NCBI GenBank assembly: GCA_913056125.1
Contig: CAJXNC010000009.1
Coordinates: 1-64,000, forward strand
Length of the DNA stretch: 64,000 nt
Source of the DNA: an uncultured Altererythrobacter sp.
GTDB lineage: Bacteria; Pseudomonadota; Alphaproteobacteria; Sphingomonadales; Sphingomonadaceae
Direction of reading: 5' to 3'
Within the stretch, counting starts at the first letter, position 1; each line of letters starts with the position of its first letter. The position numbers and the translations under genes are program-made. The notes under the pieces are model-generated. The model was given only the letters and a program-made list of their open reading frames with translations, was not told the DNA's origin and searched no databases. Positions 1 through 64,000 of the stretch are shown one piece after another.

Positions 1-2034
1 ATCGACGGCAACACGATCAGTTTTGCAGAGCCGCTCGAATACATGCATTTCGGCGAGATCACCTTCGGCGTCGACGAGCGCGGTGAGGTTGGCATGCTGA
101 GCCGCAACATCAAGATCCAGGCATCGGAAGACGCCGATGAGAGCTATTTCGGCGGCCACATCATGGCGATGTCCGGCTCACAAATGTATATCGACAGCGT
201 CGAGCTATCCCGCATGGGCCAGCACCTCACCCTCGCCCGCTATCCGATCCATTTCCACGTGCTCGGCGAAGGCCAGGGCATGTATGTCCGCAACGCTGCC
301 ATCCACGACACGTTTAACCGCTGTGTGACGGTGCACGGTACCAACAATCTCGCGATCGAGCGGAACGTGACCTTCAACACGGTCGGCCACTGCTTCTTCA
401 TGGAAGACGGGATCGAGAACGGGAACCGCTTCGTCGAGAATCTCGGCATCCAGACCAAGTGCCACCCGACGCTGGACTGCATGCCCACGCGCCTTGCCGC
501 TGCCGGCGAAGATCCGACTTTCGAGGAGCGCTACCAAATGCGCAGGGCGGGACAAGAATCGGAGAATGTGCTGCTTCCGTCGGACAATACGGTTGCGACA
601 TTCTGGATCACCAATCCCGACAACACCTATATCGGCAATGTCGCCGCGGGTTCGGACTCGAACGGTTTCTGGATGTCCCTGCCCGAACATCCCAACGGCC
701 AGTTTGAAGGCACGGAAATAGCAGCGCAGACCTGGCCACGCCGTACGCCTTTCCGAGAGTTCCGGGGCAATGTGGCCCACTCCAATTATGACGGCTTCAT
801 GTTCGACCGGAACATCAACCAGGACAACAGCTTCGGCGTCACTGGCAATGCCCACATGCCCAAGGCCGACGTCAGCGACTTCAATAGCGCCACGGTGGAA
901 AACGTCTTTGCCGATCTGACCGCCTACAAGAACCGCAATGGCGGCATTTGGGGCCGCGGCGAGATGCACATCTTCAGTAATGCGCGAATGGCCGACAACG
1001 CCATGGGCTATACGCATGCATCGGGCAATGGTGGGCGTGACCCCTACACCTCGCTGATGGTCGACTCATTGTTCGTGGGCGAGACCGACAATGTCGGCAA
1101 TCCCGCAACGCCGGAGGAATTGGCTTATGGTCGCAGCCTGCCAAAGCCGCTGATCCCGGACTTTCCGATCCGCGGCTACGAGTATTACGATTATCGCCAC
1201 GACGTGGTGAACACGACCTTCGTGAATTACGCCGACAATGATCTGCGCGATACGGGCGCGCTTTCCTACCTGATGTACACAAGCGCCGGCGTCAGCACCG
1301 AGAACGCCATCGAAGGCGCCACCTTCATCAATGCCAAGCCGGTGCATTTCCCGCGCGACGAATTCCGCTGGGGCAATGACCACCTCGGCGGCGTGGCCTG
1401 GAGGACTTCGGCCATCCATGACAAGGATGGCTCGGTCAGCGGCGTCCCCGACAGCTACATCCTCATCAATGACGGCGTCTATGACAGCGTCGCCGCCGAT
1501 GAGGAGAATTGCGAAGTCAGGCAGGACTGGAATGCAGCCGTGTGCACGGGCGATTACGGTCGCCTGATCATCGGTGCACCCACTCGCACTGCCCCTCCCG
1601 GCGATCGTCCTCCTGCCGGGAGCGGCCCCAGCCTGCTGGGCGGCGGCGCTGGGAGTGACATTCCGTCACGGCCAGCCCCGCCCGCGCATACGCTTGTCCG
1701 CAACGGGCGGGAATTCTCGCTGACCAGCGGGCAGAGCACCATTCGCGCCGGAACCGAAATGGAACTGATCACCGACAGGCAGGATGCCTCGCTAACCCTG
1801 CGCGAAATGGACGTCGGCTCATGGGTGATCTTTTCTCTGCCAGGTTTCGCTACTGCGGCCTCGGGCACGCAGACGGGCAGCCTCGATGCATTACGCGCCG
1901 CCAACGACACCGCCTGGTTCAGCGACGGCGAAAAGCTGTGGGTCAAGATGGTGGCCGAGGAGACCGAAGCCGGTCCGTTCGGCTTCCGTGGCGGCGCCAG
2001 TATCGAGGTCAGCCGGGAGGGCCTTGGCGGGTAA
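1..2034 (+). CDS. Right-handed beta-helix (G8/CEMIP-like) protein, 5' end missing
   Basis: The frame is open from base 1, so the true start lies upstream; 677 residues are present. The visible part reads like the parallel beta-helix of CEMIP/TMEM2-like and bacterial G8-domain proteins: short strands with repeated asparagine turns, including YIGNVAAGSDSNGFW near residue 213 and a stretch around FMFDRN. This fold serves in polysaccharide-binding or -cleaving surface proteins; the substrate here is unknown. At roughly residues 525-565 a Pro/Gly/Ser-rich linker (TAPPGDRPPAGSGPS) leads to a beta-rich C-terminal domain of about 110 residues. The protein is probably secreted, but the signal peptide is off-window. 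The next gene converges on it after 21 bases. The fold is fairly sure; the enzymatic role is not. Confidence 0.7.
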   Translation: MDGNTISFAEPLEYMHFGEITFGVDERGEVGMLSRNIKIQASEDADESYFGGHIMAMSGSQMYIDSVELSRMGQHLTLARYPIHFHVLGEGQGMYVRNAAIHDTFNRCVTVHGTNNLAIERNVTFNTVGHCFFMEDGIENGNRFVENLGIQTKCHPTLDCMPTRLAAAGEDPTFEERYQMRRAGQESENVLLPSDNTVATFWITNPDNTYIGNVAAGSDSNGFWMSLPEHPNGQFEGTEIAAQTWPRRTPFREFRGNVAHSNYDGFMFDRNINQDNSFGVTGNAHMPKADVSDFNSATVENVFADLTAYKNRNGGIWGRGEMHIFSNARMADNAMGYTHASGNGGRDPYTSLMVDSLFVGETDNVGNPATPEELAYGRSLPKPLIPDFPIRGYEYYDYRHDVVNTTFVNYADNDLRDTGALSYLMYTSAGVSTENAIEGATFINAKPVHFPRDEFRWGNDHLGGVAWRTSAIHDKDGSVSGVPDSYILINDGVYDSVAADEENCEVRQDWNAAVCTGDYGRLIIGAPTRTAPPGDRPPAGSGPSLLGGGAGSDIPSRPAPPAHTLVRNGREFSLTSGQSTIRAGTEMELITDRQDASLTLREMDVGSWVIFSLPGFATAASGTQTGSLDALRAANDTAWFSDGEKLWVKMVAEETEAGPFGFRGGASIEVSREGLGG

Positions 2035-2055
2035 TGTAGGGCGCTGGCGCGGTCC

Positions 2056-3051
2056 CTAATCCAGCGCCAGCCTTCCAACCGTATTGGTATCGGCACCGAA
2101 CCAGATCGTGTTGGTCGGCTCGTGGTAATGCATGTGGCGTAGCGTGCGGCCGCCCGAAGGCACCTCGCCGCTAGCGAAAAATTCTTCGCTATCCGGGTCG
2201 AAGCCGACAAAGCGGTTGGGCTGCACGCCCGTCTCGACCAGCCAGATATTGCCTTCGCCATCCATCGCCGTGCCATAAGGTCGTGATTGCGCACCCGACG
2301 GCATGGCCCATTCCTCGAATGAGCCACTGGCCGGGTCATAGGCGCCGAGGAAGCCCTCGGCATAGTCGCCATACCAGATGCGGCCATCGGCACTGATCTC
2401 GATCCGGCGGGGTCGCGCACCTTCGCGCGGCAGTTCGATCTCGGTCAGTTCCATCGTCTCGGGATCGACCGAGGCAAGCTTGTTTGTGCCGAACAGCACC
2501 ACCCAGACCATGCCGTCGGGTGCAATCTTGATGCCGTAGGGCCGGGAACGTTCGGTCGGGACGTTGAGTAACTCGACCTCGCGGCTGGCCAACGTCAGCT
2601 TGCCGATCCGGTTGCTGAACTGTGCGGTAAACCAGATGTCGCCCGCATCGTCGAAGATCAGCGTATGCGGATCGCGCACTGCTTCATCGGGCATGGGAAT
2701 CTGTTCGATTTCGCGCGTTTCGGGATCGATGCGGCCTATGTGGCCGACCAGATTCCCCGCATACCAAACCGCGCCATCTGCATCGACGATCTGGTTATGC
2801 GGTCCTGCGCCTTCGGGAAGGTCGACGCGCTCGAACTGGCCCGTCTGCGGATTGAGCATGGCCGCATAATGCCCGCCCTGCCCCACGAACCACACTTCGC
2901 TGCCAGAGACGGCGAAGGGATCGCGCGGCCTTGTGTTCTCCCAGGGCACTTCCCATTCACGGATATCGAGTTCACCATCGCCCTGCGCCATGGCGGAAGG
3001 CGCTCCGAGCATTGCAAGCGCCAGTGCGCCCATTATTGACCGAGATAACAT
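2056..3051 (-). CDS. Secreted Vgb-like (streptogramin lyase-type) beta-propeller protein
   Basis: 331 residues. An N-terminal signal peptide (MLSRSIMGALALAMLGA, cleavage near AMAQ) is followed by repeated blades of the type GxIWF/VWYAG...I.RIDPETxEIE, seen at about residues 70-90, 110-130, 150-175 and 200-225. This repeat pattern is typical of virginiamycin B lyase-like propellers. Most chromosomal members are not antibiotic lyases, and the leader peptide argues for a periplasmic binding or lactone-cleaving role, so I name the fold only. The start is ATG at 3051 with AGGAG about 11 bases upstream. The gene stands alone and converges with the beta-helix gene. Confidence 0.8.
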   Translation of the reverse strand: MLSRSIMGALALAMLGAPSAMAQGDGELDIREWEVPWENTRPRDPFAVSGSEVWFVGQGGHYAAMLNPQTGQFERVDLPEGAGPHNQIVDADGAVWYAGNLVGHIGRIDPETREIEQIPMPDEAVRDPHTLIFDDAGDIWFTAQFSNRIGKLTLASREVELLNVPTERSRPYGIKIAPDGMVWVVLFGTNKLASVDPETMELTEIELPREGARPRRIEISADGRIWYGDYAEGFLGAYDPASGSFEEWAMPSGAQSRPYGTAMDGEGNIWLVETGVQPNRFVGFDPDSEEFFASGEVPSGGRTLRHMHYHEPTNTIWFGADTNTVGRLALD

Positions 3052-3132
3052 GACCAGCCACTCCTCTCCGGCTGCCGGAACGATACAGCAAGTGAGGGAA
3101 CGAGAATAGAGCGCGGTTTGCAGGTAGCGCTT

Positions 3133-4596
3133 TCAGTCTTTCGCCACTGCATCAACGGATATGGTCTCGATCTCCGCGCGCTGGCTACGTGCAAACTTGG
3201 CCTTGTACATTAGACGATCCGCGCGACCGATGACCTCCGCAGCATCCCAGCTACAGCCGACCTCAACGATCACTGCACCTGCACTCATCGATAACTTGCA
3301 GGCGTTGTTGGAGCCGCAATCCTCTACGGCAGCGACCATGCGCGCGATGGCGTGTTCTGCTGCCTGTGCGTCAGTGGAGGGCATCAGCACAACGAATTCA
3401 TCTCCACCGATGCGAGCTAGCGTATCGTTGGTGCGAAGCACTTGATTGAGCTCCTTGGCAATAGCGATGAGCATCCGATCGCCCTCGGCATGCCCATGTT
3501 CGTCGTTGATCGCCTTGAAGCCGTCCAAATCGGCATAGACCACCGCCAGGGGGAGTTCCACGCCGCGCCTGTCACACAGGCCCAGATCGATCCGCCGTTC
3601 CATTCCACGGCGATTGAGGAGACCTGTCAGCGGATCGTGGCGCGCATCGACCTCGGCCTGCTTGCGATCACTGATATCCTCGATCACGGCAACGAAGAAC
3701 TCGGGTTGCCCGACACTGTCGCGCACCAGCGAAACAGTGAGATTGACCCACACAGTCTTTCCATTGTCGCGGATATAGCGTTTCTCCATCGAATAGGTTT
3801 TCTTCCCGCCAGCGAGCAGGTCCTCGACATGATGGAGGTCGACCTCAAGATCTTCTGGATGGGTAATCTGTTGAAAGCCGTGAGTCAGCAGGGCCTCGCG
3901 CGGATGGCCCGCGATCTCGCAGAACCTGTCATTGATTAGCAGGAATTGTCCGTCCGGCGCGACATGCGCGATACCCACTGCAGCTTGCTCGAACGTGGCC
4001 GCGAAACGGCGGCTCTCGGTGGTCAGCCGATCCTCCACGACTTTTCGCGATGCCGCCGAATAGCCGATCGCCAGCGGGCCGACGAGGATTTGCGCGGAGA
4101 GGACGTCGAACTCGCTGAAAGCGTCCGGCAGGCGGGAATGGAAGCCCAACACGCCGACCGAGCGGTCGGCGAAAGGAATCGGGACGATTACGCCCGATCG
4201 AGCCTGGAAACGTGCGAAGTGGTCGGAGGAAATCCGCGGGTCGGATCGCGCATCGCCAAACCTGACCGGTTCACCGGTGCGGATGCAGTGCGCAGACAGC
4301 GTTCCTTGGATCGGCAGGCGCAGCGAGCGATGTGGCCACATCGTGCCGATCGCCTCGCTGATCTCGAGTTCGTTACCGTGGACGAGGCCGATCACGCCGC
4401 CATCGGCGCTTGGCGTCAGCCTCAAGCCCGACGCAAGAATGGTGTTCATCACGCTGGGGAAGTCAGGCGATGCACCGACCTGCAACTGCATGTCGATCAG
4501 CGCAGAAGACCAAGCCGCCATGCGTCTTGTCTCCGCCTCATCGGCCTTCTTTTTTATCCCTGGCAAACCGGGAAATATCTGTACTCGCGCTGCCAC
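3133..4596 (-). CDS. GAF-PAS-GGDEF diguanylate cyclase
   Basis: Makes cyclic di-GMP from two GTP. Domains in order: GAF at about residues 45-185, PAS/PAC at about 200-320 (ending VAVIEDISDRKQAE), and GGDEF at about 325-480. The active-site motif is intact (GGDEF at residues 397-401). An RxxD inhibitory site (RTND) ends five residues before it, so product feedback is expected. No membrane segment is visible, so sensing is probably cytosolic, through GAF or PAS ligands. I chose the GTG at 4596 because GGAGG lies seven bases upstream; a TTG at 4602 is too close to it, and ATG at 4521 would cut the N-terminus. Converges with nothing; its neighbours are unrelated. Confidence 0.9.
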   Translation of the reverse strand: MAARVQIFPGLPGIKKKADEAETRRMAAWSSALIDMQLQVGASPDFPSVMNTILASGLRLTPSADGGVIGLVHGNELEISEAIGTMWPHRSLRLPIQGTLSAHCIRTGEPVRFGDARSDPRISSDHFARFQARSGVIVPIPFADRSVGVLGFHSRLPDAFSEFDVLSAQILVGPLAIGYSAASRKVVEDRLTTESRRFAATFEQAAVGIAHVAPDGQFLLINDRFCEIAGHPREALLTHGFQQITHPEDLEVDLHHVEDLLAGGKKTYSMEKRYIRDNGKTVWVNLTVSLVRDSVGQPEFFVAVIEDISDRKQAEVDARHDPLTGLLNRRGMERRIDLGLCDRRGVELPLAVVYADLDGFKAINDEHGHAEGDRMLIAIAKELNQVLRTNDTLARIGGDEFVVLMPSTDAQAAEHAIARMVAAVEDCGSNNACKLSMSAGAVIVEVGCSWDAAEVIGRADRLMYKAKFARSQRAEIETISVDAVAKD

Positions 4597-4699
4597 GCCC
4601 AAGCCTCCATCATTAGGCTTGTGGTCTAGCCCCTCAAGGTAAACAGCGGCTAAATCTCATCAGCGAAAGATACTGTGCAGCCGAGGCTGAAAGCAGGGA

Positions 4700-6097
4700 T
4701 TAGTCGAAACCGACGCCGAGGAAGCTCGGCTTGGGACCGTTCCACTCGCCCGCGGGAACCGGCTCTTCCTTGGGTTCCGATTTCTTGCGGGGCTTGCGCC
4801 CGGACTTTTCGGAACGCGGCTTGTCAGCCTTGGGCTTGCTCTCGCGAACTTCTTCTCGCGGCGCTTCTTCAGCCTTGGGAGCATCGTCCTTCTTGCGGCG
4901 CGAACGCGACTTCTTCTCTTCGCGCGGTTTCTCTTCGCGCTGCTCTTCGACTGCCTGTCCGCCGCCAGCCTTGGGCGCAACTTCACCCCAAGGGAATTCC
5001 GGCACCTTGAACTTGGTCAGCTTCTCGACATTCTCAAGAGCTTCCCGGTCTTCCGGCGTGACCAGCGTGATCGCGCGGCCCTTGGCCCCAGCGCGGCCCG
5101 TGCGGCCGATGCGGTGGACATAATCGTCCGGATGCCACGGCGTATCGTAATTGAAGACGTGGCTGACGCCCTTGATGTCGAGACCGCGCGCGGCAACGTC
5201 GGAGGCGACGAGGATGTTCACTTCGCCCTTCTTGAACAGGTCCAGTTCGGCAATGCGGCTCGCCTGGTCCATGTCGCCGTGAATCTCGCCACTCTTGAAG
5301 CCGGACTTCTGCAGGTCCTTGTTGAGATCGCGCACCGTGGTCTTGCGATTGGCGAAGATGATTGCCGTCTGCACATTGTCGACCTCGAGCAGGTATTTGA
5401 GCGCCTGCTTCTTCTTGCGCGGGCTGATCTCGACCTTGAACTGGGCAATGTTCTCATTGGTCGTGGCCGCGCGGGCGACCTCGATCTGCTTTGGGTTCGA
5501 AAGGAACTTGTCCGCCAGCTTCTTGATCGGCGGCGGCATGGTCGCGCTGAACAGCAGCGTCTGGCGCTGGCTCGGCAGCTTTTCGCAGATGAACTCGATA
5601 TCGGGAATGAAGCCCATGTCGAGCATGCGGTCGGCTTCGTCGATCACCAGCAGGTCGCAACCGTTGAGCAGGATCTTGCCGCGTTCGAACAGGTCCATCA
5701 GGCGGCCCGGAGTGGCGATCAGGACGTCCACACCCTCGTTGAGCGCTTTCACCTGGTCACCCATCTGCACACCGCCAATGAGCAGCGCCATCTTGAGATC
5801 GTGGTTCTTGCCGTATTTCTCGAAATTCTCGGCAACCTGCATGGCCAGTTCACGGGTCGGCTCGAGGATGAGCGAGCGCGGCATCAGCGCACGGCGGCGG
5901 CCATGGGCCAGGATGTCGATCATCGGCAGCACGAAGCTGGCCGTCTTGCCGGTGCCGGTCTGGGCGATGGCGATCAAATCGCGCATCATCTGGACCTGCG
6001 GAATTGCCTCCGCCTGGATCGGAGTCGGCTCCTCATAGCCGGCATCCTGCACGGCGCTTAGCAGTTCATCGGAAAGGCCGAGATCGGCAAACTTCAT
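4700..6097 (-). CDS. DEAD-box RNA helicase, RhlE-like
   Basis: 465 residues, an ATP-dependent RNA helicase for ribosome assembly, RNA decay or cold-shock remodelling. Motifs are in order: Q motif (PTPIQ, residue 24), Walker A AQTGTGKT (45-52), PTRELA (80-85), TPGRLMD (129-135), DEAD (153-156), SAT (184-186) and HRIGRTGRAG (328-337). Past about residue 375 is a highly charged Lys/Arg/Glu tail, as in RhlE-type enzymes, likely for RNA binding. It starts at ATG 6097. The subfamily assignment rests on domain layout only; no partner gene is adjacent. Confidence 0.93.
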   Translation of the reverse strand: MKFADLGLSDELLSAVQDAGYEEPTPIQAEAIPQVQMMRDLIAIAQTGTGKTASFVLPMIDILAHGRRRALMPRSLILEPTRELAMQVAENFEKYGKNHDLKMALLIGGVQMGDQVKALNEGVDVLIATPGRLMDLFERGKILLNGCDLLVIDEADRMLDMGFIPDIEFICEKLPSQRQTLLFSATMPPPIKKLADKFLSNPKQIEVARAATTNENIAQFKVEISPRKKKQALKYLLEVDNVQTAIIFANRKTTVRDLNKDLQKSGFKSGEIHGDMDQASRIAELDLFKKGEVNILVASDVAARGLDIKGVSHVFNYDTPWHPDDYVHRIGRTGRAGAKGRAITLVTPEDREALENVEKLTKFKVPEFPWGEVAPKAGGGQAVEEQREEKPREEKKSRSRRKKDDAPKAEEAPREEVRESKPKADKPRSEKSGRKPRKKSEPKEEPVPAGEWNGPKPSFLGVGFD

Positions 6098-6240
6098 ATA
6101 AATAAATTGTCCGGGTCGAAGCCGATGGCGAACCAGCGGCGATTGGAGGCAGGAAAAACACCGCCAGAAACTGGCGCGCCCTATGCAGCTACAGGCGAAA
6201 AAGTCAAGAATCGCCCCCGGATTGCTGTGGCGGGAAAGCC

Positions 6241-6822
6241 TCAGTTTCCGGCAGCGACGATGCGGTTGATGGCAGCAATCTCGCAGGAAGCCCCTGCGCG
6301 CGATTGCAGCTGGTCACGGCCGATGCACAGGCGACCATCAGTGCTGCGCTCGACATAGAAGCCCGAATAGAAGGCACGTGCAGTACAGGCACGTTCGAGC
6401 GACGCGGCCAAGACCTCGCGATTGCGCATGAAGAGAAGCAGGCGGTTGTCCTGCGTGGAAGTGACGCCGGCGATATCTTCGATGTCGATGCAGTCGGGAT
6501 GCGGCACTTCCTCGAACTCATCGCGATCCGACTGGCGCGGCAATGTCGCCATCATTCGCTCGCGCGCATCGGGTGTGCTCGGCGAAATGCGGATGATGAC
6601 CCTTTGCGAGACACGGACCTGGTTGAGGATCTCCGGATGCCGGGCATCCTGCAACACGCGCAGCGGCGGTGTGGCAATTCCATCGAGGCCCAGCTCGGGG
6701 CGCTGCTGTTCGGGCGAGGCGCTGGTATTCACCGACTGCGCCTGTGCACGCATTGGCAGTTCGGCCGTCAGGACGGGCAGCAGGATGGCCAGGGCCGCAA
6801 GAGTGAGAAGGAAACGCTTCAT
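6241..6822 (-). CDS. Secreted protein of unknown function
   Basis: 193 residues. A clear signal peptide (KRFLLTLAALAILLPVLTA) is followed by a disordered stretch and a domain of about 130 residues with cysteines in DCIDIED, ERACTAR, GRLCIGRD and ASCEIAAI, which could form two disulfides in the periplasm. I do not recognise the family. The start is ATG 6822; the codon before it would be TTG. There is no strong ribosome-binding site. It is divergently arranged with the flavoprotein gene at 6957, so the 134 bases between them should hold both promoters. Confidence 0.7.
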   Translation of the reverse strand: MKRFLLTLAALAILLPVLTAELPMRAQAQSVNTSASPEQQRPELGLDGIATPPLRVLQDARHPEILNQVRVSQRVIIRISPSTPDARERMMATLPRQSDRDEFEEVPHPDCIDIEDIAGVTSTQDNRLLLFMRNREVLAASLERACTARAFYSGFYVERSTDGRLCIGRDQLQSRAGASCEIAAINRIVAAGN

Positions 6823-6956
6823 CAAGTAAGATGCTCATGGCGCGTAGGCTTGATGCCCGCGTGCATATCCTTCCCAATAGGGCTCCCGATTGAATACGGG
6901 CTTAACCTGCATATCTGCTGTGGCAAGACAAGTCCGACGCTGGCATGGGGCGTTTC

Positions 6957-8405
6957 ATGAGCACAATCACGCAATTCTGCGACGCAGCACGGCAGTTGCT
7001 GGGGGATCGCGGCTTCACGCAGGATCCCGAAATTGTAGATCCCTGGCTGACCGACTGGCGCGGACGCTACACCGGCAAAGCCATCGGCCTCGCCTCGCCA
7101 GCCAATACGCAGGAAGTCTCCGCGCTTGTGAGACTGTGCGCTCAGCATGGCGTGCCGCTGGTGCCGCAAGGCGGCAATAGCGGCATGTCGGGTGGGGCGA
7201 CGCCCGACGAAAGCGGAGAGGCGCTGATTCTCTCGCTACGCCGCATGAACCGGATCACCGCGCTCGATCCCGATGCAGGCGAAGTGACCTGCGAAGCTGG
7301 CGTCATCCTGCAGACCTTGCACGAAGCGGCGGAAAAGCATGGCTTGCGCTTTCCGTTGACCCTTGGCGGCAAGGGGTCCGCGACGATCGGCGGACTCATC
7401 TCCACGAATGCCGGCGGCACGCAGGTCCTGCGCCATGGATCGATGCGGGCGCAGGTTTTGGGCGTGGAAGCGGTGATGGCGGACGGATCGGTTTTCGATT
7501 CGCTGGTCGCGCTGAAAAAGGACAATCGCGGCTTCGATCTCAAGCAATTGCTCATCGGCTCCGAAGGCACGCTGGGCGTGGTGACCGCCGCGAGCCTGCG
7601 CCTGCTTCCCGCCCTTACCGACAGGGCGGTGCTGTGGGCCGGGCTAGGCGACATTCGCGATGCGAGGAAGCTGCTGGTCTTTACCCAGGCCCAGGCCGGC
7701 GATGCGCTGGAAGGATTCGAGGTCATGCCGCGTCACAGCCTGGAGGCGGTGCTGGCGCACAAGCATGGCGCCCGCTCGCCGCTGGAAGGCGAACATGAAT
7801 GGCATGCGCTGATCGAGCTTGCCGCCGATGCCAAGGATGCGGACAGCCTGCAGGACCGGGCGCAAGGCCTGCTCGAAAGCGCCTTTGAGGCGGGCCTGGT
7901 CGACGATGCGACGATCGCCATGAACGAGACCCAGGCCGAGGAGTTCTGGCTTCTGCGGGACGAGATTGCCCCGGCCGAGCGCGCAATTGGCCCTGCCATG
8001 CAGCACGATATTTCCGTGCCCGTGGCGAAGATGGCCGACTTCGTGTCCGCAAGCCTGCCACAAGTCGAACTGCGTTTCCCTGGCTGCAAGGCTGTCGCCT
8101 TCGGCCATTTGGGCGATGGTAATGTCCACTATCACGTGCTCGCCCCCAAGGATGCCGTGCCCGGTGAATGGGAAGCAACGCAGGGCAAACAGATAAGCGC
8201 CTTTGTGCACGACCTGGTCACCGCTTGGGGAGGATCGATTAGCGCCGAACACGGTATCGGCCAGTTGAAGCGCGATGAGCTGGGCCGCTTGGGCGATCCC
8301 GTCCACCTTGCCATCATGCGCGAGATCAAGCAGGCGCTCGACCCAAAAGGCATTCTCAATCCGGGCAAGCTTGTCCCGCTTGCACCCGAGGCGAGCAGTC
8401 ACTAA
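6957..8405 (+). CDS. FAD-linked D-2-hydroxyacid dehydrogenase (GlcD/D2HGDH-like)
   Basis: 482 residues. N-terminal FAD_binding_4 (PCMH) domain with the flavin-binding runs PQGGNSGMSGG (about residue 62) and GSATIGGLISTNAGG (about 135). The C-terminal FAD-oxidase_C domain carries FGHLGDGNVHYHV and SAEHGIGQLKRDELG, the metal- and substrate-binding histidine motifs of the D-lactate, glycolate and D-2-hydroxyglutarate dehydrogenase group. It oxidises a D-2-hydroxyacid and passes electrons to an acceptor such as ETF. Which acid cannot be told from sequence alone. I prefer ATG 6957 to ATG 6945 because GGGG sits six bases before it. Confidence 0.88.
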   Translation: MSTITQFCDAARQLLGDRGFTQDPEIVDPWLTDWRGRYTGKAIGLASPANTQEVSALVRLCAQHGVPLVPQGGNSGMSGGATPDESGEALILSLRRMNRITALDPDAGEVTCEAGVILQTLHEAAEKHGLRFPLTLGGKGSATIGGLISTNAGGTQVLRHGSMRAQVLGVEAVMADGSVFDSLVALKKDNRGFDLKQLLIGSEGTLGVVTAASLRLLPALTDRAVLWAGLGDIRDARKLLVFTQAQAGDALEGFEVMPRHSLEAVLAHKHGARSPLEGEHEWHALIELAADAKDADSLQDRAQGLLESAFEAGLVDDATIAMNETQAEEFWLLRDEIAPAERAIGPAMQHDISVPVAKMADFVSASLPQVELRFPGCKAVAFGHLGDGNVHYHVLAPKDAVPGEWEATQGKQISAFVHDLVTAWGGSISAEHGIGQLKRDELGRLGDPVHLAIMREIKQALDPKGILNPGKLVPLAPEASSH

Positions 8406-8493
8406 AGCCGCCACCGACATTTGGCGTGTCGCCGTGGGAGGGGCCCGCGGGCGGTACGCCGAACCAAAGAAATCCTGATCTGGAGAGAGAGAA

Positions 8494-9297
8494 ATGGCGA
8501 GCGCGCCGAATCCCGCATTACCCGTCCTCTACAAGGGCCTCGTTCCGCTCAATAGCGACCAGCATGCAAGCTGGAAGGCCAAGGTCGTCGACAAGGCGCC
8601 TTTCCTGACCAAGCAGCATGCAATCCCGTTGACTGTCGAGGAATTTCCGCAGGCACAGCGCGACTTCCCGATCGTGTTCTCCTCGGGAGACAATCCGGTC
8701 CCGCTGGCACTGATGGGCCTCAACGAAGGTGTGAATGTTTTCTTCGAGGAAGACGGGACGGTTATCGGCCAGCCCTATATCCCGGCCTACATCCGCCGTT
8801 ATCCCTTCCTGCTTGCCCGGTTGAACGATCAGTCGGACAATCTTTCGCTCTGTTTCGACCCAGAATCGGACATGCTCGGCGATTTCGACGAAGGGCAGCC
8901 GCTTTTCGATGCCGACAAGCAGCCGACCCAGCACACCAAGGACCTGCTCGGTTTCTGCGAACGCTTCGAACAGGCCGGCGCCAAGACCAAGGCCTTTATG
9001 GAAGAGCTCAAGAAGGCCGACCTGCTGATGGAAGGCGAGATCGCGATCAATCGTACGCAAGACGCGAACGACCAGCCTTTCGTCTATCGCGGCTTCCAGA
9101 TGGTCGACCAGAACAAGTTCCGCGAGCTCCGCGGCGACCAGTTGCGCAAGTGGAATGAGAACGGTCTTCTGCCGCTGATCATTGCGCACCTCTTCTCGCT
9201 CGACCTGATGCGCTTCATTTTCACCAAGCAGCTTGATCAGGGCAAGGGTCCTGCTGCGCAGGTGAATAGCGCGGAAATGCCGGCGCCGACCGTCTAG
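8494..9297 (+). CDS. SapC family protein
   Basis: 267 residues, matching the SapC family in length and in the motifs FPIVFSSGDNPVPLALMGL (about residues 55-75) and YIPAYIRRYPFLL (about 92-104). The family is named for an S-layer-associated Campylobacter protein, but its biochemical role is not settled. In sphingomonads it usually sits near TonB receptors, which is not the case here. No signal peptide or membrane segment is visible. A purine-rich GAGAGAGA lies just before ATG 8494. Transcription should stop at the hairpin at 9326-9366. Confidence 0.88.
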   Translation: MASAPNPALPVLYKGLVPLNSDQHASWKAKVVDKAPFLTKQHAIPLTVEEFPQAQRDFPIVFSSGDNPVPLALMGLNEGVNVFFEEDGTVIGQPYIPAYIRRYPFLLARLNDQSDNLSLCFDPESDMLGDFDEGQPLFDADKQPTQHTKDLLGFCERFEQAGAKTKAFMEELKKADLLMEGEIAINRTQDANDQPFVYRGFQMVDQNKFRELRGDQLRKWNENGLLPLIIAHLFSLDLMRFIFTKQLDQGKGPAAQVNSAEMPAPTV

Positions 9298-9325
9298 CGA
9301 CGCGTTCCAACGACTGAGACAAGCT

Positions 9326-9366
9326 GCGGGTGCAACCGGACAACCGGTTGCGCCCGCTCTTGTTTT
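9326..9366 (+). terminator. Rho-independent terminator after the SapC gene
   Basis: A 14-base-pair stem (arms 9326-9339 and 9344-9357, one U-G wobble) with an ACAA loop is followed by TCTTGTTTTG. It begins 29 bases after the SapC stop codon, in the right orientation. Confidence 0.85.
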
Positions 9367-9393
9367 GTCCCCTTGCCATCCTATCTTGAGATT

Positions 9394-9496
9394 GTCCCTC
9401 GGGCTCCCCTCATGGCCCGGCGGGACAGGCGCACGAACGTGCGTCTCCTCCCTGAACCTTGGCCACCTCGTGCTCCTGGCACGAGGTGGTTTTTTT
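9394..9496 (+). ncRNA. Candidate trans-acting small RNA, suhB/MmgR-like
   Basis: Three elements occur in order between SapC and the converging amidohydrolase gene. First, a small hairpin CGCAC-GAAC-GTGCG at 9430-9443. Next, a single-stranded CTCCTCCC at 9445-9452, complementary to Shine-Dalgarno sequences. Last, a perfect 11-base-pair stem (9463-9473 with 9479-9489) followed by seven T residues at 9490-9496, a strong intrinsic terminator. This is the layout of the alphaproteobacterial Hfq-dependent suhB/MmgR sRNAs, which mask ribosome-binding sites. The terminator cannot belong to SapC, which already has its own 100 bases earlier. A possible promoter is TTGTTT (9360-9365) with TATCTT (9382-9387), 16-base spacing. 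The 5' end is an estimate, and I cannot run a covariance search. Confidence 0.6.
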
Positions 9497-9513
9497 ACGT
9501 GTCTGGAAAGCGT

Positions 9514-10518
9514 CTATTCGGCTGCCTGCGCGAAGCGGCTGGACCTGCCGGCAATTTCCTCGGCCATGCGCCGGACAAGCGCCGAGACAACCGCAACCAC
9601 GTCCTCCAACCCTTCACCCGGTTCTCGCAAGGCGCTGTCGAGATAGGTTGACCGGCAGACTTCCAGTTGCATGGCATGCAGTCCGCGCGCTGGTGCCGAA
9701 TGCCGGTCGAGGACATAGCCTCCCGCATAGGGGCGGTTATGTGAGGCACGTCGCCTGCGAGCCTCGAACAGGTCGAAGGCGGCAAGGCTGATATGCGCGG
9801 CGCAGGATGAACCGTAGCGATCGCCGACAATGAAATCGGGCGACGGATCGCGACCGTGCTTCGGACCCAGCGGCGGCATGGAATGCAAATCCAGCAGGAG
9901 CGCGCCGCCCCAACGGTCGCGCAGGCTTTCCAGCCTTTGCGCGAGCGCGGCATGATAAGGACGGTGCACCAGTTCGATACGCGCGTCGAGTTCCTCTGCA
10001 CTTATCCTGTTGCGCCACAACTCACCCATCCCGGTAAGGCGGCGGGGAACGAGACCAAGCCCACTGCGCGCCCGCCGGCCGGCGGCATGGCGCCTGCTGC
10101 CCCTTGGCGGGCCGGAACTGACCATGTCCCAGTCCATGTCGTCTGGTGCGCGATTAAGGTCGATCATCGCCCGCGGCGCGTGCGCCACCAGCAAGCTCGC
10201 GCCAGTCTGCTCCGCCACGCCGCGTGCGATCAGATCGGCGAATCGGTCTTCCAGGCGCAGGCTCGCTTCTTCGGGAAAGCGCATATTCTCGACCAGTTCG
10301 GACGGATAACTCCTCCCGGCATGGGGCACGGCGACAAGTACGGGGATCGGCGATGGCCTGCGCTTAAGCAGTTCGAACGCCGGAAGGCCCGCGCTTCCGG
10401 GAATGTGACCGCCTTGCACGCGGCCCGAATCGCCATTGCCTGTCAGACTATCGGCCATGCCCAGTTGCTGGCCGGGTTCATGCACGAAGTCAAAGCCCTG
10501 TGTCTCAAAGCTGGTCAC
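9514..10518 (-). CDS. N-formylglutamate amidohydrolase family protein
   Basis: 334 residues. FGase family: VAVPHAGRSYP (about residues 63-73), DLNRAPDDMDWDMV, and LLLDLHSMPPLG with the metal-binding Asp/His. The family hydrolyses N-formylglutamate to glutamate and formate in histidine breakdown, but several genomic members act on other N-acyl amino acids. No hut genes are near, so the substrate is open. The first available start is GTG 10518; ATG 10458 is an alternative, and neither has a good ribosome-binding site. It is divergent from cpdR, with about 73 bases between them. Confidence 0.85.
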   Translation of the reverse strand: MTSFETQGFDFVHEPGQQLGMADSLTGNGDSGRVQGGHIPGSAGLPAFELLKRRPSPIPVLVAVPHAGRSYPSELVENMRFPEEASLRLEDRFADLIARGVAEQTGASLLVAHAPRAMIDLNRAPDDMDWDMVSSGPPRGSRRHAAGRRARSGLGLVPRRLTGMGELWRNRISAEELDARIELVHRPYHAALAQRLESLRDRWGGALLLDLHSMPPLGPKHGRDPSPDFIVGDRYGSSCAAHISLAAFDLFEARRRRASHNRPYAGGYVLDRHSAPARGLHAMQLEVCRSTYLDSALREPGEGLEDVVAVVSALVRRMAEEIAGRSSRFAQAAE

Positions 10519-10591
10519 CTGCGAAACGGCACGGGAATTTAACGGATTTCTGGTCTAGGGCGCAGCTTCCATATCAATGAGGGGACCCGAG

Positions 10592-10966
10592 ATGATCCGT
10601 ATCCTGCTGGCCGAAGACGACCAGGCGATGCGCAGCTACCTGAAGCGCGCGCTCGAAAATGCAGGGTATTCGGTCACGGCGGTCGGCAGCGGGATGGAAG
10701 CCCTGCCACTTATCGAAACCGAGATCTACGACCTGCTGCTGTCGGACATCGTCATGCCGGAAATGGACGGAATCGAACTGGCCCAGCGCTGCACCGAGTT
10801 GAGCCCCTCGACCAAGGTCATGTTTATCACGGGATTTGCAGCGGTGACCATGCGCGCAAATCGCGAAGCTCCGCATGCCAAGATGCTTTCCAAGCCGTTC
10901 CACCTGAAGGACCTGGTGATGGAAGTAGAGCGTATTTTCGAAGACGCGGTTCCGCTGCGCCTCTAG
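10592..10966 (+). CDS. cpdR: CpdR-like single-domain response regulator
   Basis: 124 residues forming one receiver domain: acidic pair AEDD (residues 7-10), phospho-acceptor D52 in SDIVMPEMDG, T80 in MFITGFAAV and K101 in LSKPFHLKDLV. The LLLSDIVMPEMDGIELA and MFITGFAAV blocks match Caulobacter CpdR closely. In Caulobacter, unphosphorylated CpdR brings ClpXP to the pole and primes degradation of cell-cycle substrates; phosphorylation by CckA through ChpT turns it off. The start at ATG 10592 is favoured over ATG 10577 because GAGGGG lies just before it. cckA is about 14 kb away in this window. Confidence 0.88.
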   Translation: MIRILLAEDDQAMRSYLKRALENAGYSVTAVGSGMEALPLIETEIYDLLLSDIVMPEMDGIELAQRCTELSPSTKVMFITGFAAVTMRANREAPHAKMLSKPFHLKDLVMEVERIFEDAVPLRL

Positions 10967-11041
10967 GGTCTTGCAACACGCACAAGGCGGCGCTAGATGG
11001 CCCGCCTGCCGCGCAATTGGCGCACGGCAAACCAATGGCTC

Positions 11042-11116
11042 GGGCGTATAGCTCAGTGGTAGAGCACTATGTTGACATCGTAGGGGTCCCAAGTTCAATC
11101 CTTGGTACGCCCACCA
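11042..11116 (+). tRNA. tRNA-Val (anticodon GAC)
   Basis: Complete cloverleaf of 75 bases with encoded CCA. The acceptor arms GGGCGTA and TACGCCC pair; the D arm is GCTC/GAGC; the anticodon arm CTATG/CGTAG encloses TTGACAT with anticodon GAC; the T arm CCAAG/CTTGG encloses TTCAATC. Confidence 0.95.
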
Positions 11117-11130
11117 TTGGCTGAAATCGC

Positions 11131-11159
11131 AAAACCCGCCGCATTCGTGGCGGGTTTTT
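11131..11159 (+). terminator. Rho-independent terminator after tRNA-Val
   Basis: A stem of AAAACCCGCC with GGCGGGTTTT (arms 11131-11140 and 11149-11158), with a GC-closed ATTC loop, runs into a T tract 15 bases after the tRNA end. Confidence 0.85.
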
Positions 11160-11251
11160 CGCATCTGCGAAGCGGGCCTTGCGCGAAGCTGTGTCACTGC
11201 TAAGACCGCCCCAAATCCCCGAAAGAATTCTCTAGAGAACAGGAAGCCCAG

Positions 11252-12481
11252 ATGGCGAAAATTCAGGTCAAGAACCCGATCGTGGAGATCGATGGCGACG
11301 AGATGACGAAGATCATTTGGCAGTGGATCCGCGAAAGGCTGATCCTGCCTTATCTCGACGTCGACCTGAAATATTACGACCTTTCGGTCGAGAAGCGCGA
11401 CGAGACGGATGACCAGATCACCGTCGATGCCGCCAATGCCATCAAGAAATACGGCGTGGGCGTGAAGTGCGCCACGATTACTCCCGACGAAGCGCGCGTC
11501 GAGGAATTCGGCCTCAAGCAGATGTGGCGCAGCCCGAACGGCACGATTCGCAACATCTTGGGCGGCACCATTTTCCGTGAGCCGATCGTGATCGACAATG
11601 TGCCGCGGCTTGTGCCCGGCTGGACCGACCCCATCGTAGTCGGTCGCCACGCCTTCGGTGACCAGTATCGCGCCACCGACACGCTGATTCCCGGCGCGGG
11701 CAAGCTGCGCCTCGTCTTCGAGGGCGAAGACGGCAAGAACATCGATCTGGAAGTCTACGAGTTCCAGGCACCCGGCGTTGCCATGGCGATGTACAATCTT
11801 GATGAATCGATCCGCGACTTTGCGCGCGCCAGCTTCAATTATGGCCTCGACCGCGGCTGGCCAGTCTATCTCTCGACCAAGAACACGATCATGAAGCGCT
11901 ATGACGGCCGCTTCAAGGACCTGTTCCAGGAAGTCTTCGACACCGAGGGATTTGCCGAGAAGTTCGCCGAAGCCAAGATCACCTATGAACACCGCTTGAT
12001 CGACGACATGGTTGCCGCTGCGCTCAAGTGGAACGGCAAGTTCGTCTGGGCCTGCAAGAATTATGACGGCGACGTGCAGTCGGACGTCGTGGCGCAGGGC
12101 TTTGGCTCGCTCGGCCTGATGACATCGGTGCTGATGACGCCGGACGGCAAGACGGTGGAAGCCGAGGCCGCGCACGGCACGGTCACCCGCCACTATCGCC
12201 AGCACCAGCAGGGCAAGGCGACCTCGACCAACCCGATCGCTTCGATCTTCGCCTGGACGCGCGGCCTCATGTATCGTGGCCGTTTCGACGGTACGCCCGA
12301 TGTCGTGGCCTTTGCCGAAACGCTGGAGCGTGTCTGCATCGAGAGCGTCGAAAACGGCAAGATGACCAAGGACCTCGCCCTGCTCATCGGTCCCGACCAG
12401 AGCTGGATGACGACCGAGCAGTTCTTCGAAGCCATCGTCGAAGGCTTGGAAAAAGAAATGGCCAAGCAGGGCCTCGCCTGA
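11252..12481 (+). CDS. icd: NADP-dependent isocitrate dehydrogenase
   Basis: 409 residues, the length of the eukaryotic-like (type II) dimeric IDH found in alphaproteobacteria. It converts isocitrate to 2-oxoglutarate, CO2 and NADPH in the TCA cycle. [13 protein letters not shown] opens the protein, and [19 protein letters not shown] (about residues 94-112) is the isocitrate-binding loop. [12 protein letters not shown] (about 306-317) is the cofactor-binding region. GGAAG precedes ATG 11252. A long minus-strand open frame across it is a shadow. Confidence 0.96.
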
Positions 12482-12558
12482 TCCGGAACCATATTGCTTC
12501 CCGCTAGATAGGTCAGTGTGGATCGAGTAATCGTCCTGCTGACCAATCGGGAGCAAAC

Positions 12559-14157
12559 ATGAGCAAAGCCCGCCTCGAGATCCGCCAGGCCGTCGCAGCA
12601 GATATCGATGCGATCGCGGCGCTGGTCGGTCGCGTATACAAAGAATTCGGCACCTACCCGCGGCGCAAGTTGGTCGGCCAGCTGAACAATTACCCGGAAG
12701 GGTGCTTCGTCGCCGTGCTCGACGACAAGCTGGTCGGCTATTGCGCTTCCATGCGCATCGGCGGCGACAAGGCCCTTCGACCGCACAGCTGGGACGAGAT
12801 TACCGGCAATGGCTATGGCAGCCGACACGATCCCACCGGCGACTGGCTTTACGGCTATGAAATGTGCGTCGACCCTGCCGTGCGCGGCACACGGATTGGG
12901 CGCAGGCTCTATGAGGAACGGCGCTTCCTCGCCGAACAGCAGGAGCTGAAGGGCATCGTGTTTGCCGGCCGCATGCCCAATCTCAAGCGGCATTGGCGAA
13001 AGGTCGAAAGCGCGCAGGATTATCTTGACCAGGTCATGGCCGGAAAGCTGCATGACCCGGTCATCCGCTTCCAGTTGGCAAACGGGTTCGAGCCGATCGG
13101 TATTCTCGAGAACTACCTGCCGGAAGACAAGGCAAGCCGGGGCAATGCCGTCCACATGGTGTGGCGCAATCCCTTCGTGGACCAGGACAATAGCGCTCGC
13201 CCCAAGGTTCCCCGCGGTGTCGAAAGCGTTCGCATCGCCACCTGCCAGTTGCAGGCACGCGCGGTGAAGGATTTCGACGAGTTTATTGGGCAGGTGCGTT
13301 ATTTCGTCGATATCGCAAGCGATTACGGCTCGGATTTCATACTCTTTCCGGAATTGTTCACGCTGATGCTGCTGAGTGCGGAATCGCGCCAGCTATCGCC
13401 GCTGGAATCGATTGAGAAGCTGAGCGAATACACGCCCGCCATCCGCGATGCGCTTTCCGAGATGGCGCTGAAGTACAACATCAACATCATTGGCGGATCG
13501 CATCCCACCCGCATGCCCGACGGCGACATTCACAATGTCGCCTATATCTGCCTGCGCGACGGCTCTGTGCACGAGCAAGAGAAGATACACCCAACGCCCA
13601 ACGAGGCCTATTGGTGGAACATCAAGGGCGGCGATTCCATCGATGTGATCCAGACTGATCGCGGCCCGATAGGCGTCCAGATCTGCTATGATTCGGAGTT
13701 CCCGGAACTCTCTCGACGCCTGGTGGACCAGGGCGCGCGGATCATCTTCGTACCTTTCTGCACCGACAGCCGACAAGGCTATATGCGCGTGCGCTATTGC
13801 TCGGCCGCGCGCGCCATCGAGAACCAGTGCTTCGTGGTGATGAGCGGCAATGTCGGCAATCTGCCCAACGTTTCCAACATGGACATCCAATATGCGCAGA
13901 GCTGCATCCTGACGCCCTGCGACTTCCCCTTTGCCCGCGACGGGATCGCCGCCGAGGCAACGGAAAATGTCGAGACGCTGACCATCAGTGACGTGAACCT
14001 CGCGGATCTGAGCTGGGCGCGCGCCGAAGGCACTGTCCGCAACCTGGCCGATCGACGCTTCGACCTTTACCGCATCGAATGGGACGAGGCCTCGGGCAAC
14101 TCTCCTGAACCAGGCGGCCACGAGCCGATGCGCCAGCATGGTCCGGGCGGAGGCTAA
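12559..14157 (+). CDS. GNAT acetyltransferase fused to a carbon-nitrogen hydrolase
   Basis: 532 residues. Residues about 1-195 are a GNAT domain with the acyl-CoA loop around GTRIGRRLYEERRFL. Residues about 220-500 are a nitrilase-superfamily amidase with the complete catalytic triad E265 (FPELF), K342 (QEKIHPTPNE) and C376 (QICYDSEFPE). This fusion is a recognised but functionally unassigned protein family in proteobacteria. It could acetylate an amine and remove or recycle an amide on the same small molecule; that is inference. GGGAG precedes ATG 12559. The following transporter gene starts 143 bases downstream. Confidence 0.9.
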   Translation: MSKARLEIRQAVAADIDAIAALVGRVYKEFGTYPRRKLVGQLNNYPEGCFVAVLDDKLVGYCASMRIGGDKALRPHSWDEITGNGYGSRHDPTGDWLYGYEMCVDPAVRGTRIGRRLYEERRFLAEQQELKGIVFAGRMPNLKRHWRKVESAQDYLDQVMAGKLHDPVIRFQLANGFEPIGILENYLPEDKASRGNAVHMVWRNPFVDQDNSARPKVPRGVESVRIATCQLQARAVKDFDEFIGQVRYFVDIASDYGSDFILFPELFTLMLLSAESRQLSPLESIEKLSEYTPAIRDALSEMALKYNINIIGGSHPTRMPDGDIHNVAYICLRDGSVHEQEKIHPTPNEAYWWNIKGGDSIDVIQTDRGPIGVQICYDSEFPELSRRLVDQGARIIFVPFCTDSRQGYMRVRYCSAARAIENQCFVVMSGNVGNLPNVSNMDIQYAQSCILTPCDFPFARDGIAAEATENVETLTISDVNLADLSWARAEGTVRNLADRRFDLYRIEWDEASGNSPEPGGHEPMRQHGPGGG

Positions 14158-14300
14158 AATCTCCTAGGCCTCGGGTGATTGCAGCCGCTCTCGCCAGCAG
14201 CAATCCGCCCGTTGTGACTACCGGGCCGCCGCCGACAATTGTGGCTTCCTGCACTTTGTGCATTGCAGCAGTCATTATTTCTCTGACATACAATCACGCG

Positions 14301-16064
14301 ATGCATGGTGGCCATATATCTCCGATGATGTCGGATGCGCTGGTAATCCTCGGCGCCACCGGAATCGTCATTCCGCTCTTCGCCCGTTTTCGCATCACGC
14401 CAATCATCGGCTTCATCCTGGTGGGATTGTTGGTCGGGCCGTTCGGTCTCGGCCGCATGGTCTACGAGTATGAATGGCTGACCCATATCACCATTACGGA
14501 CCCGGAAAGGCTCGACCCTTTCGCGGAACTGGGCATCACCCTGCTGCTGTTCTCCATCGGGCTGGAGCTCAGTTTCAATCGCCTGTGGGAGTTGCGCAAA
14601 CTGGTTTTCGGCCTTGGCGCGCTCGAACTGCTGGTCATCGGCGGCCTGCTGGCGGCATTCCTTTCCATGATGGGGCAGTACTGGACCGGCGCGCTCGGCC
14701 TTGGATTCGCGCTGGCTTTCTCTTCCACCGCGCTCGTCCTGCCGATTTCGGGCACCAAGACACCGGTCGGGCGTGCGGCTTTGTCCATGCTCCTGTTCGA
14801 GGACATCATGATCGTCCCGATCATCTTCATGCTCGGCGCCCTGGCACCCTATGCTGCCGAGGAAGGCCTCACCGGCCTGTTTGATACGATCTGGCAGGGC
14901 ATGCTCGTCGTGGCGGTAATGATGGTGGCGGGCCGCTATGCCCTACCCCGCCTGTTCGCCCTCGCCGCACGCGCCAAGAGCCCCGAACTTTTTCTGGCGG
15001 CCAGCATGCTGGTGGTGATCGGCGCAAGCCTAGCCACCGCGATTGTCGGACTCTCGCCGATCGTCGGCGCGCTGATCGCCGGACTGCTGATCGCCGAGAC
15101 TGAATATCACAACGAGGTCGAAGGGATCATGGAGCCGTTCAAGGGACTGGCCCTCGGCGTATTCCTGATAACCGTTGGCATGGGTATCGACCTCACCACG
15201 ATCTGGGCCAACCTCTGGTCCATTCTTGCCGCCGTTGTCGGCGTGCTTGTGCTCAAGGCGGGGGTGACCGGTATCCTGCTGCGCCTGATGGGGGCACGGC
15301 GTTCTACCGCGACCGAGACCGGTATCCTCATGGCCAGTCCATCGGAGACCACGTTGATCGTGCTCGCCGCCGCCACGCAAGCACTCCTGATCCAGCCCGG
15401 CACGGCACAGTTCTGGCAGATCGTCACCGCCATCGGCCTGACCGTCACCCCGCTCCTGGCCATGCTCGGCAAGCATATGGCGCGCCGGATCGAGCCGGCA
15501 CCCGAAATGTCGGACGCCGACCTTGCCGACGGCAAGCCGCGCGTGATCATCATCGGTTTCGGCCGTGTCGGGCGACTTGTGGCGCAAATGCTCGACAAGC
15601 ATGACCAGCCCTATATCGGGATCGATTCGGACTCTGATCTTATCTCGAATGCCCGCATGGACGGCTATAACGCGCTATTCGGCAATGCAGCGCGCGGGGA
15701 CATTCTCGACAAGCTCGGCATGCAAGATTGTCCTGCCGTGATCCTGACCATGGACGAGCACGTCCTGGCCAACAGGCTGGTCAAGAAATTACGCTTGGCG
15801 CATCCCGACCTGCCCATCATCGCCCGTGCGCGCGACAGCGACCATGCGGCCGAACTTTACAAGAGCGGTGCCAGCACCGCCGTTCCCGAGACACTGGAAA
15901 GCTCGCTGCAATTGTCAGAGGCCGTGCTGGTGGACCTAGGGGTCGCCATGGGACCGGTGATCGCCTCGATCCACGAAAAGCGCGACGAGTTCCGCGAGCA
16001 GATCCAAGACCGGGCCGAGCTGGAGCACAAACCCAAGCTGCGGACCTCTACGGCAGAGAGTTAG
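14301..16064 (+). CDS. Kef-type (CPA2) potassium/cation:proton antiporter with TrkA-N domain
   Basis: 587 residues from ATG 14301. About a dozen hydrophobic segments make up the Na_H_exchanger core (residues about 10-385). A cytosolic RCK/TrkA-N domain follows from about 413, with the Rossmann motif GFGRVGR and an acidic IGIDSDSD strand end, so NAD(H) probably gates it. Role: electroneutral K+ efflux, for osmotic or electrophile protection. An upstream in-frame GTG at 14175 would add 42 residues of poor quality, so I prefer 14301. Its stop overlaps the alaS stop by four bases; the two genes converge. Confidence 0.88.
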
Positions 16065-18727
16065 GCGTCGGCCTTTGCCAGTGCTTCGCGCACGGCAGCC
16101 AATGCATCCTCGGCCTTGTCACCATCGGGACCACCGCCCTGAGCCATATCGGGCCGGCCACCGCCGCCCTTGCCGCCAAGGGCCTCGACCCCCGCTCGAA
16201 CCAGGTCGACTGCGCTGACAGTGCCGGTCAAGTCGTCGGTCACAGCAACGGCAAAGGCCGCCTTGCCATCATTGACAGCACAGATCGCGGCAACACCCGA
16301 TCCCATGCGCTGCTTGGCCTCGTCGAGCAGGCCGCGCAATTCCTTGGGGTTCATGCCCTGGAGGACCTGGCCGGAGAATTTCACGCCGCCAATTTCTTCA
16401 TCAGCCGGACCGGCATTGTCACCGCCGCCGCCAAGCGCCAATTGCTTCTTCGCTTCGGCCAGTTCGCGTTCGAGGGTCTTGCGCTCATCGACCAGTGCAG
16501 CAACGCGTTCGAGCACGTCGTCGGGTGCGGTCTTGAGCGTGGCGGCGACAGTCTTGAGTGCCTCCTCACGGCCGACCACCCATTGCCGCGCGGCTTCACC
16601 GGTCAGCGCCTCGATCCTGCGCACGCCCGAAGACACCGCGCTTTCGGACACGATGCGGAACAGGCCGATATCGCCCGTCGCCTTCACATGCGTACCGCCG
16701 CACAGTTCGACAGAGTAATTGTGTCCGCTGCCTTCCCAATTGCTGCGGCCCATGGAGAGCACGCGCACTTCCTCGCCATATTTCTCACCAAAAAGCGCCA
16801 TGGCGCCTGCGGCAATGGCATCGTCGGGGCTCATCAAGCGCGTGCTGACCGGCTCGTTATAGCGAATCTCGGCATTCACCTCGGCCTCGATCTCGGCGAT
16901 TTCCTCGTCGCTGATCGGCTTGGGATGCGAGAAGTCGAAGCGGAAACGATCCTCCGCAACAAGCGAGCCTTTCTGCGTAACATGTTCGCCAAGGCGATTG
17001 CGCAGGGCTGCATGAAGCAAGTGCGTGGCCGAATGATTGGCGCGAATGCGATCGCGTCGTTCGGCATCGATGGCGAGATGGACGGTGTCGCCCACTGCAA
17101 TCGTTCCCGAGGTGATCTTGCCGTGATGGGCATGCAGGCGACCAAGCGGCTTGGAGGTCTCCCCCACCTCGATCTCGAGCCGGTGGTCGCCCGTGATTAC
17201 GCCGGTGTCGCCGGTCTGGCCCCCGCTTTCGCCATAAAAGGGAGTCTGGTTGGTGAGCACGGTCACCTGCTGCCCGGAATCCGCGCGTCCCACTTCCTTG
17301 CCATCGACGACGAGCGCAACCACGCGGCCCTCGCCCTCAATGGTGCTGTAACCGGTGAATTCGGTCGCGCCCTCGCGCTCGGCAATGTCGAACCACACTT
17401 CGCTATCTGATGCCTCGCCGGAACCCTTCCAGGCCGCACGTGCCGCAGCCTTCTGTTGCGCCATCGCCGCATCGAAGCCGGCCTTGTCCACGCCGATATT
17501 GCGCGAACGCAGTGCGTCCTCGGTCAGGTCATAAGGGAAGCCATAGGTATCGTAGAGGCGGAAGGCAGTCTCGCCGGGGAGGCTATCGCCCTCGCCCATT
17601 TCGGCTGTCTCCTCGTCGAGCAGGCGCAGGCCCTTGTCGAGCGTTTGGCGGAAGCGCGTCTCCTCGCGCTCGAGCACTTCGGTGATGAGCGCCTCGGCGC
17701 GGCCGAGTTCGGGATAGGCATGGCCCATTTCTTCGACCAGCGAAGGCACAAGGCGATGCATGAGCGGCTTCTCCGCGCCCAACAGATGTGCATGGCGCAT
17801 GGCCCGGCGCATGATCCGGCGCAGGACATAGCCGCGTCCTTCATTGGACGGCAGCACGCCATCGGCAATCAGGAAACTGGTCGAACGCAAATGGTCGGCG
17901 ATGACACGGTGGCTGGCAAGTTTCTCGCCTTCGGCCTTGGCACCTGACATCTCCGCGCTCACCGAAATCAGTTCGCGGAAGGTGTCGGTCTCGAATACGT
18001 TCTGCACCCCCTGCATCACGCTGGCTATGCGTTCGAGACCCATGCCGGTATCGATGCTCGGGCGCGGCAGGTCGCCGATGATTTCATCCGCCTCCTGCAT
18101 GTGCTGCATGAAGACGAGGTTCCAGATTTCAACAAAACGATCGCCATCTTCATCAGGCGAGCCGGGAGGGCCACCTGCGACCTCGGGACCATAGTCCCAG
18201 AATATCTCGGAACACGGACCACATGGACCGTCCGAACCCATGGCCCAAAAATTATCCTTGGTCGGAATGCGGATGATACGCTGTTCAGGCAGGCCGGAAA
18301 TCTTGCGCCACAGGTCGAAAGCCTCATCATCTGTATGGTAGACAGTGACGGTAAGCCTGTCCTTGTCGAGGCCGAGTTCACCCGTAACCATGCCCCAGGC
18401 CAATTCGATCGCGCGCTCCTTGAAATAGTCCCCGAAGCTGAAATTGCCGAGCATCTCGAACAGGGTCAGGTGACGAGCCGTATAGCCGACATTGTCGAGG
18501 TCGTTGTGCTTGCCCCCGGCGCGGACGCATTTCTGGCTGCTCGTTGCACGTGGAGCAGGCGGAGTCTCGAGCCCGGTAAAGACGTTCTTGAACGGAACCA
18601 TGCCCGCATTGACGAACATGAGCGTCGGATCGTTATAGGGCACCAGCGGTGCCGAAGGCGCCACCAGGTGGTCATTGGCCGCGAAGTAATCGAGGAATGC
18701 GCGGCGAATATCGTTGGTCGAGTGCAT
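16061..18727 (-). CDS. alaS: Alanyl-tRNA synthetase
   Basis: 888 residues, full length. It charges tRNA-Ala and edits Ser/Gly mischarging. The class II catalytic core is N-terminal (motif 1 region [15 protein letters not shown] at about residues 29-43). The editing-site metal ligands are all present: H565 and H569 in HSATH, and C676 and H680 in [11 protein letters not shown]. The C-terminal C-Ala domain with a coiled stretch and glycine-rich [16 protein letters not shown] closes the protein. It starts at ATG 18727. Confidence 0.97.
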
Positions 18728-18811
18728 CGCGCCGAGTTAGGACCTGCCAACGCGCGCGACAAGCGCCTTCAAGCCTTTCACGCCCCGGAAAACACCAAAT
18801 TGCATCGCCGA

Positions 18812-19633
18812 TCAGGCCTTGCGGGCCGATACGATCCAGCCGGCGGCCGGCATGGAGACGATTCCATCCGCCATGTTGCGCCTGGCAAGCTCCCTCACCC
18901 GGTGCTTGAAATCGGCCCGGGCATTGTCGTCCATCCCAGAAATGACGCGCGCCGCAGGCCCGATTGCGGCGAAATAATCGACGGCATCGGCAAGCGGATC
19001 AACCCCGGCACCCACGATCATCGGGAAATTGAAAGCATCGATGGCGATGCTTTCCCAACCGCCACCGGCAAGGATCTTCCGGATACGATCAGGATCGGCA
19101 AAACCGAACGGACCCGGCGAACCTGGAGGTGGTGGCGGTGGACCAGCGGGAAGAAGGTCCATGACGTCTGTAAAGAAAGGATTCTCCGCAGGAGACCGAA
19201 AGCAGGAGAACAGCAGGTGCGCGCCACGGTCCGCCTGGTCGGCCAGATTGGCAAATGCCCCCACTGGATCATCGAAGAACATGACCCCGTGACGCGAAAC
19301 GAGAAGCTGCGGGGCGAAACCGGAAGGGGCACGCCACACCGCCGCATCCGAGAGATCAAAGGATACGTTGCTCAGGTTGGCTCCCCGATCACGCGATGCC
19401 GCAACGAGCTGAGGTGAAACATCGACCCCCATGACACGTACGTCCGGGTAACCGCGGGCAATGGCCAACGAGAGCTCGCCGGCACCGCAGCCAATGTCGA
19501 GTACCGTATTGAAACGCAGGGACGGGATACGCGAGAGCAGCTTCTCGGTGACCGCTGTAAAACTGCGATCGGTGCGCCGCCACTCATTGGCCCAAGTTTC
19601 GCCCTGTGCGCCCAGCCACTCGCTCTTGTCCAT
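18812..19633 (-). CDS. Class I SAM-dependent methyltransferase
   Basis: 273 residues from ATG 19633, which has AAGGA seven bases upstream; the open frame extends to 19768 but without signals. Motif I VLDIGCGAGELSLAIA (about residues 44-59) binds SAM; the acidic motif II is MGVDVS. It resembles UbiE/BioC-like enzymes, and the substrate is not predictable. Polyproline GPPPPPPGS near residue 170 is a flexible loop. Between recA and alaS on the same strand, but about 200 bases and a hairpin separate it from recA. Confidence 0.82.
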   Translation of the reverse strand: MDKSEWLGAQGETWANEWRRTDRSFTAVTEKLLSRIPSLRFNTVLDIGCGAGELSLAIARGYPDVRVMGVDVSPQLVAASRDRGANLSNVSFDLSDAAVWRAPSGFAPQLLVSRHGVMFFDDPVGAFANLADQADRGAHLLFSCFRSPAENPFFTDVMDLLPAGPPPPPPGSPGPFGFADPDRIRKILAGGGWESIAIDAFNFPMIVGAGVDPLADAVDYFAAIGPAARVISGMDDNARADFKHRVRELARRNMADGIVSMPAAGWIVSARKA

Positions 19634-19723
19634 GATGTCCTTCCAGGAATTTCCCTTTCCGTTGACTAGGCTGGGATACGCGGCAATTTCAATAGGGTAG
19701 ATTGACCTTGTACCGTATCCGAC

Positions 19724-19782
19724 AAAACGGAAGAAGCCGGCGCACCGTCCCGACCAAAGGACTCGCACGCCGGCTCCGTTTC
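19724..19782 (-). terminator. Probable recA transcription terminator
   Basis: Long imperfect hairpin: AGCCGGCG/CGCCGGCT (19735-19742 with 19768-19775), flanked by the outer arms AACGGA/CCGTTT. Read on the minus strand it ends CCGTTTTGT, about 55 bases after the recA stop. Confidence 0.6.
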
Positions 19783-19836
19783 CTTAAGCGCCCCGCCCCG
19801 GTCGTCATTGGGGGCAGTTTACGCGCTTCTTGAGGA

Positions 19837-20901
19837 TCAGTTTTCGGAATCCGCGTCCGGGCCCGTCATCATCTCCTCGGCAACCTCGTCGGTCTTACCG
19901 CGAATGGCGGCTTCCAACTGGTCGCAAATCTCTGGGTTTTCCTTGAGGTAGGTCTTGGCGTTCTCGCGGCCCTGGCCGATGCGGATGCTGTCATAGCTGA
20001 ACCAGCTACCCGACTTCTCCACCAGTCCGGCCTTGACGCCAAGGTCGAGGATCTCACCGATCTTCGAAATACCCTCGCCATACATGATGTCGAATTCGAC
20101 CTGCTTGAACGGCGGGGCAACCTTGTTCTTGACCACTTTCACGCGGGTCGAATTACCGATCACCTCGTCGCGGTCCTTGATCTGGCCGGTGCGACGAATG
20201 TCGAGGCGGACAGAGGCGTAGAACTTGAGCGCATTACCGCCCGTGGTGGTTTCCGGATTGCCGTACATCACGCCGATCTTCATGCGCAGCTGGTTGATGA
20301 AGATCACCATGCACTTGGAGCGATTGATCGACCCCGTCAGCTTGCGCAGGCTCTGCGACATGAGGCGTGCCTGCAGGCCGACATGGCTGTCACCCATCTC
20401 GCCCTCGATCTCGGCCCGCGGAACCAATGCGGCAACCGAATCGACCACCAGCACATCGATGGCGTTGGAGCGAACCAGCGTATCGACGATCTCGAGCGCC
20501 TGCTCGCCCGTATCGGGCTGCGAAACGATCAGCTCGTCAATATCGACGCCGAGCTTCTTGGCATAAACCGGGTCGAGCGCATGTTCGGCATCGACAAAGG
20601 CGACGGTGCCGCCACCCTTCTGCGCTTCTGCCAGCACGTGCAGTGCAAGCGTGGTCTTGCCCGAGCTTTCCGGCCCGTAGACTTCGATCACGCGACCCTT
20701 GGGCAAGCCGCCAATGCCGAGCGCGATATCAAGGCCGAGCGAACCGGTGGAAATCGATTCCACATTCATCGCTTCCTTGCTGCCCAGCTTCATGGCCGAG
20801 CCCTTGCCGAATGCGCGATCGATCTGCGCGAGAGCGGCGTCGAGAGCCTTCTGACGATCCACGTTGGATTCCTTGTCTACCAATTTCAGACTTGCTGCCA
20901 T
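19837..20901 (-). CDS. recA: RecA recombinase
   Basis: 354 residues. Homologous recombination and SOS co-protease. Walker A GPESSGKT is at residues 76-83; the Walker B strand [19 protein letters not shown] and the L2 loop region ([24 protein letters not shown]) are intact. The acidic tail (TGPDADSEN) is normal. The start at ATG 20901 (MAASLKL) is chosen over the in-frame ATG eight codons upstream because it matches the family N-terminus. Expression should be DNA-damage inducible through the operator at 20979-20993. Confidence 0.98.
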
Positions 20902-20955
20902 GACATGGCCCTCCACACGTTCCAAGAGTTGCGTTCAATTCATCAACTGGAACTC

Positions 20956-20993
20956 TGTGTACGCATTTTGTTCCGTGAGAACAAGAGTGGAAC
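20956..20993 (-). promoter_or_regulatory. recA promoter with LexA (SOS) box
   Basis: On the minus strand: TTGTTC (-35, 20979-20984), a 17-base spacer, then TACACA (-10, 20956-20961). The alphaproteobacterial LexA operator GTTC-N7-GTTC lies at 20979-20993 and overlaps the -35, so bound LexA would block RNA polymerase. Confidence 0.88.
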
Positions 20994-21033
20994 GAAATTT
21001 TGTTAAAATCGGCCTGATTCCGCGGTTTGTGGG

Positions 21034-22656
21034 CTAGTCGGCAAGCGCTGGTCGCACCCGCCATTCCACTTCGCGTTCGCCATTTGCCGGGACCGAAACT
21101 TCGACGACTCGCTGGCCGTCCTTGAGTTCGTCGCCAATGTCCTGGAAATCCCAATTGCCCGGGCTGCCAAGCAGGAGCCGCACGGTCACCGGATGCGGAT
21201 TGGCATTGGTCAGCGTGCTGCGCATGCGCGACCAGCGGCCCTTTTCATTGATATTGAAAGTCGTCACGCGCTCGCACCGAGCCATGACCTGGTCGCTAAA
21301 GCCAAGGTCAATTTCGACGTCCTGGCCATCGGCATAGTCGCGCAGATTTTCTTCGCCCACCAGCAGGTCACCGACCGAGGACGGCTCGAAGAAGGCAATC
21401 GCCCCCGATGGCAGGGCAACGCCCAACCCATGATCCTCGTCATTGACGGTGGCATAGATGATCTGCGTATTGCTGAAGGCGGTACCGTGGCGGGGATTGG
21501 ATGCCTCGCAATAGTCCCTGTAGACATAGCGACCCTCGACCTCGTCCTTGAGCAGGAAGGCGACCTGTTTGAGGCCCTGCGCCCGCACATCGACCGCTTG
21601 CGGGATGCGATAGAGCTTGAGGTCGCCTAGCTGCTCTTCCTGCGCCAGCATGTCCTCATCGATAGTCACCATGGGAGAATTGGCTTCAAAATCCCTGCGT
21701 TCAATACGCTGCCCGGTGACGACGATCGCGCCCTCGGCAGCCATCGCCATGGGGGCAGGTGGCGGCGGCAACACATCGTAATTGGGGATCGGCGAACCGG
21801 TCAGCGAGGAACCGAGCGGATAGCAGGTCAGTTGCAGCGCCCGCGCCCGCGGCGGCTGGGCAAGCTGCTGGAGATTGCTCACCATGTTGAGCGTGCCGGC
21901 AACCGCCATCAATTCGGCATTCTCGAAGCTCTGGCCATTGTCGTTGAGGATGGTCAGCCAGCTGAGCAAGCCCAGTTCCACTTCATCGCTGCCCTCGCCT
22001 CCACCTAGCGTCGCGACATAATCGGCCTGCCAGTCGAAACCCCAGGAGAGATAGGTCAGCGTAACCTCATAGGTCCCGCCGCTTTCATCACGCGTATCGA
22101 TAGTGAAGACCGGTTGCGGTGACAGCCCTTCGGGCAGGAAATCGAAAGTCAGCCGCTCGGGCAGCCCTGAACAGCGCACCGCCTCGAATCCATCACCCGT
22201 CTGCAGCACGAGGCCGCCATCGGCCCGCGTACGCACTATGGCATCCTCGCTCACCTCCTCGCCGGTTCCGGGATTGGTGCGCGTGATGGTCACGCGGTTG
22301 CCGAGCGTTCCGTCGACCAGCGCCGCGGGACTCAAGAGATCGGCATTGCGGTTTTTCTCGATCGTCCCGCCCGGAAGGCCGGTAACGATGGCCGAGACCG
22401 CGACCATGCCTTCGGACACCCCGGAAAAGCGGATAGTCGATTCGCCTGCCGGCAAAGTGACCGTGCGCGTCTCGCTTATCATGGCGAAGCCGCGCGGGAA
22501 ATTCGCGTTCATCTGCCCGCCCTGACCGCGATAGGGATCGCGATAGACGGTCACGGCCAAATCGGTCGGTGCCGATGCCTCGACCACGTCGCGTGCCTGC
22601 GAAGTGCCACTCCATGCCAGGAAAGGCAGGATAAGGAGCGAAGAAAACCGTTTCAC
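21034..22656 (-). CDS. DUF4139 domain protein, second of a tandem pair
   Basis: 540 residues from GTG 22656. An N-terminal signal peptide (KRFSSLLILPFLAWSGTS) is followed by the N-terminal beta domain and a C-terminal DUF4139 beta-sandwich ending VSVPANGEREVEWRVR. The insert region carries TGQRIERRDFEANSPMVT, which looks like a TonB-receptor plug-type leader sequence. Function unknown; bacterial DUF4139 proteins resemble archaeal and eukaryotic mucoidy-inhibitor (MuiA)-like proteins. The stop of the upstream gene (TGA at 22667-22669) forms part of its ribosome-binding site, so translation is coupled. Confidence 0.85.
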   Translation of the reverse strand: MKRFSSLLILPFLAWSGTSQARDVVEASAPTDLAVTVYRDPYRGQGGQMNANFPRGFAMISETRTVTLPAGESTIRFSGVSEGMVAVSAIVTGLPGGTIEKNRNADLLSPAALVDGTLGNRVTITRTNPGTGEEVSEDAIVRTRADGGLVLQTGDGFEAVRCSGLPERLTFDFLPEGLSPQPVFTIDTRDESGGTYEVTLTYLSWGFDWQADYVATLGGGEGSDEVELGLLSWLTILNDNGQSFENAELMAVAGTLNMVSNLQQLAQPPRARALQLTCYPLGSSLTGSPIPNYDVLPPPPAPMAMAAEGAIVVTGQRIERRDFEANSPMVTIDEDMLAQEEQLGDLKLYRIPQAVDVRAQGLKQVAFLLKDEVEGRYVYRDYCEASNPRHGTAFSNTQIIYATVNDEDHGLGVALPSGAIAFFEPSSVGDLLVGEENLRDYADGQDVEIDLGFSDQVMARCERVTTFNINEKGRWSRMRSTLTNANPHPVTVRLLLGSPGNWDFQDIGDELKDGQRVVEVSVPANGEREVEWRVRPALAD

Positions 22657-22666
22657 GGCGCTTCCC

Positions 22667-24157
22667 TCAATACTTGGTCTCGTAGGTGACACGCACCACG
22701 CGCTCGCCATTGGCGGGCACGGTCACGCGATAGAGGCGGCTTCCGGCATTGAGCTGCTCGCCCTCGACATCTTCGCTGGTAATGCGGAAGTCACGCGCCC
22801 ACCAGCCGCGATCGAGGCCGCCCTGCGTCAGTTCGACCGTGACCGGCTCGGGCTTCGCATTGGTGAAACTGTAGCGCATGGTGGTGCGGTAATAGTCGAC
22901 CGAGCGTTCGACCTCGACTTCGCGCGTCACTTCGCCATCAACGACTACGCGATAGCGATAGGAGCGCTCATATTCAGCGGCAGTGATGCGGTCGCGGCTT
23001 TCCACCTCGGCCTGGACGAAAACATCGAAGGCATCGCCCGTGCGCAGCGAGAGCACGCTGCCCATCGGCGTGTGGCCGATGCCGTTCTCGCCGATGAACT
23101 GCGGGTTTCCTTGCGAATCCCTCTGGTAGAAGCGCACCGTTCCCGCTGGCAGGGCATCGCCCAATCCGCCCTCGCGACTAGAGGAAAAGCTGATCGCCGT
23201 AGAAACATTGCGCGGGTCGCTGTCAGAGGAAAGCCAGCCGACCGTGCGCGAATAGACCCGCCGCGCGGGCACGGCCTGCACGTCGAGGAAGCTCACCTGC
23301 TTGGTCTGGTTGTTGGCAATCGTCGTGCGCCCCTCGATCGGATAGAGGTAGAAATCGCCCAGCCGCTCGCGGTCGGCGGTCTCGGTCCCGGCGCGAACGA
23401 GGTCGCTGCGCGGCCGCGATCCGAAGCTGCCGCTGACATTGCCCGCGACGAGCAGCGTGTCGGCATTGGTGAATGTGGTACCAGTCGTATTGGTCAGCGT
23501 GACCCAGCCCTGCATGTCGACCGTGCCATTCGCCTCGTCATAGAGCGCGACATAGTCGGACGACCAGCCAAGCCCCGGCGTGAGGTAGCGGATAGAGGCG
23601 GGCCGCGTGCCACCCCGGCCGCTTTCCAGCGTTACAGAAAGCGTCGGCCGCGCGCGCAAATTGGGCGGCACTTCGTCGAAGATCACACGCACAGGCAGGC
23701 CGTCATCGCGCAGAACCTCGATCCGACCATCGATGCGGACGATTACACCGCCCACGGTCGAAAGCACTTCCGCGCGCTGGAGCGTCTCGGCTCCCGTCGC
23801 CGGATTGGTGCGGATCAGCGTTACTTCCTGCCCGACAGCCTTCTCCATCAGCTTTTGCGGCGTGAGCAAGTCGAAGTCGAAATTCTGCTCGACGATCGAG
23901 GTGTTGGCCGCATTGAAGCTGAGCGTTTGCGGGCGGATCATGGCCGAAACATCGGGGAATGTGATGGTCGAACGGCCCCTGGCAATATCCAGCTGGCGGA
24001 TATCCTGCACCAGCGACTGTCCGTTATTGTAGATCGTGACCGACAGATCGCCTTGCGCAGTCTCGCCCGAGTTAGGATCGGTTTGCGCCATGCCGGCGGA
24101 GGAAGCCAGGCATGTTGCTGTAAACAGGGCAGCTCCGGCCAAAGCGCGAATATTCAT
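22667..24157 (-). CDS. DUF4139 domain protein, first of a tandem pair
   Basis: 496 residues with a signal peptide (NIRALAGAALFTATCLASS, cleavage near GMAQ). Repeated beta segments such as TVTIYNNGQ- and TITFPDVSAMI-like strands lead into the DUF4139 domain, which ends YRVTVPANGERVVRVTYETKY, nearly the same closing motif as its downstream neighbour. The two are probably an old duplication. GAGGA precedes ATG 24157. Periplasmic or outer-membrane location is expected; no enzymatic residues are apparent. Confidence 0.87.
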   Translation of the reverse strand: MNIRALAGAALFTATCLASSAGMAQTDPNSGETAQGDLSVTIYNNGQSLVQDIRQLDIARGRSTITFPDVSAMIRPQTLSFNAANTSIVEQNFDFDLLTPQKLMEKAVGQEVTLIRTNPATGAETLQRAEVLSTVGGVIVRIDGRIEVLRDDGLPVRVIFDEVPPNLRARPTLSVTLESGRGGTRPASIRYLTPGLGWSSDYVALYDEANGTVDMQGWVTLTNTTGTTFTNADTLLVAGNVSGSFGSRPRSDLVRAGTETADRERLGDFYLYPIEGRTTIANNQTKQVSFLDVQAVPARRVYSRTVGWLSSDSDPRNVSTAISFSSSREGGLGDALPAGTVRFYQRDSQGNPQFIGENGIGHTPMGSVLSLRTGDAFDVFVQAEVESRDRITAAEYERSYRYRVVVDGEVTREVEVERSVDYYRTTMRYSFTNAKPEPVTVELTQGGLDRGWWARDFRITSEDVEGEQLNAGSRLYRVTVPANGERVVRVTYETKY

Positions 24158-24235
24158 CTCGTCCTCTCCCCGATGGGAATCATCAATGCATGTAATACTG
24201 TAACACTCGACTGTATCGCGCCTGAACGCTTGAAC

Positions 24236-26731
24236 TTAACCGGTCTTCGCGCCGCCAGACATCACCATCGCAACCTTGTCCGCTATCTGCTGGACGCTAA
24301 ACGGCTTGGGAATGAAGTGCATGGCTTCAATATCGATTTCGGAGCGCAGTTGCTCCTCGGCATAGCCCGACATGAAGAGGATCGGCAGGCCAGGCTGGAG
24401 TTTGCGGATCTCGCGCGCCATGGCCGGGCCATCCATGCTCGGCATGACCACGTCCGACACGACGAGATCGAATTTCTCGCCTTTCTGGACAAGGTCGAGG
24501 CCGATATCGCCATCGGCAGCTGTAACGACGTCGTAGCCCTGACGTGTCAGCGCACGTTCGGCAACGGCGCGAACCATGTCCTCGTCCTCGACCAGCAGAA
24601 TGCGCCCGCCGCCCGACCAGTCACGCGCGACCTCCTCCGCCTCGGCCTTGGCCATTTCCTCTTCGGTGACATTGTGCACTGGCAGGTAGATGGTGAAGCG
24701 CGCACCCTTGATCGAACCGTCGGGCGCCTTTGCATTGGTGGCGAAGATGAAACCGCCCGACTGCTTGACGATACCGTAGACCGTGGAAAGGCCGAGTCCG
24801 GTTCCCTTGCCCTGCTCCTTGGTGGTGAAGAAGGGTTCGAATATCTTGCCGATCACCTCTGCCGGAATACCGCCGCCCGTATCTTCGGCAATCAGCACGG
24901 TATAGTCTCCGGCCGGGATGATCTCGCTGCCCATGCGGCGGATGTCCTTGGCCTCGACCCGCCGCGTAACGAAGGTCAGCGTGCCGCTCGCCGCTTCTCC
25001 ACCCTGGCCCGACTGGATGGCATCTCGGGCATTCACGGCTAGGTTGATGATCACCTGTTCGAGCTGGCGTGGATCGGCCCGGACCGCGCCAAGATTGCGG
25101 TCGTGCCGCACCTGCAGGGTGATCTTGGCACCCAACAGCCGCTTCAATAGCTGCGAGACTTCCGACAGGATGTCGGGCAGTTGCAGCACTTCGGGCTGCA
25201 GGGTCTGCTGACGGCTGAAGGCGAGCAACTGCCGCGTCAGGCTGGCGGCGCGGTTCGAATTGGCCTTGATCTGCTGGATATCGTCATAATCGCTGTCGCC
25301 CGGCGTATGGCGCAGCAACATAAGGTCGCAATAGCCGATGATCGCGGTCAGCACATTGTTGAAGTCATGCGCCACGCCGCCTGCCAGTTGGCCGACCGCC
25401 TGCATCTTGGTCGCCTGCGCAACCTGCCGCTTGAGGCGTGCCTCCTCGGTCGTATCGGCGAGGCTGAGCAGTACCGCAGCCTCTCCCAGCCCGCGCACAC
25501 CGGCAAGTCCGATGGAAACTGGCTCGTCCGGCTCGGTTCGCAGGCGCACGGCGATATCGCCGCTATTGGCCGGGCCCTGCCCGAAACGGCGCACCGCATC
25601 TGACATGGCAGTCTTGTCGCGCGGAATGACGAGGTCGGATGGATAGGGCGGAAGGTCGCGGCGATCGAGGCCGGCGGCACGGCGGAAGGCCGGATTGGCG
25701 AACAGGAAATGCCCGTCCCGATCGGTCATGGCGAGACCGAGCGGCAATTGCTCGAGCAGAGATTCAAGCTGCGGGGTCTGGCCGCGCGCTTCGCCGCCCC
25801 AGCCGCCGACACCCACGCCCGCATCGAGCAGCAGCATCAGGGCCGGACTACCGGTGATCTCCACTTCGCTTGCAGCGGACGGATCGTCGAGCGGATCGAC
25901 CATTGGCACGTGCACCAGCGTTTGCGGGGAACCCTTGCGCCCTTCGCGCGAATAGAAGATCCGGTCACGCTCGTCCGAACGCAGCAGGCCGACGAAATCC
26001 TGGCCGACAAGGCTGGCCGTCTCATCCCCACTCGCGCGGCGCGCAAAACCCGAATTGACCGCCCGGATTGCACCATCCGTGCCGACCAACGCCACACCGA
26101 CTCCGGCCGCGCCAAGGATGCGGCCGAGCGAACCGGTGAGATATTTGGCAAGCACCGCGCTGGGCTCGTCGCGCAAAATGGCTTTGAAGCGCCAGATCAG
26201 GAAGTCGTCGGCGCGACCAGCCCTTTGCGCTTCCACGGTCCATGAATGCTCCGTGTCGGCGATGGTCTCGACCTCGCCGCTCGATCCGTCGCGCCATGCT
26301 GCCCGGGCCAGACGGTTGAGCAACTCCGCCCCCGCATCGTCGACCGGCAGGCGCGGCGGGGCATGGCTCGAACCGAACCAGCTTTCGAATGCGGCATTGG
26401 CGCAGACCAGGCGATTGGCACGGTCGGTAATCGCCACCGCCATATCCGGCTGCTCGATAGCCGCCACGGTGACCGACCAGTCGGGTGCGGTCAGCTCCGC
26501 CACTCCCGCTGCCACAGGCTTGTTGCGTGCAGCAGCAAAGGCAATCAGGCCGAGGACGGTCAGGCCGCCGGCATAGGCCAAGGTTACGGTAGGGTTCCCG
26601 GCTGCAAGATGGACCAGCGCAACGCTGGCCAGCACGGCGGCGGCAACGGCCAGCCCATCAAGCAGGCCGCGCGATTTCTGCGTTGTCTCCAGCTCCACCG
26701 AAGGAATTCCCTGCCCAGTATTTCGCTTCAC
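24236..26731 (-). CDS. cckA: Cell-cycle hybrid histidine kinase CckA
   Basis: 831 residues. Two membrane helices at about residues 24-43 and 48-68, then tandem PAS domains (about 90-200 and 320-430). The HisKA H-box is GGVAHDFNN with phospho-acceptor H455; an HATPase_c domain with GTGLGLSTVYGIVKQSGG follows. The C-terminal receiver has phospho-acceptor D760 (SDVVMPSMDG). This is the full CckA architecture. In Caulobacter it phosphorylates ChpT, which passes phosphate to CtrA and CpdR. It starts at GTG 26731, whose GTGA overlaps the stop of the DUF2062 gene by four bases, so the pair is translationally coupled. Confidence 0.94.
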   Translation of the reverse strand: MKRNTGQGIPSVELETTQKSRGLLDGLAVAAAVLASVALVHLAAGNPTVTLAYAGGLTVLGLIAFAAARNKPVAAGVAELTAPDWSVTVAAIEQPDMAVAITDRANRLVCANAAFESWFGSSHAPPRLPVDDAGAELLNRLARAAWRDGSSGEVETIADTEHSWTVEAQRAGRADDFLIWRFKAILRDEPSAVLAKYLTGSLGRILGAAGVGVALVGTDGAIRAVNSGFARRASGDETASLVGQDFVGLLRSDERDRIFYSREGRKGSPQTLVHVPMVDPLDDPSAASEVEITGSPALMLLLDAGVGVGGWGGEARGQTPQLESLLEQLPLGLAMTDRDGHFLFANPAFRRAAGLDRRDLPPYPSDLVIPRDKTAMSDAVRRFGQGPANSGDIAVRLRTEPDEPVSIGLAGVRGLGEAAVLLSLADTTEEARLKRQVAQATKMQAVGQLAGGVAHDFNNVLTAIIGYCDLMLLRHTPGDSDYDDIQQIKANSNRAASLTRQLLAFSRQQTLQPEVLQLPDILSEVSQLLKRLLGAKITLQVRHDRNLGAVRADPRQLEQVIINLAVNARDAIQSGQGGEAASGTLTFVTRRVEAKDIRRMGSEIIPAGDYTVLIAEDTGGGIPAEVIGKIFEPFFTTKEQGKGTGLGLSTVYGIVKQSGGFIFATNAKAPDGSIKGARFTIYLPVHNVTEEEMAKAEAEEVARDWSGGGRILLVEDEDMVRAVAERALTRQGYDVVTAADGDIGLDLVQKGEKFDLVVSDVVMPSMDGPAMAREIRKLQPGLPILFMSGYAEEQLRSEIDIEAMHFIPKPFSVQQIADKVAMVMSGGAKTG

Positions 26732-27285
26732 TCAGCGGGGTTTAGCATTTTCCTTCGTGCAGGTCGCCTGGTCCATTTGCGCGCCACGAGATAGCGCCAC
26801 AGGAAGCCTGCACCCAGATAGCCGATGGCGGCAGTCACGATCGCCAGGACGAAAAATCCGAAGGCAGTGACGCCCGCAGTCTCGAGGAACCAGCCGAATT
26901 CCTGCCAGCGCCCGCTGGCGATCTCGGCATTGGCCGCGCCCACCGTTGCGGCATCGATCTTGAGCACGAAGCGGCCGACCTTGTTTGCCACCCAGGCCCA
27001 GAAGGGCACGGTGAAGGGATTGGTCACAAAGGTGATAAGCGCCGCCACCGGGACATTGGCGCGAGCCGGCAAGGCGAGGAATGCCGCGAGGAAGATCTGG
27101 CCGACAGGAATAATGAAGGCTGCAAACAGGCCCAGCGCGGCTCCACGCGGCACGGACCGGCGAGTAAAACGCCACAATTCGGAGCGGGCAAAGCGATGGG
27201 CGATAGGCGCAAGCCACTTGTTGCGCTCCATCTCCTCGCGCTTCGGCATCTTGGGCCAGAAGCTCTTTTTCTCGCTCGCCATCAT
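26728..27285 (-). CDS. DUF2062 membrane protein
   Basis: 185 residues. The family signature SVPRGAALGLFAAFIIPVGQI (about residues 45-65) and NPFTVPFWAW (about 88-97) are present. Three hydrophobic segments (about 50-75, 78-100 and 135-160) place it in the inner membrane. Function unknown. Upstream partner of cckA in a two-gene operon, an arrangement that may tie the kinase to a membrane anchor. The start is ATG 27285 or 27282. Confidence 0.88.
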   Translation of the reverse strand: MMASEKKSFWPKMPKREEMERNKWLAPIAHRFARSELWRFTRRSVPRGAALGLFAAFIIPVGQIFLAAFLALPARANVPVAALITFVTNPFTVPFWAWVANKVGRFVLKIDAATVGAANAEIASGRWQEFGWFLETAGVTAFGFFVLAIVTAAIGYLGAGFLWRYLVARKWTRRPARRKMLNPAE

Positions 27286-27405
27286 CAGAGGCTCACATAC
27301 ACCTTTGCCGCATTCACGATAGTGACGTTTACCGTGAGTTCGACGAACAGGCGCTTAACGGCGACAAACTTGCAACAATGAGAGCCGTTCAGCCCTTCTC
27401 GCGCA

Positions 27406-27888
27406 TCAGGATTTCTCTCTGAGCAGCCTGGCCTTGTCACGCTGCCAGTCACGATCCTTGATCGTCTGGCGCTTGTCATGGGCCTGCTTACCCTTGGCCA
27501 GTGCCAGCTCGACCTTGGCCCTGCCCTTCGAGTTGAAATAGATCGACAGCGGGACCAGCGTCATGCCCTTGCGTTCGACCGCGCCGAACAGCTTGGCGAT
27601 CTCGCGCTGGTGGAGCAGCAGCTTGCGCGGGCGCTTGGGCTCGTGGTTGAAGCGGTTGCCATGGCTGAATTCGGGGATGTTGGCATTGACCAGCCAGACC
27701 TCGCCATCCTTCACCTCGGCATAGCTCTCGGCAATCGAGCCCTCGCCGAAGCGCAGGCTCTTCACCTCGGTGCCCGACAGCGCCAGGCCGGCCTCGAAGG
27801 TCTCCTCGATCGAGTAGTTGAACCGCGCCTTGCGGTTTTCAGCGACAACTTTCTGCTTGTCGAAGGTCGAGGGTTTGGGCCGTGCCAT
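27406..27888 (-). CDS. smpB: SsrA-binding protein SmpB
   Basis: 160 residues from ATG 27888. It binds tmRNA and delivers it to stalled ribosomes. The OB-fold core shows [28 protein letters not shown] and LVNANIPEF; the basic C-terminal tail [19 protein letters not shown] is the helix that enters the decoding site. The open frame continues upstream to 28029, but that part covers a dispersed repeat and lacks SmpB similarity. No ssrA gene is visible in the window. Confidence 0.96.
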
Positions 27889-27959
27889 GGTGGGAGGGGC
27901 ATGTAGGCGCGCGGGCGCGGATTGCAAAGGCCCGCGCCAAATCCACGCGGCAAATCCAA

Positions 27960-27990
27960 CTAACCCCTCACACCTGACACGCTGTCCTGA
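27960..27990. repeat. 31-base dispersed repeat, copy 1
   Basis: The 31 bases match 60055-60085 at 30 positions. Here the copy lies in the 233-base gap between smpB and the cupredoxin gene, outside any gene I trust. In the second copy the reverse strand encodes the C-terminus QDSVSGVRG plus stop of another gene. Confidence 0.7.
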
Positions 27991-28082
27991 AGGAGAAAAA
28001 GCTTCCTCCCCGAACCGGACGAATTTCAACGATGGAAAGAGCCGGTCTCGGCCCTATTCCGTCACCCCAGCTGTAGGAAAGC

Positions 28083-28113
28083 GGCCCCGGCTGAAAGTGC
28101 TCCGACCGGGGCC
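28083..28113 (-). terminator. Hairpin downstream of the cupredoxin gene
   Basis: Perfect 8-base-pair arms GGCCCCGG (28083-28090) and CCGGGGCC (28106-28113), nine bases after the gene's stop codon on the minus strand. The following bases are only modestly T-rich. Confidence 0.5.
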
Positions 28114-28121
28114 TGCTTGCA

Positions 28122-28529
28122 TCACGATACGGTGATCGAACCCGTCATGCCATTGTCGGCATGGCCCGGACGCACGCAGAGAAGATCGTAGCTGCCTGCT
28201 GCCGGAGTCAGGTGGATGGTCACAGTCGTGCCGGGCGGAACGTCGACCACACCATTCGAAATCTTCCCGGCATCTTCTGCTGCGACATCGGCAGCGGCAA
28301 AGAATTCCGGCGCGGTGAAATCGTGCGGGAAGCCGACATTGGTGAGTTCCAGCACATAAGGCTGGCCTGCCGTCATCTGGATATCCGAAGGACCGAAGGA
28401 GAAATTGTCCAGCGTGACCGCGATGGTCACGGGAGCAGCTGCAGCAGCGGCTTGCGGTGCGCCGCCATCAGTCGTGGCGCAGGCGGCCAGAAGAAAAGGA
28501 AGTGCGGCGGTAAGAGCAAGACGTTTCAT
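28122..28529 (-). CDS. Cupredoxin-like copper lipoprotein
   Basis: 135 residues. The signal peptide ends in a lipobox (LLAAC), so the protein should be acylated at Cys 17 or so. The mature domain is a plastocyanin/azurin-type fold with all four type 1 copper ligands in order: His in GFPHDF, then Cys, His and Met in CVRPGHADNGM. It is likely a periplasmic electron carrier or copper-handling protein. GGAGG lies seven bases before ATG 28529. No obvious redox partner is adjacent. Confidence 0.85.
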   Translation of the reverse strand: MKRLALTAALPFLLAACATTDGGAPQAAAAAAPVTIAVTLDNFSFGPSDIQMTAGQPYVLELTNVGFPHDFTAPEFFAAADVAAEDAGKISNGVVDVPPGTTVTIHLTPAAGSYDLLCVRPGHADNGMTGSITVS

Positions 28530-28661
28530 GGATAATCCTCCCTGTTATCGCCGACCGCGATACTGCGGCACAGGCGGTAGCTACCCCTATGTGCTACTTC
28601 CGCAGATATAGAGCAGTCGTACAAGTCGAGCGCAAGACGCTTGGCGGGCGGTTCAGCGCAA

Positions 28662-30293
28662 CTAGCTTTCAGTACGGTACTGGATGTCGCTGCAACCGGC
28701 CTGCTGGATGAAGCGTTCCGCTGCATCGCGATAGCGGAAGAAGCGGTCCCCCTGGACTGGGCCGCGATCGACGAAGCGGATCTCGATCGTGCTCTTGGCG
28801 TCCTGCTGGGCGCGGCGGAAGATGTGGAATTCCTCATCCCCATAGGCGACGCCGACTTCCACCTCGGCCCGGGTGAGAGGTTCGATCCGGAAAATCCGCG
28901 CAGCCGTGGTCGGTCCAACGAGGATCCCGGAGCCGCCATAGATGCACGGATCTGCGGCATTGCGCACACGGAAGAGTTCGACCGTGTCCACTTCCTCGCA
29001 TGCAATCGTACCCCATCCATCGGCGGGCGGGGTGGATGACCATTCACCCCAATCCCAGGGGATCGAACAGCCATTGTTCGGCGATCCGGCAATCTGCGCC
29101 ATTGTCCTGCGCGTGGCGAGGAACATGAAGCGGTTGCGATCTCCGACCGGCTGGCCCGATGCGTAGGTTTCTTCTTCCGTGCTGACTGGTTGCGCACTCG
29201 AAGATCCGGCCGAGCTGCGCGATGTTTCTGCAGGCGGCGTCGCGGGTTCCGCAGCAGGCGCGGGAGTGCCACTCGATTGCGGAAGGATCTCGTCCTTCAT
29301 CATCTCGAATTCGGCTACGGAAAGAACGCCGCGATCGCGCAGATCGGCGAGGCGTTCCAATTCCTCAAGAGTAGACATCGTCGCAGAGACCGGGGCCTGG
29401 GCGGCTGAAGGCTGTGCTGCGAGTGCGGGTGGTTCAGGCTCCGCCGGCTCTTCAATAATCAACAGATAGCGCGAAAGCCTGCGCTGCATCTCTACGCCTT
29501 CGGGCGACAGGGTGGCGCTTTCACTTCCGCCGTCCATCATCGCATCGATGAAGGATCCTCCCGCACCGGAGATCAGGAAATCGGCTGGCGAACCACCCAA
29601 TGCCGCACCAATGGCGATATCGGCAATGCCGCCAAGCAGGCCGCCACTACCACCGCCGCCTGCTTCGCTACCAGTGCCGATCTGGACGACGAGGTCGGTG
29701 AATCCGGGCTGGCGCGCATCGGCAAGTATCTCGCCGTAGCCGGCTTCTTCCATGCCCCTTGCAGCCTGCCCGTTGTTTTCCTGGGTGATATGCCGTGCGG
29801 CGAGCAGGCGCTGGCCATCCTCGGTCAGGACACCCTGCGTCCAGCTCCTTGTGTCCATCAGGTGCGCGCCATTTTCCAGCAGGAGCCGCGTCCCCTTATA
29901 ATCATCGCCATAGACCGGATAATGCAGCGGCAAGGCATAAGTGCTGGCCTCCCGCTCGAGAATGGCAAGCGTTTCGGGTTCGATAATCAGGGCAAGCGCA
30001 TCCCACCCATCCTCATCGAATGCGCAATCGTAGAATCTCTCGCGCGTCTGAAAGGGAATGTCCGAGGCTACCAGCCCATCGTCGAGCAATTGCTGCACCA
30101 GATCGGCCCTGTTGCGGCAGGCCATGCGGCGGAAATCGCCATCCTCCTCCTCGACATAGGCATTGGCATCGCCGCCAAATTCCGTCGCGATGATCTCGCG
30201 AAGCGCTGCGGCATCGTCTGGAAGGGCCAATGCGGGCTGTGAAAAAAGTACGGTTGTTGCGGCAAGGCCGCCCAGCAATCGAACGAACGTCAT
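28662..30293 (-). CDS. Secreted SHOCT-domain protein of unknown function
   Basis: 543 residues. Signal peptide (MTFVRLLGGLAATTVLFS, cleavage near ALAL). Residues about 50-150 contain degenerate helical pairs (DLVQQLLDDGLVAS, GTRLLLENGAHL) that resemble ankyrin repeats. A glycine-rich stretch (about 205-240) could span or associate with a membrane. At about 315-345 is a SHOCT motif (LEELERLADLRDRGVLSVAEFEMMKDEIL in pattern: L..L..L.d.GvlteeEFe..K..iL), unusually internal rather than C-terminal. A Pro/Ala/Ser linker then leads to a cysteine-containing beta domain (C-terminal 160 residues). I do not recognise the whole protein. AAGGTGG precedes ATG 30293. Confidence 0.75.
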   Translation of the reverse strand: MTFVRLLGGLAATTVLFSQPALALPDDAAALREIIATEFGGDANAYVEEEDGDFRRMACRNRADLVQQLLDDGLVASDIPFQTRERFYDCAFDEDGWDALALIIEPETLAILEREASTYALPLHYPVYGDDYKGTRLLLENGAHLMDTRSWTQGVLTEDGQRLLAARHITQENNGQAARGMEEAGYGEILADARQPGFTDLVVQIGTGSEAGGGGSGGLLGGIADIAIGAALGGSPADFLISGAGGSFIDAMMDGGSESATLSPEGVEMQRRLSRYLLIIEEPAEPEPPALAAQPSAAQAPVSATMSTLEELERLADLRDRGVLSVAEFEMMKDEILPQSSGTPAPAAEPATPPAETSRSSAGSSSAQPVSTEEETYASGQPVGDRNRFMFLATRRTMAQIAGSPNNGCSIPWDWGEWSSTPPADGWGTIACEEVDTVELFRVRNAADPCIYGGSGILVGPTTAARIFRIEPLTRAEVEVGVAYGDEEFHIFRRAQQDAKSTIEIRFVDRGPVQGDRFFRYRDAAERFIQQAGCSDIQYRTES

Positions 30294-30356
30294 GCCACCT
30301 TCATGCGCAAGGGAGGCCGTTGATTCAAGTTGGCCTTAAGCAGGTGTGCAAATCCG

Positions 30357-31238
30357 TTACACCAGCCCCGCGGCCTCCATTGCCGCATCGACCGCCGCCT
30401 TGCCCGGTTCCGAGCAGGGGACGATCGGCAGGCGCACATCGGGCTCCCACCAATCGTGCAGGCGGCTGAGTGCGTACTTGGCGGGCGCGGGGCTGGGATC
30501 GACGAACATGGCGCGATGGAGCGGGTAAAGCCGCTCATTCAGCTCGCGCGCGGTGTCGTAATCGCCTGCCAGCGCGGCCGTATGGAAGTCTGCGCAGAGC
30601 TTGGGCGCAACATTGGCGGTCACGGAAATGCACCCCCTTTGGCCGAGCACATAGCCCGCCAGAGCCAGCGGATCGTCGCCCGATAGCTGGTTGAAGTCCG
30701 GCCCTGCCCCCATGCGCTGCGTGACGACGCGCGACAGGTCCCCGCTGGCATCCTTGAGGCTGACAATCTTTTCCGGGAAACGGCGATGCAGCTCGATCAC
30801 CGTTTCGGGGAGGATATCGGTCACCGTGCGGCCGGGTACGTTGTAGAGCACAATCGGCAGCTCGCTGCGCTCGGCCAGATAGCTGAAATGCGCCAGCAGG
30901 CCGACCTGCCCGGGACGGTTGTAATAGGGCGCGACCAGCAGCACGGCGTCGGCACCGGCGATCTGCGCTTCCTTGATGTGCCACAGTGCGGTCTGCGTAT
31001 CGTTCGAGCCGGCGCCCGCAATCACCGGCACGCGGCCGGCAGCCTGCTCTGCACAGGTGGCGATGACCTTGTGGTGCTCGTCATTGTCGAGCGTAGCCGA
31101 CTCGCCCGTCGTGCCGCAGGGAACAAGGCCGGTCGATCCATTCTCGATCTGCCAGTCGACAAAGCGGCGATAGGCCTCCTCATCGAACGATCCGTCGCGA
31201 AAAGGAGTCGCCAGAGCCGGAATCGAGCCTGAGAACAT
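30357..31238 (-). CDS. dapA: 4-hydroxy-tetrahydrodipicolinate synthase
   Basis: 293 residues. Condenses pyruvate with aspartate semialdehyde in lysine and diaminopimelate synthesis. It shows the family signature VPCGTTGESATL (about residues 38-49), the catalytic tyrosine in LYNVPGRT (about 133) and the Schiff-base lysine in KIVSLKDASGDLSR (about 161). It starts at ATG 31238 and is divergent from the lytic transglycosylase gene with 100 bases between, which pairs two peptidoglycan-related functions. Confidence 0.96.
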   Translation of the reverse strand: MFSGSIPALATPFRDGSFDEEAYRRFVDWQIENGSTGLVPCGTTGESATLDNDEHHKVIATCAEQAAGRVPVIAGAGSNDTQTALWHIKEAQIAGADAVLLVAPYYNRPGQVGLLAHFSYLAERSELPIVLYNVPGRTVTDILPETVIELHRRFPEKIVSLKDASGDLSRVVTQRMGAGPDFNQLSGDDPLALAGYVLGQRGCISVTANVAPKLCADFHTAALAGDYDTARELNERLYPLHRAMFVDPSPAPAKYALSRLHDWWEPDVRLPIVPCSEPGKAAVDAAMEAAGLV

Positions 31239-31338
31239 GTGCCTACCTCTTGCATTCGCCCGGAATCGGGCGATTTCACTATACAGAAACGGTCATTAAC
31301 CGGATAATTCAGCGCCTGATAAGGAGAGGCCCGCCACT

Positions 31339-33276
31339 ATGTCCAGCATGGTTCGCCCTGCATCCCTAATTGCCATCGCCGCTGCGCTGGCATCGCTCAC
31401 CCCCGCATCGGCGCAGGAAGCGCATGATTGGGACAATGCCCGCGCCTCTCTGGTGGCGGAAGGTCCGGGCCGGATGGCGCGCGAAATCGCCCGCTGGGAA
31501 CAGCTTTATGCCGATCGCGATGCGGAGCGCCCGTTCGCGGAATATGCAAGCTTCCTGGTCGAAAATCCCGGCTTCCCCGACGAGACGCGGCTGCGCGGGC
31601 AGGCGGAAGAGCGGCTGCGCAAGGAATTCGTCGATAACGATGTGCTGCTGACCTATTTCGACGCCTATCCGCCCGTTACCAATTTCAGCCGCGCGCACTA
31701 TGCTCTCGCCCTGATGGGCCGTGACCGCGAGGCGGCGACGCAAATGGCGGTCGAGGCATGGCGCGGCGGCGAAATGAGCGAAGTCGCCGAGGCGATGATC
31801 TCCAGCAATTATGCTGCCGCCATTACGCAGGCAGACCACGATGCAAGGATGGACGCCCTTTTGTGGCAGCGCCAGCCTGAAGCGGCAGCACGGCAGATGC
31901 GCAATGTTTCGCTGGCCAAGCGCGGCGTGTTCGAAGCGCGTTTGATGATCCTGCAGGGCGGCGACGGCGCGACCGAAGACCCGACTGCCCTGTCTGATCC
32001 GGGCTATCTCTACAATCGCAGCCGCGAGCTGCGGCAGGATGGCCGCCGCAGCCAGGCAATCGCCATGCTGGCCAATCGCCCGCCGCTTGCCAGCAAACCT
32101 TTCGATGCGACATTGTGGGTCGAGGAATTGTTGCGCGTTGCCCGGCTGGCAGGTGCGCAGGATGCCCAGAAGATCGCCGCCTCTATCGACGATGCTTTCG
32201 ATCCGGGCGAGGACGTCTCGCTACGCGAATACAAGCTGCGTGACGATTACACTTCGCTGATGTGGCTCGGCGGGACCAAGGCGCTGTGGGAACGCGGCGA
32301 TGCCGCCGGGGCCGCACCGATCTTCTACCGCTATGGCGCCGCCGCACGCACGCCGCAGACGCGCAGCAAGGGCTTCTACTGGGCCGGATATGCCGCCAGC
32401 CGCGCAGGCGATACGGCAGAGGCCACGCGCTATTACGAAATGGCTGCTGCCTATCCGGACCGTTTCTACGGCCAGCTTGCGCTCGATGCGATGGGCCGCG
32501 ACCTGCCCGCTTTTGCCGAGGCTCCCGAGGCAACGCATGAAGCGCCCGAACGCGCGCAATTCATGTCTGCCCCGCTCACGCAGGCGGTCAGCGAAGTCGC
32601 CCGCGACGCGCCGTGGGCCACCGGCATCCGCTTCTATCGCGCCATTGCCGACCAGGCGGAAAGCCTGGACGAGCACCTGCTCGTTGCCGACCTCGCGCGC
32701 GAGATCGGTCGCCGAGATCTTGCCGTGATCCTCGGCGAAGCGGCCATGTCCGACGGGCATGAGGGCTTCACGCAGATTGCCTATCCGCGCCTGCAGACCC
32801 CTCCCGGCACGAACTGGACCATGATCCACGCCGTCGCGCGGCAGGAAAGCCAGTTTGCCGCCAATGCGATCAGCCATGCGGGCGCGCGCGGGTTGATGCA
32901 GTTCATGCCCGCCACGGCGCGTGAGGAAGCGCGCCGCGCAGGCGTGCCTTTCTCCGCCGACCGGCTGATGAGCGATCCGACCTACGCGATGCAGCTCGGC
33001 TCCAACCATATCGAGCGGCTACTGGCGAATTATGACGGGTCCTACCCGCTCGCCGTGGCGGCCTACAATGCCGGTCCCGGCAATGTGAACCGCTGGCTGC
33101 GCGAGAATGGCGATCCGCGCACCGGGTCGATCTCCTGGCCCGAATGGATAGAAAAGATCGGCTTTTTCGAGACCAAGAACTACGTCCAGCGCGTACTCGA
33201 AAATGCCGTGGTCTATGAACGGCTCTACCCGGAAGAGGCGGGCCGCAGCCGCGACCTGAGGGATTTCCTGCGCTAG
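31339..33276 (+). CDS. Soluble lytic murein transglycosylase (Slt-like)
   Basis: 645 residues with a signal peptide (cleavage near ASAQ). A long alpha-superhelical region with TPR-like repeats covers about residues 30-470. The C-terminal SLT domain follows (about 485-610), with catalytic E503 in ARQESQF, then ISHAGARGLMQFMPATA and VAAYNAGPGNVNRWL. It cleaves glycan strands with 1,6-anhydro product formation, in peptidoglycan turnover. AAGGAGAGG precedes ATG 31339. The PilZ gene converges on it nine bases after its stop. Confidence 0.94.
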   Translation: MSSMVRPASLIAIAAALASLTPASAQEAHDWDNARASLVAEGPGRMAREIARWEQLYADRDAERPFAEYASFLVENPGFPDETRLRGQAEERLRKEFVDNDVLLTYFDAYPPVTNFSRAHYALALMGRDREAATQMAVEAWRGGEMSEVAEAMISSNYAAAITQADHDARMDALLWQRQPEAAARQMRNVSLAKRGVFEARLMILQGGDGATEDPTALSDPGYLYNRSRELRQDGRRSQAIAMLANRPPLASKPFDATLWVEELLRVARLAGAQDAQKIAASIDDAFDPGEDVSLREYKLRDDYTSLMWLGGTKALWERGDAAGAAPIFYRYGAAARTPQTRSKGFYWAGYAASRAGDTAEATRYYEMAAAYPDRFYGQLALDAMGRDLPAFAEAPEATHEAPERAQFMSAPLTQAVSEVARDAPWATGIRFYRAIADQAESLDEHLLVADLAREIGRRDLAVILGEAAMSDGHEGFTQIAYPRLQTPPGTNWTMIHAVARQESQFAANAISHAGARGLMQFMPATAREEARRAGVPFSADRLMSDPTYAMQLGSNHIERLLANYDGSYPLAVAAYNAGPGNVNRWLRENGDPRTGSISWPEWIEKIGFFETKNYVQRVLENAVVYERLYPEEAGRSRDLRDFLR

Positions 33277-33285
33277 CCTATCCGT

Positions 33286-33924
33286 TCAGCCGAAGAACAG
33301 GCTGCCAATGCCAATCGTCGCGCCGACAATTGCTGCGAGCGCCAGTAGCAGAATGCTTCGCCAGCGCCTGCCGCCTTCTTCTTCATGCGATTGCCTGCGC
33401 AAGCCCCGTATCAGAACTGCCTCGTCGCCATCCCCCGTGGCGTCGCCATCTTCGACGGCGGCAGGCTCCGGCTCGGGTATGGAGAATTGCTTCTGAGGAC
33501 CGATGACATCGCGCAGCCGCATGCTGCGCGTCCTCGCCGCCGGGCCATCGCCAATCACCCAGTTTCGTGCCATCAGCATGGCCTGAACAGCCTCGTACTC
33601 CTCCGGATCTACGGCATGGCCCTGCATCTGCATGACAAGTGTCTTCGGCAACTTTTCTTCGAACTCGACGCCGTACTCGTCTTCCTTCACCCACCTGACG
33701 ATTCCAAAGACCCGAAGCTTGTCCAGCTTGAGCCACAGCGCATCGCCGCTTATCATCTCACGCTCGGCGCGAATGCGCGCACCGCCAAGCGAGAGATCCT
33801 CGAGGCTGCAGGGAAATTCGCCATTGGGCAGCATGATCGCGCTGGGCAAGGACAACAGCGCACGCCGATAGTCACGGCGGCAAGCGTCGTCTTCGAGAGG
33901 AACTTCTGGCCTGACTGCGTTCAT
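33286..33924 (-). CDS. PilZ-domain protein with C-terminal membrane anchor
   Basis: 212 residues. A PilZ-like domain sits at about residues 15-95: the c-di-GMP-binding RxxxR is seen as CRRDYRRA and the D/NxSxxG motif as DLSLGGARIR, so ligand binding is plausible. A negatively charged linker (DGDATGDGDEAV) is followed by a single C-terminal membrane helix (ILLLALAAIVGATIGIGSL). It may respond to the GGDEF cyclase elsewhere in the window, but the link is not shown. Its 5' end faces greB, with 47 bases between. Confidence 0.82.
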   Translation of the reverse strand: MNAVRPEVPLEDDACRRDYRRALLSLPSAIMLPNGEFPCSLEDLSLGGARIRAEREMISGDALWLKLDKLRVFGIVRWVKEDEYGVEFEEKLPKTLVMQMQGHAVDPEEYEAVQAMLMARNWVIGDGPAARTRSMRLRDVIGPQKQFSIPEPEPAAVEDGDATGDGDEAVLIRGLRRQSHEEEGGRRWRSILLLALAAIVGATIGIGSLFFG

Positions 33925-33958
33925 CCTGCAATTCTGTGCAAATGTAGTTAATTAGTCG

Positions 33959-33972
33959 TATAAATTTACCAA
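33959..33972 (+). promoter_or_regulatory. Possible leaderless promoter of greB
   Basis: TATAAA at 33959-33964 lies seven bases before the greB ATG at 33972, so transcription would begin at or next to the start codon. No ribosome-binding site is present. A clear -35 element is not visible. Confidence 0.4.
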
Positions 33973-34466
33973 TGTCCGTTCCCGATAAGTCCAACCCCAT
34001 CACCCCGGCAGGGCTGGCCGCGCTTCGTGCGCGTTACGACCATTTGCTTGGCACGGAACGCCCGGAGATCGTGGAAATCGTCAGCTGGGCAGCGGGCAAT
34101 GGCGACCGGTCGGAAAACGGCGACTATCTCTATGGCCGCAAGCGCATGCGCGAGATCGACCGCGAACTGGCCTTCCTCGCCAAGGTGATGAAGTTCGCCA
34201 AGGTTATCGATCCGGCGCAACAGCCGGACAAGAGCCGCGTCTTCTTCGGTGCCACGGTGACCATTGCGGATGAGGATGACGAGGAACGCACGCTCACCAT
34301 CGTCGGCGACAAGGAACAGGATGCGAGCGAGAACCGCGTCGGCTGGTCCTCCCCCATCGCGAGGGCGCTCCGCGGCGCGCAGGTGGGCGATTTGCGGACC
34401 GTGCGCTTGCCCGGCGGCGAGAAGGAATGGGAAGTGGTGGCGATTTCCTACCCGGAAGCCGGCTGA
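33972..34466 (+). CDS. greB: Transcription elongation factor GreB
   Basis: 164 residues. Rescues backtracked RNA polymerase by stimulating transcript cleavage. The N-terminal coiled coil carries the acidic tip region GDRSENGDYLYGRKRMREIDRE (seen in two parts around residues 44-65, with the D/E pair in SENGDY). The C-terminal FKBP-like domain holds VFFGATVTI and GWSSPIARALRGAQVGD. The length and YGRKRMREID pattern fit GreB rather than GreA. Its TGA overlaps the next ATG by one base. Confidence 0.92.
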   Translation: MSVPDKSNPITPAGLAALRARYDHLLGTERPEIVEIVSWAAGNGDRSENGDYLYGRKRMREIDRELAFLAKVMKFAKVIDPAQQPDKSRVFFGATVTIADEDDEERTLTIVGDKEQDASENRVGWSSPIARALRGAQVGDLRTVRLPGGEKEWEVVAISYPEAG

Positions 34467-34669
34467 TGCGCACGACTTCGCAGGACACCAGCGTGCGGCT
34501 CTATCACCTCAGCGATGCGACCGAGGGCGGCGCGGCGGAGACGCTGTTCTACGGCCCGCTCTCGGAAGCCATGCGGATTGCCGCCAGCCAGCCGGAGGAT
34601 GTGCAGCAAGGCCTGTTCCTTGCTACCGACAATGACGTGGTCGCCTATCTGGACCTGCTCGAGGGCTGA
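34466..34669 (+). CDS. Small conserved-looking protein coupled to greB
   Basis: 67 residues, starting at the ATG that overlaps the greB stop codon (TGATG), so translation is probably coupled. The sequence is acidic (SDATEGGAAETLFYGPLSE, ending YLDLLEG), with no signal peptide or membrane segment, and I do not recognise a family. A rho-independent hairpin follows 10 bases downstream, closing the two-gene unit. Confidence 0.7.
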   Translation: MRTTSQDTSVRLYHLSDATEGGAAETLFYGPLSEAMRIAASQPEDVQQGLFLATDNDVVAYLDLLEG

Positions 34670-34676
34670 AACGACA

Positions 34677-34705
34677 AAGGGCGCGGATTGCTCCGCGCCC
34701 CTTCT
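34677..34705 (+). terminator. Terminator between greB unit and flotillin gene
   Basis: Nine-base-pair stem GGGCGCGGA (34679-34687) with TCCGCGCCC (34692-34700), TTGC loop, followed by CTTCT and preceded by AAA. It may serve both converging genes. Confidence 0.65.
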
Positions 34706-34724
34706 CATTGGTTCGAGGCCGTGA

Positions 34725-36461
34725 TCAGCCCTTCTTGGCGTCGCCTTCGTCCTTCGGAGCATCGGCTTCGGGAGCCTCTTCACCGTCGTCATTGGCTTCC
34801 TCGGGAGCCACTTCGGGAACGTAGGTTCCCTCAGCCGCACCTTCGACCATCTTGCCGAGCGAGGACCCGTCGAGCCCCAGCTCCTTCATCAGCCCGTCGA
34901 GCACAGGAGCCTGCGCGCGATAGGCAAGGGCTGCCGAAACGGCGTCGGTTGCAAGGTTGCCCGTGCCTCCGATGGGTGCGCCGCTTCCGGCACCACCGCT
35001 TTTGCCGCCATTGGTCAGACCATCCACCTGGACGATCTTGATCGAATCGATCGCTTCCATCGGCTTCGCGCTTTCGCGGATCACTTCCGGCAGCACCTTG
35101 AGCAGCGCCATCTTGGTCTGCAGCGAGATCTGGTCCATCGAGAGGATGTTCGCAGCCTCGTTGATCGCCCGCTGGCCAGCCGCTTCGACTTCGAAACGGA
35201 CACGGTCTGCTTCGGCGCGCAGCATCTCGGCATCGGCATCGCCGCGTGCTTCGAGACGGACGGCCTCGGCGCGGTTATTCGCCGCGTCCTTTTCCGCCTG
35301 TGCCTCGACCTTGATCTTGATCGCATCGCGCTCGGCCACCTTGGCAGCCTCGATCAGTTCGATCTTCTTCAAACGCTCTGCAACCTCGCTTTCGCGGCTG
35401 GTCGTGACCTGCTCCTCGGCGGCGACCGCCTTGGCGCGAGCCGCATCGGCTTCGGCCTTGGCCTGGCTTTCCTCGCGGCTCTTGTTCTGCACCGCGATCT
35501 GCTGTTCCTGCCGGGCGATTTCGAGAGCCCTGACCTGGTCGATCCTTGCCTCTTCCACCAGCCGGTCGGCTTCGATCTGCTGTGCGTCGACAAGCTTCTT
35601 CGCTTCGATCCGTGCACCATCGGCTTCGCGCTGGCGTTCGGCCTGTTCACGGGCGATCTCGGACGTCTGCGAGGCACGCCTCACTTCGACTTCGCGTTCC
35701 TGCTGGAGCCGGGCATATTCCTTGTCACGCCCGATTTCGTAGGACTTGGTATCGGCCTCGAGGTTCTTCGTCTCCATCTGAACCCGCGTGTCCTGCTCGA
35801 TATCGTTGCGCAGCTTCTTGCGCGCCTCGATCTGCTCGGTCAGCTTGGTCAGGCCTTCGGCGTCGAAGGCGTTATTGGCGTTGAAGTGCTCGATACTGGT
35901 CTGGTCGAGACCGGTCAGGCTGACCGATTCCAGTTCCAGGCCGTTCATGGCGAGGTCGTTGGACGAGACCTGCTGCACCTTCTGGACGAAGTCGGCGCGC
36001 TGCTCATGCAGCTCGTTCATCGTCATGCCGGCAGCAACGCTGCGCAGCGCATCGACGAACTTGCCTTCGACAAGGTCCTTCAGGGCTTCGGGCTGCATCG
36101 TCCGCTGGCCGAGCGTCTGCGCGGCCATGGCGATTGCCTCGCTATCGGGCTTCACGCGGACATAGAATTCCGCCTTCACGTCGATCCGCAAGCGGTCGAG
36201 CGTGATGAGCGCCTCACCGTCGCGACGAATAACGCTGAGAACCAGCGTGTTCATGTTGACCGGCATGGTCTCGTGGAAGACCGGCAGCACCAGGGCGCCA
36301 CCATTCATGACCACCTTCTCCCCGCCGACACCGGTTCGCACGAAGGCGATTTCCTTGCTGGCGCGGCGATAGAGCTTGGTCAGGAAGATGATGATGGCGA
36401 AGAAGGCGATTATTCCCGCCCCGCCATAAATCACCACATTGTTGTTCAATACTTCTAACAT
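34725..36461 (-). CDS. Flotillin/YqiK-like SPFH membrane protein
   Basis: 578 residues from ATG 36461, which has GGGGG eight bases upstream. An N-terminal membrane helix (VVIYGGAGIIAFFAIIIFL) is followed by an SPFH/band 7 domain (about residues 30-200), then a very long Glu/Ala/Arg/Lys coiled coil (about 220-430, rich in ARQEQQ and AEADAARAK runs), and a glycine-rich and acidic tail ending DEGDAKKG. Flotillins scaffold ordered membrane domains. It forms an operon with the upstream YqiJ-type gene, 26 bases away, as in E. coli yqiJ-yqiK. Confidence 0.92.
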   Translation of the reverse strand: MLEVLNNNVVIYGGAGIIAFFAIIIFLTKLYRRASKEIAFVRTGVGGEKVVMNGGALVLPVFHETMPVNMNTLVLSVIRRDGEALITLDRLRIDVKAEFYVRVKPDSEAIAMAAQTLGQRTMQPEALKDLVEGKFVDALRSVAAGMTMNELHEQRADFVQKVQQVSSNDLAMNGLELESVSLTGLDQTSIEHFNANNAFDAEGLTKLTEQIEARKKLRNDIEQDTRVQMETKNLEADTKSYEIGRDKEYARLQQEREVEVRRASQTSEIAREQAERQREADGARIEAKKLVDAQQIEADRLVEEARIDQVRALEIARQEQQIAVQNKSREESQAKAEADAARAKAVAAEEQVTTSRESEVAERLKKIELIEAAKVAERDAIKIKVEAQAEKDAANNRAEAVRLEARGDADAEMLRAEADRVRFEVEAAGQRAINEAANILSMDQISLQTKMALLKVLPEVIRESAKPMEAIDSIKIVQVDGLTNGGKSGGAGSGAPIGGTGNLATDAVSAALAYRAQAPVLDGLMKELGLDGSSLGKMVEGAAEGTYVPEVAPEEANDDGEEAPEADAPKDEGDAKKG

Positions 36462-36487
36462 TGCATCCCCCAATCAGTGTTCGTGTT

Positions 36488-37123
36488 TCAGGCAATGGGC
36501 GCGAGCTTGCGCTCGGAAAGTGGCATGCCGAAGAAGGTCTGGCCTTCGCGGCGCACCAGCAGCACCTGTTCGCCCTCGTGAATTTCGCTCGATTGCTCGT
36601 GCGGTTCGACCATCACGTAATGCGTGTGGCCGTGGCGATCGCGCACCTTGGCGCGCGCCGGATAACCCGCCGCTGCGCGTCCCGTGGTGATCTCCGCGCG
36701 GCGGCCGACCAGGCTGTCGAGCCCGACCGCGCTTGTTTCGTCCTGCGGCATGATCCGTGCGAGCGGCCGCACCAGCGTGGCGGTGACGGGCAGCGTCGCT
36801 CCCAGTGAAAGGACAACGGCAAGCCAGGTATAGAGCGGAGCGCCGGTAAGGCTTTCCGCCAGACCCTGGATGCTGATGCCAATCGCAGAGAACAGGAACA
36901 GGAAAACGATCAGCCAGATGAAGAACGGCACGCGGCCGATCCCCAGCAAGGTCGTGATCCCACCCATGAGGCCCGTCGCGCCGTCGACATCCGGATCCAG
37001 GTCGAGATCGAGATCGGTATCGGTACCGAAATCTCCCAATCCGACCAGTTGCAGGATCGCAAGCAACAACATCGCGCCCAATGCGAGAGCGAATGGCAAG
37101 TTGTGATCTGCTAGAAAATCCAA
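36488..37123 (-). CDS. YqiJ/NfeD-like OB-fold membrane protein
   Basis: 211 residues from a TTG start at 37123. GGGGAGGGGGA lies directly before it, and the protein then begins LDFLADHNLPFAL, in register with YqiJ; the upstream in-frame ATG candidates have no such signal. Three hydrophobic segments (about residues 10-30, 65-90 and 95-125) are followed by a C-terminal OB-like domain (about 140-205, VGLDSLVGRRAEITTG). Partner of the downstream flotillin. An aspartate-rich loop (DTDLDLDLDPDVD) between the first helices could bind cations. Confidence 0.82.
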   Translation of the reverse strand: MDFLADHNLPFALALGAMLLLAILQLVGLGDFGTDTDLDLDLDPDVDGATGLMGGITTLLGIGRVPFFIWLIVFLFLFSAIGISIQGLAESLTGAPLYTWLAVVLSLGATLPVTATLVRPLARIMPQDETSAVGLDSLVGRRAEITTGRAAAGYPARAKVRDRHGHTHYVMVEPHEQSSEIHEGEQVLLVRREGQTFFGMPLSERKLAPIA

Positions 37124-37342
37124 GTCCCCCTCCCCTTTTCTTGCACGTATGACGAACCTGCCCGGAATCGCCTTGTTTAGAAAGCGAAACAGAGCATGCA
37201 TTTGACTTTTTTCTTTTGGAAATCCGTCCCACTCTATGTGGGGATGAACGGCAGATTTACAAGGTAGTTTCGGACGAAATCGTATGCCGATTATACGATT
37301 TTTCGGGTTTGGCGCTGCCACTCCCTCTTGCTAACAGGCCGC

Positions 37343-37834
37343 ATGGCGAGAGGCGCGATATTTGGGGCACTATTGGCAAGCTTGGTGGCCACGCCTTTGG
37401 CGGCGCGCGAGAGCTTGGGCGTGTTTTCCGACTGGGGCGCGTTCCGCGATCCCCAAGTGCCGCTTTGCTATGCCATCGCCGCTGCAGAAGAGAGCCGCAA
37501 TTCCCGCGAGACCGATCCTTATGCCTCCATCGGGACATGGCCCGACAGGCAGTTGCGCGGACAGGTCTATTTCCGCCTGTCTCGCTCCTCGCGCGAAGGC
37601 AGTACGATCCGCCTAAGCGTGGGCAACAGGTCCTTCCAGCTGGAGAGTAATGGCAGCGATGCATGGGCTGCCAACCGCCAGGACGATGCCGCCATTGTCG
37701 CGCAGATGCGCGCGGCCAGCCGGATGAGCATTTCCACCATAGACACTTCGGGCAGGCGCTTCACCGACCGCTACAGCCTCGAGGGGGCCGCCACCGCGCT
37801 CGACGCCGCCAGCCTCGGCTGTGCCAATGGCTGA
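37343..37834 (+). CDS. Secreted protein, possibly IalB-like
   Basis: 163 residues from ATG 37343. Signal peptide (ARGAIFGALLASLVATPLA), then a compact beta-rich domain with SDWGAFRDPQVPLCYAI and a C-terminal cysteine (ASLGCANG), which could pair with the first as a disulfide. The arrangement FSDWxAF...C resembles invasion-associated locus B proteins, which are periplasmic and of unsettled function, but the match is weak. It is divergent from yqiJ; the intergenic region of about 220 bases is AT-richer. Confidence 0.65.
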   Translation: MARGAIFGALLASLVATPLAARESLGVFSDWGAFRDPQVPLCYAIAAAEESRNSRETDPYASIGTWPDRQLRGQVYFRLSRSSREGSTIRLSVGNRSFQLESNGSDAWAANRQDDAAIVAQMRAASRMSISTIDTSGRRFTDRYSLEGAATALDAASLGCANG

Positions 37835-37841
37835 CGCAAAT

Positions 37842-37872
37842 CGGGCCGGAGGATCGCTCCCCCGGCCCGCTT
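37842..37872. terminator. Bidirectional hairpin between two converging genes
   Basis: CGGGCCGG (37842-37849) pairs with CCGGCCCG (37862-37869), eight bases after the stop of the IalB-like gene and 25 before the stop of the barrel gene. The T tract is weak on both sides. Confidence 0.45.
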
Positions 37873-37894
37873 GATTTCATAGCCCGAAAGCGCG

Positions 37895-38557
37895 TCAGAA
37901 GCGTGCGCCGAAGCCCACGACGACCTGGTGGCGATCGAGGTCGACATCGAAACGATCGCTTTCCATTCCGCTCGGTGCTTCGACCTCGCCTTCCTCATAA
38001 TTCGAATAACGGTATTCGCCCTTTACGAAGAGTCCGCCGCCCAGGCTCTGCTCCACGCCTGCGCCCACGCGCCAGCCATCGAGGTCGACATCGGTCAGGG
38101 CATCGGAGACGTTATCGGTAGCGAGCACGTCCAGCGAGGCATTGGTGTAGCCTCCCTTGGCATAGAGCAGCGTCCGCGGACCGGCGAGGAAACCGGCGCG
38201 ACCGCCGACATAGAGATCGAGGTTGGACTCGACATTGCCGACGCCTAAATCGCTAAAGCCGGTCGTGTCGAAATCGGTCGCTGCTTCGGACTGCATGAGT
38301 TCGCCCTCGACGCCGAGAACCACATTACCCAGCTGGAAGTCATATCCAAGGCCCACGCCATAGGTAATGCCGTCGATCGACTGGTCGAGGTCATCGGCAT
38401 TGTCGATATCGGTCGAGCTGCCGGGGCGCATCGTGTCATAGCCGGCAAGAACCTCGGCGCGCGGCCCGTTATAGTCCGAACCGTCCTGCGCGGCTGCCGG
38501 CACTGCGATGGCGATGGCCGAAACACTGGCGAAAATTGCTGCGAAACCCTTGGTCAT
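37895..38557 (-). CDS. Outer-membrane beta-barrel protein (OmpA/porin-like)
   Basis: 220 residues from ATG 38557, with GGAG seven bases upstream. Signal peptide (cleavage near PAAAQ). The mature protein alternates aromatic and small residues in amphipathic strands (GVGLGYDFQLGNVVLGVEG, VGGRAGFLAG, YAKGGYTNASL, GEYRYSNYEEGE) and ends in ...HQVVVGFGARF, the terminal phenylalanine that the BAM complex recognises. It is an 8-stranded barrel of the Omp25/OmpA-like type. Confidence 0.88.
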   Translation of the reverse strand: MTKGFAAIFASVSAIAIAVPAAAQDGSDYNGPRAEVLAGYDTMRPGSSTDIDNADDLDQSIDGITYGVGLGYDFQLGNVVLGVEGELMQSEAATDFDTTGFSDLGVGNVESNLDLYVGGRAGFLAGPRTLLYAKGGYTNASLDVLATDNVSDALTDVDLDGWRVGAGVEQSLGGGLFVKGEYRYSNYEEGEVEAPSGMESDRFDVDLDRHQVVVGFGARF

Positions 38558-38650
38558 TGCAAACTCCATTCTGTCATTCGGGACGCGGATCTGCCGCGTC
38601 CGGGATGCTGCAATGGTTGGGAATGCGGAGAAGTTTCCTGAACCTCCCAC

Positions 38651-38672
38651 AACAACTAAACCGTTGTTTTTT
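38651..38672 (+). promoter_or_regulatory. Small inverted repeat with T tract in the 38.56-38.85 kb gap
   Basis: AACAAC-N6-GTTGTT followed by TTTT (38651-38672). The 296-base gap between the divergent barrel and VOC genes also holds an AT-rich stretch to about 38700, probably promoters for both. I see no gene in it. Confidence 0.35.
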
Positions 38673-38853
38673 AGCAACATATTTGCACGATCAAGTGTGT
38701 CGGACGAGCGATAACTCGAGCGAGCAAGAGCTGACACGAACCCTATCAGCGGTCGGAAAACTCATCCTGTCCGAGATGTGACACAGCTCGACAGCCAAAT
38801 TGGAGGTTCCGCTCAAATCACCGTATATTGCCAACAATTCGACGGAGGATCGC

Positions 38854-39225
38854 ATGACACGGCCAGCCATCATCGCAAGCAGCTTCGTCCTTGCCGTTCC
38901 CGATGCGGACAAGACCGCTCGCTGGTGGATAGAGGCGCTCAAGTTCGATGACCGCACCGACCTCGATGGCTGGGTCTTTGTCCATCGCGGGCCGTGCACG
39001 GTGATGCTCGGCTCCTGCCCGGGCGCCCCACCCATCCCCGATCTCGGTGACCACCAGTATTTCGGATATATCGAATTCGATGATCTCGACGCTCTCGCCG
39101 AAGAAATCGATCTTGAACAAGTGGACGTGATCTTCGGCCCCGAGGACCGGCCCTGGGGCATGCGCGAAATGGGTGTGCGCACGCCGGACGGGCACCGGGT
39201 GATGTTCGGCCAGCCAATCGACTAG
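38854..39225 (+). CDS. VOC (glyoxalase/bleomycin-resistance fold) protein
   Basis: 123 residues from ATG 38854, with GGAGG eight bases upstream. Paired beta-alpha-beta-beta-beta modules with FVLAVPDADKTARWWIEAL at the start and EMGVRTPDGHRVMFGQPI at the end, the usual VOC closing strand. Metal ligands are not certain from this sequence, so activity (isomerase, thiol transferase or binding protein) cannot be assigned. Stands alone, 37 bases before rlmN. Confidence 0.82.
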   Translation: MTRPAIIASSFVLAVPDADKTARWWIEALKFDDRTDLDGWVFVHRGPCTVMLGSCPGAPPIPDLGDHQYFGYIEFDDLDALAEEIDLEQVDVIFGPEDRPWGMREMGVRTPDGHRVMFGQPID

Positions 39226-39262
39226 CTAAACCGGCGCTCCTGCACTATATGCGCCGCCAATC

Positions 39263-40504
39263 ATGGCAGACACCGACTTGATGAGTATCCCCGGGCAGAT
39301 CGACCCGGTTCCCGTGGCGCGTGACATCACGCCGCGCGAAGACGGACGCGTGGACCTGATCGGCCTGCCGAGGAAGCGCATTGCGGAGCTTTTTGGCGAG
39401 GCGGGTCTAGACGCCAAGCAGGCCAAATTGCGCGCCAAGCAAGTGTTCCACTGGCTATACCATCGCGGCGTGACCGATTTCGAGGCGATGACCGATATCG
39501 CCAAGACCATGCGCCCGTGGCTAACCGAACGCTTCGTGATCGGTCGCCCGGACGTGGTCGAGGCGCAGCATAGCTCGGACGGGACGCGCAAATGGCTGTT
39601 GCGCACCGCCGACGGCCATGACTTCGAGATGGTTTTCATTCCCGATGCGGACCGGGGCACGTTATGTGTCTCCTCGCAGGTCGGCTGCACGCTCAATTGC
39701 CGCTTCTGCCATACCGGCACGATGCGCCTGGTGCGCAATCTCACGCCGGGCGAGATCGTCGGCCAGGTCATGCTCGCGCGCGATACGTTGGGCGAATGGC
39801 CCAAGGGCCGGATGGACATGCCCGACGAGGAAACCGAGTCCGAATATACCGCGGACGGACGTCTGCTCACCAATATCGTAATGATGGGCATGGGCGAGCC
39901 GCTCTACAATTTCGACAATGTGAAGGGTGCGCTGCAACTCGTCATGGATGGCGACGGCCTCGCCCTCTCCAAGCGCCGCATCACCCTCTCGACCAGCGGT
40001 GTTGTCCCGGCGATGGAACGCTGCGGCGAAGAGATCGGCGTCAACCTGGCCGTGTCGCTGCATGCGGTGACCAAGGATGTGCGCGACGAGATCGTGCCGA
40101 TCAACAAGAAGTACGGCATCGAGGAATTGCTGCAGGCCTGCGCCGATTATCCCGGCGCCTCCAACGCCCGCCGGATCACCTTCGAATATGTCATGCTCAA
40201 GGACAAGAATGACAGCGATGAGGATGCACGCGAACTTGTCCGCCTGCTGAAAGCCTTCAAGCTGCCTGCCAAGGTCAACCTCATCCCGTTCAATCCCTGG
40301 CCGGGTGCTCCATACGAATGCTCGACGCCCGAGCGGATCAGGTCCTTCTCCAACATTGTCTTCGAAGGCGGCATTTCGGCGCCTGTTCGCACCCCGCGCG
40401 GGCGCGATATCGATGCCGCCTGCGGCCAGCTCAAGACCGCCGCGCAAAAGAAGAGTCGCGCGGAGCGTGACCGCGAGGCCGCCGCAGCCGAAGCGAAGGA
40501 CTAG
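39263..40504 (+). CDS. rlmN: Dual-specificity 23S rRNA/tRNA methyltransferase RlmN
   Basis: 413 residues. Radical SAM enzyme that makes 2-methyladenosine at 23S rRNA A2503 and tRNA A37. The iron-sulfur cluster cysteines are C142, C146 and C149 (GCTLNCRFC). The methyl-carrying cysteine pair is completed by C387 in [25 protein letters not shown] and the N-terminal helical domain [15 protein letters not shown] are typical. The next gene starts at the base after its stop codon. Confidence 0.95.
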
Positions 40505-41116
40505 ATGAGCGAGAAGGCGCAGATCGATCCCGATACGCAGGCCTTCTACCAGACCCGCGCCCGCGAATGGGCGGCGGCCTTCCCATACGAATATTCCAAG
40601 TTCCTTGATCCATTCCTCGCACGCCTCGAACCCGGCGCGCTGATCCTCGATCTTGGATGCGGCGATGCGCGCGATGCGGCGCGGATGGAGAGCAAGGGCT
40701 TCCGGGTCGATGCGACAGACGGCACGCCGGCGATGGCTGCGCTGGCGGAGGAAAAACTGGGTCGTCCGGCAAGGGTGATGCAGTTCGGCGAACTCGCAGC
40801 CGAGAACCAATATGATGGCATCTGGGCGCATGCCTCGATCCACCACCAGCCGCTTGCCGGCCTCGCCGATGTCCTTGCGCGGGTCGAACATGCGCTCAAG
40901 CCCGGCGGCATCTTCTTCGCCAATTTCAAGCTCGGCATTGGCGAGCATCGCGACGACTTCGGTCGGCTGTACAATTTCCAGCCGCGAGAAGACCTCATGG
41001 CGCTTTACGAAGCGCGCGATTGGGAGATCATCGAAGCGCTCGATTACCAGGATGGCGGCATGGACAAGGTGCTTCGTCCGTGGATCGCCCTGACTGTGCG
41101 GAAGACCGCGGAATGA
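40505..41116 (+). CDS. Class I SAM-dependent methyltransferase
   Basis: 203 residues. Motif I ILDLGCGDARDAARM (about residues 43-57) and a UbiE/Tam-like core with WAHASIHHQPLAGLADVLARV. Substrate unknown. ATG 40505 directly follows the rlmN stop, and its own stop overlaps the next start (ATGA), so the three genes rlmN, methyltransferase and MOSC form one translationally coupled unit. Confidence 0.85.
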   Translation: MSEKAQIDPDTQAFYQTRAREWAAAFPYEYSKFLDPFLARLEPGALILDLGCGDARDAARMESKGFRVDATDGTPAMAALAEEKLGRPARVMQFGELAAENQYDGIWAHASIHHQPLAGLADVLARVEHALKPGGIFFANFKLGIGEHRDDFGRLYNFQPREDLMALYEARDWEIIEALDYQDGGMDKVLRPWIALTVRKTAE

Positions 41117-41760
41117 GCTGGTCCGTCGAGGCCCTGTGCGCCGCGCATCCCATCCCCTTCCGCGGCGAAGAGACGAGTGCCATCGCAAAGCAGCCGCTTT
41201 CGGGCAAGGTCATCGTCACCGCGCTGGGTCTTGCAGGCGACGAACAGGCTGACCTTGTCCATCATGGCGGGCCGGACATGGCGCTGCACCATTATCCGTA
41301 CGATCATCATGCCTGGTGGCGCAGCCAGATCGGCGACCACGCGCTGCTCGACCAGCCCGGCGCTTTCGGCACAAACCTCTCCATCGTCGGCATTGTCGAG
41401 GCCGATGTGGCACTCGGCGCGCGTTACCGTCTCGGAACCGCCCTGATCGAGGCCTGCCAGCCGCGCCAACCCTGCTGGAAGATCGAGCATCGCTTTGGCG
41501 AAAGGAAGATGGTGAAGCGGATCGTGCAAACCGGCCGCTGCGGCTGGTTCTACCGCGTGATCGAGGAAGGCAAAGCAGAGGCAGGCGACATGCTCGAACA
41601 GGTCGAGGAAGGACTGCCCGATTGGTCGATGGCCAGGATCTTCGAGGCGATCTGGGGCACATCTACCCCGCAGGATGACGGCCTGCTCCGCGCGATCAGC
41701 GAACTCGATTTGCTGGCGGAAAAGCTACGCGCTAAGCTCCAGGCGAAGCTCGACGGCTGA
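41113..41760 (+). CDS. MOSC-domain protein (YiiM-like)
   Basis: 215 residues from ATG 41113. The MOSC core shows GLAGDEQADLVHHGGPDMALHHYPYDHH and the conserved cysteine motif EACQPRQPCWKI (the Cys is thought to handle sulfur or the N-hydroxylated substrate). The YiiM-type C-terminal extension LPDWSMARIFEAIWG is present. YiiM-type MOSC proteins reduce N-hydroxylated bases with a molybdenum cofactor. Third gene of the rlmN unit. Confidence 0.86.
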   Translation: MSWSVEALCAAHPIPFRGEETSAIAKQPLSGKVIVTALGLAGDEQADLVHHGGPDMALHHYPYDHHAWWRSQIGDHALLDQPGAFGTNLSIVGIVEADVALGARYRLGTALIEACQPRQPCWKIEHRFGERKMVKRIVQTGRCGWFYRVIEEGKAEAGDMLEQVEEGLPDWSMARIFEAIWGTSTPQDDGLLRAISELDLLAEKLRAKLQAKLDG

Positions 41761-41907
41761 TGCCCCCGAACATGCCATTCACCGCTTATGGCGAACCATT
41801 CATCCTTAAAACCGCATTACGACAAGCTGTTCATCGGAGGTTGGGGATCGCTGAACGAGCCTGCGAGTTCCGGACATAACAGCAACCGGAATCGAGAGGT
41901 TCAGATC

Positions 41908-42285
41908 ATGCGAAAAACACTCCTCACCCTCGCCGCCGCGACGCTGGCCCTGCCCGCAGGCCCGGCCCTGGCGGATCCGCCCGCGCACGCTCCGGCACAT
42001 GGCTATCGCGACCAGCAGCGCGCCAGCATCTATGACGATCGCGGCCGCTATATCGAACCGCGCCGCGTCACCCGCGACACACGCGTCTGGCGCGGCGAGA
42101 ATGGCCGCTATCACTGCGAACGCGACGATGGCACGACCGGCCTTATCATTGGCGCTGCAGGCGGTGCGCTGGTCGGCCGCGCCATCGATACCGACGGCGA
42201 CCGCACGGTAGGCACGGTGCTTGGTGCGGCGATCGGTGGCCTGCTGGGCCGCGAAATCGATCGCGGCGAAGCCTACTGCCGCTAA
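41908..42285 (+). CDS. Glycine-zipper (17 kDa surface antigen-like) protein
   Basis: 125 residues from ATG 41908. Signal peptide ending ALADPP, a His/Pro-rich and charged middle, then a glycine-zipper two-helix segment TGLIIGAAGGALVGRAI...TVGTVLGAAIGGLLGREI (about residues 85-118). The pattern matches the 17 kDa surface antigen/Rick_17kDa_Anti family, usually outer-membrane attached. No lipobox is seen here, so it is not a typical lipoprotein. GAGAGG lies about eight bases upstream. Confidence 0.85.
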   Translation: MRKTLLTLAAATLALPAGPALADPPAHAPAHGYRDQQRASIYDDRGRYIEPRRVTRDTRVWRGENGRYHCERDDGTTGLIIGAAGGALVGRAIDTDGDRTVGTVLGAAIGGLLGREIDRGEAYCR

Positions 42286-42410
42286 TCCAGCAACAGATCA
42301 CAGCAGGACGCCGCTCTCCGCAAGGAGGGCGGCGTTTGCATGTCACAGGGCATGGCGCTCGCGCGCGCGATGGGCTACGGACAAAGTCAATAAGAACGGA
42401 GAGAACCGCA

Positions 42411-43616
42411 ATGCTCGAAGCCGCCCTCGTCTCCTGCGACGACCATCTGGATCTCAACATGCTGCCCGCCGATGTGTGGAACAGCCGCATGGCGAGCAAA
42501 TGGGGCGATCGCACGCCGCAGATCGTCGAGCAGGACAATGGCATGGCGCTGTGGATGGCCGACGGGCAGAGCTGGGGCTTCTGGAGCGGGAAGAAGTTCA
42601 GTTTCGGCCCCGGTCCCAAGCCGATCCTCACCGCCTATGACCGCGGCGGTGTAGAGGACACGACCGCCCTGCGCGCCGGGCATCCAAAGTTGCGGCTTGA
42701 GGACATGGACCGCGATCGCGTCTGGGCGCAGGCCGTGTTCGGGCCGGTAACCTCGATCAAGACCGAGGACGAAGCGTTCCGTCAGGCTTGCTACGCCGCT
42801 TATAATGACTGGCTCTACGAGGATTTCTGCACCGCCGCGCCCGATCGCCTGATTGGCGTCGCCATGCTGCCGCCGCATCCTGAAGCCGCTCTTGCCGAGC
42901 TGGAACGGCTGGCGAAGAAGGGCGGATGCCGCCAGGCGAACCTGCAGATCGCCGTGTGCGAGCCGCGCCTCGAAGACAAGCGGTGGGACCCGCTGTGGAA
43001 GCTGCTGGAAGAAAGCGGCATCGTGCTATCCTTCCATGTTACCGTGTTCCCCAAGGCCGGCGACGCCTTCGACAAGTATAAGGGCTCTCCCGGCGCGACT
43101 TTCCTCCACGCCAAGATGTTCATCGAGCAGTTCCTCGATCCCTTTGTCGACCTGTTCGCATGGGGCATCCTCGAACGCCATCCAGGCATGAAGATCGTCA
43201 TTGCCGAATGCGGCGCGGGCTGGGTTCCCTGGGTCGTGGAAGAGCTCGACTATCGCCACCACCGCCTTTGGGAATGTGCCGATTACTGGGACGACAAGGG
43301 CGGCATCCCGCACCAGATGAAGCCGAGCGAGATCTTCAAGCGGCAGGTCTATGGCACGTTCCAGCAGAGCGAGACGACCATGGCGCTGACGGATTTCTGG
43401 GGGCCGGAAAACCTGCTCTGGGCGAGCGACTATCCGCATCCAGACAGTATCTGGCCGAACTCGGTCTCCACCATCGAGCGCAAGATGGGCCATATGGACC
43501 CGGCCCTGGTGCAAAAGATCGTCGGCGGCAATGCGGCCAAGCTCTACGGGCTCGACCTGTCCAAGGCGACGATCCGCGCACGCCTCGATATCGGTAATGA
43601 CCGCGAGGCGGCCTAG
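42411..43616 (+). CDS. Amidohydrolase-2 family metal-dependent hydrolase
   Basis: 401 residues from ATG 42411, with GGAGAG upstream. TIM-barrel hydrolase or decarboxylase of the ACMS decarboxylase group: the usual N-terminal metal motif is seen as DDHLDL, then LLEESGIVLSFHV (the metal histidine), ERHPGMKIVIAECGAGW and the terminal LLWASDYPHPDS with catalytic Asp. Substrates in this family are aromatic or cyclic carboxylates. Converges with the DUF305 gene, overlapping it by four bases. Confidence 0.88.
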   Translation: MLEAALVSCDDHLDLNMLPADVWNSRMASKWGDRTPQIVEQDNGMALWMADGQSWGFWSGKKFSFGPGPKPILTAYDRGGVEDTTALRAGHPKLRLEDMDRDRVWAQAVFGPVTSIKTEDEAFRQACYAAYNDWLYEDFCTAAPDRLIGVAMLPPHPEAALAELERLAKKGGCRQANLQIAVCEPRLEDKRWDPLWKLLEESGIVLSFHVTVFPKAGDAFDKYKGSPGATFLHAKMFIEQFLDPFVDLFAWGILERHPGMKIVIAECGAGWVPWVVEELDYRHHRLWECADYWDDKGGIPHQMKPSEIFKRQVYGTFQQSETTMALTDFWGPENLLWASDYPHPDSIWPNSVSTIERKMGHMDPALVQKIVGGNAAKLYGLDLSKATIRARLDIGNDREAA

Positions 43617-44119
43617 TCGGCACCCTCACGCTGCACGCCGTTTGCCTCGATATCTGCGATCAGCCGCTCCATTTCGGCAATTTCGCGTCTTTGCGTATCG
43701 ATGATACCGTCCGCCAGCTCGCGCACGCGAGGATCCTCGATCCCGGCGCGCTCGCTGGTGAGAATGGCAATCGAGTGATGCGGGATCATCGCCCGCATAT
43801 AGTCGACATCGTCAATGGTGGACTGGCTGCGCACCAGCCATAGCGATCCGGCAAAGACGGCCACGGCCGTACCGAGGATGATGAGGTTCTTTTTCGTGTT
43901 GCGGTACATGCTGAGCATGAACAGCAGCATGACCACCATCATGCCTGCGCCCATGATGAAGGTCATCCAGAAGCGCGTCTCGCTCCAGAAGACATGGCTC
44001 ATTTCATAGGTGTTGAGATACATCAGGCCGAGCATGACCACCGATCCGGTGGCGATCATCGCCATGAAACGCCAATAGGGTCCGTCCTGCCGATTGCTGT
44101 TGTTCAGAATGTCACTCAT
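43613..44119 (-). CDS. DUF305 membrane protein
   Basis: 168 residues from ATG 44119. Three hydrophobic segments (about residues 16-37, 45-68 and 76-95) precede a ferritin-like DUF305 domain with the signature DYMRAMIPHHSIAILTSERA and a C-terminal RREIAEMERLIADI. The histidine pair may bind copper, as in CopM-type relatives. The function is not proven. It overlaps the amidohydrolase by its stop codon. Confidence 0.85.
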   Translation of the reverse strand: MSDILNNSNRQDGPYWRFMAMIATGSVVMLGLMYLNTYEMSHVFWSETRFWMTFIMGAGMMVVMLLFMLSMYRNTKKNLIILGTAVAVFAGSLWLVRSQSTIDDVDYMRAMIPHHSIAILTSERAGIEDPRVRELADGIIDTQRREIAEMERLIADIEANGVQREGAD

Positions 44120-44157
44120 GCAAGACCAATGCGTGAACAACCGCATGGGTCCGGCGC

Positions 44158-45387
44158 CTAGGCGGGCTTCTCCGCTCCGTGATGGGCTGGCATGGGCAGC
44201 AGCAGGCCCAGCAGCGGCAGCACGATCATCCCCGCGCCCGAAACCATGAAGGCCATCGTAATGCCCCAGGAATCGGCAAAATGGCCCCACAGCCAGCTAC
44301 CGATGGCGATGCCTCCGAAGGTTACGCTGCTGATCATGGCGGTGATCCGCCCGACCACATGGACCGGCGACCACATCTGGCCGGAGACGGCAAAGCCTGA
44401 CAGCGCCTGCACCCAGCCCGCCCCTGCCATCACCAGCAAAGCCATGATCGCGGGCAGGCTCGGCTCGAGCGAGACCAGTACGCAGCCCGTTCCGTAAATC
44501 AGGCCAGACCCACGGGTGATCGCCTCTGCCGAAAAGCGGTGGCGGAACCATGTCGCGCTGGCCGCGCCGATCACTGCGCCGACACCCAAGGCCGCCAGCA
44601 GCAGACCGTAGATGAAGGAGCCTTCGCCCAACACCTCGCTGGCGAAAAGCGGCATGACTGCCCAGGCCGCGGCGCCGGTGCAGGTGAAGGTGAAGGCGCG
44701 CAGCATGATCGTGCGGATCTCGCGCGAGGTCATGGCATGGCGCAGCCCCTCCCACATGACCGGGCCGATCCTGCCCTTGTGCGGTTCGGGCGCTCCTTCG
44801 GGCAGGCGCCAGCGCCAGATCAGCGCGATGACCACCAGATAGGCCGCGGCATTGGCGATGAAGGCGGCGCTTGCCCCGCCGATGGAGGTGATCGCCCCGC
44901 CCAGTGCCGGTCCGAAACTGCGCGCGACATTGAAGGCAAGGATATTGAGCGCGACCGCCGCAGCCAGCTCGGCGCGCGGGACCGAGAAGTTCACCGAGGA
45001 AGCCACGGCCGGGATGATGCAGGCGACCCCGCAAGCGAGCAGCGCGGTCAGCAGGATCACCACAGCAGGCCCCGCTGCATCGACCGCGACCAGAGCAGCC
45101 AGAACCAGCGATGCGGCAAGCATGACCAGGAGCGAGATGAGCAGCAGGCGGCGCTTGTCCACCATGTCGGACCATGCCCCGGCCGGAAGCGCCAGCAGCA
45201 TGATGGGCAGATTGTAGGCGGTCTGCGCCAAAGCGACGACGTCTGCAGGCTGTCCCAACTCGGTCAAATGCCAGCTTGCGCCCACGGACTGGATGGTATT
45301 GCCGAGATTGGCGAGCAGGCTGCCCGTCACCAGCACGGCAAAGGCGCGGTGGCGCAAAGGCCCGAAAGTGCTAGGCTTTCCTTCCAT
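44158..45387 (-). CDS. MFS transporter (EntS/MFS_3-type)
   Basis: 409 residues from ATG 45387. Twelve predicted membrane helices with the loop motif SDMVDKRRLLL between helices 2 and 3. Overall layout fits MFS_3, which includes the enterobactin exporter EntS and multidrug or metabolite exporters; the substrate is unknown. It is divergent from the HTH-NadE gene with 84 bases between starts, so that operator may act on both. Confidence 0.85.
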   Translation of the reverse strand: MEGKPSTFGPLRHRAFAVLVTGSLLANLGNTIQSVGASWHLTELGQPADVVALAQTAYNLPIMLLALPAGAWSDMVDKRRLLLISLLVMLAASLVLAALVAVDAAGPAVVILLTALLACGVACIIPAVASSVNFSVPRAELAAAVALNILAFNVARSFGPALGGAITSIGGASAAFIANAAAYLVVIALIWRWRLPEGAPEPHKGRIGPVMWEGLRHAMTSREIRTIMLRAFTFTCTGAAAWAVMPLFASEVLGEGSFIYGLLLAALGVGAVIGAASATWFRHRFSAEAITRGSGLIYGTGCVLVSLEPSLPAIMALLVMAGAGWVQALSGFAVSGQMWSPVHVVGRITAMISSVTFGGIAIGSWLWGHFADSWGITMAFMVSGAGMIVLPLLGLLLPMPAHHGAEKPA

Positions 45388-45436
45388 TGGCCGGCGTTTG
45401 CCCTTCCCCGAAGCGCCAAGCAAGCCGGATTTCGCA

Positions 45437-45472
45437 TTGCATCAAGTATCCTTTTGGGATACACAAGATACA
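45437..45472 (+). promoter_or_regulatory. Promoter with palindromic operator for the HTH-NadE gene
   Basis: TTGCAT (45437-45442), 17-base spacer, TACACA (45460-45465), then ATG at 45472, seven bases later. The palindrome GTATCC-TTTTG-GGATAC (45446-45462) fills the spacer and touches the -10. GATACA recurs at 45458-45463 and 45467-45472. The layout suggests repression by a dimer and a transcript with no leader. The -10 has the same sequence as that of recA. Confidence 0.6.
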
Positions 45473-47778
45473 TGCATTTGGCAGGACAGAAATTGCGCGC
45501 CTGGCGCGAGGCGCAGGATCCTCCCCTCTCGGCGGAGGAGTTCGGCGCGCGCTTCGGTATCCCCAAACCGTGGCCCAGCCGCACCGTCTATGGCTGGGAG
45601 GCAAAAGGCAAGATCCCGCGTGCACCGGTGCAAAAGCGGCTTGCCGAACTCGGAATTTGCGACCCGGCGGACTGGCTGGAACCCGCACACAAGGGGGCCG
45701 AGGTTGGGCAGAAAGTGAGCAAGGAGACGCACAGCTTCTTCGACATGCACCGCCACGGCTATGTTCGTGTGGCGACGAGCACACCCGAAGTTCGCACCGC
45801 CGATATTGGCCATAATTGTAAGGCGATCGTGGACGAAGCTCGGCGCGCGCATGCAGCGCATGTCGACCTGCTCATCTATCCCGAGCTTTGCCTCTCCTCC
45901 TACATGCTCGACGATCTGGTCATGCAGTCGGCCTTCCTCGCCCGCGTCGAGCAGGCGGTGGGCGAAGTGGTCAAGGCGAGCCGTGACCTCTCGCCCGTCC
46001 TGCTGATCGGCGCGCCGCTGCTGGCCAACAACCAGCTCTACAATTGCGCGCTGGTGATTGCCGCGGGCAAGCTGCTCGGCGTCGTCCCCAAGTCCTACCT
46101 GCCCAATTACCGCGAGTTCTACGAGAAGCGATGGTTCGCCCATGGCCGCAATGTCATTGGCGAGACGATAAAGGTGGGTAGCCTCGAAGCGCCCTTCGGA
46201 AGCGACCTCGTATTCGCCTCGACGCAGAACCGCGACTTCAAGCTGCATGTCGAGATCTGCGAGGACATGTGGTCCCCCGCCCCGCCCTCGATAGACGGCG
46301 TGCTGGCAGGCGCGACAATCTGCGCCAACCTCTCCGCCTCCAACATCGTCATCGGCAAGGCGGATGAGCGACACCTGCTGGTGCGTTCTTCCTCCAGCCG
46401 CCTCGCCTGCGCCTATGTCTATTCCGCCGCCGGCCATGGCGAAAGCACGACCGACCATGCCTGGGACGGACAGGGCATGATCTACGAGCTGGGTGAATTG
46501 CTGGCCGAAAGCGAACGCTTCCGCCGCCACCCCGAACTGTGCGTGGCCGATGTCGATTGCCAGCGCATCGTCGGCGACCGCATCCGCCTCAAGACCTTCG
46601 ACGATGCGGTCGAACATGCCGGGCGCCCGCAAAAGAGCTTCCGCACGATTGCGATGCCGCATTTCCCGCATCACGGCGAGATCGGCCTCACCCGCCCGAT
46701 TGCGCGCTTCCCCTTCGTGCCTGATCGCGAGCACAAGCTCGACGAGGATTGCTACGAGGCGTTCAACATCCAGGTCGACGGCCTCATGCGCCGGGTTGAG
46801 GCGACGAAACCCAAGAGCCTCGTCATCGGAATTTCGGGCGGTCTCGATTCAACGCATGCGCTGATCGTCGCGGCCAAGACTTGCGACCGGCTCGGCCTGC
46901 CGCGCGACACCATCCGCGCCTATACCATGCCCGGCTTCGGCACGACCGATCACACAAAATCCAATGCATGGGGGCTGATGGAGAAGTTCCACGTCCATGC
47001 GGAGGAAATCGATATCCGCCCGGCATCGACCAAGATGCTGCAGGATATCGGGCATGACTTCGCCGACGGGAAACCCGTCTATGACGTGACTTTCGAGAAC
47101 GTGCAGGCGGGCCTGCGCACGGATTACCTGTTCCGCCTTGCCGGGCAGCATAGTGGCTTCGTGATCGGAACGGGCGATTTGTCCGAACTGGCCTTGGGTT
47201 GGTGCACCTATGGCGTGGGCGACCAGATGAGCCATTACGCGGTCAATGCCGGCGTGCCCAAGACTTTGATCCAGCACCTGATCCGCTGGGCGATCCGTTC
47301 AGAACAGTTCACGCATGAGACCGATGCGATCCTGCAGGCCGTGCTCGATACAGAGATCACGCCCGAATTGGTGCCGGTGGGCGAAAACGGCGAAGTGCAG
47401 AGCACCGAAGCCAAGGTCGGCCCTTACGAGCTCAACGACTTCTTCCTGCACAACATCATGCGCTGGGGCCTGCCGCCTTCCAAGGTGGCCTTCATGGCCT
47501 GGCATGCCTGGCGCGATGTCGAGCGCGGCGACTGGCCGGCCTTCTTCCCCGAAAATGCGCGCAATGAGTACGACCTCCCGACCATCCGCAAGTGGCTGGA
47601 GAACTTCCTCGTCCGCTTCTTCCAGTTCAGCCAGTACAAGCGCAGCGCCATTCCCAACGGCCCCAAGGTTTCGAGCGGCGGCGCACTCTCCCCGCGCGGG
47701 GACTGGCGCGCACCGTCCGATGCCGTGGCCGATGTCTGGCTCGACGAACTCAGGGCAAACGTGCCCGAGAGGGAATGA
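45472..47778 (+). CDS. nadE: Glutamine-dependent NAD+ synthetase with an N-terminal HTH domain
   Basis: 768 residues from ATG 45472. Residues 1-81 are a Cro/XRE-like helix-turn-helix domain (LSAEEFGARFGIPKP, TVYGWEAKGKIPR). From residue 82 a complete two-domain NadE follows: a nitrilase-type glutaminase with E138 (YPELCLS), K207 (VPKSYLPN) and C263 (EICEDMW), then the synthetase with the PP-loop SGGLDS (455-460). It makes NAD+ from nicotinic acid adenine dinucleotide, with ammonia tunnelled from glutamine. A GTG at 45715 would give NadE alone (687 residues, the normal length), so two products or a separate regulator in related genomes are possible. No stop codon or frameshift lies between the parts. 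The ORF is open further upstream to 44539, but that part is antisense to the MFS gene. Confidence 0.85.
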   Translation: MHLAGQKLRAWREAQDPPLSAEEFGARFGIPKPWPSRTVYGWEAKGKIPRAPVQKRLAELGICDPADWLEPAHKGAEVGQKVSKETHSFFDMHRHGYVRVATSTPEVRTADIGHNCKAIVDEARRAHAAHVDLLIYPELCLSSYMLDDLVMQSAFLARVEQAVGEVVKASRDLSPVLLIGAPLLANNQLYNCALVIAAGKLLGVVPKSYLPNYREFYEKRWFAHGRNVIGETIKVGSLEAPFGSDLVFASTQNRDFKLHVEICEDMWSPAPPSIDGVLAGATICANLSASNIVIGKADERHLLVRSSSSRLACAYVYSAAGHGESTTDHAWDGQGMIYELGELLAESERFRRHPELCVADVDCQRIVGDRIRLKTFDDAVEHAGRPQKSFRTIAMPHFPHHGEIGLTRPIARFPFVPDREHKLDEDCYEAFNIQVDGLMRRVEATKPKSLVIGISGGLDSTHALIVAAKTCDRLGLPRDTIRAYTMPGFGTTDHTKSNAWGLMEKFHVHAEEIDIRPASTKMLQDIGHDFADGKPVYDVTFENVQAGLRTDYLFRLAGQHSGFVIGTGDLSELALGWCTYGVGDQMSHYAVNAGVPKTLIQHLIRWAIRSEQFTHETDAILQAVLDTEITPELVPVGENGEVQSTEAKVGPYELNDFFLHNIMRWGLPPSKVAFMAWHAWRDVERGDWPAFFPENARNEYDLPTIRKWLENFLVRFFQFSQYKRSAIPNGPKVSSGGALSPRGDWRAPSDAVADVWLDELRANVPERE

Positions 47779-47781
47779 GCG

Positions 47782-49005
47782 CTATTCGCTCGGGCTGATC
47801 TTCAGCACCACGCCATCGGCCATGTCGCTGAGCAGATAGAGATTACCGTCCGGGCCGGTGCGCACATCGCGCCAGCGCTGCCCCAGATCCTGGAACAGGT
47901 GTTCGGGCTCGCCGATCGGCATTCCCAGCTGGTCCGTGTCGTAGCGAAGGATGCCCTGGCTGAAGCTGGCGAGGAACAGGTCGCTCGTCCATTCGGGCAT
48001 GTTCTCACCCGAATAGAATTCCAGATTGCCCGGATTGAGCGAAGGCGGGCCATAGACCAGCACCGGATCGATCACGCCGGGGCGATTGCGGATGAATTCC
48101 TGCTGCTGCCCGTCATAGTGGAAGCCCTGCGTCACCGAGATCCAGCCATAATCGCCATCGCGCAGGATGCGGTTGACTTCGTCCCCGCCGCGCGGACCGA
48201 ATTCGCTTTCCCAGATCTCGCCGGTGAATGTGTTGAAGGTGAGGCCGAGCTGGTTGCGATGGCCGGTCGACCACACTTCAGGAGCATGGCCTTCCACGCC
48301 GACCCAGGGATTGCCTTCGGGCACGCTGCCATCATCGTTGAGGCGCAGGATCTTGCCGAAATGCTTGGAGGTGTCGGCAACCATCTCGCCCCAATTGCGA
48401 TCGCCGCTGGTGACGAAGAGATAGCCGTCCGGATCGAACAGGATGCGCCCGCCGAAAGACCCGAAAGCCGGACCCTGCCCGCAGCACTTTTCGGGGACGG
48501 GCGCGCCGCCATACCAAGTGTCGGTAATGAAGATATCCTCGACATCGGCAAGCGTGCTGCCGCCATCCCAACGGCCACGCGCCACGGCCAAAGCCGCACT
48601 TTGCGGGACGTCCGGATCGGGCTTGGAATAGGCGAAATAGACCAGCCTGTTTTCCGCGAAATCGGGATGCAGGGCGATGTCGAAAATGCCGGAAATGCCG
48701 ACGATAAACATGTCGGGCAGTCCGGTGATCGGCGTCGGGTCGAGCTCGCCATTACGGATGACGCGCAGGACGCCCTCATTGCGTTCGCTGACCAATATGT
48801 CGCCTTCGGGTGTCCAGGCCATGCCCCAAGGATAGTTGATCCCGCGGGCGATGACTTCCACATCCACGGAAGCCTCATCCGTGTCGTATTGCCAGTGGGT
48901 ACCTTCAAGTTCCACGCCCTGGAACGGCGGTGCGTCCTGCGCCGTTGCAATACCTCCACAAAGCGCAAATGCCGACACGGCGGCCAGAGCCTTCCAAGCT
49001 TTCAT
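47782..49005 (-). CDS. Secreted PQQ-dependent sugar dehydrogenase-like protein, copy 1
   Basis: 407 residues from ATG 49005. Signal peptide (KAWKALAAVSAFALCGG, cleavage near ATAQ). Six-bladed propeller of the glucose/sorbosone dehydrogenase family (GSDH): NYPWGMAWTPEGDILVSER, DIALHPDFAENRLVYFAYS, CCGQGPAFGSFGGRI, STGHRNQLGLTFNT and GGDEVNRI are the characteristic blade motifs. It oxidises aldoses in the periplasm when loaded with PQQ. PQQ synthesis genes are not in the window. Converges with nadE after three bases. Confidence 0.9.
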   Translation of the reverse strand: MKAWKALAAVSAFALCGGIATAQDAPPFQGVELEGTHWQYDTDEASVDVEVIARGINYPWGMAWTPEGDILVSERNEGVLRVIRNGELDPTPITGLPDMFIVGISGIFDIALHPDFAENRLVYFAYSKPDPDVPQSAALAVARGRWDGGSTLADVEDIFITDTWYGGAPVPEKCCGQGPAFGSFGGRILFDPDGYLFVTSGDRNWGEMVADTSKHFGKILRLNDDGSVPEGNPWVGVEGHAPEVWSTGHRNQLGLTFNTFTGEIWESEFGPRGGDEVNRILRDGDYGWISVTQGFHYDGQQQEFIRNRPGVIDPVLVYGPPSLNPGNLEFYSGENMPEWTSDLFLASFSQGILRYDTDQLGMPIGEPEHLFQDLGQRWRDVRTGPDGNLYLLSDMADGVVLKISPSE

Positions 49006-49176
49006 CAATGTCCCTTTCCCTCCGGGCACCCCTTCCATGGCCGCCCTTTGTCCATATCCTATGGCGATGCCCGAGCGGGCACAATGACTTTGTCCGGGAT
49101 ATCGGCAGGCATCGGCTTTCTCTTTTGACCGGAGCAAACTGGAAAGCATGGCAAAGAAAGTCCACAGACGGTGACT

Positions 49177-49932
49177 ATGACCAAAGCGGTACTCATCACT
49201 GGCGGCGCGCAGCGCATCGGCGCCGCCATGACGCGGCGCTTCGGTGAAGCGGGATGGCATGTCGTGATCCACTGCCATCGTTCGTGCGAAGAGGCCGACG
49301 AACTTGCCCGGAATCTTCCCAGTGCCGAAGTCGTCCGCTGCGATCTGGCCGATGGCGATGCTGCCGTCGCCATGGTCGAAGAAATTGCCGCGCGGCTCCT
49401 CGACTGGCGGGCGCTGGTGAACAATGCCGGGATTTTTAGCGAGGATTCGGTAACCGCTCTCGATCCGGCGACGAACAGCCTGTCCATGCAGGTCAATGCA
49501 ACCACACCCATGCTCATGGCACAGGCTTTTCTCGCCTCGGCACGGTCGCGTGCGGGACGCCGGGTGATCCAGCTTACCGACCAGAAGATGGAGAACCCCA
49601 ATCCCGATTTCTTCTCCTATTCGATGAGCAAGTTCGCGGTCGACGGGGCGGCGCAGATGCTCGCCATGTCGACCGGCAAGGACGATCGCGTCTATCGCCT
49701 GGCGCCCGGAGCGATCCTGGCCAGCCACGATCAGTCACATGCGGAGGCCGAGACCTCGCACCGCATGAACCTGCTCGAGCGCCGTACCAGCGCCCGCGAA
49801 GTCGCCGATGCGGCGCTGTTCCTGGCGGAAGGCCCGCTGGCAAACGGTTCGTCGCTCTATGTCGATTCCGGCCAGCACCTGTTGTCGCAGCCGCGCGACG
49901 TGCTTTACCTTGCCCGCGGAGAGGATAGCTAA
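49177..49932 (+). CDS. SDR oxidoreductase, FolM/pteridine reductase-like
   Basis: 251 residues from ATG 49177. Rossmann motif TGGAQRIGAAMTRRF (residues 8-22), NNAG (about 88) and catalytic YSMSK (about 150). The start ITGGAQRIG with HVVIHCHRS is typical of dihydromonapterin/pteridine reductases. It sits first in a tight operon with a cytochrome b and a molybdopterin protein, so a pterin-related role is attractive but not shown. The stop codon overlaps the next ATG by one base. Confidence 0.83.
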   Translation: MTKAVLITGGAQRIGAAMTRRFGEAGWHVVIHCHRSCEEADELARNLPSAEVVRCDLADGDAAVAMVEEIAARLLDWRALVNNAGIFSEDSVTALDPATNSLSMQVNATTPMLMAQAFLASARSRAGRRVIQLTDQKMENPNPDFFSYSMSKFAVDGAAQMLAMSTGKDDRVYRLAPGAILASHDQSHAEAETSHRMNLLERRTSAREVADAALFLAEGPLANGSSLYVDSGQHLLSQPRDVLYLARGEDS

Positions 49933-50630
49933 TGGCAAGCAAACCTAAAAAGCCGAGGAAGAAGCACGCGCTCAGCACGCGCATCTGGCACTGGGTGAAC
50001 GTGGTCTCGGTCACGATCCTGTTCATGTCGGGGCTGAACATCTCGAACGGCCATCGCCGCCTGTACTGGGGCGATTGGGGCTTTGCATCAGAGCATGCCT
50101 GGCTCGAAGTGCCGCGCTTCCCCGGCTGGGCGACCATACCCGGTCATTACAGCCTCGCCACGGCACGCGACTGGCATGTGATCTTCGCCTGGGTCTTCGC
50201 GCTCGGCCTGCTCTTCTTCATGGTCCGCGCGCTGATGAACGGGCATTTCCGCCGCGACCTGTTCACGAAGCTGGCCGAATGGAGACCGAAGAATGTCTGG
50301 CATGACATTGTCGAGCACCTGAAATTCAACTTCGAACACGAAGGCGTGAAATTCAACTTCCTGCAGAAGGTCGCCTATTCGGGAGTGATCTTCGTGGTCC
50401 TGCCACTGATGATCTTTACCGGCATGGTGATGAGCCCCGGTGCCGAAGCAGCCGTTCCGTGGCTGGGGGACCTCCTGGGCGGCAGGCAGAGCGCACGCTC
50501 GATACACTTCATCTGCGCCTTCCTGCTTCTGGCATTCTTCGTGGTGCATATCGCGCTGGTGCTGCTTTCCGGACCGATCAAGCAGGTCCGCGACATGATT
50601 ACGGGAGGGAAGATCGATGAAGAGGCGTAA
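49932..50630 (+). CDS. Cytochrome b/b6 (Ni-hydrogenase/YedZ-type) membrane subunit
   Basis: 232 residues. Four or five hydrophobic segments with histidines at HWVNVVSVTILFMSGL (about residue 19), GHYSLATARDWHVIFAWVFA and IHFICAFLLLAFFVVHIALVL, which are candidate b-heme ligands. A Lys/Arg-rich N-terminus is cytosolic. It likely passes electrons to or from the molybdopterin subunit encoded 14 bases into its 3' end. Confidence 0.87.
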   Translation: MASKPKKPRKKHALSTRIWHWVNVVSVTILFMSGLNISNGHRRLYWGDWGFASEHAWLEVPRFPGWATIPGHYSLATARDWHVIFAWVFALGLLFFMVRALMNGHFRRDLFTKLAEWRPKNVWHDIVEHLKFNFEHEGVKFNFLQKVAYSGVIFVVLPLMIFTGMVMSPGAEAAVPWLGDLLGGRQSARSIHFICAFLLLAFFVVHIALVLLSGPIKQVRDMITGGKIDEEA

Positions 50631-51360
50631 TTTCCTCGTCGCCCTCGGCGCGACCTTTGTTGCCGGCTGCGATGCCATCAGCGATAGCAAGATCTTCGGA
50701 TCGCTGGTCGAGACCGCCGGCAATTGGCACCGCGGCATCCACCGGGCGCTCGGCGTCGGGCGGATCACCATGGCACCCGAATTCACGCGGGCTGATATCT
50801 CGCCCTTCTTCCGTGGCAATGGTAGCCTCGAAGTGGACAGCGATGCCTATCGCGCTTCGGCGGCAAACGGCTTTGCCGATTGGCGGCTGTCGATCACCGG
50901 GCTGGTCGACAATGAGCTGTCCCTTTCGATGGACGAAATCCGCGCCCTCCCCCAGCGCACCCAGATCACCCGCCACGATTGCGTGGAAGGCTGGAGCGCG
51001 ATCGGTGAATGGACCGGGCCGCAATTGTCGAGCATCCTCGAAATGGCCGGCGTGCAGGAAGGCGCGCGCTTCGCCGTCTTCCGTTGCGCCGACAATCTCA
51101 ATGGCGCGGACTATTACGAGAGTTGCGACATGGACGATGCCTTCCACCCGCAGACTGTGGTGGCACACCAGCTTAATGGCGAGGCCTTGCCCGTCCTCAA
51201 CGGCGCTCCCTTGCGCCTGCGGCTCGAACGCCAGCTTGGCTACAAGCACGCCAAGTATCTGACCGGGGTCGAACTGGTCGCCAGCCTCGACGATATCGAG
51301 GGCGGCAGAGGCGGCTATTGGGAGGATCGCGCCGGCTACCAATGGTATGCGGGGATCTGA
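50617..51360 (+). CDS. Molybdopterin-dependent oxidoreductase (MsrP/sulfite oxidase-like)
   Basis: 247 residues. Tat-like leader MKRRNFLVALGATFVAGC, which also has a lipobox cysteine (VAGC), so export as a folded protein with lipid anchoring is possible. The Mo-binding cysteine is C122 in RHDCVEGWSAIGEW; RCADNLNGADYYES and LRLRLERQLGYKHAKYLTGVEL complete the oxidoreductase molybdopterin domain. A periplasmic reductase (for example of oxidised methionine) is the best analogy. It overlaps the cytochrome b gene by 14 bases. Confidence 0.9.
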   Translation: MKRRNFLVALGATFVAGCDAISDSKIFGSLVETAGNWHRGIHRALGVGRITMAPEFTRADISPFFRGNGSLEVDSDAYRASAANGFADWRLSITGLVDNELSLSMDEIRALPQRTQITRHDCVEGWSAIGEWTGPQLSSILEMAGVQEGARFAVFRCADNLNGADYYESCDMDDAFHPQTVVAHQLNGEALPVLNGAPLRLRLERQLGYKHAKYLTGVELVASLDDIEGGRGGYWEDRAGYQWYAGI

Positions 51361-51801
51361 TCAGCCTTCTTCGGGCCAGCGTTCGAGCGAGTTCTTCCAG
51401 CTCATCGCAACCATCTGCTCGAGCACATCGAGATCGATATCGGCCAGCTTGTTGACGTAGATACAGCCGCCGGGCTTGGAGTACTTTCCGAGCTTCTCGC
51501 GTAGTGCAATGAAAGGCGCCTGGTCGCCATCCTTGCCGCAATTGAGCAGATAGAGCGAATGCTTGGCCTTGCGAGGCGAGAAGCCGACGCGGCAAATTTC
51601 GCCCTTGCGCCCGGCATCGGTCTCGTATTCGTAGGCACCATAGCCAATGATCGTGGGGCCCCACATGACCGGTTCCACGCCTGTCACTTTGCGGAACAGA
51701 GCATCCATGACCATCGCATCCTCGCGCTTGCCGGGATGCTCAACTGCCTCAATGAAGGCTTCGACGCTGACATCGGTCGGCTTGGTCTTGTTCTCCGCCA
51801 C
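51361..51801 (-). CDS. DUF1801 domain protein
   Basis: 146 residues from GTG 51801, with GGGGAG six bases upstream. Signature of the DUF1801/YdhG family: MDALFRKVTGVEPVMWGPTIIGYGAYEY (about residues 32-60) and RVGFSPRKAKHSLYLL. The family has a winged beta-sheet fold and an unknown function. The stop is directly adjacent to the Mo oxidoreductase stop, so the genes converge. Confidence 0.87.
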   Translation of the reverse strand: MAENKTKPTDVSVEAFIEAVEHPGKREDAMVMDALFRKVTGVEPVMWGPTIIGYGAYEYETDAGRKGEICRVGFSPRKAKHSLYLLNCGKDGDQAPFIALREKLGKYSKPGGCIYVNKLADIDLDVLEQMVAMSWKNSLERWPEEG

Positions 51802-51904
51802 GGTCACTCCCCTTCGACCGATGATCCTATCGGGCGATTGACAGTCTGCAAGCCCGTCTGCAAACCCTGCCGGACAAAGTTGAACAGGGGGAGATGGCCC
51901 ACTC

Positions 51905-53218
51905 ATGTGGCTGCTCGACAAGATGCTCAAGAAGCTGATCCGTGCCGGTCAGCTCATTATCGTCGATTACGATGGCAAGACTTACGAATACGGACCGGGT
52001 GGCGGAACGCCGGAAACGGGCGACCAGCCGCTGATCGTTCGCCTGTCGGACAAGAGGGCCTCCAAGCACATCGCCCGCTATCCGCAACTCGGTGCCGCCG
52101 AGGCCTTTATGTGGGGCTGGATGGATATCGAGGAACCGCACGATTTGCGCGACCTGATCCTGTTCGTAACAGCGCAGTCCAAGGCGCATGGCGATCGGGC
52201 ATTGCAGCCGCAGGGTCCGCTCAAGCGGCTGGCGCAAAAGGCCGCAGCGAAGGCCGACAGCGTCAATCTGCGTAGCAAGGCACGCAAGAATGCCGAGCAT
52301 ACCTACAACCTCACGCGGCGGCTCTACGAGCTGTTCCTAGATGAGGACCGGCAATACACGATGGGCTATCACCGCACGCCCGATGTCAGCCTGGAAAAGG
52401 CGCAGCTGGACAAGAAGGCGCATATCGCCGCCAAGATGTACATGCAGAAGGCGCGCGAGATGGATCGCCCGCTGCGCGTGCTCGATATCGGCTGCGGCTG
52501 GGGCGGCCTCGCCCTCTATCTGCACAAGCATTACGGCGCCGAAGTGCTCGGCGTCGCGCTTGCGCCCGACCAGATCGCCTTTTGCAAGGAGCGCGCGAAG
52601 GCCGAAGGCGTGGACGACAAGGTCAAGTTCGCGCTGATGGATTACCGCGATGTCGAAGGCGAGTTTGACCGTATCAGCTCGGTCGGACTGCTCGAACATG
52701 TCGGCACGCCGCATTACCCGCAATTCATGGAAAAAACGCACCAGCTGCTGGCCAATGACGGCGTGATGTTCAGTCATTGCTGCGGCCGCGCTGGCCCCCC
52801 GGGCTTCACCGATGCCTTCACCCGCAAATATATCTTCCCCGGCGGCTACATCCCCGCTTTGTCCGAGCTGGTGACCGAAAGCGAGAAGGCCGGCTGGCAG
52901 GTGATGGATGTGGAGGCCATGCGCTTCCACTACAGCTACACGCTGGAGGAATGGTACAAGCGCACCGTCATGCACAAGGACGAGATCGTCGAAATGTATG
53001 ACGAGAAGTTCTACCGCATGTGGCTCTATTACCTCGCCGGCGCGGAGCAGAGTTTCCGCAACGGCACTCTGGTCAACTGGCAGCTCATCTATGTGAAGGA
53101 CCGCGCGGCGATCCCGATGACGGGCGACTTCGTCTATGAGGAGAGCGCCCGCCTGCGCGCGCTGGAAGAGCCGCCGCAATGGCATCTCGACCCGGCATTG
53201 AAGGAAGCTGCGGAGTAA
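51905..53218 (+). CDS. cfa: Cyclopropane-fatty-acyl-phospholipid synthase-like methyltransferase
   Basis: 437 residues. Adds a methylene from SAM across unsaturated phospholipid acyl chains at the inner membrane. N-terminal lipid-binding region (about 1-130), then MGYHRTPDVSLEKAQLDK (the characteristic entry to the SAM domain), VLDIGCGWGGLALYL (about 193-207), EHVGTPHYPQFM, and the C-terminal YTLEEWYKR and FYRMWLYYLAGAEQSFR. It is longer at the N-terminus than many alphaproteobacterial members. Confidence 0.92.
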   Translation: MWLLDKMLKKLIRAGQLIIVDYDGKTYEYGPGGGTPETGDQPLIVRLSDKRASKHIARYPQLGAAEAFMWGWMDIEEPHDLRDLILFVTAQSKAHGDRALQPQGPLKRLAQKAAAKADSVNLRSKARKNAEHTYNLTRRLYELFLDEDRQYTMGYHRTPDVSLEKAQLDKKAHIAAKMYMQKAREMDRPLRVLDIGCGWGGLALYLHKHYGAEVLGVALAPDQIAFCKERAKAEGVDDKVKFALMDYRDVEGEFDRISSVGLLEHVGTPHYPQFMEKTHQLLANDGVMFSHCCGRAGPPGFTDAFTRKYIFPGGYIPALSELVTESEKAGWQVMDVEAMRFHYSYTLEEWYKRTVMHKDEIVEMYDEKFYRMWLYYLAGAEQSFRNGTLVNWQLIYVKDRAAIPMTGDFVYEESARLRALEEPPQWHLDPALKEAAE

Positions 53219-53241
53219 TACGAAACCGAGGGGGAGTTCGG

Positions 53242-54459
53242 ATGTCGAAGAAGGCGTTACTGGCGGGTCTGGCCCTGATCGCATCGGCATCGGCTTTCGC
53301 CCAACCTGCCCAGCCGGGCGTGGCCGTGCCGCCGCTCAGCGATATCGGCTACATCTTCGACACCGCGGAAGTACACGGCATCCAGGTCGACGTGGTGGCG
53401 AAGGATTTCGCCCAGCCCTTCGCGCTCGAGGCTTTGCCCAATGGCGACATGCTGATCGTCGAGCGGGGTATCGGGCTGCGCCTGCTGCGCGGGGCCACCG
53501 GCTCCAATCCCGAGCTGGTCGAGGGTCGCGTAGCCGGCGTGCCCGAAGATGCGCCCGACATCTTCGCCTATGGCGTGATCGACATCGCGATCCATCCGGA
53601 ATTTGCAGAGAATGGCTGGATCTACTTCACCTTCAATCGCGGCGTTCCGGAGGAAGAGCGCGAGGAAGCGCTGATCCGTCCCGGCACGTTCGAAATCCTG
53701 CGCGGCACATGGACCGGCAGCGAGATTACCGGCATCGAGACGATCTTCAGCGCTGCGGGCACCGCTTATGCGGGCGGCAATCGCGTCCATGTCGCCGATG
53801 ACGGCATGGTCTGGGCGGCCACGACCGGCCCCTATGAAGGCACGTCGCAAGACCTTTCCGATGTCTATGGCAAGGTGCTGCGCCTGAACGAGGATGGCAG
53901 CATCCCGGGGGACAATCCCCTTGCCGGACAGGATGGCGTGCATCCGGCGATCTATTCCTACGGCCACCGCGACCAGCACGGCATGACCGTCCACCCCGGG
54001 ACGGGCCGCGTCTTCACCGTCGAGCACGGCCCCAATGGCGGCGACGAACTCAATCTGATCGAACCGGGGAGCAATTATGGCTGGCCCGATTTCAGCTTCG
54101 GGCGTGACTATGACGGCAGCGATTTGACCGATCTGCCCTTCGGTCCCGACACTGTGGAGCCGCTGGTCGTGTGGTTGCCTTCGATCGCCCCTTCGGGTGC
54201 GCTCTTTTATACTGGCGACGTCTTCCCCGAATGGCAGGGCAATATCTTCATCGGCAGTGCGCGCTGGGGCGAGATCAACAATACGGGCAGCCTGCAGCGC
54301 GTGGTCTTCAACGAGGATTTCGGCGAGCTGCGCCGCGAAGCGCTCTTGGCGCAACTCCACCACCGCGTGCGCGACATCGCCCAGGGCCCGGACGGCAATA
54401 TCTACGTGCTGACCGACGGGCCGACCCATGCGGTGCTGAGAATTTCGCGCGGCGAATAG
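53242..54459 (+). CDS. Secreted PQQ-dependent sugar dehydrogenase-like protein, copy 2
   Basis: 405 residues from ATG 53242, with GGGGAG nearby upstream. Signal peptide (SKKALLAGLALIASASA, cleavage near AFAQ). Same GSDH propeller family as the protein at 47782-49005: FALEALPNGDMLIVERG, DIAIHPEFAENGWIYFTF, YGHRDQHGMTVHPGTG, EHGPNGGDELNL and GNIFIGSARWGE. The two share blade motifs but differ clearly, so it is not a recent duplicate. Only 24 bases after cfa, so it may be cotranscribed. Confidence 0.9.
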   Translation: MSKKALLAGLALIASASAFAQPAQPGVAVPPLSDIGYIFDTAEVHGIQVDVVAKDFAQPFALEALPNGDMLIVERGIGLRLLRGATGSNPELVEGRVAGVPEDAPDIFAYGVIDIAIHPEFAENGWIYFTFNRGVPEEEREEALIRPGTFEILRGTWTGSEITGIETIFSAAGTAYAGGNRVHVADDGMVWAATTGPYEGTSQDLSDVYGKVLRLNEDGSIPGDNPLAGQDGVHPAIYSYGHRDQHGMTVHPGTGRVFTVEHGPNGGDELNLIEPGSNYGWPDFSFGRDYDGSDLTDLPFGPDTVEPLVVWLPSIAPSGALFYTGDVFPEWQGNIFIGSARWGEINNTGSLQRVVFNEDFGELRREALLAQLHHRVRDIAQGPDGNIYVLTDGPTHAVLRISRGE

Positions 54460-54496
54460 GCTGTAAAGGCCGCGCGCAAGCGCTAAGGCGCGCCGG

Positions 54497-55876
54497 ATGA
54501 ATACCGCCGCCCGCCCCCTGACCCGTGCGAGCATTTTCGCGCAGGCCTGGCCGATCATGCTCGGACAAGCCTCGATCCCGCTCGTCGGCGTGGTCGATGC
54601 GACAGTGATCGGTCGCACAGGCGATGCCGCAGCACTGGCCGGCGTGGCGCTGGGTGCGACGATCATCACGCTGATGTTCTGGAGCTTCGGTTTCCTGCGC
54701 ATGGGCATGACCGGCCTCACCAGCCAGGCCGATGGCTCCGGAGACAGGCAAGAGGTCGAGGCGCTGCTGCTGCGCTCGCTGGCGATCGGCGGGGCCATCG
54801 GCCTTGTCCTCACCCTGTTGCAGCAACCGCTTTCCGCGCTGGCATTCGCAGTGCTGGCGGGCGGGGAGACGGTCACTGCGGAGGCTTCTGCCTATGTCTC
54901 GGCGCGTTTCTTCGGTGCACCGGCCGCGCTTTGCGTCTTCGCCATCAATGGCTGGCTTCTGGGGCTTGGCCGCACGCGCGAAGCGCTGGTGCTGCAAGTG
55001 GTAATGAATATCGCCAATGTCGCGCTCGATATCTGGCTCGTCTGGGGGCTTGGCTATGGCGCCTTGGGCGTCGGTATCGGCACCGCGGGCGCGGAATGGA
55101 TCGCGCTGGTCACCGGACTGCTGGTCGCCGGACGCGTGGCAGGAGGCGGAATGCTGGCAGTGTTGCGCCGCGTGCCGCGCGCGGCGGTGACCGAGCGGGC
55201 CGCCCTCGCCCGCCTGTTCGCAGTCAATCGCGACATCATGATCCGCACGCTGGCACTGCTTTTCATGTTCACCTGGTATGCCAATGCCGGGGCACGGCTC
55301 GGCGCGCGCGAGCTGGCAGCCAATCACGTGCTCCTGCAATTCATCAACCTCGCCGCCTTCATCCTCGATGCCTTCGCCTTCACCGCCGAAAGCCGCGTCG
55401 GCAATGCCATTGGCGCAGGCTCGAAGAGACAGTTCCTGCGCGGAGCACGGCTGGCGACCGAGTTCTCTTTCCTGTCGGGCCTCGCCCTGTGCCTGCTCTT
55501 CCTGTTTGCAGGCGAGTCGGTAATAGGCCTCATCACCACCGATCCAGGCGTCCGCGCAGAAGCCATGCGCTTCCTTCCCTTGGCTGCGCTGATCCCGCTT
55601 CTTGGAATGCCTAGCTGGATGCTCGACGGCATCTTCATCGGTGCCACCAGGGGCAAGGCGCTGCGCAATGCCGGCGTGGTCGCGACCGTGCTCTATATCG
55701 CGCTCGACCTCGCCCTGCGACCTCAGGGAAACCTCGGAGTCTGGCTGGCTTTTTGCGCGAGCTATGTCCTGCGCGCCGGAGCACTCGCCTGTTACCTGCC
55801 GGCACTGCTGCGCGATATCGAGGAGCGGGCCGTCGCAAAGCACCTTGACGATGCCCCCGCCGACAAGGCTGAATAG
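54497..55876 (+). CDS. MATE family efflux transporter (DinF-like)
   Basis: 459 residues, twelve predicted helices in two MatE repeats. QAWPIMLGQASIPLVGVVDATVIGRTGDAAALAGVALG opens helix 1-2 in the DinF/NorM pattern (quoted here in two parts around residues 17-55). It exports cations, drugs or metabolites against Na+ or H+. It starts at ATG 54497, 37 bases after the sugar dehydrogenase. The next gene starts four bases after its stop. Confidence 0.9.
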   Translation: MNTAARPLTRASIFAQAWPIMLGQASIPLVGVVDATVIGRTGDAAALAGVALGATIITLMFWSFGFLRMGMTGLTSQADGSGDRQEVEALLLRSLAIGGAIGLVLTLLQQPLSALAFAVLAGGETVTAEASAYVSARFFGAPAALCVFAINGWLLGLGRTREALVLQVVMNIANVALDIWLVWGLGYGALGVGIGTAGAEWIALVTGLLVAGRVAGGGMLAVLRRVPRAAVTERAALARLFAVNRDIMIRTLALLFMFTWYANAGARLGARELAANHVLLQFINLAAFILDAFAFTAESRVGNAIGAGSKRQFLRGARLATEFSFLSGLALCLLFLFAGESVIGLITTDPGVRAEAMRFLPLAALIPLLGMPSWMLDGIFIGATRGKALRNAGVVATVLYIALDLALRPQGNLGVWLAFCASYVLRAGALACYLPALLRDIEERAVAKHLDDAPADKAE

Positions 55877-55880
55877 GCGC

Positions 55881-56447
55881 ATGACTGGACCGACAAAGCG
55901 ATTCATGCTCGCCTGCCAGGGGATTGCACTGCATGTGCTGGCAGCGCTCGCCTGCCTTGCCCTTGCCGTCCCTGCCAGCGCGCAGGTCAGTGTCAGCTTT
56001 CACAGCTTCAACGGTTCGGTGCTGTTCGGCCGCTTTCCCCACACTTTCGTGGTGTTCAGCGGTACTCTCGATGAAACGGGCGAGGAGGTGGACGAGAATT
56101 TCGGCTTTTCCGCCCGGCGCACTTCTGCGGCAATCACGGGTGGCCCGGCAGAACATATCGTGATGACCGAGGAAGAACGGCAGATACGCCGTACCAATCG
56201 CCATTTCACGATTGCCATCACCGACGAGAAATATCGCGAGATGCGCGCCGAGGTCGAACGCTGGCGCGATCATCCGGGCAAGTTCTACGACCTAGACGAG
56301 AACAACTGCATCCATTTCGTCGCTCGCATGGCGGAGATGGTCGGCCTCACCTCGGATGTGCCCGAAGACTATCTCAGGAAGCCCAAGGCCTGGCTCAATT
56401 ACGTCACCCGCCAGAACCCGCAGCTGGGCGTAGCCGAGATAGATTGA
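55881..56447 (+). CDS. Secreted protein with a possible papain-like (NNC...) motif
   Basis: 188 residues from ATG 55881. A hydrophobic leader (CQGIALHVLAALACLALAV, cleavage near ASAQ) precedes a domain with HTFVVFSGTL near the start and YDLDENNCIHFVARMAEMVGL near residue 150. A conserved NNC next to a helix, with an upstream His, is the pattern of permuted NlpC/P60 and DUF4105-like thiol hydrolases, so a periplasmic peptidase or amidase is conceivable. I do not recognise a named family. Follows the MATE gene by four bases, likely one operon. Confidence 0.7.
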   Translation: MTGPTKRFMLACQGIALHVLAALACLALAVPASAQVSVSFHSFNGSVLFGRFPHTFVVFSGTLDETGEEVDENFGFSARRTSAAITGGPAEHIVMTEEERQIRRTNRHFTIAITDEKYREMRAEVERWRDHPGKFYDLDENNCIHFVARMAEMVGLTSDVPEDYLRKPKAWLNYVTRQNPQLGVAEID

Positions 56448-56525
56448 CCGCCTGATAGTCGATCTGCGTTGCGATGCGGCGCTACGCCTGTTAGGCGCGC
56501 CCGCACTTTTCAAGCGGAGCGGAAG

Positions 56526-57740
56526 ATGTCCGATATCAAGCGTGTGGTCCTCGCCTATTCCGGCGGTCTCGACACCAGCGTTATTGCCAAGTGGCTCGAA
56601 AGCGAACGCGGCCTCGAAGTCGTCACCTTTACGGCCGATCTCGGCCAGGGCGAAGAGATCGAGCCTGCGCGCGAAAAGGCGCGCGCCATGGGTATCCCCG
56701 ACAAGCACATTTATATCGAGGACCTGCGCGAGGAATTCGTGCGCGACTTCGTCTTCCCGATGTTCCGCGCCAATGCCCGCTATGAGGGCGACTATTTGCT
56801 CGGCACCTCGATCGCCCGCCCGCTGATTTCCAAGCGCTTGGTCGAAATCGCGCATGAGACCGGCGCCGATGCCATCGCCCATGGCGCCACCGGCAAAGGC
56901 AATGACCAGGTCCGCTTCGAACTGTCGGCCTATGCGCTCGATCCCGATATCAAGGTCATCGCGCCGTGGCGCGAATGGGACCTCACCAGCCGCACCGCAC
57001 TGATCGAATGGGCCGAGTCCCACCAGATCATGGTCCCCAAGGACAAGCGCGGCGAAAGCCCCTTCTCCACCGATGCCAATCTGTTGCACACCTCGTCCGA
57101 GGGCAAGGTGCTTGAGGATCCGTGGCAAGAGACGCCCGACTACGTCTACTCGCGCACGGTCGACCCTGAGCATGCGCCGGACAAGGCCGAATATGTCGAG
57201 ATCGGCTTCGAGAAGGGTGACGGCGTATCGCTGAACGGTGAGGCAATGAGCCCCGCCACCTTGCTGACCGCGCTCAACGAGCTTGGCTACAAGCACGGCA
57301 TTGGCCGCCTCGACCTGGTCGAGAACCGCTTCGTCGGCATGAAGAGCCGCGGCATGTACGAAACTCCGGGCGGCACGATCTACGCCGTTGCCCATCGCGG
57401 CATCGAACAGATCACGCTCGATCGCGGCGCAGCGCACCTCAAGGACGAGCTGATGCCGAAATATGCCGAGCTCATCTATAATGGCTTCTGGTACAGCCCC
57501 GAGCGCGAAATGCTGCAGGCCGCCATCGACCTGTCGCAACAGAAGGTTTCGGGCACGGTGCGCCTCAAGCTCTACAAGGGCAATGCGATCCTGGTCGGCC
57601 GCAAGAGCCCCAACTCGCTCTATTCGGAGGCGCATGTCACCTTCGAGGACGATGCCGGCGCCTACGACCAGAAGGACGCTGCGGGCTTCATCAAGCTGAA
57701 CGCCCTCAGGCTGCGACTCCTCGCCCAAAGAGATAAGTAG
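56526..57740 (+). CDS. argG: Argininosuccinate synthase
   Basis: 404 residues from ATG 56526, with GGAAG just upstream. It joins citrulline and aspartate with ATP in arginine synthesis. P-loop-like AYSGGLDTS (residues 9-17), [10 protein letters not shown] (about 36-45), [14 protein letters not shown] (about 120-133) and the family length are all present. Confidence 0.97.
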
Positions 57741-57836
57741 GGCGCGACCGCAAATAGAGTCACATTTTTGCCATGCTGCAGGTGCAAATTTGTGAGCATC
57801 TGCAATAACTTGGCAAGAACGCGATGAGCCGTTGAC

Positions 57837-57879
57837 TTATCCACTCTTGTCCACTGGCAATTGGCCTGAAAGTGGATAA
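57837..57879. repeat. Inverted repeat resembling paired DnaA boxes
   Basis: TTATCCACT (57837-57845) and its exact complement AGTGGATAA (57871-57879), 25 bases apart. Each arm matches the DnaA box TTATCCACA at eight of nine positions. It lies at the start of the structured intergenic region. Confidence 0.45.
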
Positions 57880-58350
57880 ATCGCAGGCTGCGCTATTGCC
57901 CGACTCGGTCCGGCGACGCATCATCCAGACATCGACAACGGAAAGCTTCTTCGGAACAGTCGCCTGCCGATTGGGAAGATGAAAACGGAAGATGTCGACG
58001 CGGCGGTGAAGAACCGGAGCGGAGTAGGAATGGGGAAAGCGAAGGCCCGGAAGGGCTGGAGTGGAAGCCGGACTGTTGAGACCGCACCAGCTACATCGTC
58101 GGAAAGGCCGGACGGCAAGGTCGGCTGTCGAGGTTTCGCTGTGCTCCCTGGCATGTGTGGAACCGCTTGAGACAGCAGGTTGCAGTCTCCGGTCTCGGAT
58201 TGACGAACGGCAAGGGAGAGGTCTTCGGACCATACCCGGTCGCGAAACGATCCGGCACCGGCGCGAGCGCCGGGCGACATAGCCGCGAGCCTGCCTTGCG
58301 GCGACACGCCAGGCGATAAGCGTCCTTCGGGACCCACCGCCGGTGAGAGT

Positions 58351-58390
58351 GGGGTCAGCAGCAATGCTGGCCCCATTTCTCTTTTCCCGC
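58351..58390 (+). terminator. Terminator closing the structured intergenic region
   Basis: GGGGTCAGCA (58351-58360), GCAA loop, TGCTGGCCCC (58365-58374), one G-U pair, then ATTTCTCTTTTC. It is about 610 bases after argG and 215 before rlpA, so it most likely ends a separate transcript. Confidence 0.6.
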
Positions 58391-58588
58391 CCTCAAATTC
58401 CACTTGCGCGACGCTTCGGGGAACCGATTCCCCATGCCAATTGGTGCAATCTGCGGCACGATCAATCCACAGACGCGCCACCACTCATCGCATTTTCGTT
58501 TCATTTCGCGTCCGATTCGATGGATTCGAGCGCCAATCCGCCGGGCAAATTTGGAACTGGTCATCCTTTGCGGGTAAAGGCGACCTCC

Positions 58589-59170
58589 ATGACGAGCGGG
58601 AGGCCATTCCTGTCCTTCTCGCGCCGCGGCCTGGCCGCTGGCGCCCTCGCCACCCTATTGCCTTTCACCCTGCCCGCGCTTGCCCAGCAGCCCGAGCCGC
58701 TCGCTTTGGTCGCCACCGAGCAGCTGCTGGAGGATCCCGGCGCGCCCGTGATCCTCACGCCCAATGCGGACCTTCCTTTCGACCAGGCCTTTGCGAACCT
58801 GCCCGACCCCTCGCTAGATCCGGCGATTCCGGGACATGCGGTGGACCTCTCCACCATCGAGCCGCCGCAAATCTCCACCTCGCTTGGCAATGGCGTCGCC
58901 TCCTATTACGGGCGCCGCTTCCACGGCCGCACCACGGCGAGCGGAGAAGCCTTCGACATGAATGCCTATACCGCCGCGCACAAGACGCTGCCATTCGGCT
59001 CCATGGTCCGCGTGACCAACCCGCGCAATGGCCGCTCGGTCGTGGTCCGCGTCAACGATCGCGGGCCCTATGTCCGCGGACGCGAGATCGACCTGTCGCG
59101 CGCCGCCGCAGAGGAACTCGGCATCGTCCGCGCGGGTCATGGCGAGGTCGAATTGGAGTTGCTCAGCTAA
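58589..59170 (+). CDS. RlpA-like septal ring lytic transglycosylase
   Basis: 193 residues from ATG 58589, with AAAGG nine bases upstream. A twin-arginine-type leader ([15 protein letters not shown]) is followed by a double-psi beta-barrel of about 90 residues: [57 protein letters not shown]. The catalytic Asp in NDRGP is present. It cleaves naked glycan in the septal or periplasmic wall. Related proteins often carry a SPOR domain; none is seen here. The in-frame upstream extension to 58343 overlaps the hairpins and is not credible. Confidence 0.9.
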
Positions 59171-59187
59171 GCTGATACCTTCCCCGC

Positions 59188-59493
59188 ATGTTCGTACCCA
59201 TCTGGCTGATCGTCCTCACCGGCATGCTTGTCGTCGCGCTGGCGCTGGCCGCCTTCCGACCACGCGACAGCGGGGACATGCTGGAGGAGCAGCGCCGCAA
59301 CGCCCCCACGCCCCCGCCACCGGCACTTGGCCCGGGCGAAGAGCTGGACGAGGCCAAGGTCATGGCGCTCCCGCAAGTGCAGGATGCGCTGCGCCGCCGC
59401 CGCAAGATCGAGGCGATCCGTTACGTCCGCGAGGCGACCGGGCTTGGCCTCAAGGAGAGCAAGCTGCTGGTCGAGCGCCACACGCGGTCCTGA
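59188..59493 (+). CDS. Membrane-anchored protein with an L7/L12 C-terminal-like segment
   Basis: 101 residues. An N-terminal membrane helix (PIWLIVLTGMLVVALALAAF) is followed by a Pro-rich linker (APTPPPPALGPG) and a C-terminal segment, KIEAIRYVREATGLGLKESK at residues 72-91, that closely resembles the ribosomal protein L7/L12 C-terminal domain (K..IK.VRE.TGLGLKEAK.LVE). It is not ribosomal L7/L12: it lacks the N-terminal dimerisation domain and is anchored in the membrane. Function unknown. Seventeen bases after rlpA, so possibly cotranscribed. Confidence 0.8.
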   Translation: MFVPIWLIVLTGMLVVALALAAFRPRDSGDMLEEQRRNAPTPPPPALGPGEELDEAKVMALPQVQDALRRRRKIEAIRYVREATGLGLKESKLLVERHTRS

Positions 59494-59500
59494 GTTAGGC

Positions 59501-59923
59501 CTACCCCTCGAGCACGCCCTTGATCGCGCCGTCGGGGAAGACCTGCGTCGCCACGCTCACTTCATAGGCTTCGGGATTGTCGACCAGCGCTTGCGCCATG
59601 GCCGCGTCCAGCACCAGGCAGCCGCCGCTCGCACCGTCCACCGGCGCTTCGAGCTCGACCACGTCCGCTCCGCGCGTGATATGCGCCGCGGTCACGCCGG
59701 GCAGGCCCGCCGCATTGAGCATGTAGCACATGCGTCCCTCGCCCGGATCCACCGTCAGGGTGATCTTGCCGCTATGGCTGGGGCCGGTCAGCTTGGCGAA
59801 AAGCACGGCATCCGGGCTTTGTTGCGCCGCTGCGGGGGTGGAGGAGATTGCGGAGGACATGGCGGCCACGCCCAGCGCCAGGCTCGCGAAAAGGGCATTC
59901 TTGCTGTTCAACAGGTGATGCAT
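59501..59923 (-). CDS. CHRD-domain secreted protein
   Basis: 140 residues from ATG 59923. Signal peptide (cleavage near PAAAQ). The CHRD fold is indicated by HSGKITLTVDPGEGRMCYML, TAAHITRGA and the closing NPEAYEVSVATQVFPDGAIKGVLEG. Two cysteines (MCYML, GGCLV) may form a disulfide. The domain is named from chordin; bacterial roles are unknown. Converges with the L7/L12-like gene, seven bases away. Confidence 0.85.
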   Translation of the reverse strand: MHHLLNSKNALFASLALGVAAMSSAISSTPAAAQQSPDAVLFAKLTGPSHSGKITLTVDPGEGRMCYMLNAAGLPGVTAAHITRGADVVELEAPVDGASGGCLVLDAAMAQALVDNPEAYEVSVATQVFPDGAIKGVLEG

Positions 59924-60054
59924 CGTCAGTCTCCCATTTGTTTCACGGGAGGCGATGCCGGCGCCATGGCGTCGAGAGACGCGTCGCCGGCGGCGCCTCG
60001 GCGTGCGAGATTGGAACACTCGGTGCGGGTTTCAAGATAGCCTTTTGTCTCCCC

Positions 60055-60085
60055 CTAACCCCTCACACCTGACACACTGTCCTGA
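60055..60085. repeat. 31-base dispersed repeat, copy 2
   Basis: Matches 27960-27990 at 30 of 31 positions. Here it supplies the last nine codons and stop codon of the gene at 60055-61293 (C-terminus QDSVSGVRG). Confidence 0.7.
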
Positions 60086-61293
60086 TCCGAAAACTCCTCC
60101 GCCGCGTTTTCCTCCTCGTCCTCGTCCGTCCCGCGCAGCCACCACTCCGCCTCGCCCGCCTCGAAAGCGCGCACTTGCGCCTCCTCGACCTCGTCATAGG
60201 GTCGCAGCGCAGAATATGGCGGCGCATCCACCGGGCGCGCCTGTTCCATCGCCTCCACCCGCCGGAACCAGGGCGAGAGATATTCGCCGCGGATCCAGTG
60301 CGCGGGATCGGCCCGGTCCGCCAATTGCTCTTCGGTAAACTGGTCCGCGCGGCACGCTTCGGCCGCAGGGGAGCCGCAGGCCAGGCAGTCCTCCTCGCGC
60401 AGCTCGCACGGAGACATACCGGGCAGGTCCTCGCCCGCTTCGAGCGCTGCCAGCGCGGAATCGAAGTCCCCTTCGCCAATGGCGGGAGCCTCCTCCCCCG
60501 CCAGGTCTTCAACTTTGCGGTCGAGCCGCGCGAGATGCGCCAGCAGCAGGCGGGAATCGAAGCGTCGCCGCGTGGCGACCTCCTCGCCATGGTAGAAGAC
60601 GCTCTCCTCCACGCCCTCGAGCGCGCGCTCGGCCAGCACCTGTTCGGCATGGGCCCGGGCGAGCAGGATCGCGGCATCCCACAGGCGAGCGAAGTCCGGG
60701 AAGCGCCGCCGTGCGCGATAGGCCGAATTGGTCGAGACCCCGACCCGCGCGCAGGCCGAACGGACATTGCCATTGTGCGAGAGATGCTCGCAGAACTGCG
60801 CCTGCCGTTCGGGGGTGAGGTACGGATCGGGTCCGGGCCTCGCCCGCTCAGCAAAAGTGGGAACCGGTTTTGCGCCCGGAGTGGGCGACACAAGATCGCC
60901 ATCGGTGAGGGATTGGCCCACCCCGCTGCGACTAGCCTCGCCTTCGGCTTGGGAAGTCTCGCTCCCCTCCCGCATGCGGGAGGGGCTGGGGGTGGGCACG
61001 AGACCACTCGCGCCCTCCACCTGCCCGTTCGCCTCGAGCGAAGTCGAGAGGCCGGACGGTCCCAACGTGTCTCGACTACGCTCGACACGAACGGAACTGT
61101 GGGGCACGAGACCGCTCGCGTCGTCCACCTCCCACCCCCGCCCCGCAGGATGGGCTAGTTCATACCCCCGCGCGGCCTGGTCACTCCCTTCATGCCGTTC
61201 GCCCCGAGCGTGTCGAGGGGGAACGGCGTCATCTGGCTCATCAGGAATATCCCCCGGAAGCGTGAAACGATCGATTTGCGGCTGGTGAGTCAT
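60055..61293 (-). CDS. HTH/terminase-small-subunit-like protein with REP-derived N-terminal insert
   Basis: 412 residues from ATG 61293, which has AAGGA nine bases upstream. Residues 1-22 look genuine (THQPQIDRFTLPGDIPDEP). Residues about 23-130 are low in structure and correspond to palindromic repeats (61195-61226, 61025-61094, 60964-60985) translated in frame. From about 155 the conserved core begins: LTPERQAQFCEHLSHNGNVRSACARVGVSTNSAYRARRRFPDFARLWDAA is a helix-turn-helix resembling phage terminase small subunits (seen around residues 155-205). An acidic half follows, with ECLACG-like cysteines, ending in QDSVSGVRG. Likely a DNA-binding protein of unknown role; other start sites nearer the core cannot be excluded. 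Confidence 0.7.
   Translation of the reverse strand: MTHQPQIDRFTLPGDIPDEPDDAVPPRHARGERHEGSDQAARGYELAHPAGRGWEVDDASGLVPHSSVRVERSRDTLGPSGLSTSLEANGQVEGASGLVPTPSPSRMREGSETSQAEGEASRSGVGQSLTDGDLVSPTPGAKPVPTFAERARPGPDPYLTPERQAQFCEHLSHNGNVRSACARVGVSTNSAYRARRRFPDFARLWDAAILLARAHAEQVLAERALEGVEESVFYHGEEVATRRRFDSRLLLAHLARLDRKVEDLAGEEAPAIGEGDFDSALAALEAGEDLPGMSPCELREEDCLACGSPAAEACRADQFTEEQLADRADPAHWIRGEYLSPWFRRVEAMEQARPVDAPPYSALRPYDEVEEAQVRAFEAGEAEWWLRGTDEDEEENAAEEFSDQDSVSGVRG
60964..60985. repeat. Perfect 22-base palindrome inside the coding region
   Basis: CCCCTCCCGC-ATGCGGGAGGGG reads identically on both strands and lies in frame within the gene at 60055-61293. It is followed by GCTGGGGGTGGG, a common extragenic repeat element of this type. 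Confidence 0.8.
61025..61094. repeat. REP-like double hairpin inside the coding region
   Basis: Outer arms CCGTTCG (61025-61031) and CGAACGG (61088-61094) enclose two smaller inverted repeats: GCCTCGAGCGAAGTCGAGAGGC (61031-61052, imperfect; quoted by position, key arms CTCGA/TCGAG) and CGTGTC/GACACG (61066-61089). This is the structure of a REP doublet. Confidence 0.75.
61195..61226. repeat. REP-like hairpin inside the coding region
   Basis: CCGTTC (61195-61200) pairs with GAACGG (61221-61226), with inner CCCC/GGGG arms. Its outer arm is the same CCGTTC as in the element at 61025-61094, so it is probably another copy of the family. Confidence 0.65.
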
Positions 61294-61370
61294 AAAGCGT
61301 CCTTACGTGGTTCACAGAACCGCGCAGGGAGGCACATTTATGGGGATGTAGGACAGCGAAACACACTTCC

Positions 61371-61453
61371 CCGTCACCCCGGCCGCCGAGCCGGGGTCCA
61401 GCTTCCTTGAAGCAGGGAGCCTGAGTAGCCTTGCCCCGGTTCAAGCCCGGGGC
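61371..61453. repeat. Paired GTCACCCCGG-type extragenic palindromes
   Basis: Two inverted repeats: CCCCGGC/GCCGGGG (61377-61396) and GCCCCGG/CCGGGGC (61433-61453), in a spacer between two minus-strand genes. The bases GTCACCCCGG match the flank of the element at 63380-63398 read in reverse. Confidence 0.65.
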
Positions 61454-61464
61454 GACGACAAGTG

Positions 61465-61605
61465 TCAGTCCACGGCGAAGCGCCGCCGATGATCGGAGAA
61501 CCGCTCCCCATCCTTGCGTTCGGTGCGGTGCCCGTTGACCTTCCACGGCTTGCACAGCTTGCACCCGGCGCGGGCGTTGCGCGGGCGGTGACGTTTATGA
61601 TGCAC
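61465..61605 (-). CDS. Small basic CxxC protein
   Basis: 46 residues from GTG 61605, with AAAGG nine bases upstream. It is very basic at the N-terminus (HHKRHRPRNARAGC) and carries CKLCKPWKVNGHRTER, then RFSDHRRRF. The CxxC with flanking basic residues suggests a zinc or nucleic-acid-binding minidomain. I believe similar short proteins occur in other alphaproteobacteria, but cannot search. Found by reading the strand directly. Confidence 0.65.
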   Translation of the reverse strand: MHHKRHRPRNARAGCKLCKPWKVNGHRTERKDGERFSDHRRRFAVD

Positions 61606-61810
61606 GGAACTCAGCCTTTCTCTCCGCCGGCTGCTGGCGAAGCGGGCCGGTTAGGCGCGTCGAGCGAATTTGGCAAGCAAGGCATGGGAATTACGAAGCT
61701 GTCGGGTTGCAGTTTTTCGGACATAAAGGCCTCGCTTGGTTCTAGGCAAAGCCCGCAGCGAGGCAGATTTCTGGGGGGTGTAGGAAAGGGTGGATCGAAA
61801 GCTAATCTTC

Positions 61811-62341
61811 TCAGCCGTCTGGCGCTTTTCTCTCTGCAGAAGTGGCTTTGTCGTCCAACAGAGTAAGTAGATTTGTGAAATTGACGATGCCCCAACACTC
61901 TCTAATAGTCATAGAAATTAATACATACATCCAAAAACTTGAAAGCAAACGCGAAAATTCACGATTCCAAATCTCAAATTTTAATCCGCCGGAAGCCATT
62001 ATTGCAATGTAAACAACGCAACAAAACAGTATAAGAATGGCCATCTGAAAACCATACACGTAATCTGATAATGGGTTTTGCTCGGAAATTATCCTTTCTC
62101 GAAACTCTCTATTGTTTAAGATTGTGGATGCACGAGCAGTCCAGGCAAATGCCATGCCTGCCAGAATCGATGCAGCGGGAAAGAGCGCTCTCTGAGCAAA
62201 GCTGAATCCATCTACAGAAAGACCGAAGACCAGCAAAAGTGCGATGGTTAGATCAAGCAAGACCCACTTTGACAACAACAAGCGATAGCCGATCTTCCGG
62301 CCAGACTTAGCGCGAAACCAAGGCCAGAACTCTTCAATCAT
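61811..62341 (-). CDS. Four-helix membrane protein of unknown function
   Basis: 176 residues from ATG 62341, overlapping the upstream stop by eight bases; ATG 62383 is an alternative with an N-terminal extension of 14 residues. Four hydrophobic segments: WVLLDLTIALLLVFGLSV (about 24-41), ALFPAASILAGMAFAWTA (about 51-68), FQMAILILFCCVVYIAIMA (about 95-115) and FWMYVLISMTIRECWGIV (about 133-150). The AT content is visibly higher than in flanking genes, which suggests acquisition. I do not recognise it. Confidence 0.65.
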   Translation of the reverse strand: MIEEFWPWFRAKSGRKIGYRLLLSKWVLLDLTIALLLVFGLSVDGFSFAQRALFPAASILAGMAFAWTARASTILNNREFRERIISEQNPLSDYVYGFQMAILILFCCVVYIAIMASGGLKFEIWNREFSRLLSSFWMYVLISMTIRECWGIVNFTNLLTLLDDKATSAERKAPDG

Positions 62342-63182
62342 CTGTCGGGTGTCGTAAGCGCTTGTACGCGGATCGTAGCGCATCAAGCATTCGAACTTTC
62401 AGGCCATCCAAACCATCGGGAAGGTTCAGCTTCTCCAGTAGCGGCGTCCCTCTGAGATAAATCGTACGTCCTTTAGAATGGCCCTTGTCCACGACCGTCG
62501 CACTGGCAGGATCTCCGACTGATGCAGCACTGCGAGCCATTTCCTCGACTACATCCTTGCTCAAGTCATTTCCGCGAGTTTCCACGGTCGTCTTATCACC
62601 GCGAATGACCTCGTTGTACTGCTCGGCAGGTTCATGGATCAGTTTGTACACATCGTGTGGATTTTCAAACTCTGCAACAAACTGAAATCGAGTAACGCGA
62701 TCTGCGTTGTGAATTTGTTCAATGAATCCTTCTGGATCGCGCAATTCGTCCACCACAATCCGAAAACCAGCCTTCTGCGCGAAACTTGGATTGTTCAGGA
62801 GTTTCTGCAATTTGCTGGCTACCTCGGGCGCCTTGGCGGTCACCGATGATTTCTTTTCAATCACGCAAACTTGAATACGGGGATCGAAAACACCGTGGGC
62901 GTACGGCGCACGCTCACCTTCTGCCTCATAGAAGCGCTGACGCTGATCGTCGTATTGCGGCGTCGTTACCGACTGCACCCGACCAATCTGAAATGCGATT
63001 GCGTCTTCCGCAAACGACTCAGTCGCGGCAATGTGCCATTCACTACCGCCGCCAACCTCGGCGGCCGGATGAGCCCGAAAAGCATCAGAGATCACTTCAT
63101 CTGCCCTTCGATCTTCAGCGAACAAATCTGACTGAACGACATCTTCGCAGCGAATTCGAAGTACATGCAGCCACTTTTCCAT
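62334..63182 (-). CDS. Soluble protein of unknown function, partner of the membrane protein
   Basis: 282 residues from ATG 63182, with GGGGG six bases upstream. It begins EKWLHVLRIRCEDVVQSD, continues with alternating helices and strands, including AFQIGRVQSVTTPQYD, IQVCVIEKKSS and RVTRFQFVAEFENPHD, and ends KVRMLDALRSAYKRL. The order of elements recalls DUF4747-type proteins, but the resemblance is faint. No catalytic motif is evident. Codon use is less GC-rich than in neighbours. It overlaps the membrane-protein gene, so the two form a coupled unit. Confidence 0.65.
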   Translation of the reverse strand: MEKWLHVLRIRCEDVVQSDLFAEDRRADEVISDAFRAHPAAEVGGGSEWHIAATESFAEDAIAFQIGRVQSVTTPQYDDQRQRFYEAEGERAPYAHGVFDPRIQVCVIEKKSSVTAKAPEVASKLQKLLNNPSFAQKAGFRIVVDELRDPEGFIEQIHNADRVTRFQFVAEFENPHDVYKLIHEPAEQYNEVIRGDKTTVETRGNDLSKDVVEEMARSAASVGDPASATVVDKGHSKGRTIYLRGTPLLEKLNLPDGLDGLKVRMLDALRSAYKRLRHPTDD

Positions 63183-63489
63183 TTTGCCCCCTTTCGACCT
63201 CCAGAAACCAGTATTGACTTCGAATGGACATAAAGTCGAACAGAACTTCAAATGAGCAATTGCAAGCGGTTACAACTTAGTTTGAGACACATCCCTACTG
63301 TGAGAATGCCAGCCACCTAGCTTCGCGCCTTGCCGCCTTTGCGTAATCCAATCTCCCACCTGCACCATAGAAAGCCCAACCCCGGATCAAGTCCGGGGGT
63401 GACGCTACCCCCCTACCCTTCCCCCCGCCCCGGCGTTAAGCTCTCCCCCAATGCGCGGCGTCAGACCGCGCGAGGGATTGGAGAGCCTC
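63183..63489. other. 307-base gap before the last gene
   Basis: The first part (to about 63310) is AT-rich and should hold the promoter of the minus-strand module. The middle holds one palindrome, CCCCGGA-TCAAG-TCCGGGG (63380-63398), followed by GTGACG, an element related to those at 61371-61453. I see no gene. GAGAG lies before the ATG at 63490. Confidence 0.6.
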
Positions 63490-64000
63490 ATGTCCAGGAC
63501 AAGCATTTACACCGCCGCGCTGGCCGCGCTGGCCCTGATCGGCAACGCGCCGGCCATGGCACAGGACACGGAGGCAAGCGCGGACGGCCCCGGCTTCACC
63601 ATCGCCGCGCATCATGTCGGCATCAGCGTGCCCGATCTCGACGCCTCGATCGAATGGTATCACCGCATGCTGGGCTTCGAGCTGGTGCGCAAGATGTCCA
63701 AGCCCGAGGACCCGGAGATGGACTTCGCGCTGATCACCAATGGCAGCTTCAATATCGAGCTGTTCGCCGTGGTCGAGGACCGCCCCATGCCCGATTACCG
63801 CTTCGACCCCACGGCGGACCTCTATGTCCACGGGGTCAAGCATCTCGCCTTCGAGGTGGATGACGCCGTCGCCGCGGCCGAGGAGCTTGCGGCCAAGGGC
63901 GCCACCGTGCTGCTGGGCCCGGTGGTGACCGAGCGCACGACATATGTCTTCATCGCCGACAATGCGGGCAATCCGTTCGAGCTGATCGAGTTCAAGGAAT
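63490..64000 (+). CDS. Secreted VOC-family protein, 3' end cut by window
   Basis: 170 residues are present from ATG 63490 and no stop is reached. Signal peptide (SRTSIYTAALAALALIG, cleavage near AMAQ), which is unusual for the glyoxalase fold. The core reads AAHHVGISVPDLDASIEWYHRMLGF, with His in VKHLAFEVDD and Glu in FELIEF, the expected metal ligands of a vicinal-oxygen-chelate lyase or isomerase. Export to the periplasm hints at a substrate there; its identity is open. Confidence 0.85.
   Translation, partial: MSRTSIYTAALAALALIGNAPAMAQDTEASADGPGFTIAAHHVGISVPDLDASIEWYHRMLGFELVRKMSKPEDPEMDFALITNGSFNIELFAVVEDRPMPDYRFDPTADLYVHGVKHLAFEVDDAVAAAEELAAKGATVLLGPVVTERTTYVFIADNAGNPFELIEFKE

Follow-up and report, generated by a model that had tools for sequence, protein, structure and literature searches.

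Does an NAD+ synthetase that begins with a DNA-binding domain control its own gene? The question is raised by an open reading frame in a 64,000-nt stretch of DNA from an uncultured Altererythrobacter sp. (hereafter the window), for which a first-pass annotation, made from the letters alone, had claimed an uninterrupted frame encoding a Cro-like helix-turn-helix (HTH) in the first 81 residues, followed by a complete glutamine-dependent NAD+ synthetase (NadE).

A Cro/C1-type HTH in frame with a complete NadE

Translation of the window bore out the frame: positions 45472-47778 on the forward strand are a single stop-free frame of 768 aa. The enzyme part proved complete as well. Profile searches placed a CN_hydrolase domain at residues 99-366 and an NAD_synthase domain at 434-606, and the equivalog for long NadE, NF002730, matched residues 87-766 with 1036 bits (cut-off 473). 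The putative catalytic residues E138, K207 and C263 and the SGGLDS stretch (S455-S460) are intact and were invariant across 40 aligned fusions; in this family, the Glu-Lys-Cys triad belongs to the glutaminase and SGGLDS is the ATP-binding motif. By profile and motifs, residues 87-766 are assigned to the long type of glutamine-dependent NAD+ synthetase, and the closest solved structures were those of M. tuberculosis NadE, with 53-55% identity to the NadE part in structural alignments.

The N-terminal part was recognised by its fold. None of the curated HTH profiles exceeded its cut-off for the 81-residue piece (HTH_31, 16 bits vs 27, E 0.016; carph-isopro, 17.6 bits vs 38). Modelled alone with 42 homologues in AlphaFold, the segment gave five helices with a pLDDT of 94.9, and structure comparison matched this model to the P22 c2 repressor (Z 7.6, rmsd 2.6 over 63 residues; a Z below 8 is middling) and to the 434 repressor (Z 6.7), while a Foldseek search with it returned nothing at E <= 0.001 (best E 0.14). 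The claimed Cro-like HTH is thus borne out by its fold, with the domain proper confined to approximately residues 1-69. The full-length model (pLDDT 74.6, pTM 0.67) was disordered over residues 70-84, a linker of low confidence that was also unconserved among the aligned fusions. Both models put Arg37 in second place within the recognition helix.

Table 1 Features of the HTH-NadE locus, given in window positions
Feature	Position	Strand	Basis
Promoter-like -35 element TTGCAT; TTG begins 9 nt before the operator	45437..45442	+	Sequence; putative promoter assignment
Candidate operator GTATCC-TTTTG-GGATAC, 17-bp palindrome	45446..45462	.	Perfect 6-bp arms; 23/23 fused vs 0/29 informative unfused loci
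Extra half-site-like GATACA, runs into the start codon	45467..45472	+	Direct repeat of 45458-45463
Cro/C1-type HTH, fusion residues 1-69	45472..45678	+	AlphaFold pLDDT 94.9; phage-repressor fold match; conservation across 23 aligned fusions
Recognition helix, residues 36-44; Arg37 codon 45580-45582	45577..45603	+	Helix in both models; covariation of residue 37 with the outer base of the operator
Linker, residues 70-84; contains in-frame GTG 45715-45717	45679..45723	+	pLDDT < 50; variable in sequence and length
Glutamine-dependent NAD+ synthetase (glutaminase and synthetase domains), stop codon included	45724..47778	+	NF002730, 1036 bits; M. tuberculosis NadE closest structures

Spread and age of the fusion

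Such a frame would be trivial if a sequencing error had hidden a stop codon or frameshift between an HTH gene and nadE, or if that stop had been lost recently in this genome. The first-pass annotation had voiced the caution about a sequencing error and had proposed, as one option, that a short regulator gene lost its stop codon, and one relative (locus L076) does carry a NadE frame that is broken further downstream. The 81-residue segment was searched in relatives for a separate gene with its own stop, and 23 of the 99 genomes searched (own genome counted) proved to carry the HTH, in the NadE frame at all 23 loci, with a conserved ATG and no stop inside the HTH. A scan of public genomes yielded 75 titled loci, some of them from genomes already counted among the others, in genera that include Qipengyuania, Pontixanthobacter, Altererythrobacter, Erythrobacter, Tsuneonella, Croceibacterium, Parerythrobacter, Aurantiacibacter and Alteraurantiacibacter; NadE followed the HTH in frame in 74 of them, and the remaining one ends at a contig end. 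With the junction open in 23/23 fused relatives and 74/75 titled loci, an artefact is vanishingly improbable. Recent loss of a stop by a neighbouring regulator is not supported either, given that the fusion occurs in many genera and that three stand-alone homologues sit in prophage-like regions (see below). A separate HTH gene beside nadE was likewise rejected, as the search returned no HTH homologue within the 8-kb loci of 29 informative unfused genes (29 of 31; L078 of G009, with an N run over the start, and L108 of G032, at a contig edge, were left out of the unfused set, and G006, also at a contig edge, was left out of the loci). As judged from these comparisons, the HTH-NadE fusion is not explained by error or by read-through arising by chance, and it is old and wide.

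At family level, 69 of 397 genomes had an HTH match, which lay in frames of 564-1125 aa in 60 cases, of 531-542 aa in seven and of 77 and 85 aa in two. The broken frame belongs to genome G024 (L076 and L199), where NadE is interrupted after 508 aa and its remainder lies in another frame on the same contig, reflecting either assembly error or decay. A NadE tree of 57 rows required seven changes of HTH state, four of them forced by the starred branches; counted on starred branches only, with the operator state entered equal to the HTH state, the four independent changes stay below significance (p 0.125). The same kind of upstream ORF end was found at ten fused and eight unfused loci, so that gain or loss of the HTH probably happened in place. 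In seven of the 29 unfused loci (L081, L083, L085, L087, L088, L089 and L097), nadE overlaps the end of the upstream ORF by 1-4 nt, and the overlapped ORF of L087 encodes PncC/CinA (TIGR00199, PF02464), an NAD-recycling enzyme. At such loci without the HTH, operon control may have replaced self-control.

A candidate operator inherited with the HTH

The palindrome GTATCC-N5-GGATAC, or a near variant, lies approximately 10 nt before the ATG at 23/23 fused loci, with its core ATCC-N5-GGAT beginning 23-27 nt before the ATG in all of them, while ATCC-N4..6-GGAT was found within 300 nt at none of 31 unfused loci (29 of them informative). For the window by itself, a shuffle test gave 6-bp arms spaced by 5 nt in 29 of 2000 cases, so the case for an operator rests on conservation. 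Among the 75 titled loci, the arms TATCC..GGATA are both exact in 63 and imperfect in 12, seven of which have a GTAGCC left arm and five another one-arm variant. The seven loci with GTAGCC instead of GTATCC on the left (L133, L134, L136, L138, L142, L149 and L162) come from Qipengyuania and an Erythrobacteraceae MAG, and by sequence this is an asymmetric operator fixed in a single lineage. The additional GATACA half-site of the window showed no conservation at other fused loci.

The promoter layout was equally constant. Of 114 distinct NadE fusions, 105 have the TTG starting 9 or 10 nt upstream of the operator, and in 113 the distance from the operator's end to the ATG is 8-12 nt. When formulated as a rule (TTG, 8-10 nt, palindrome with at least 5/6 pairs, 8-13 nt, ATG), the layout was found in 109/114 NadE fusions, in 20/21 fusions to DAHP synthase (DAHPS; see below) and at 17 of the 16892 remaining ATGs in the loci retrieved. 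The right arm of the operator is located at the position of a -10 box, which suggests a nearly leaderless mRNA. The palindrome also lies approximately 60 nt before the likely ATG of a divergent gene (MFS-transporter-like by reading), an unlikely conserved target since upstream neighbours differ among fused loci.

A regulon of exact or one-mismatch full sites was rejected for the window's genome: the palindrome occurs there exactly once, with no one-mismatch copies (control pattern, 8), and two-mismatch sites number 60 more vs 100 for the control. Among 37 genomes of the same genus, the exact site was present in 16, in one copy each and always at the start of the fusion. These are 15 of the 16 genomes with an HTH match plus G032, where the exact site led to an HTH start that is cut by the contig edge and had been overlooked by the HTH search; the sixteenth HTH genome, G024, has TTATCC..GGATAA in place of the exact site. 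Exact sites also occurred in 3/24 order-level genomes, with G080 showing an equal control count.

Recognition-helix residue 37 and the outer operator base covary

After deduplication, 98 of the 114 NadE fusions carry Arg37 and 16 carry Gln37. All 98 Arg37 fusions have C as the right outer base, and 96 of the 98 have G on the left (A in the other two), while the outer pair is T..A in all 16 fusions with Gln37; Arg-G and Gln-A are classic amino acid/base pairings. Fifteen of the Gln37 rows come from one genus and the other is L076 of G024, with its broken NadE frame, nested among Arg37 rows on the NadE tree, so that the independent events number at least two, but few. Specific DNA binding by the Cro/C1-type HTH is predicted from this covariation.

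An alternative explanation is that the palindrome belongs to another regulator and that the HTH serves, for example, subunit assembly, the two co-occurring as one inherited block. The upstream region and the HTH are adjacent, so they could be gained or lost jointly, and the structure comparison list contained two enzymes, HppE and MPnS, whose solved structures have an HTH-like fold within the enzyme; we know of no DNA role for either. Against it, residue 37 covaries with the operator's outermost base, same-genus genomes that lack the HTH also lack the sites genome-wide, and the arrangement is repeated on DAHP synthase with a different operator. We consider this explanation quite improbable.

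The arrangement is repeated on DAHP synthase

In the 531-542-aa frames, class II DAHP synthase (TIGR01358, 696.6 bits; PF01474) is preceded in frame by a related HTH. In another genus of the family, 57 of 61 genomes searched contained this enzyme; with 30 of these 57 read in addition to the earlier ones, loci from 34 distinct genomes were available, 21 fused to the HTH and 13 unfused. The fusions have their own candidate operator, TTACCC-N5-GGGTAA, unlike that of NadE. TTACC-N7-GGTAA was present at 18/21 fused vs 0/13 unfused loci, the fused loci L250, L254 and L255 having one altered arm, and the strict six-base arms were perfect in 17/21. Genome scans covered 15 of the 21 fused genomes (the three with altered arms and three others were left out) and 12 of the 13 unfused ones: exact sites were found at the DAHPS promoter only in 15/15 of the former and in 0/12 of the latter. 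In five of these 15 genomes (G978, G620, G933, G966 and G975), two exact operators lie 35-36 nt apart before HTH-DAHP synthase, a spacing that suggests cooperative binding.

Proposed self-repression and its alternatives

We consider it highly probable that HTH-NadE represses its own gene, with its own promoter as the single target. Long-type NadE is oligomeric (an octamer in M. tuberculosis), and such an oligomer could supply pairs of HTH domains on flexible linkers that would grip the palindrome and exclude RNA polymerase from the promoter; as the enzyme accumulates, nadE transcription would fall, and the nadE promoter would be the only target. The first-pass suggestion that NadE may control its own promoter was strengthened on the comparative side, by a palindrome that accompanies the HTH in inheritance, has no second copy in the genome and covaries with the recognition helix; all of this evidence is comparative. 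A putative DNA-binding domain fused to an enzyme, together with a predicted site in the enzyme's own promoter, would place HTH-NadE among autogenously regulated enzymes of the kind of NadR, PutA and M.SsoII.

The first-pass annotation had also proposed that the enzyme may read its own NAD or glutamine state, in which case the operator would be bound in one ligand state only (NAD+, NaAD, ATP or glutamine), as in NadR. NadE has the relevant ligand sites, as known from its family, and NadR, which joins an HTH to NAD enzymes, responds to NAD and ATP (PMC12421817). Against this, the linker is disordered and unconserved, and DAHP synthase, with other ligands, has the same design. If anything, the disordered linker and the repetition on an unrelated enzyme speak for simple autorepression set by how much enzyme is present; allosteric sensing we regard as possible though unlikely.

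A further possibility is that translation also initiates internally at the old NadE start, yielding free NadE, with the full-length protein as a minor regulatory species; this is compatible with self-repression. The in-frame GTG at 45715, pointed out in the first-pass annotation, was confirmed in the window, and in linkers that otherwise vary, a Met near the native NadE start was found in 81 of 104 (ten of the 114 NadE fusions had no anchor, hence n = 104). However, 23/104 linkers lack this Met, 5/104 contain neither ATG, GTG nor TTG, and a Met that is kept may be a relic, which makes two products rather doubtful.

Comparison with known systems

Several known proteins share parts of this design. 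NadR of Enterobacterales, a transcriptional repressor, combines an N-terminal HTH with NMN adenylyltransferase and ribosylnicotinamide kinase, and it represses nadB, nadA, pnuC and pncB in response to NAD, ATP and c-di-GMP (PMC12421817). Like HTH-NadE, it is an NAD-pathway enzyme with an N-terminal HTH, but its enzyme domains are different (profile search of the fusion found CN_hydrolase and NAD_synthase only, and neither of the two NadR enzyme domains) and it controls several genes instead of one predicted promoter. In the methyltransferases M.SsoII and M.Ecl18kI, approximately 70 N-terminal residues, modelled on the 434 repressor and followed by a flexible linker, regulate transcription in the protein's own system via an inverted repeat (PMC3978073); the 434-like domain, linker and site resemble those of HTH-NadE, although these are restriction-modification proteins that bind DNA by trade and HTH-NadE is a metabolic enzyme. 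Trifunctional PutA, also a metabolic enzyme with an N-terminal DNA-binding domain, is an autogenous repressor (PMC5293562), but its domain is a ribbon-helix-helix, the enzyme is catabolic and it controls the put regulon. Proteobacterial control of NAD genes is furthermore known from NrtR and from NadQ, the NAD regulator described for alphaproteobacteria, and the NadQ regulon takes in nadE in Rhodobacterales and Caulobacterales; unlike HTH-NadE, these are separate regulators with no enzyme fusion, and the NadQ motif is ttATRCTCannntGAGYATaa (PMC5343134). The phage Cro/C1 repressors (P22 c2, 434) are alike in fold, size and palindromic operator, whereas the HTH here is fused to a housekeeping enzyme and has one operator in the window's promoter.

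Our literature search, with subscription papers and preprints outside its scope, found no description of HTH-NadE or HTH-DAHP synthase, and the regulator-enzyme fusions in the literature searched did not include either enzyme. As the whole circuit, from regulator and enzyme to operator and promoter, is contained in a single unit with one predicted target, control by amount is cleanly testable in it, and the coupled changes in recognition helix and operator constitute a natural data set on the DNA specificity of Cro-type proteins. The HTH-enzyme unit can also serve as a compact template for enzymes that limit themselves.

Stand-alone relatives and a possible portable unit

Three stand-alone HTH homologues, L240, L241 and L335 (73, 75 and 78 aa), were found in prophage-like regions, where they occupy the position of Cro, divergent from XRE genes and with primase-like ORFs downstream; PHROGs matches around L240 and L335 comprised primase and repressor. 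L240 and L335 share the TTG-palindrome-ATG layout with 5/6 paired arms, and L241 is without it. Searches of phages and viral contigs with the window HTH gave no significant match and no confirmed viral contig, and one stand-alone homologue gave weak matches (E 0.04-0.08). As no close viral match was found, we lean only moderately towards an origin by capture of a phage-type cro unit that brought promoter, operator and HTH jointly and is related to the one on DAHP synthase. That DAHP synthase shows the same arrangement hints at how such genes evolve, with a phage-type switch being captured to control a housekeeping gene. In its most general form, with the balance tipping just slightly in its favour, this reading predicts that Sphingomonadales possess a portable unit for self-limitation, in which the promoter, the operator and a cro-like coding start derive from a phage-type switch and precede unrelated biosynthetic enzymes, namely NadE, class II DAHP synthase and perhaps, in a distant alphaproteobacterium, ArgB. 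Each enzyme would be a single-target self-repressor with a private operator, and HTH specificity and operator would drift together, so that several private pairs could coexist among related genomes.

The ArgB case is a lead only. In a distant alphaproteobacterial genome, the single 80%-complete G763, an open frame (L356, 1221-2411, minus strand) encodes what is perhaps an HTH-ArgB fusion, with a carph-isopro-like HTH (E 9e-7) followed by N-acetylglutamate kinase (TIGR00761); its upstream palindrome, ATAATATAC-N7-GTATATTAT, was matched by 130/1000 shuffles and is not significant. Six weak HTH matches at order and class level were set aside, four read as LexA/cI-type repressors (L351-L353, L357) and two as other HTH frames (L354, L355). 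Genome G202 contains a 609-aa frame (L336, 1160-2986, plus strand) in which an HTH is followed by an N6_N4_Mtase DNA methylase domain.
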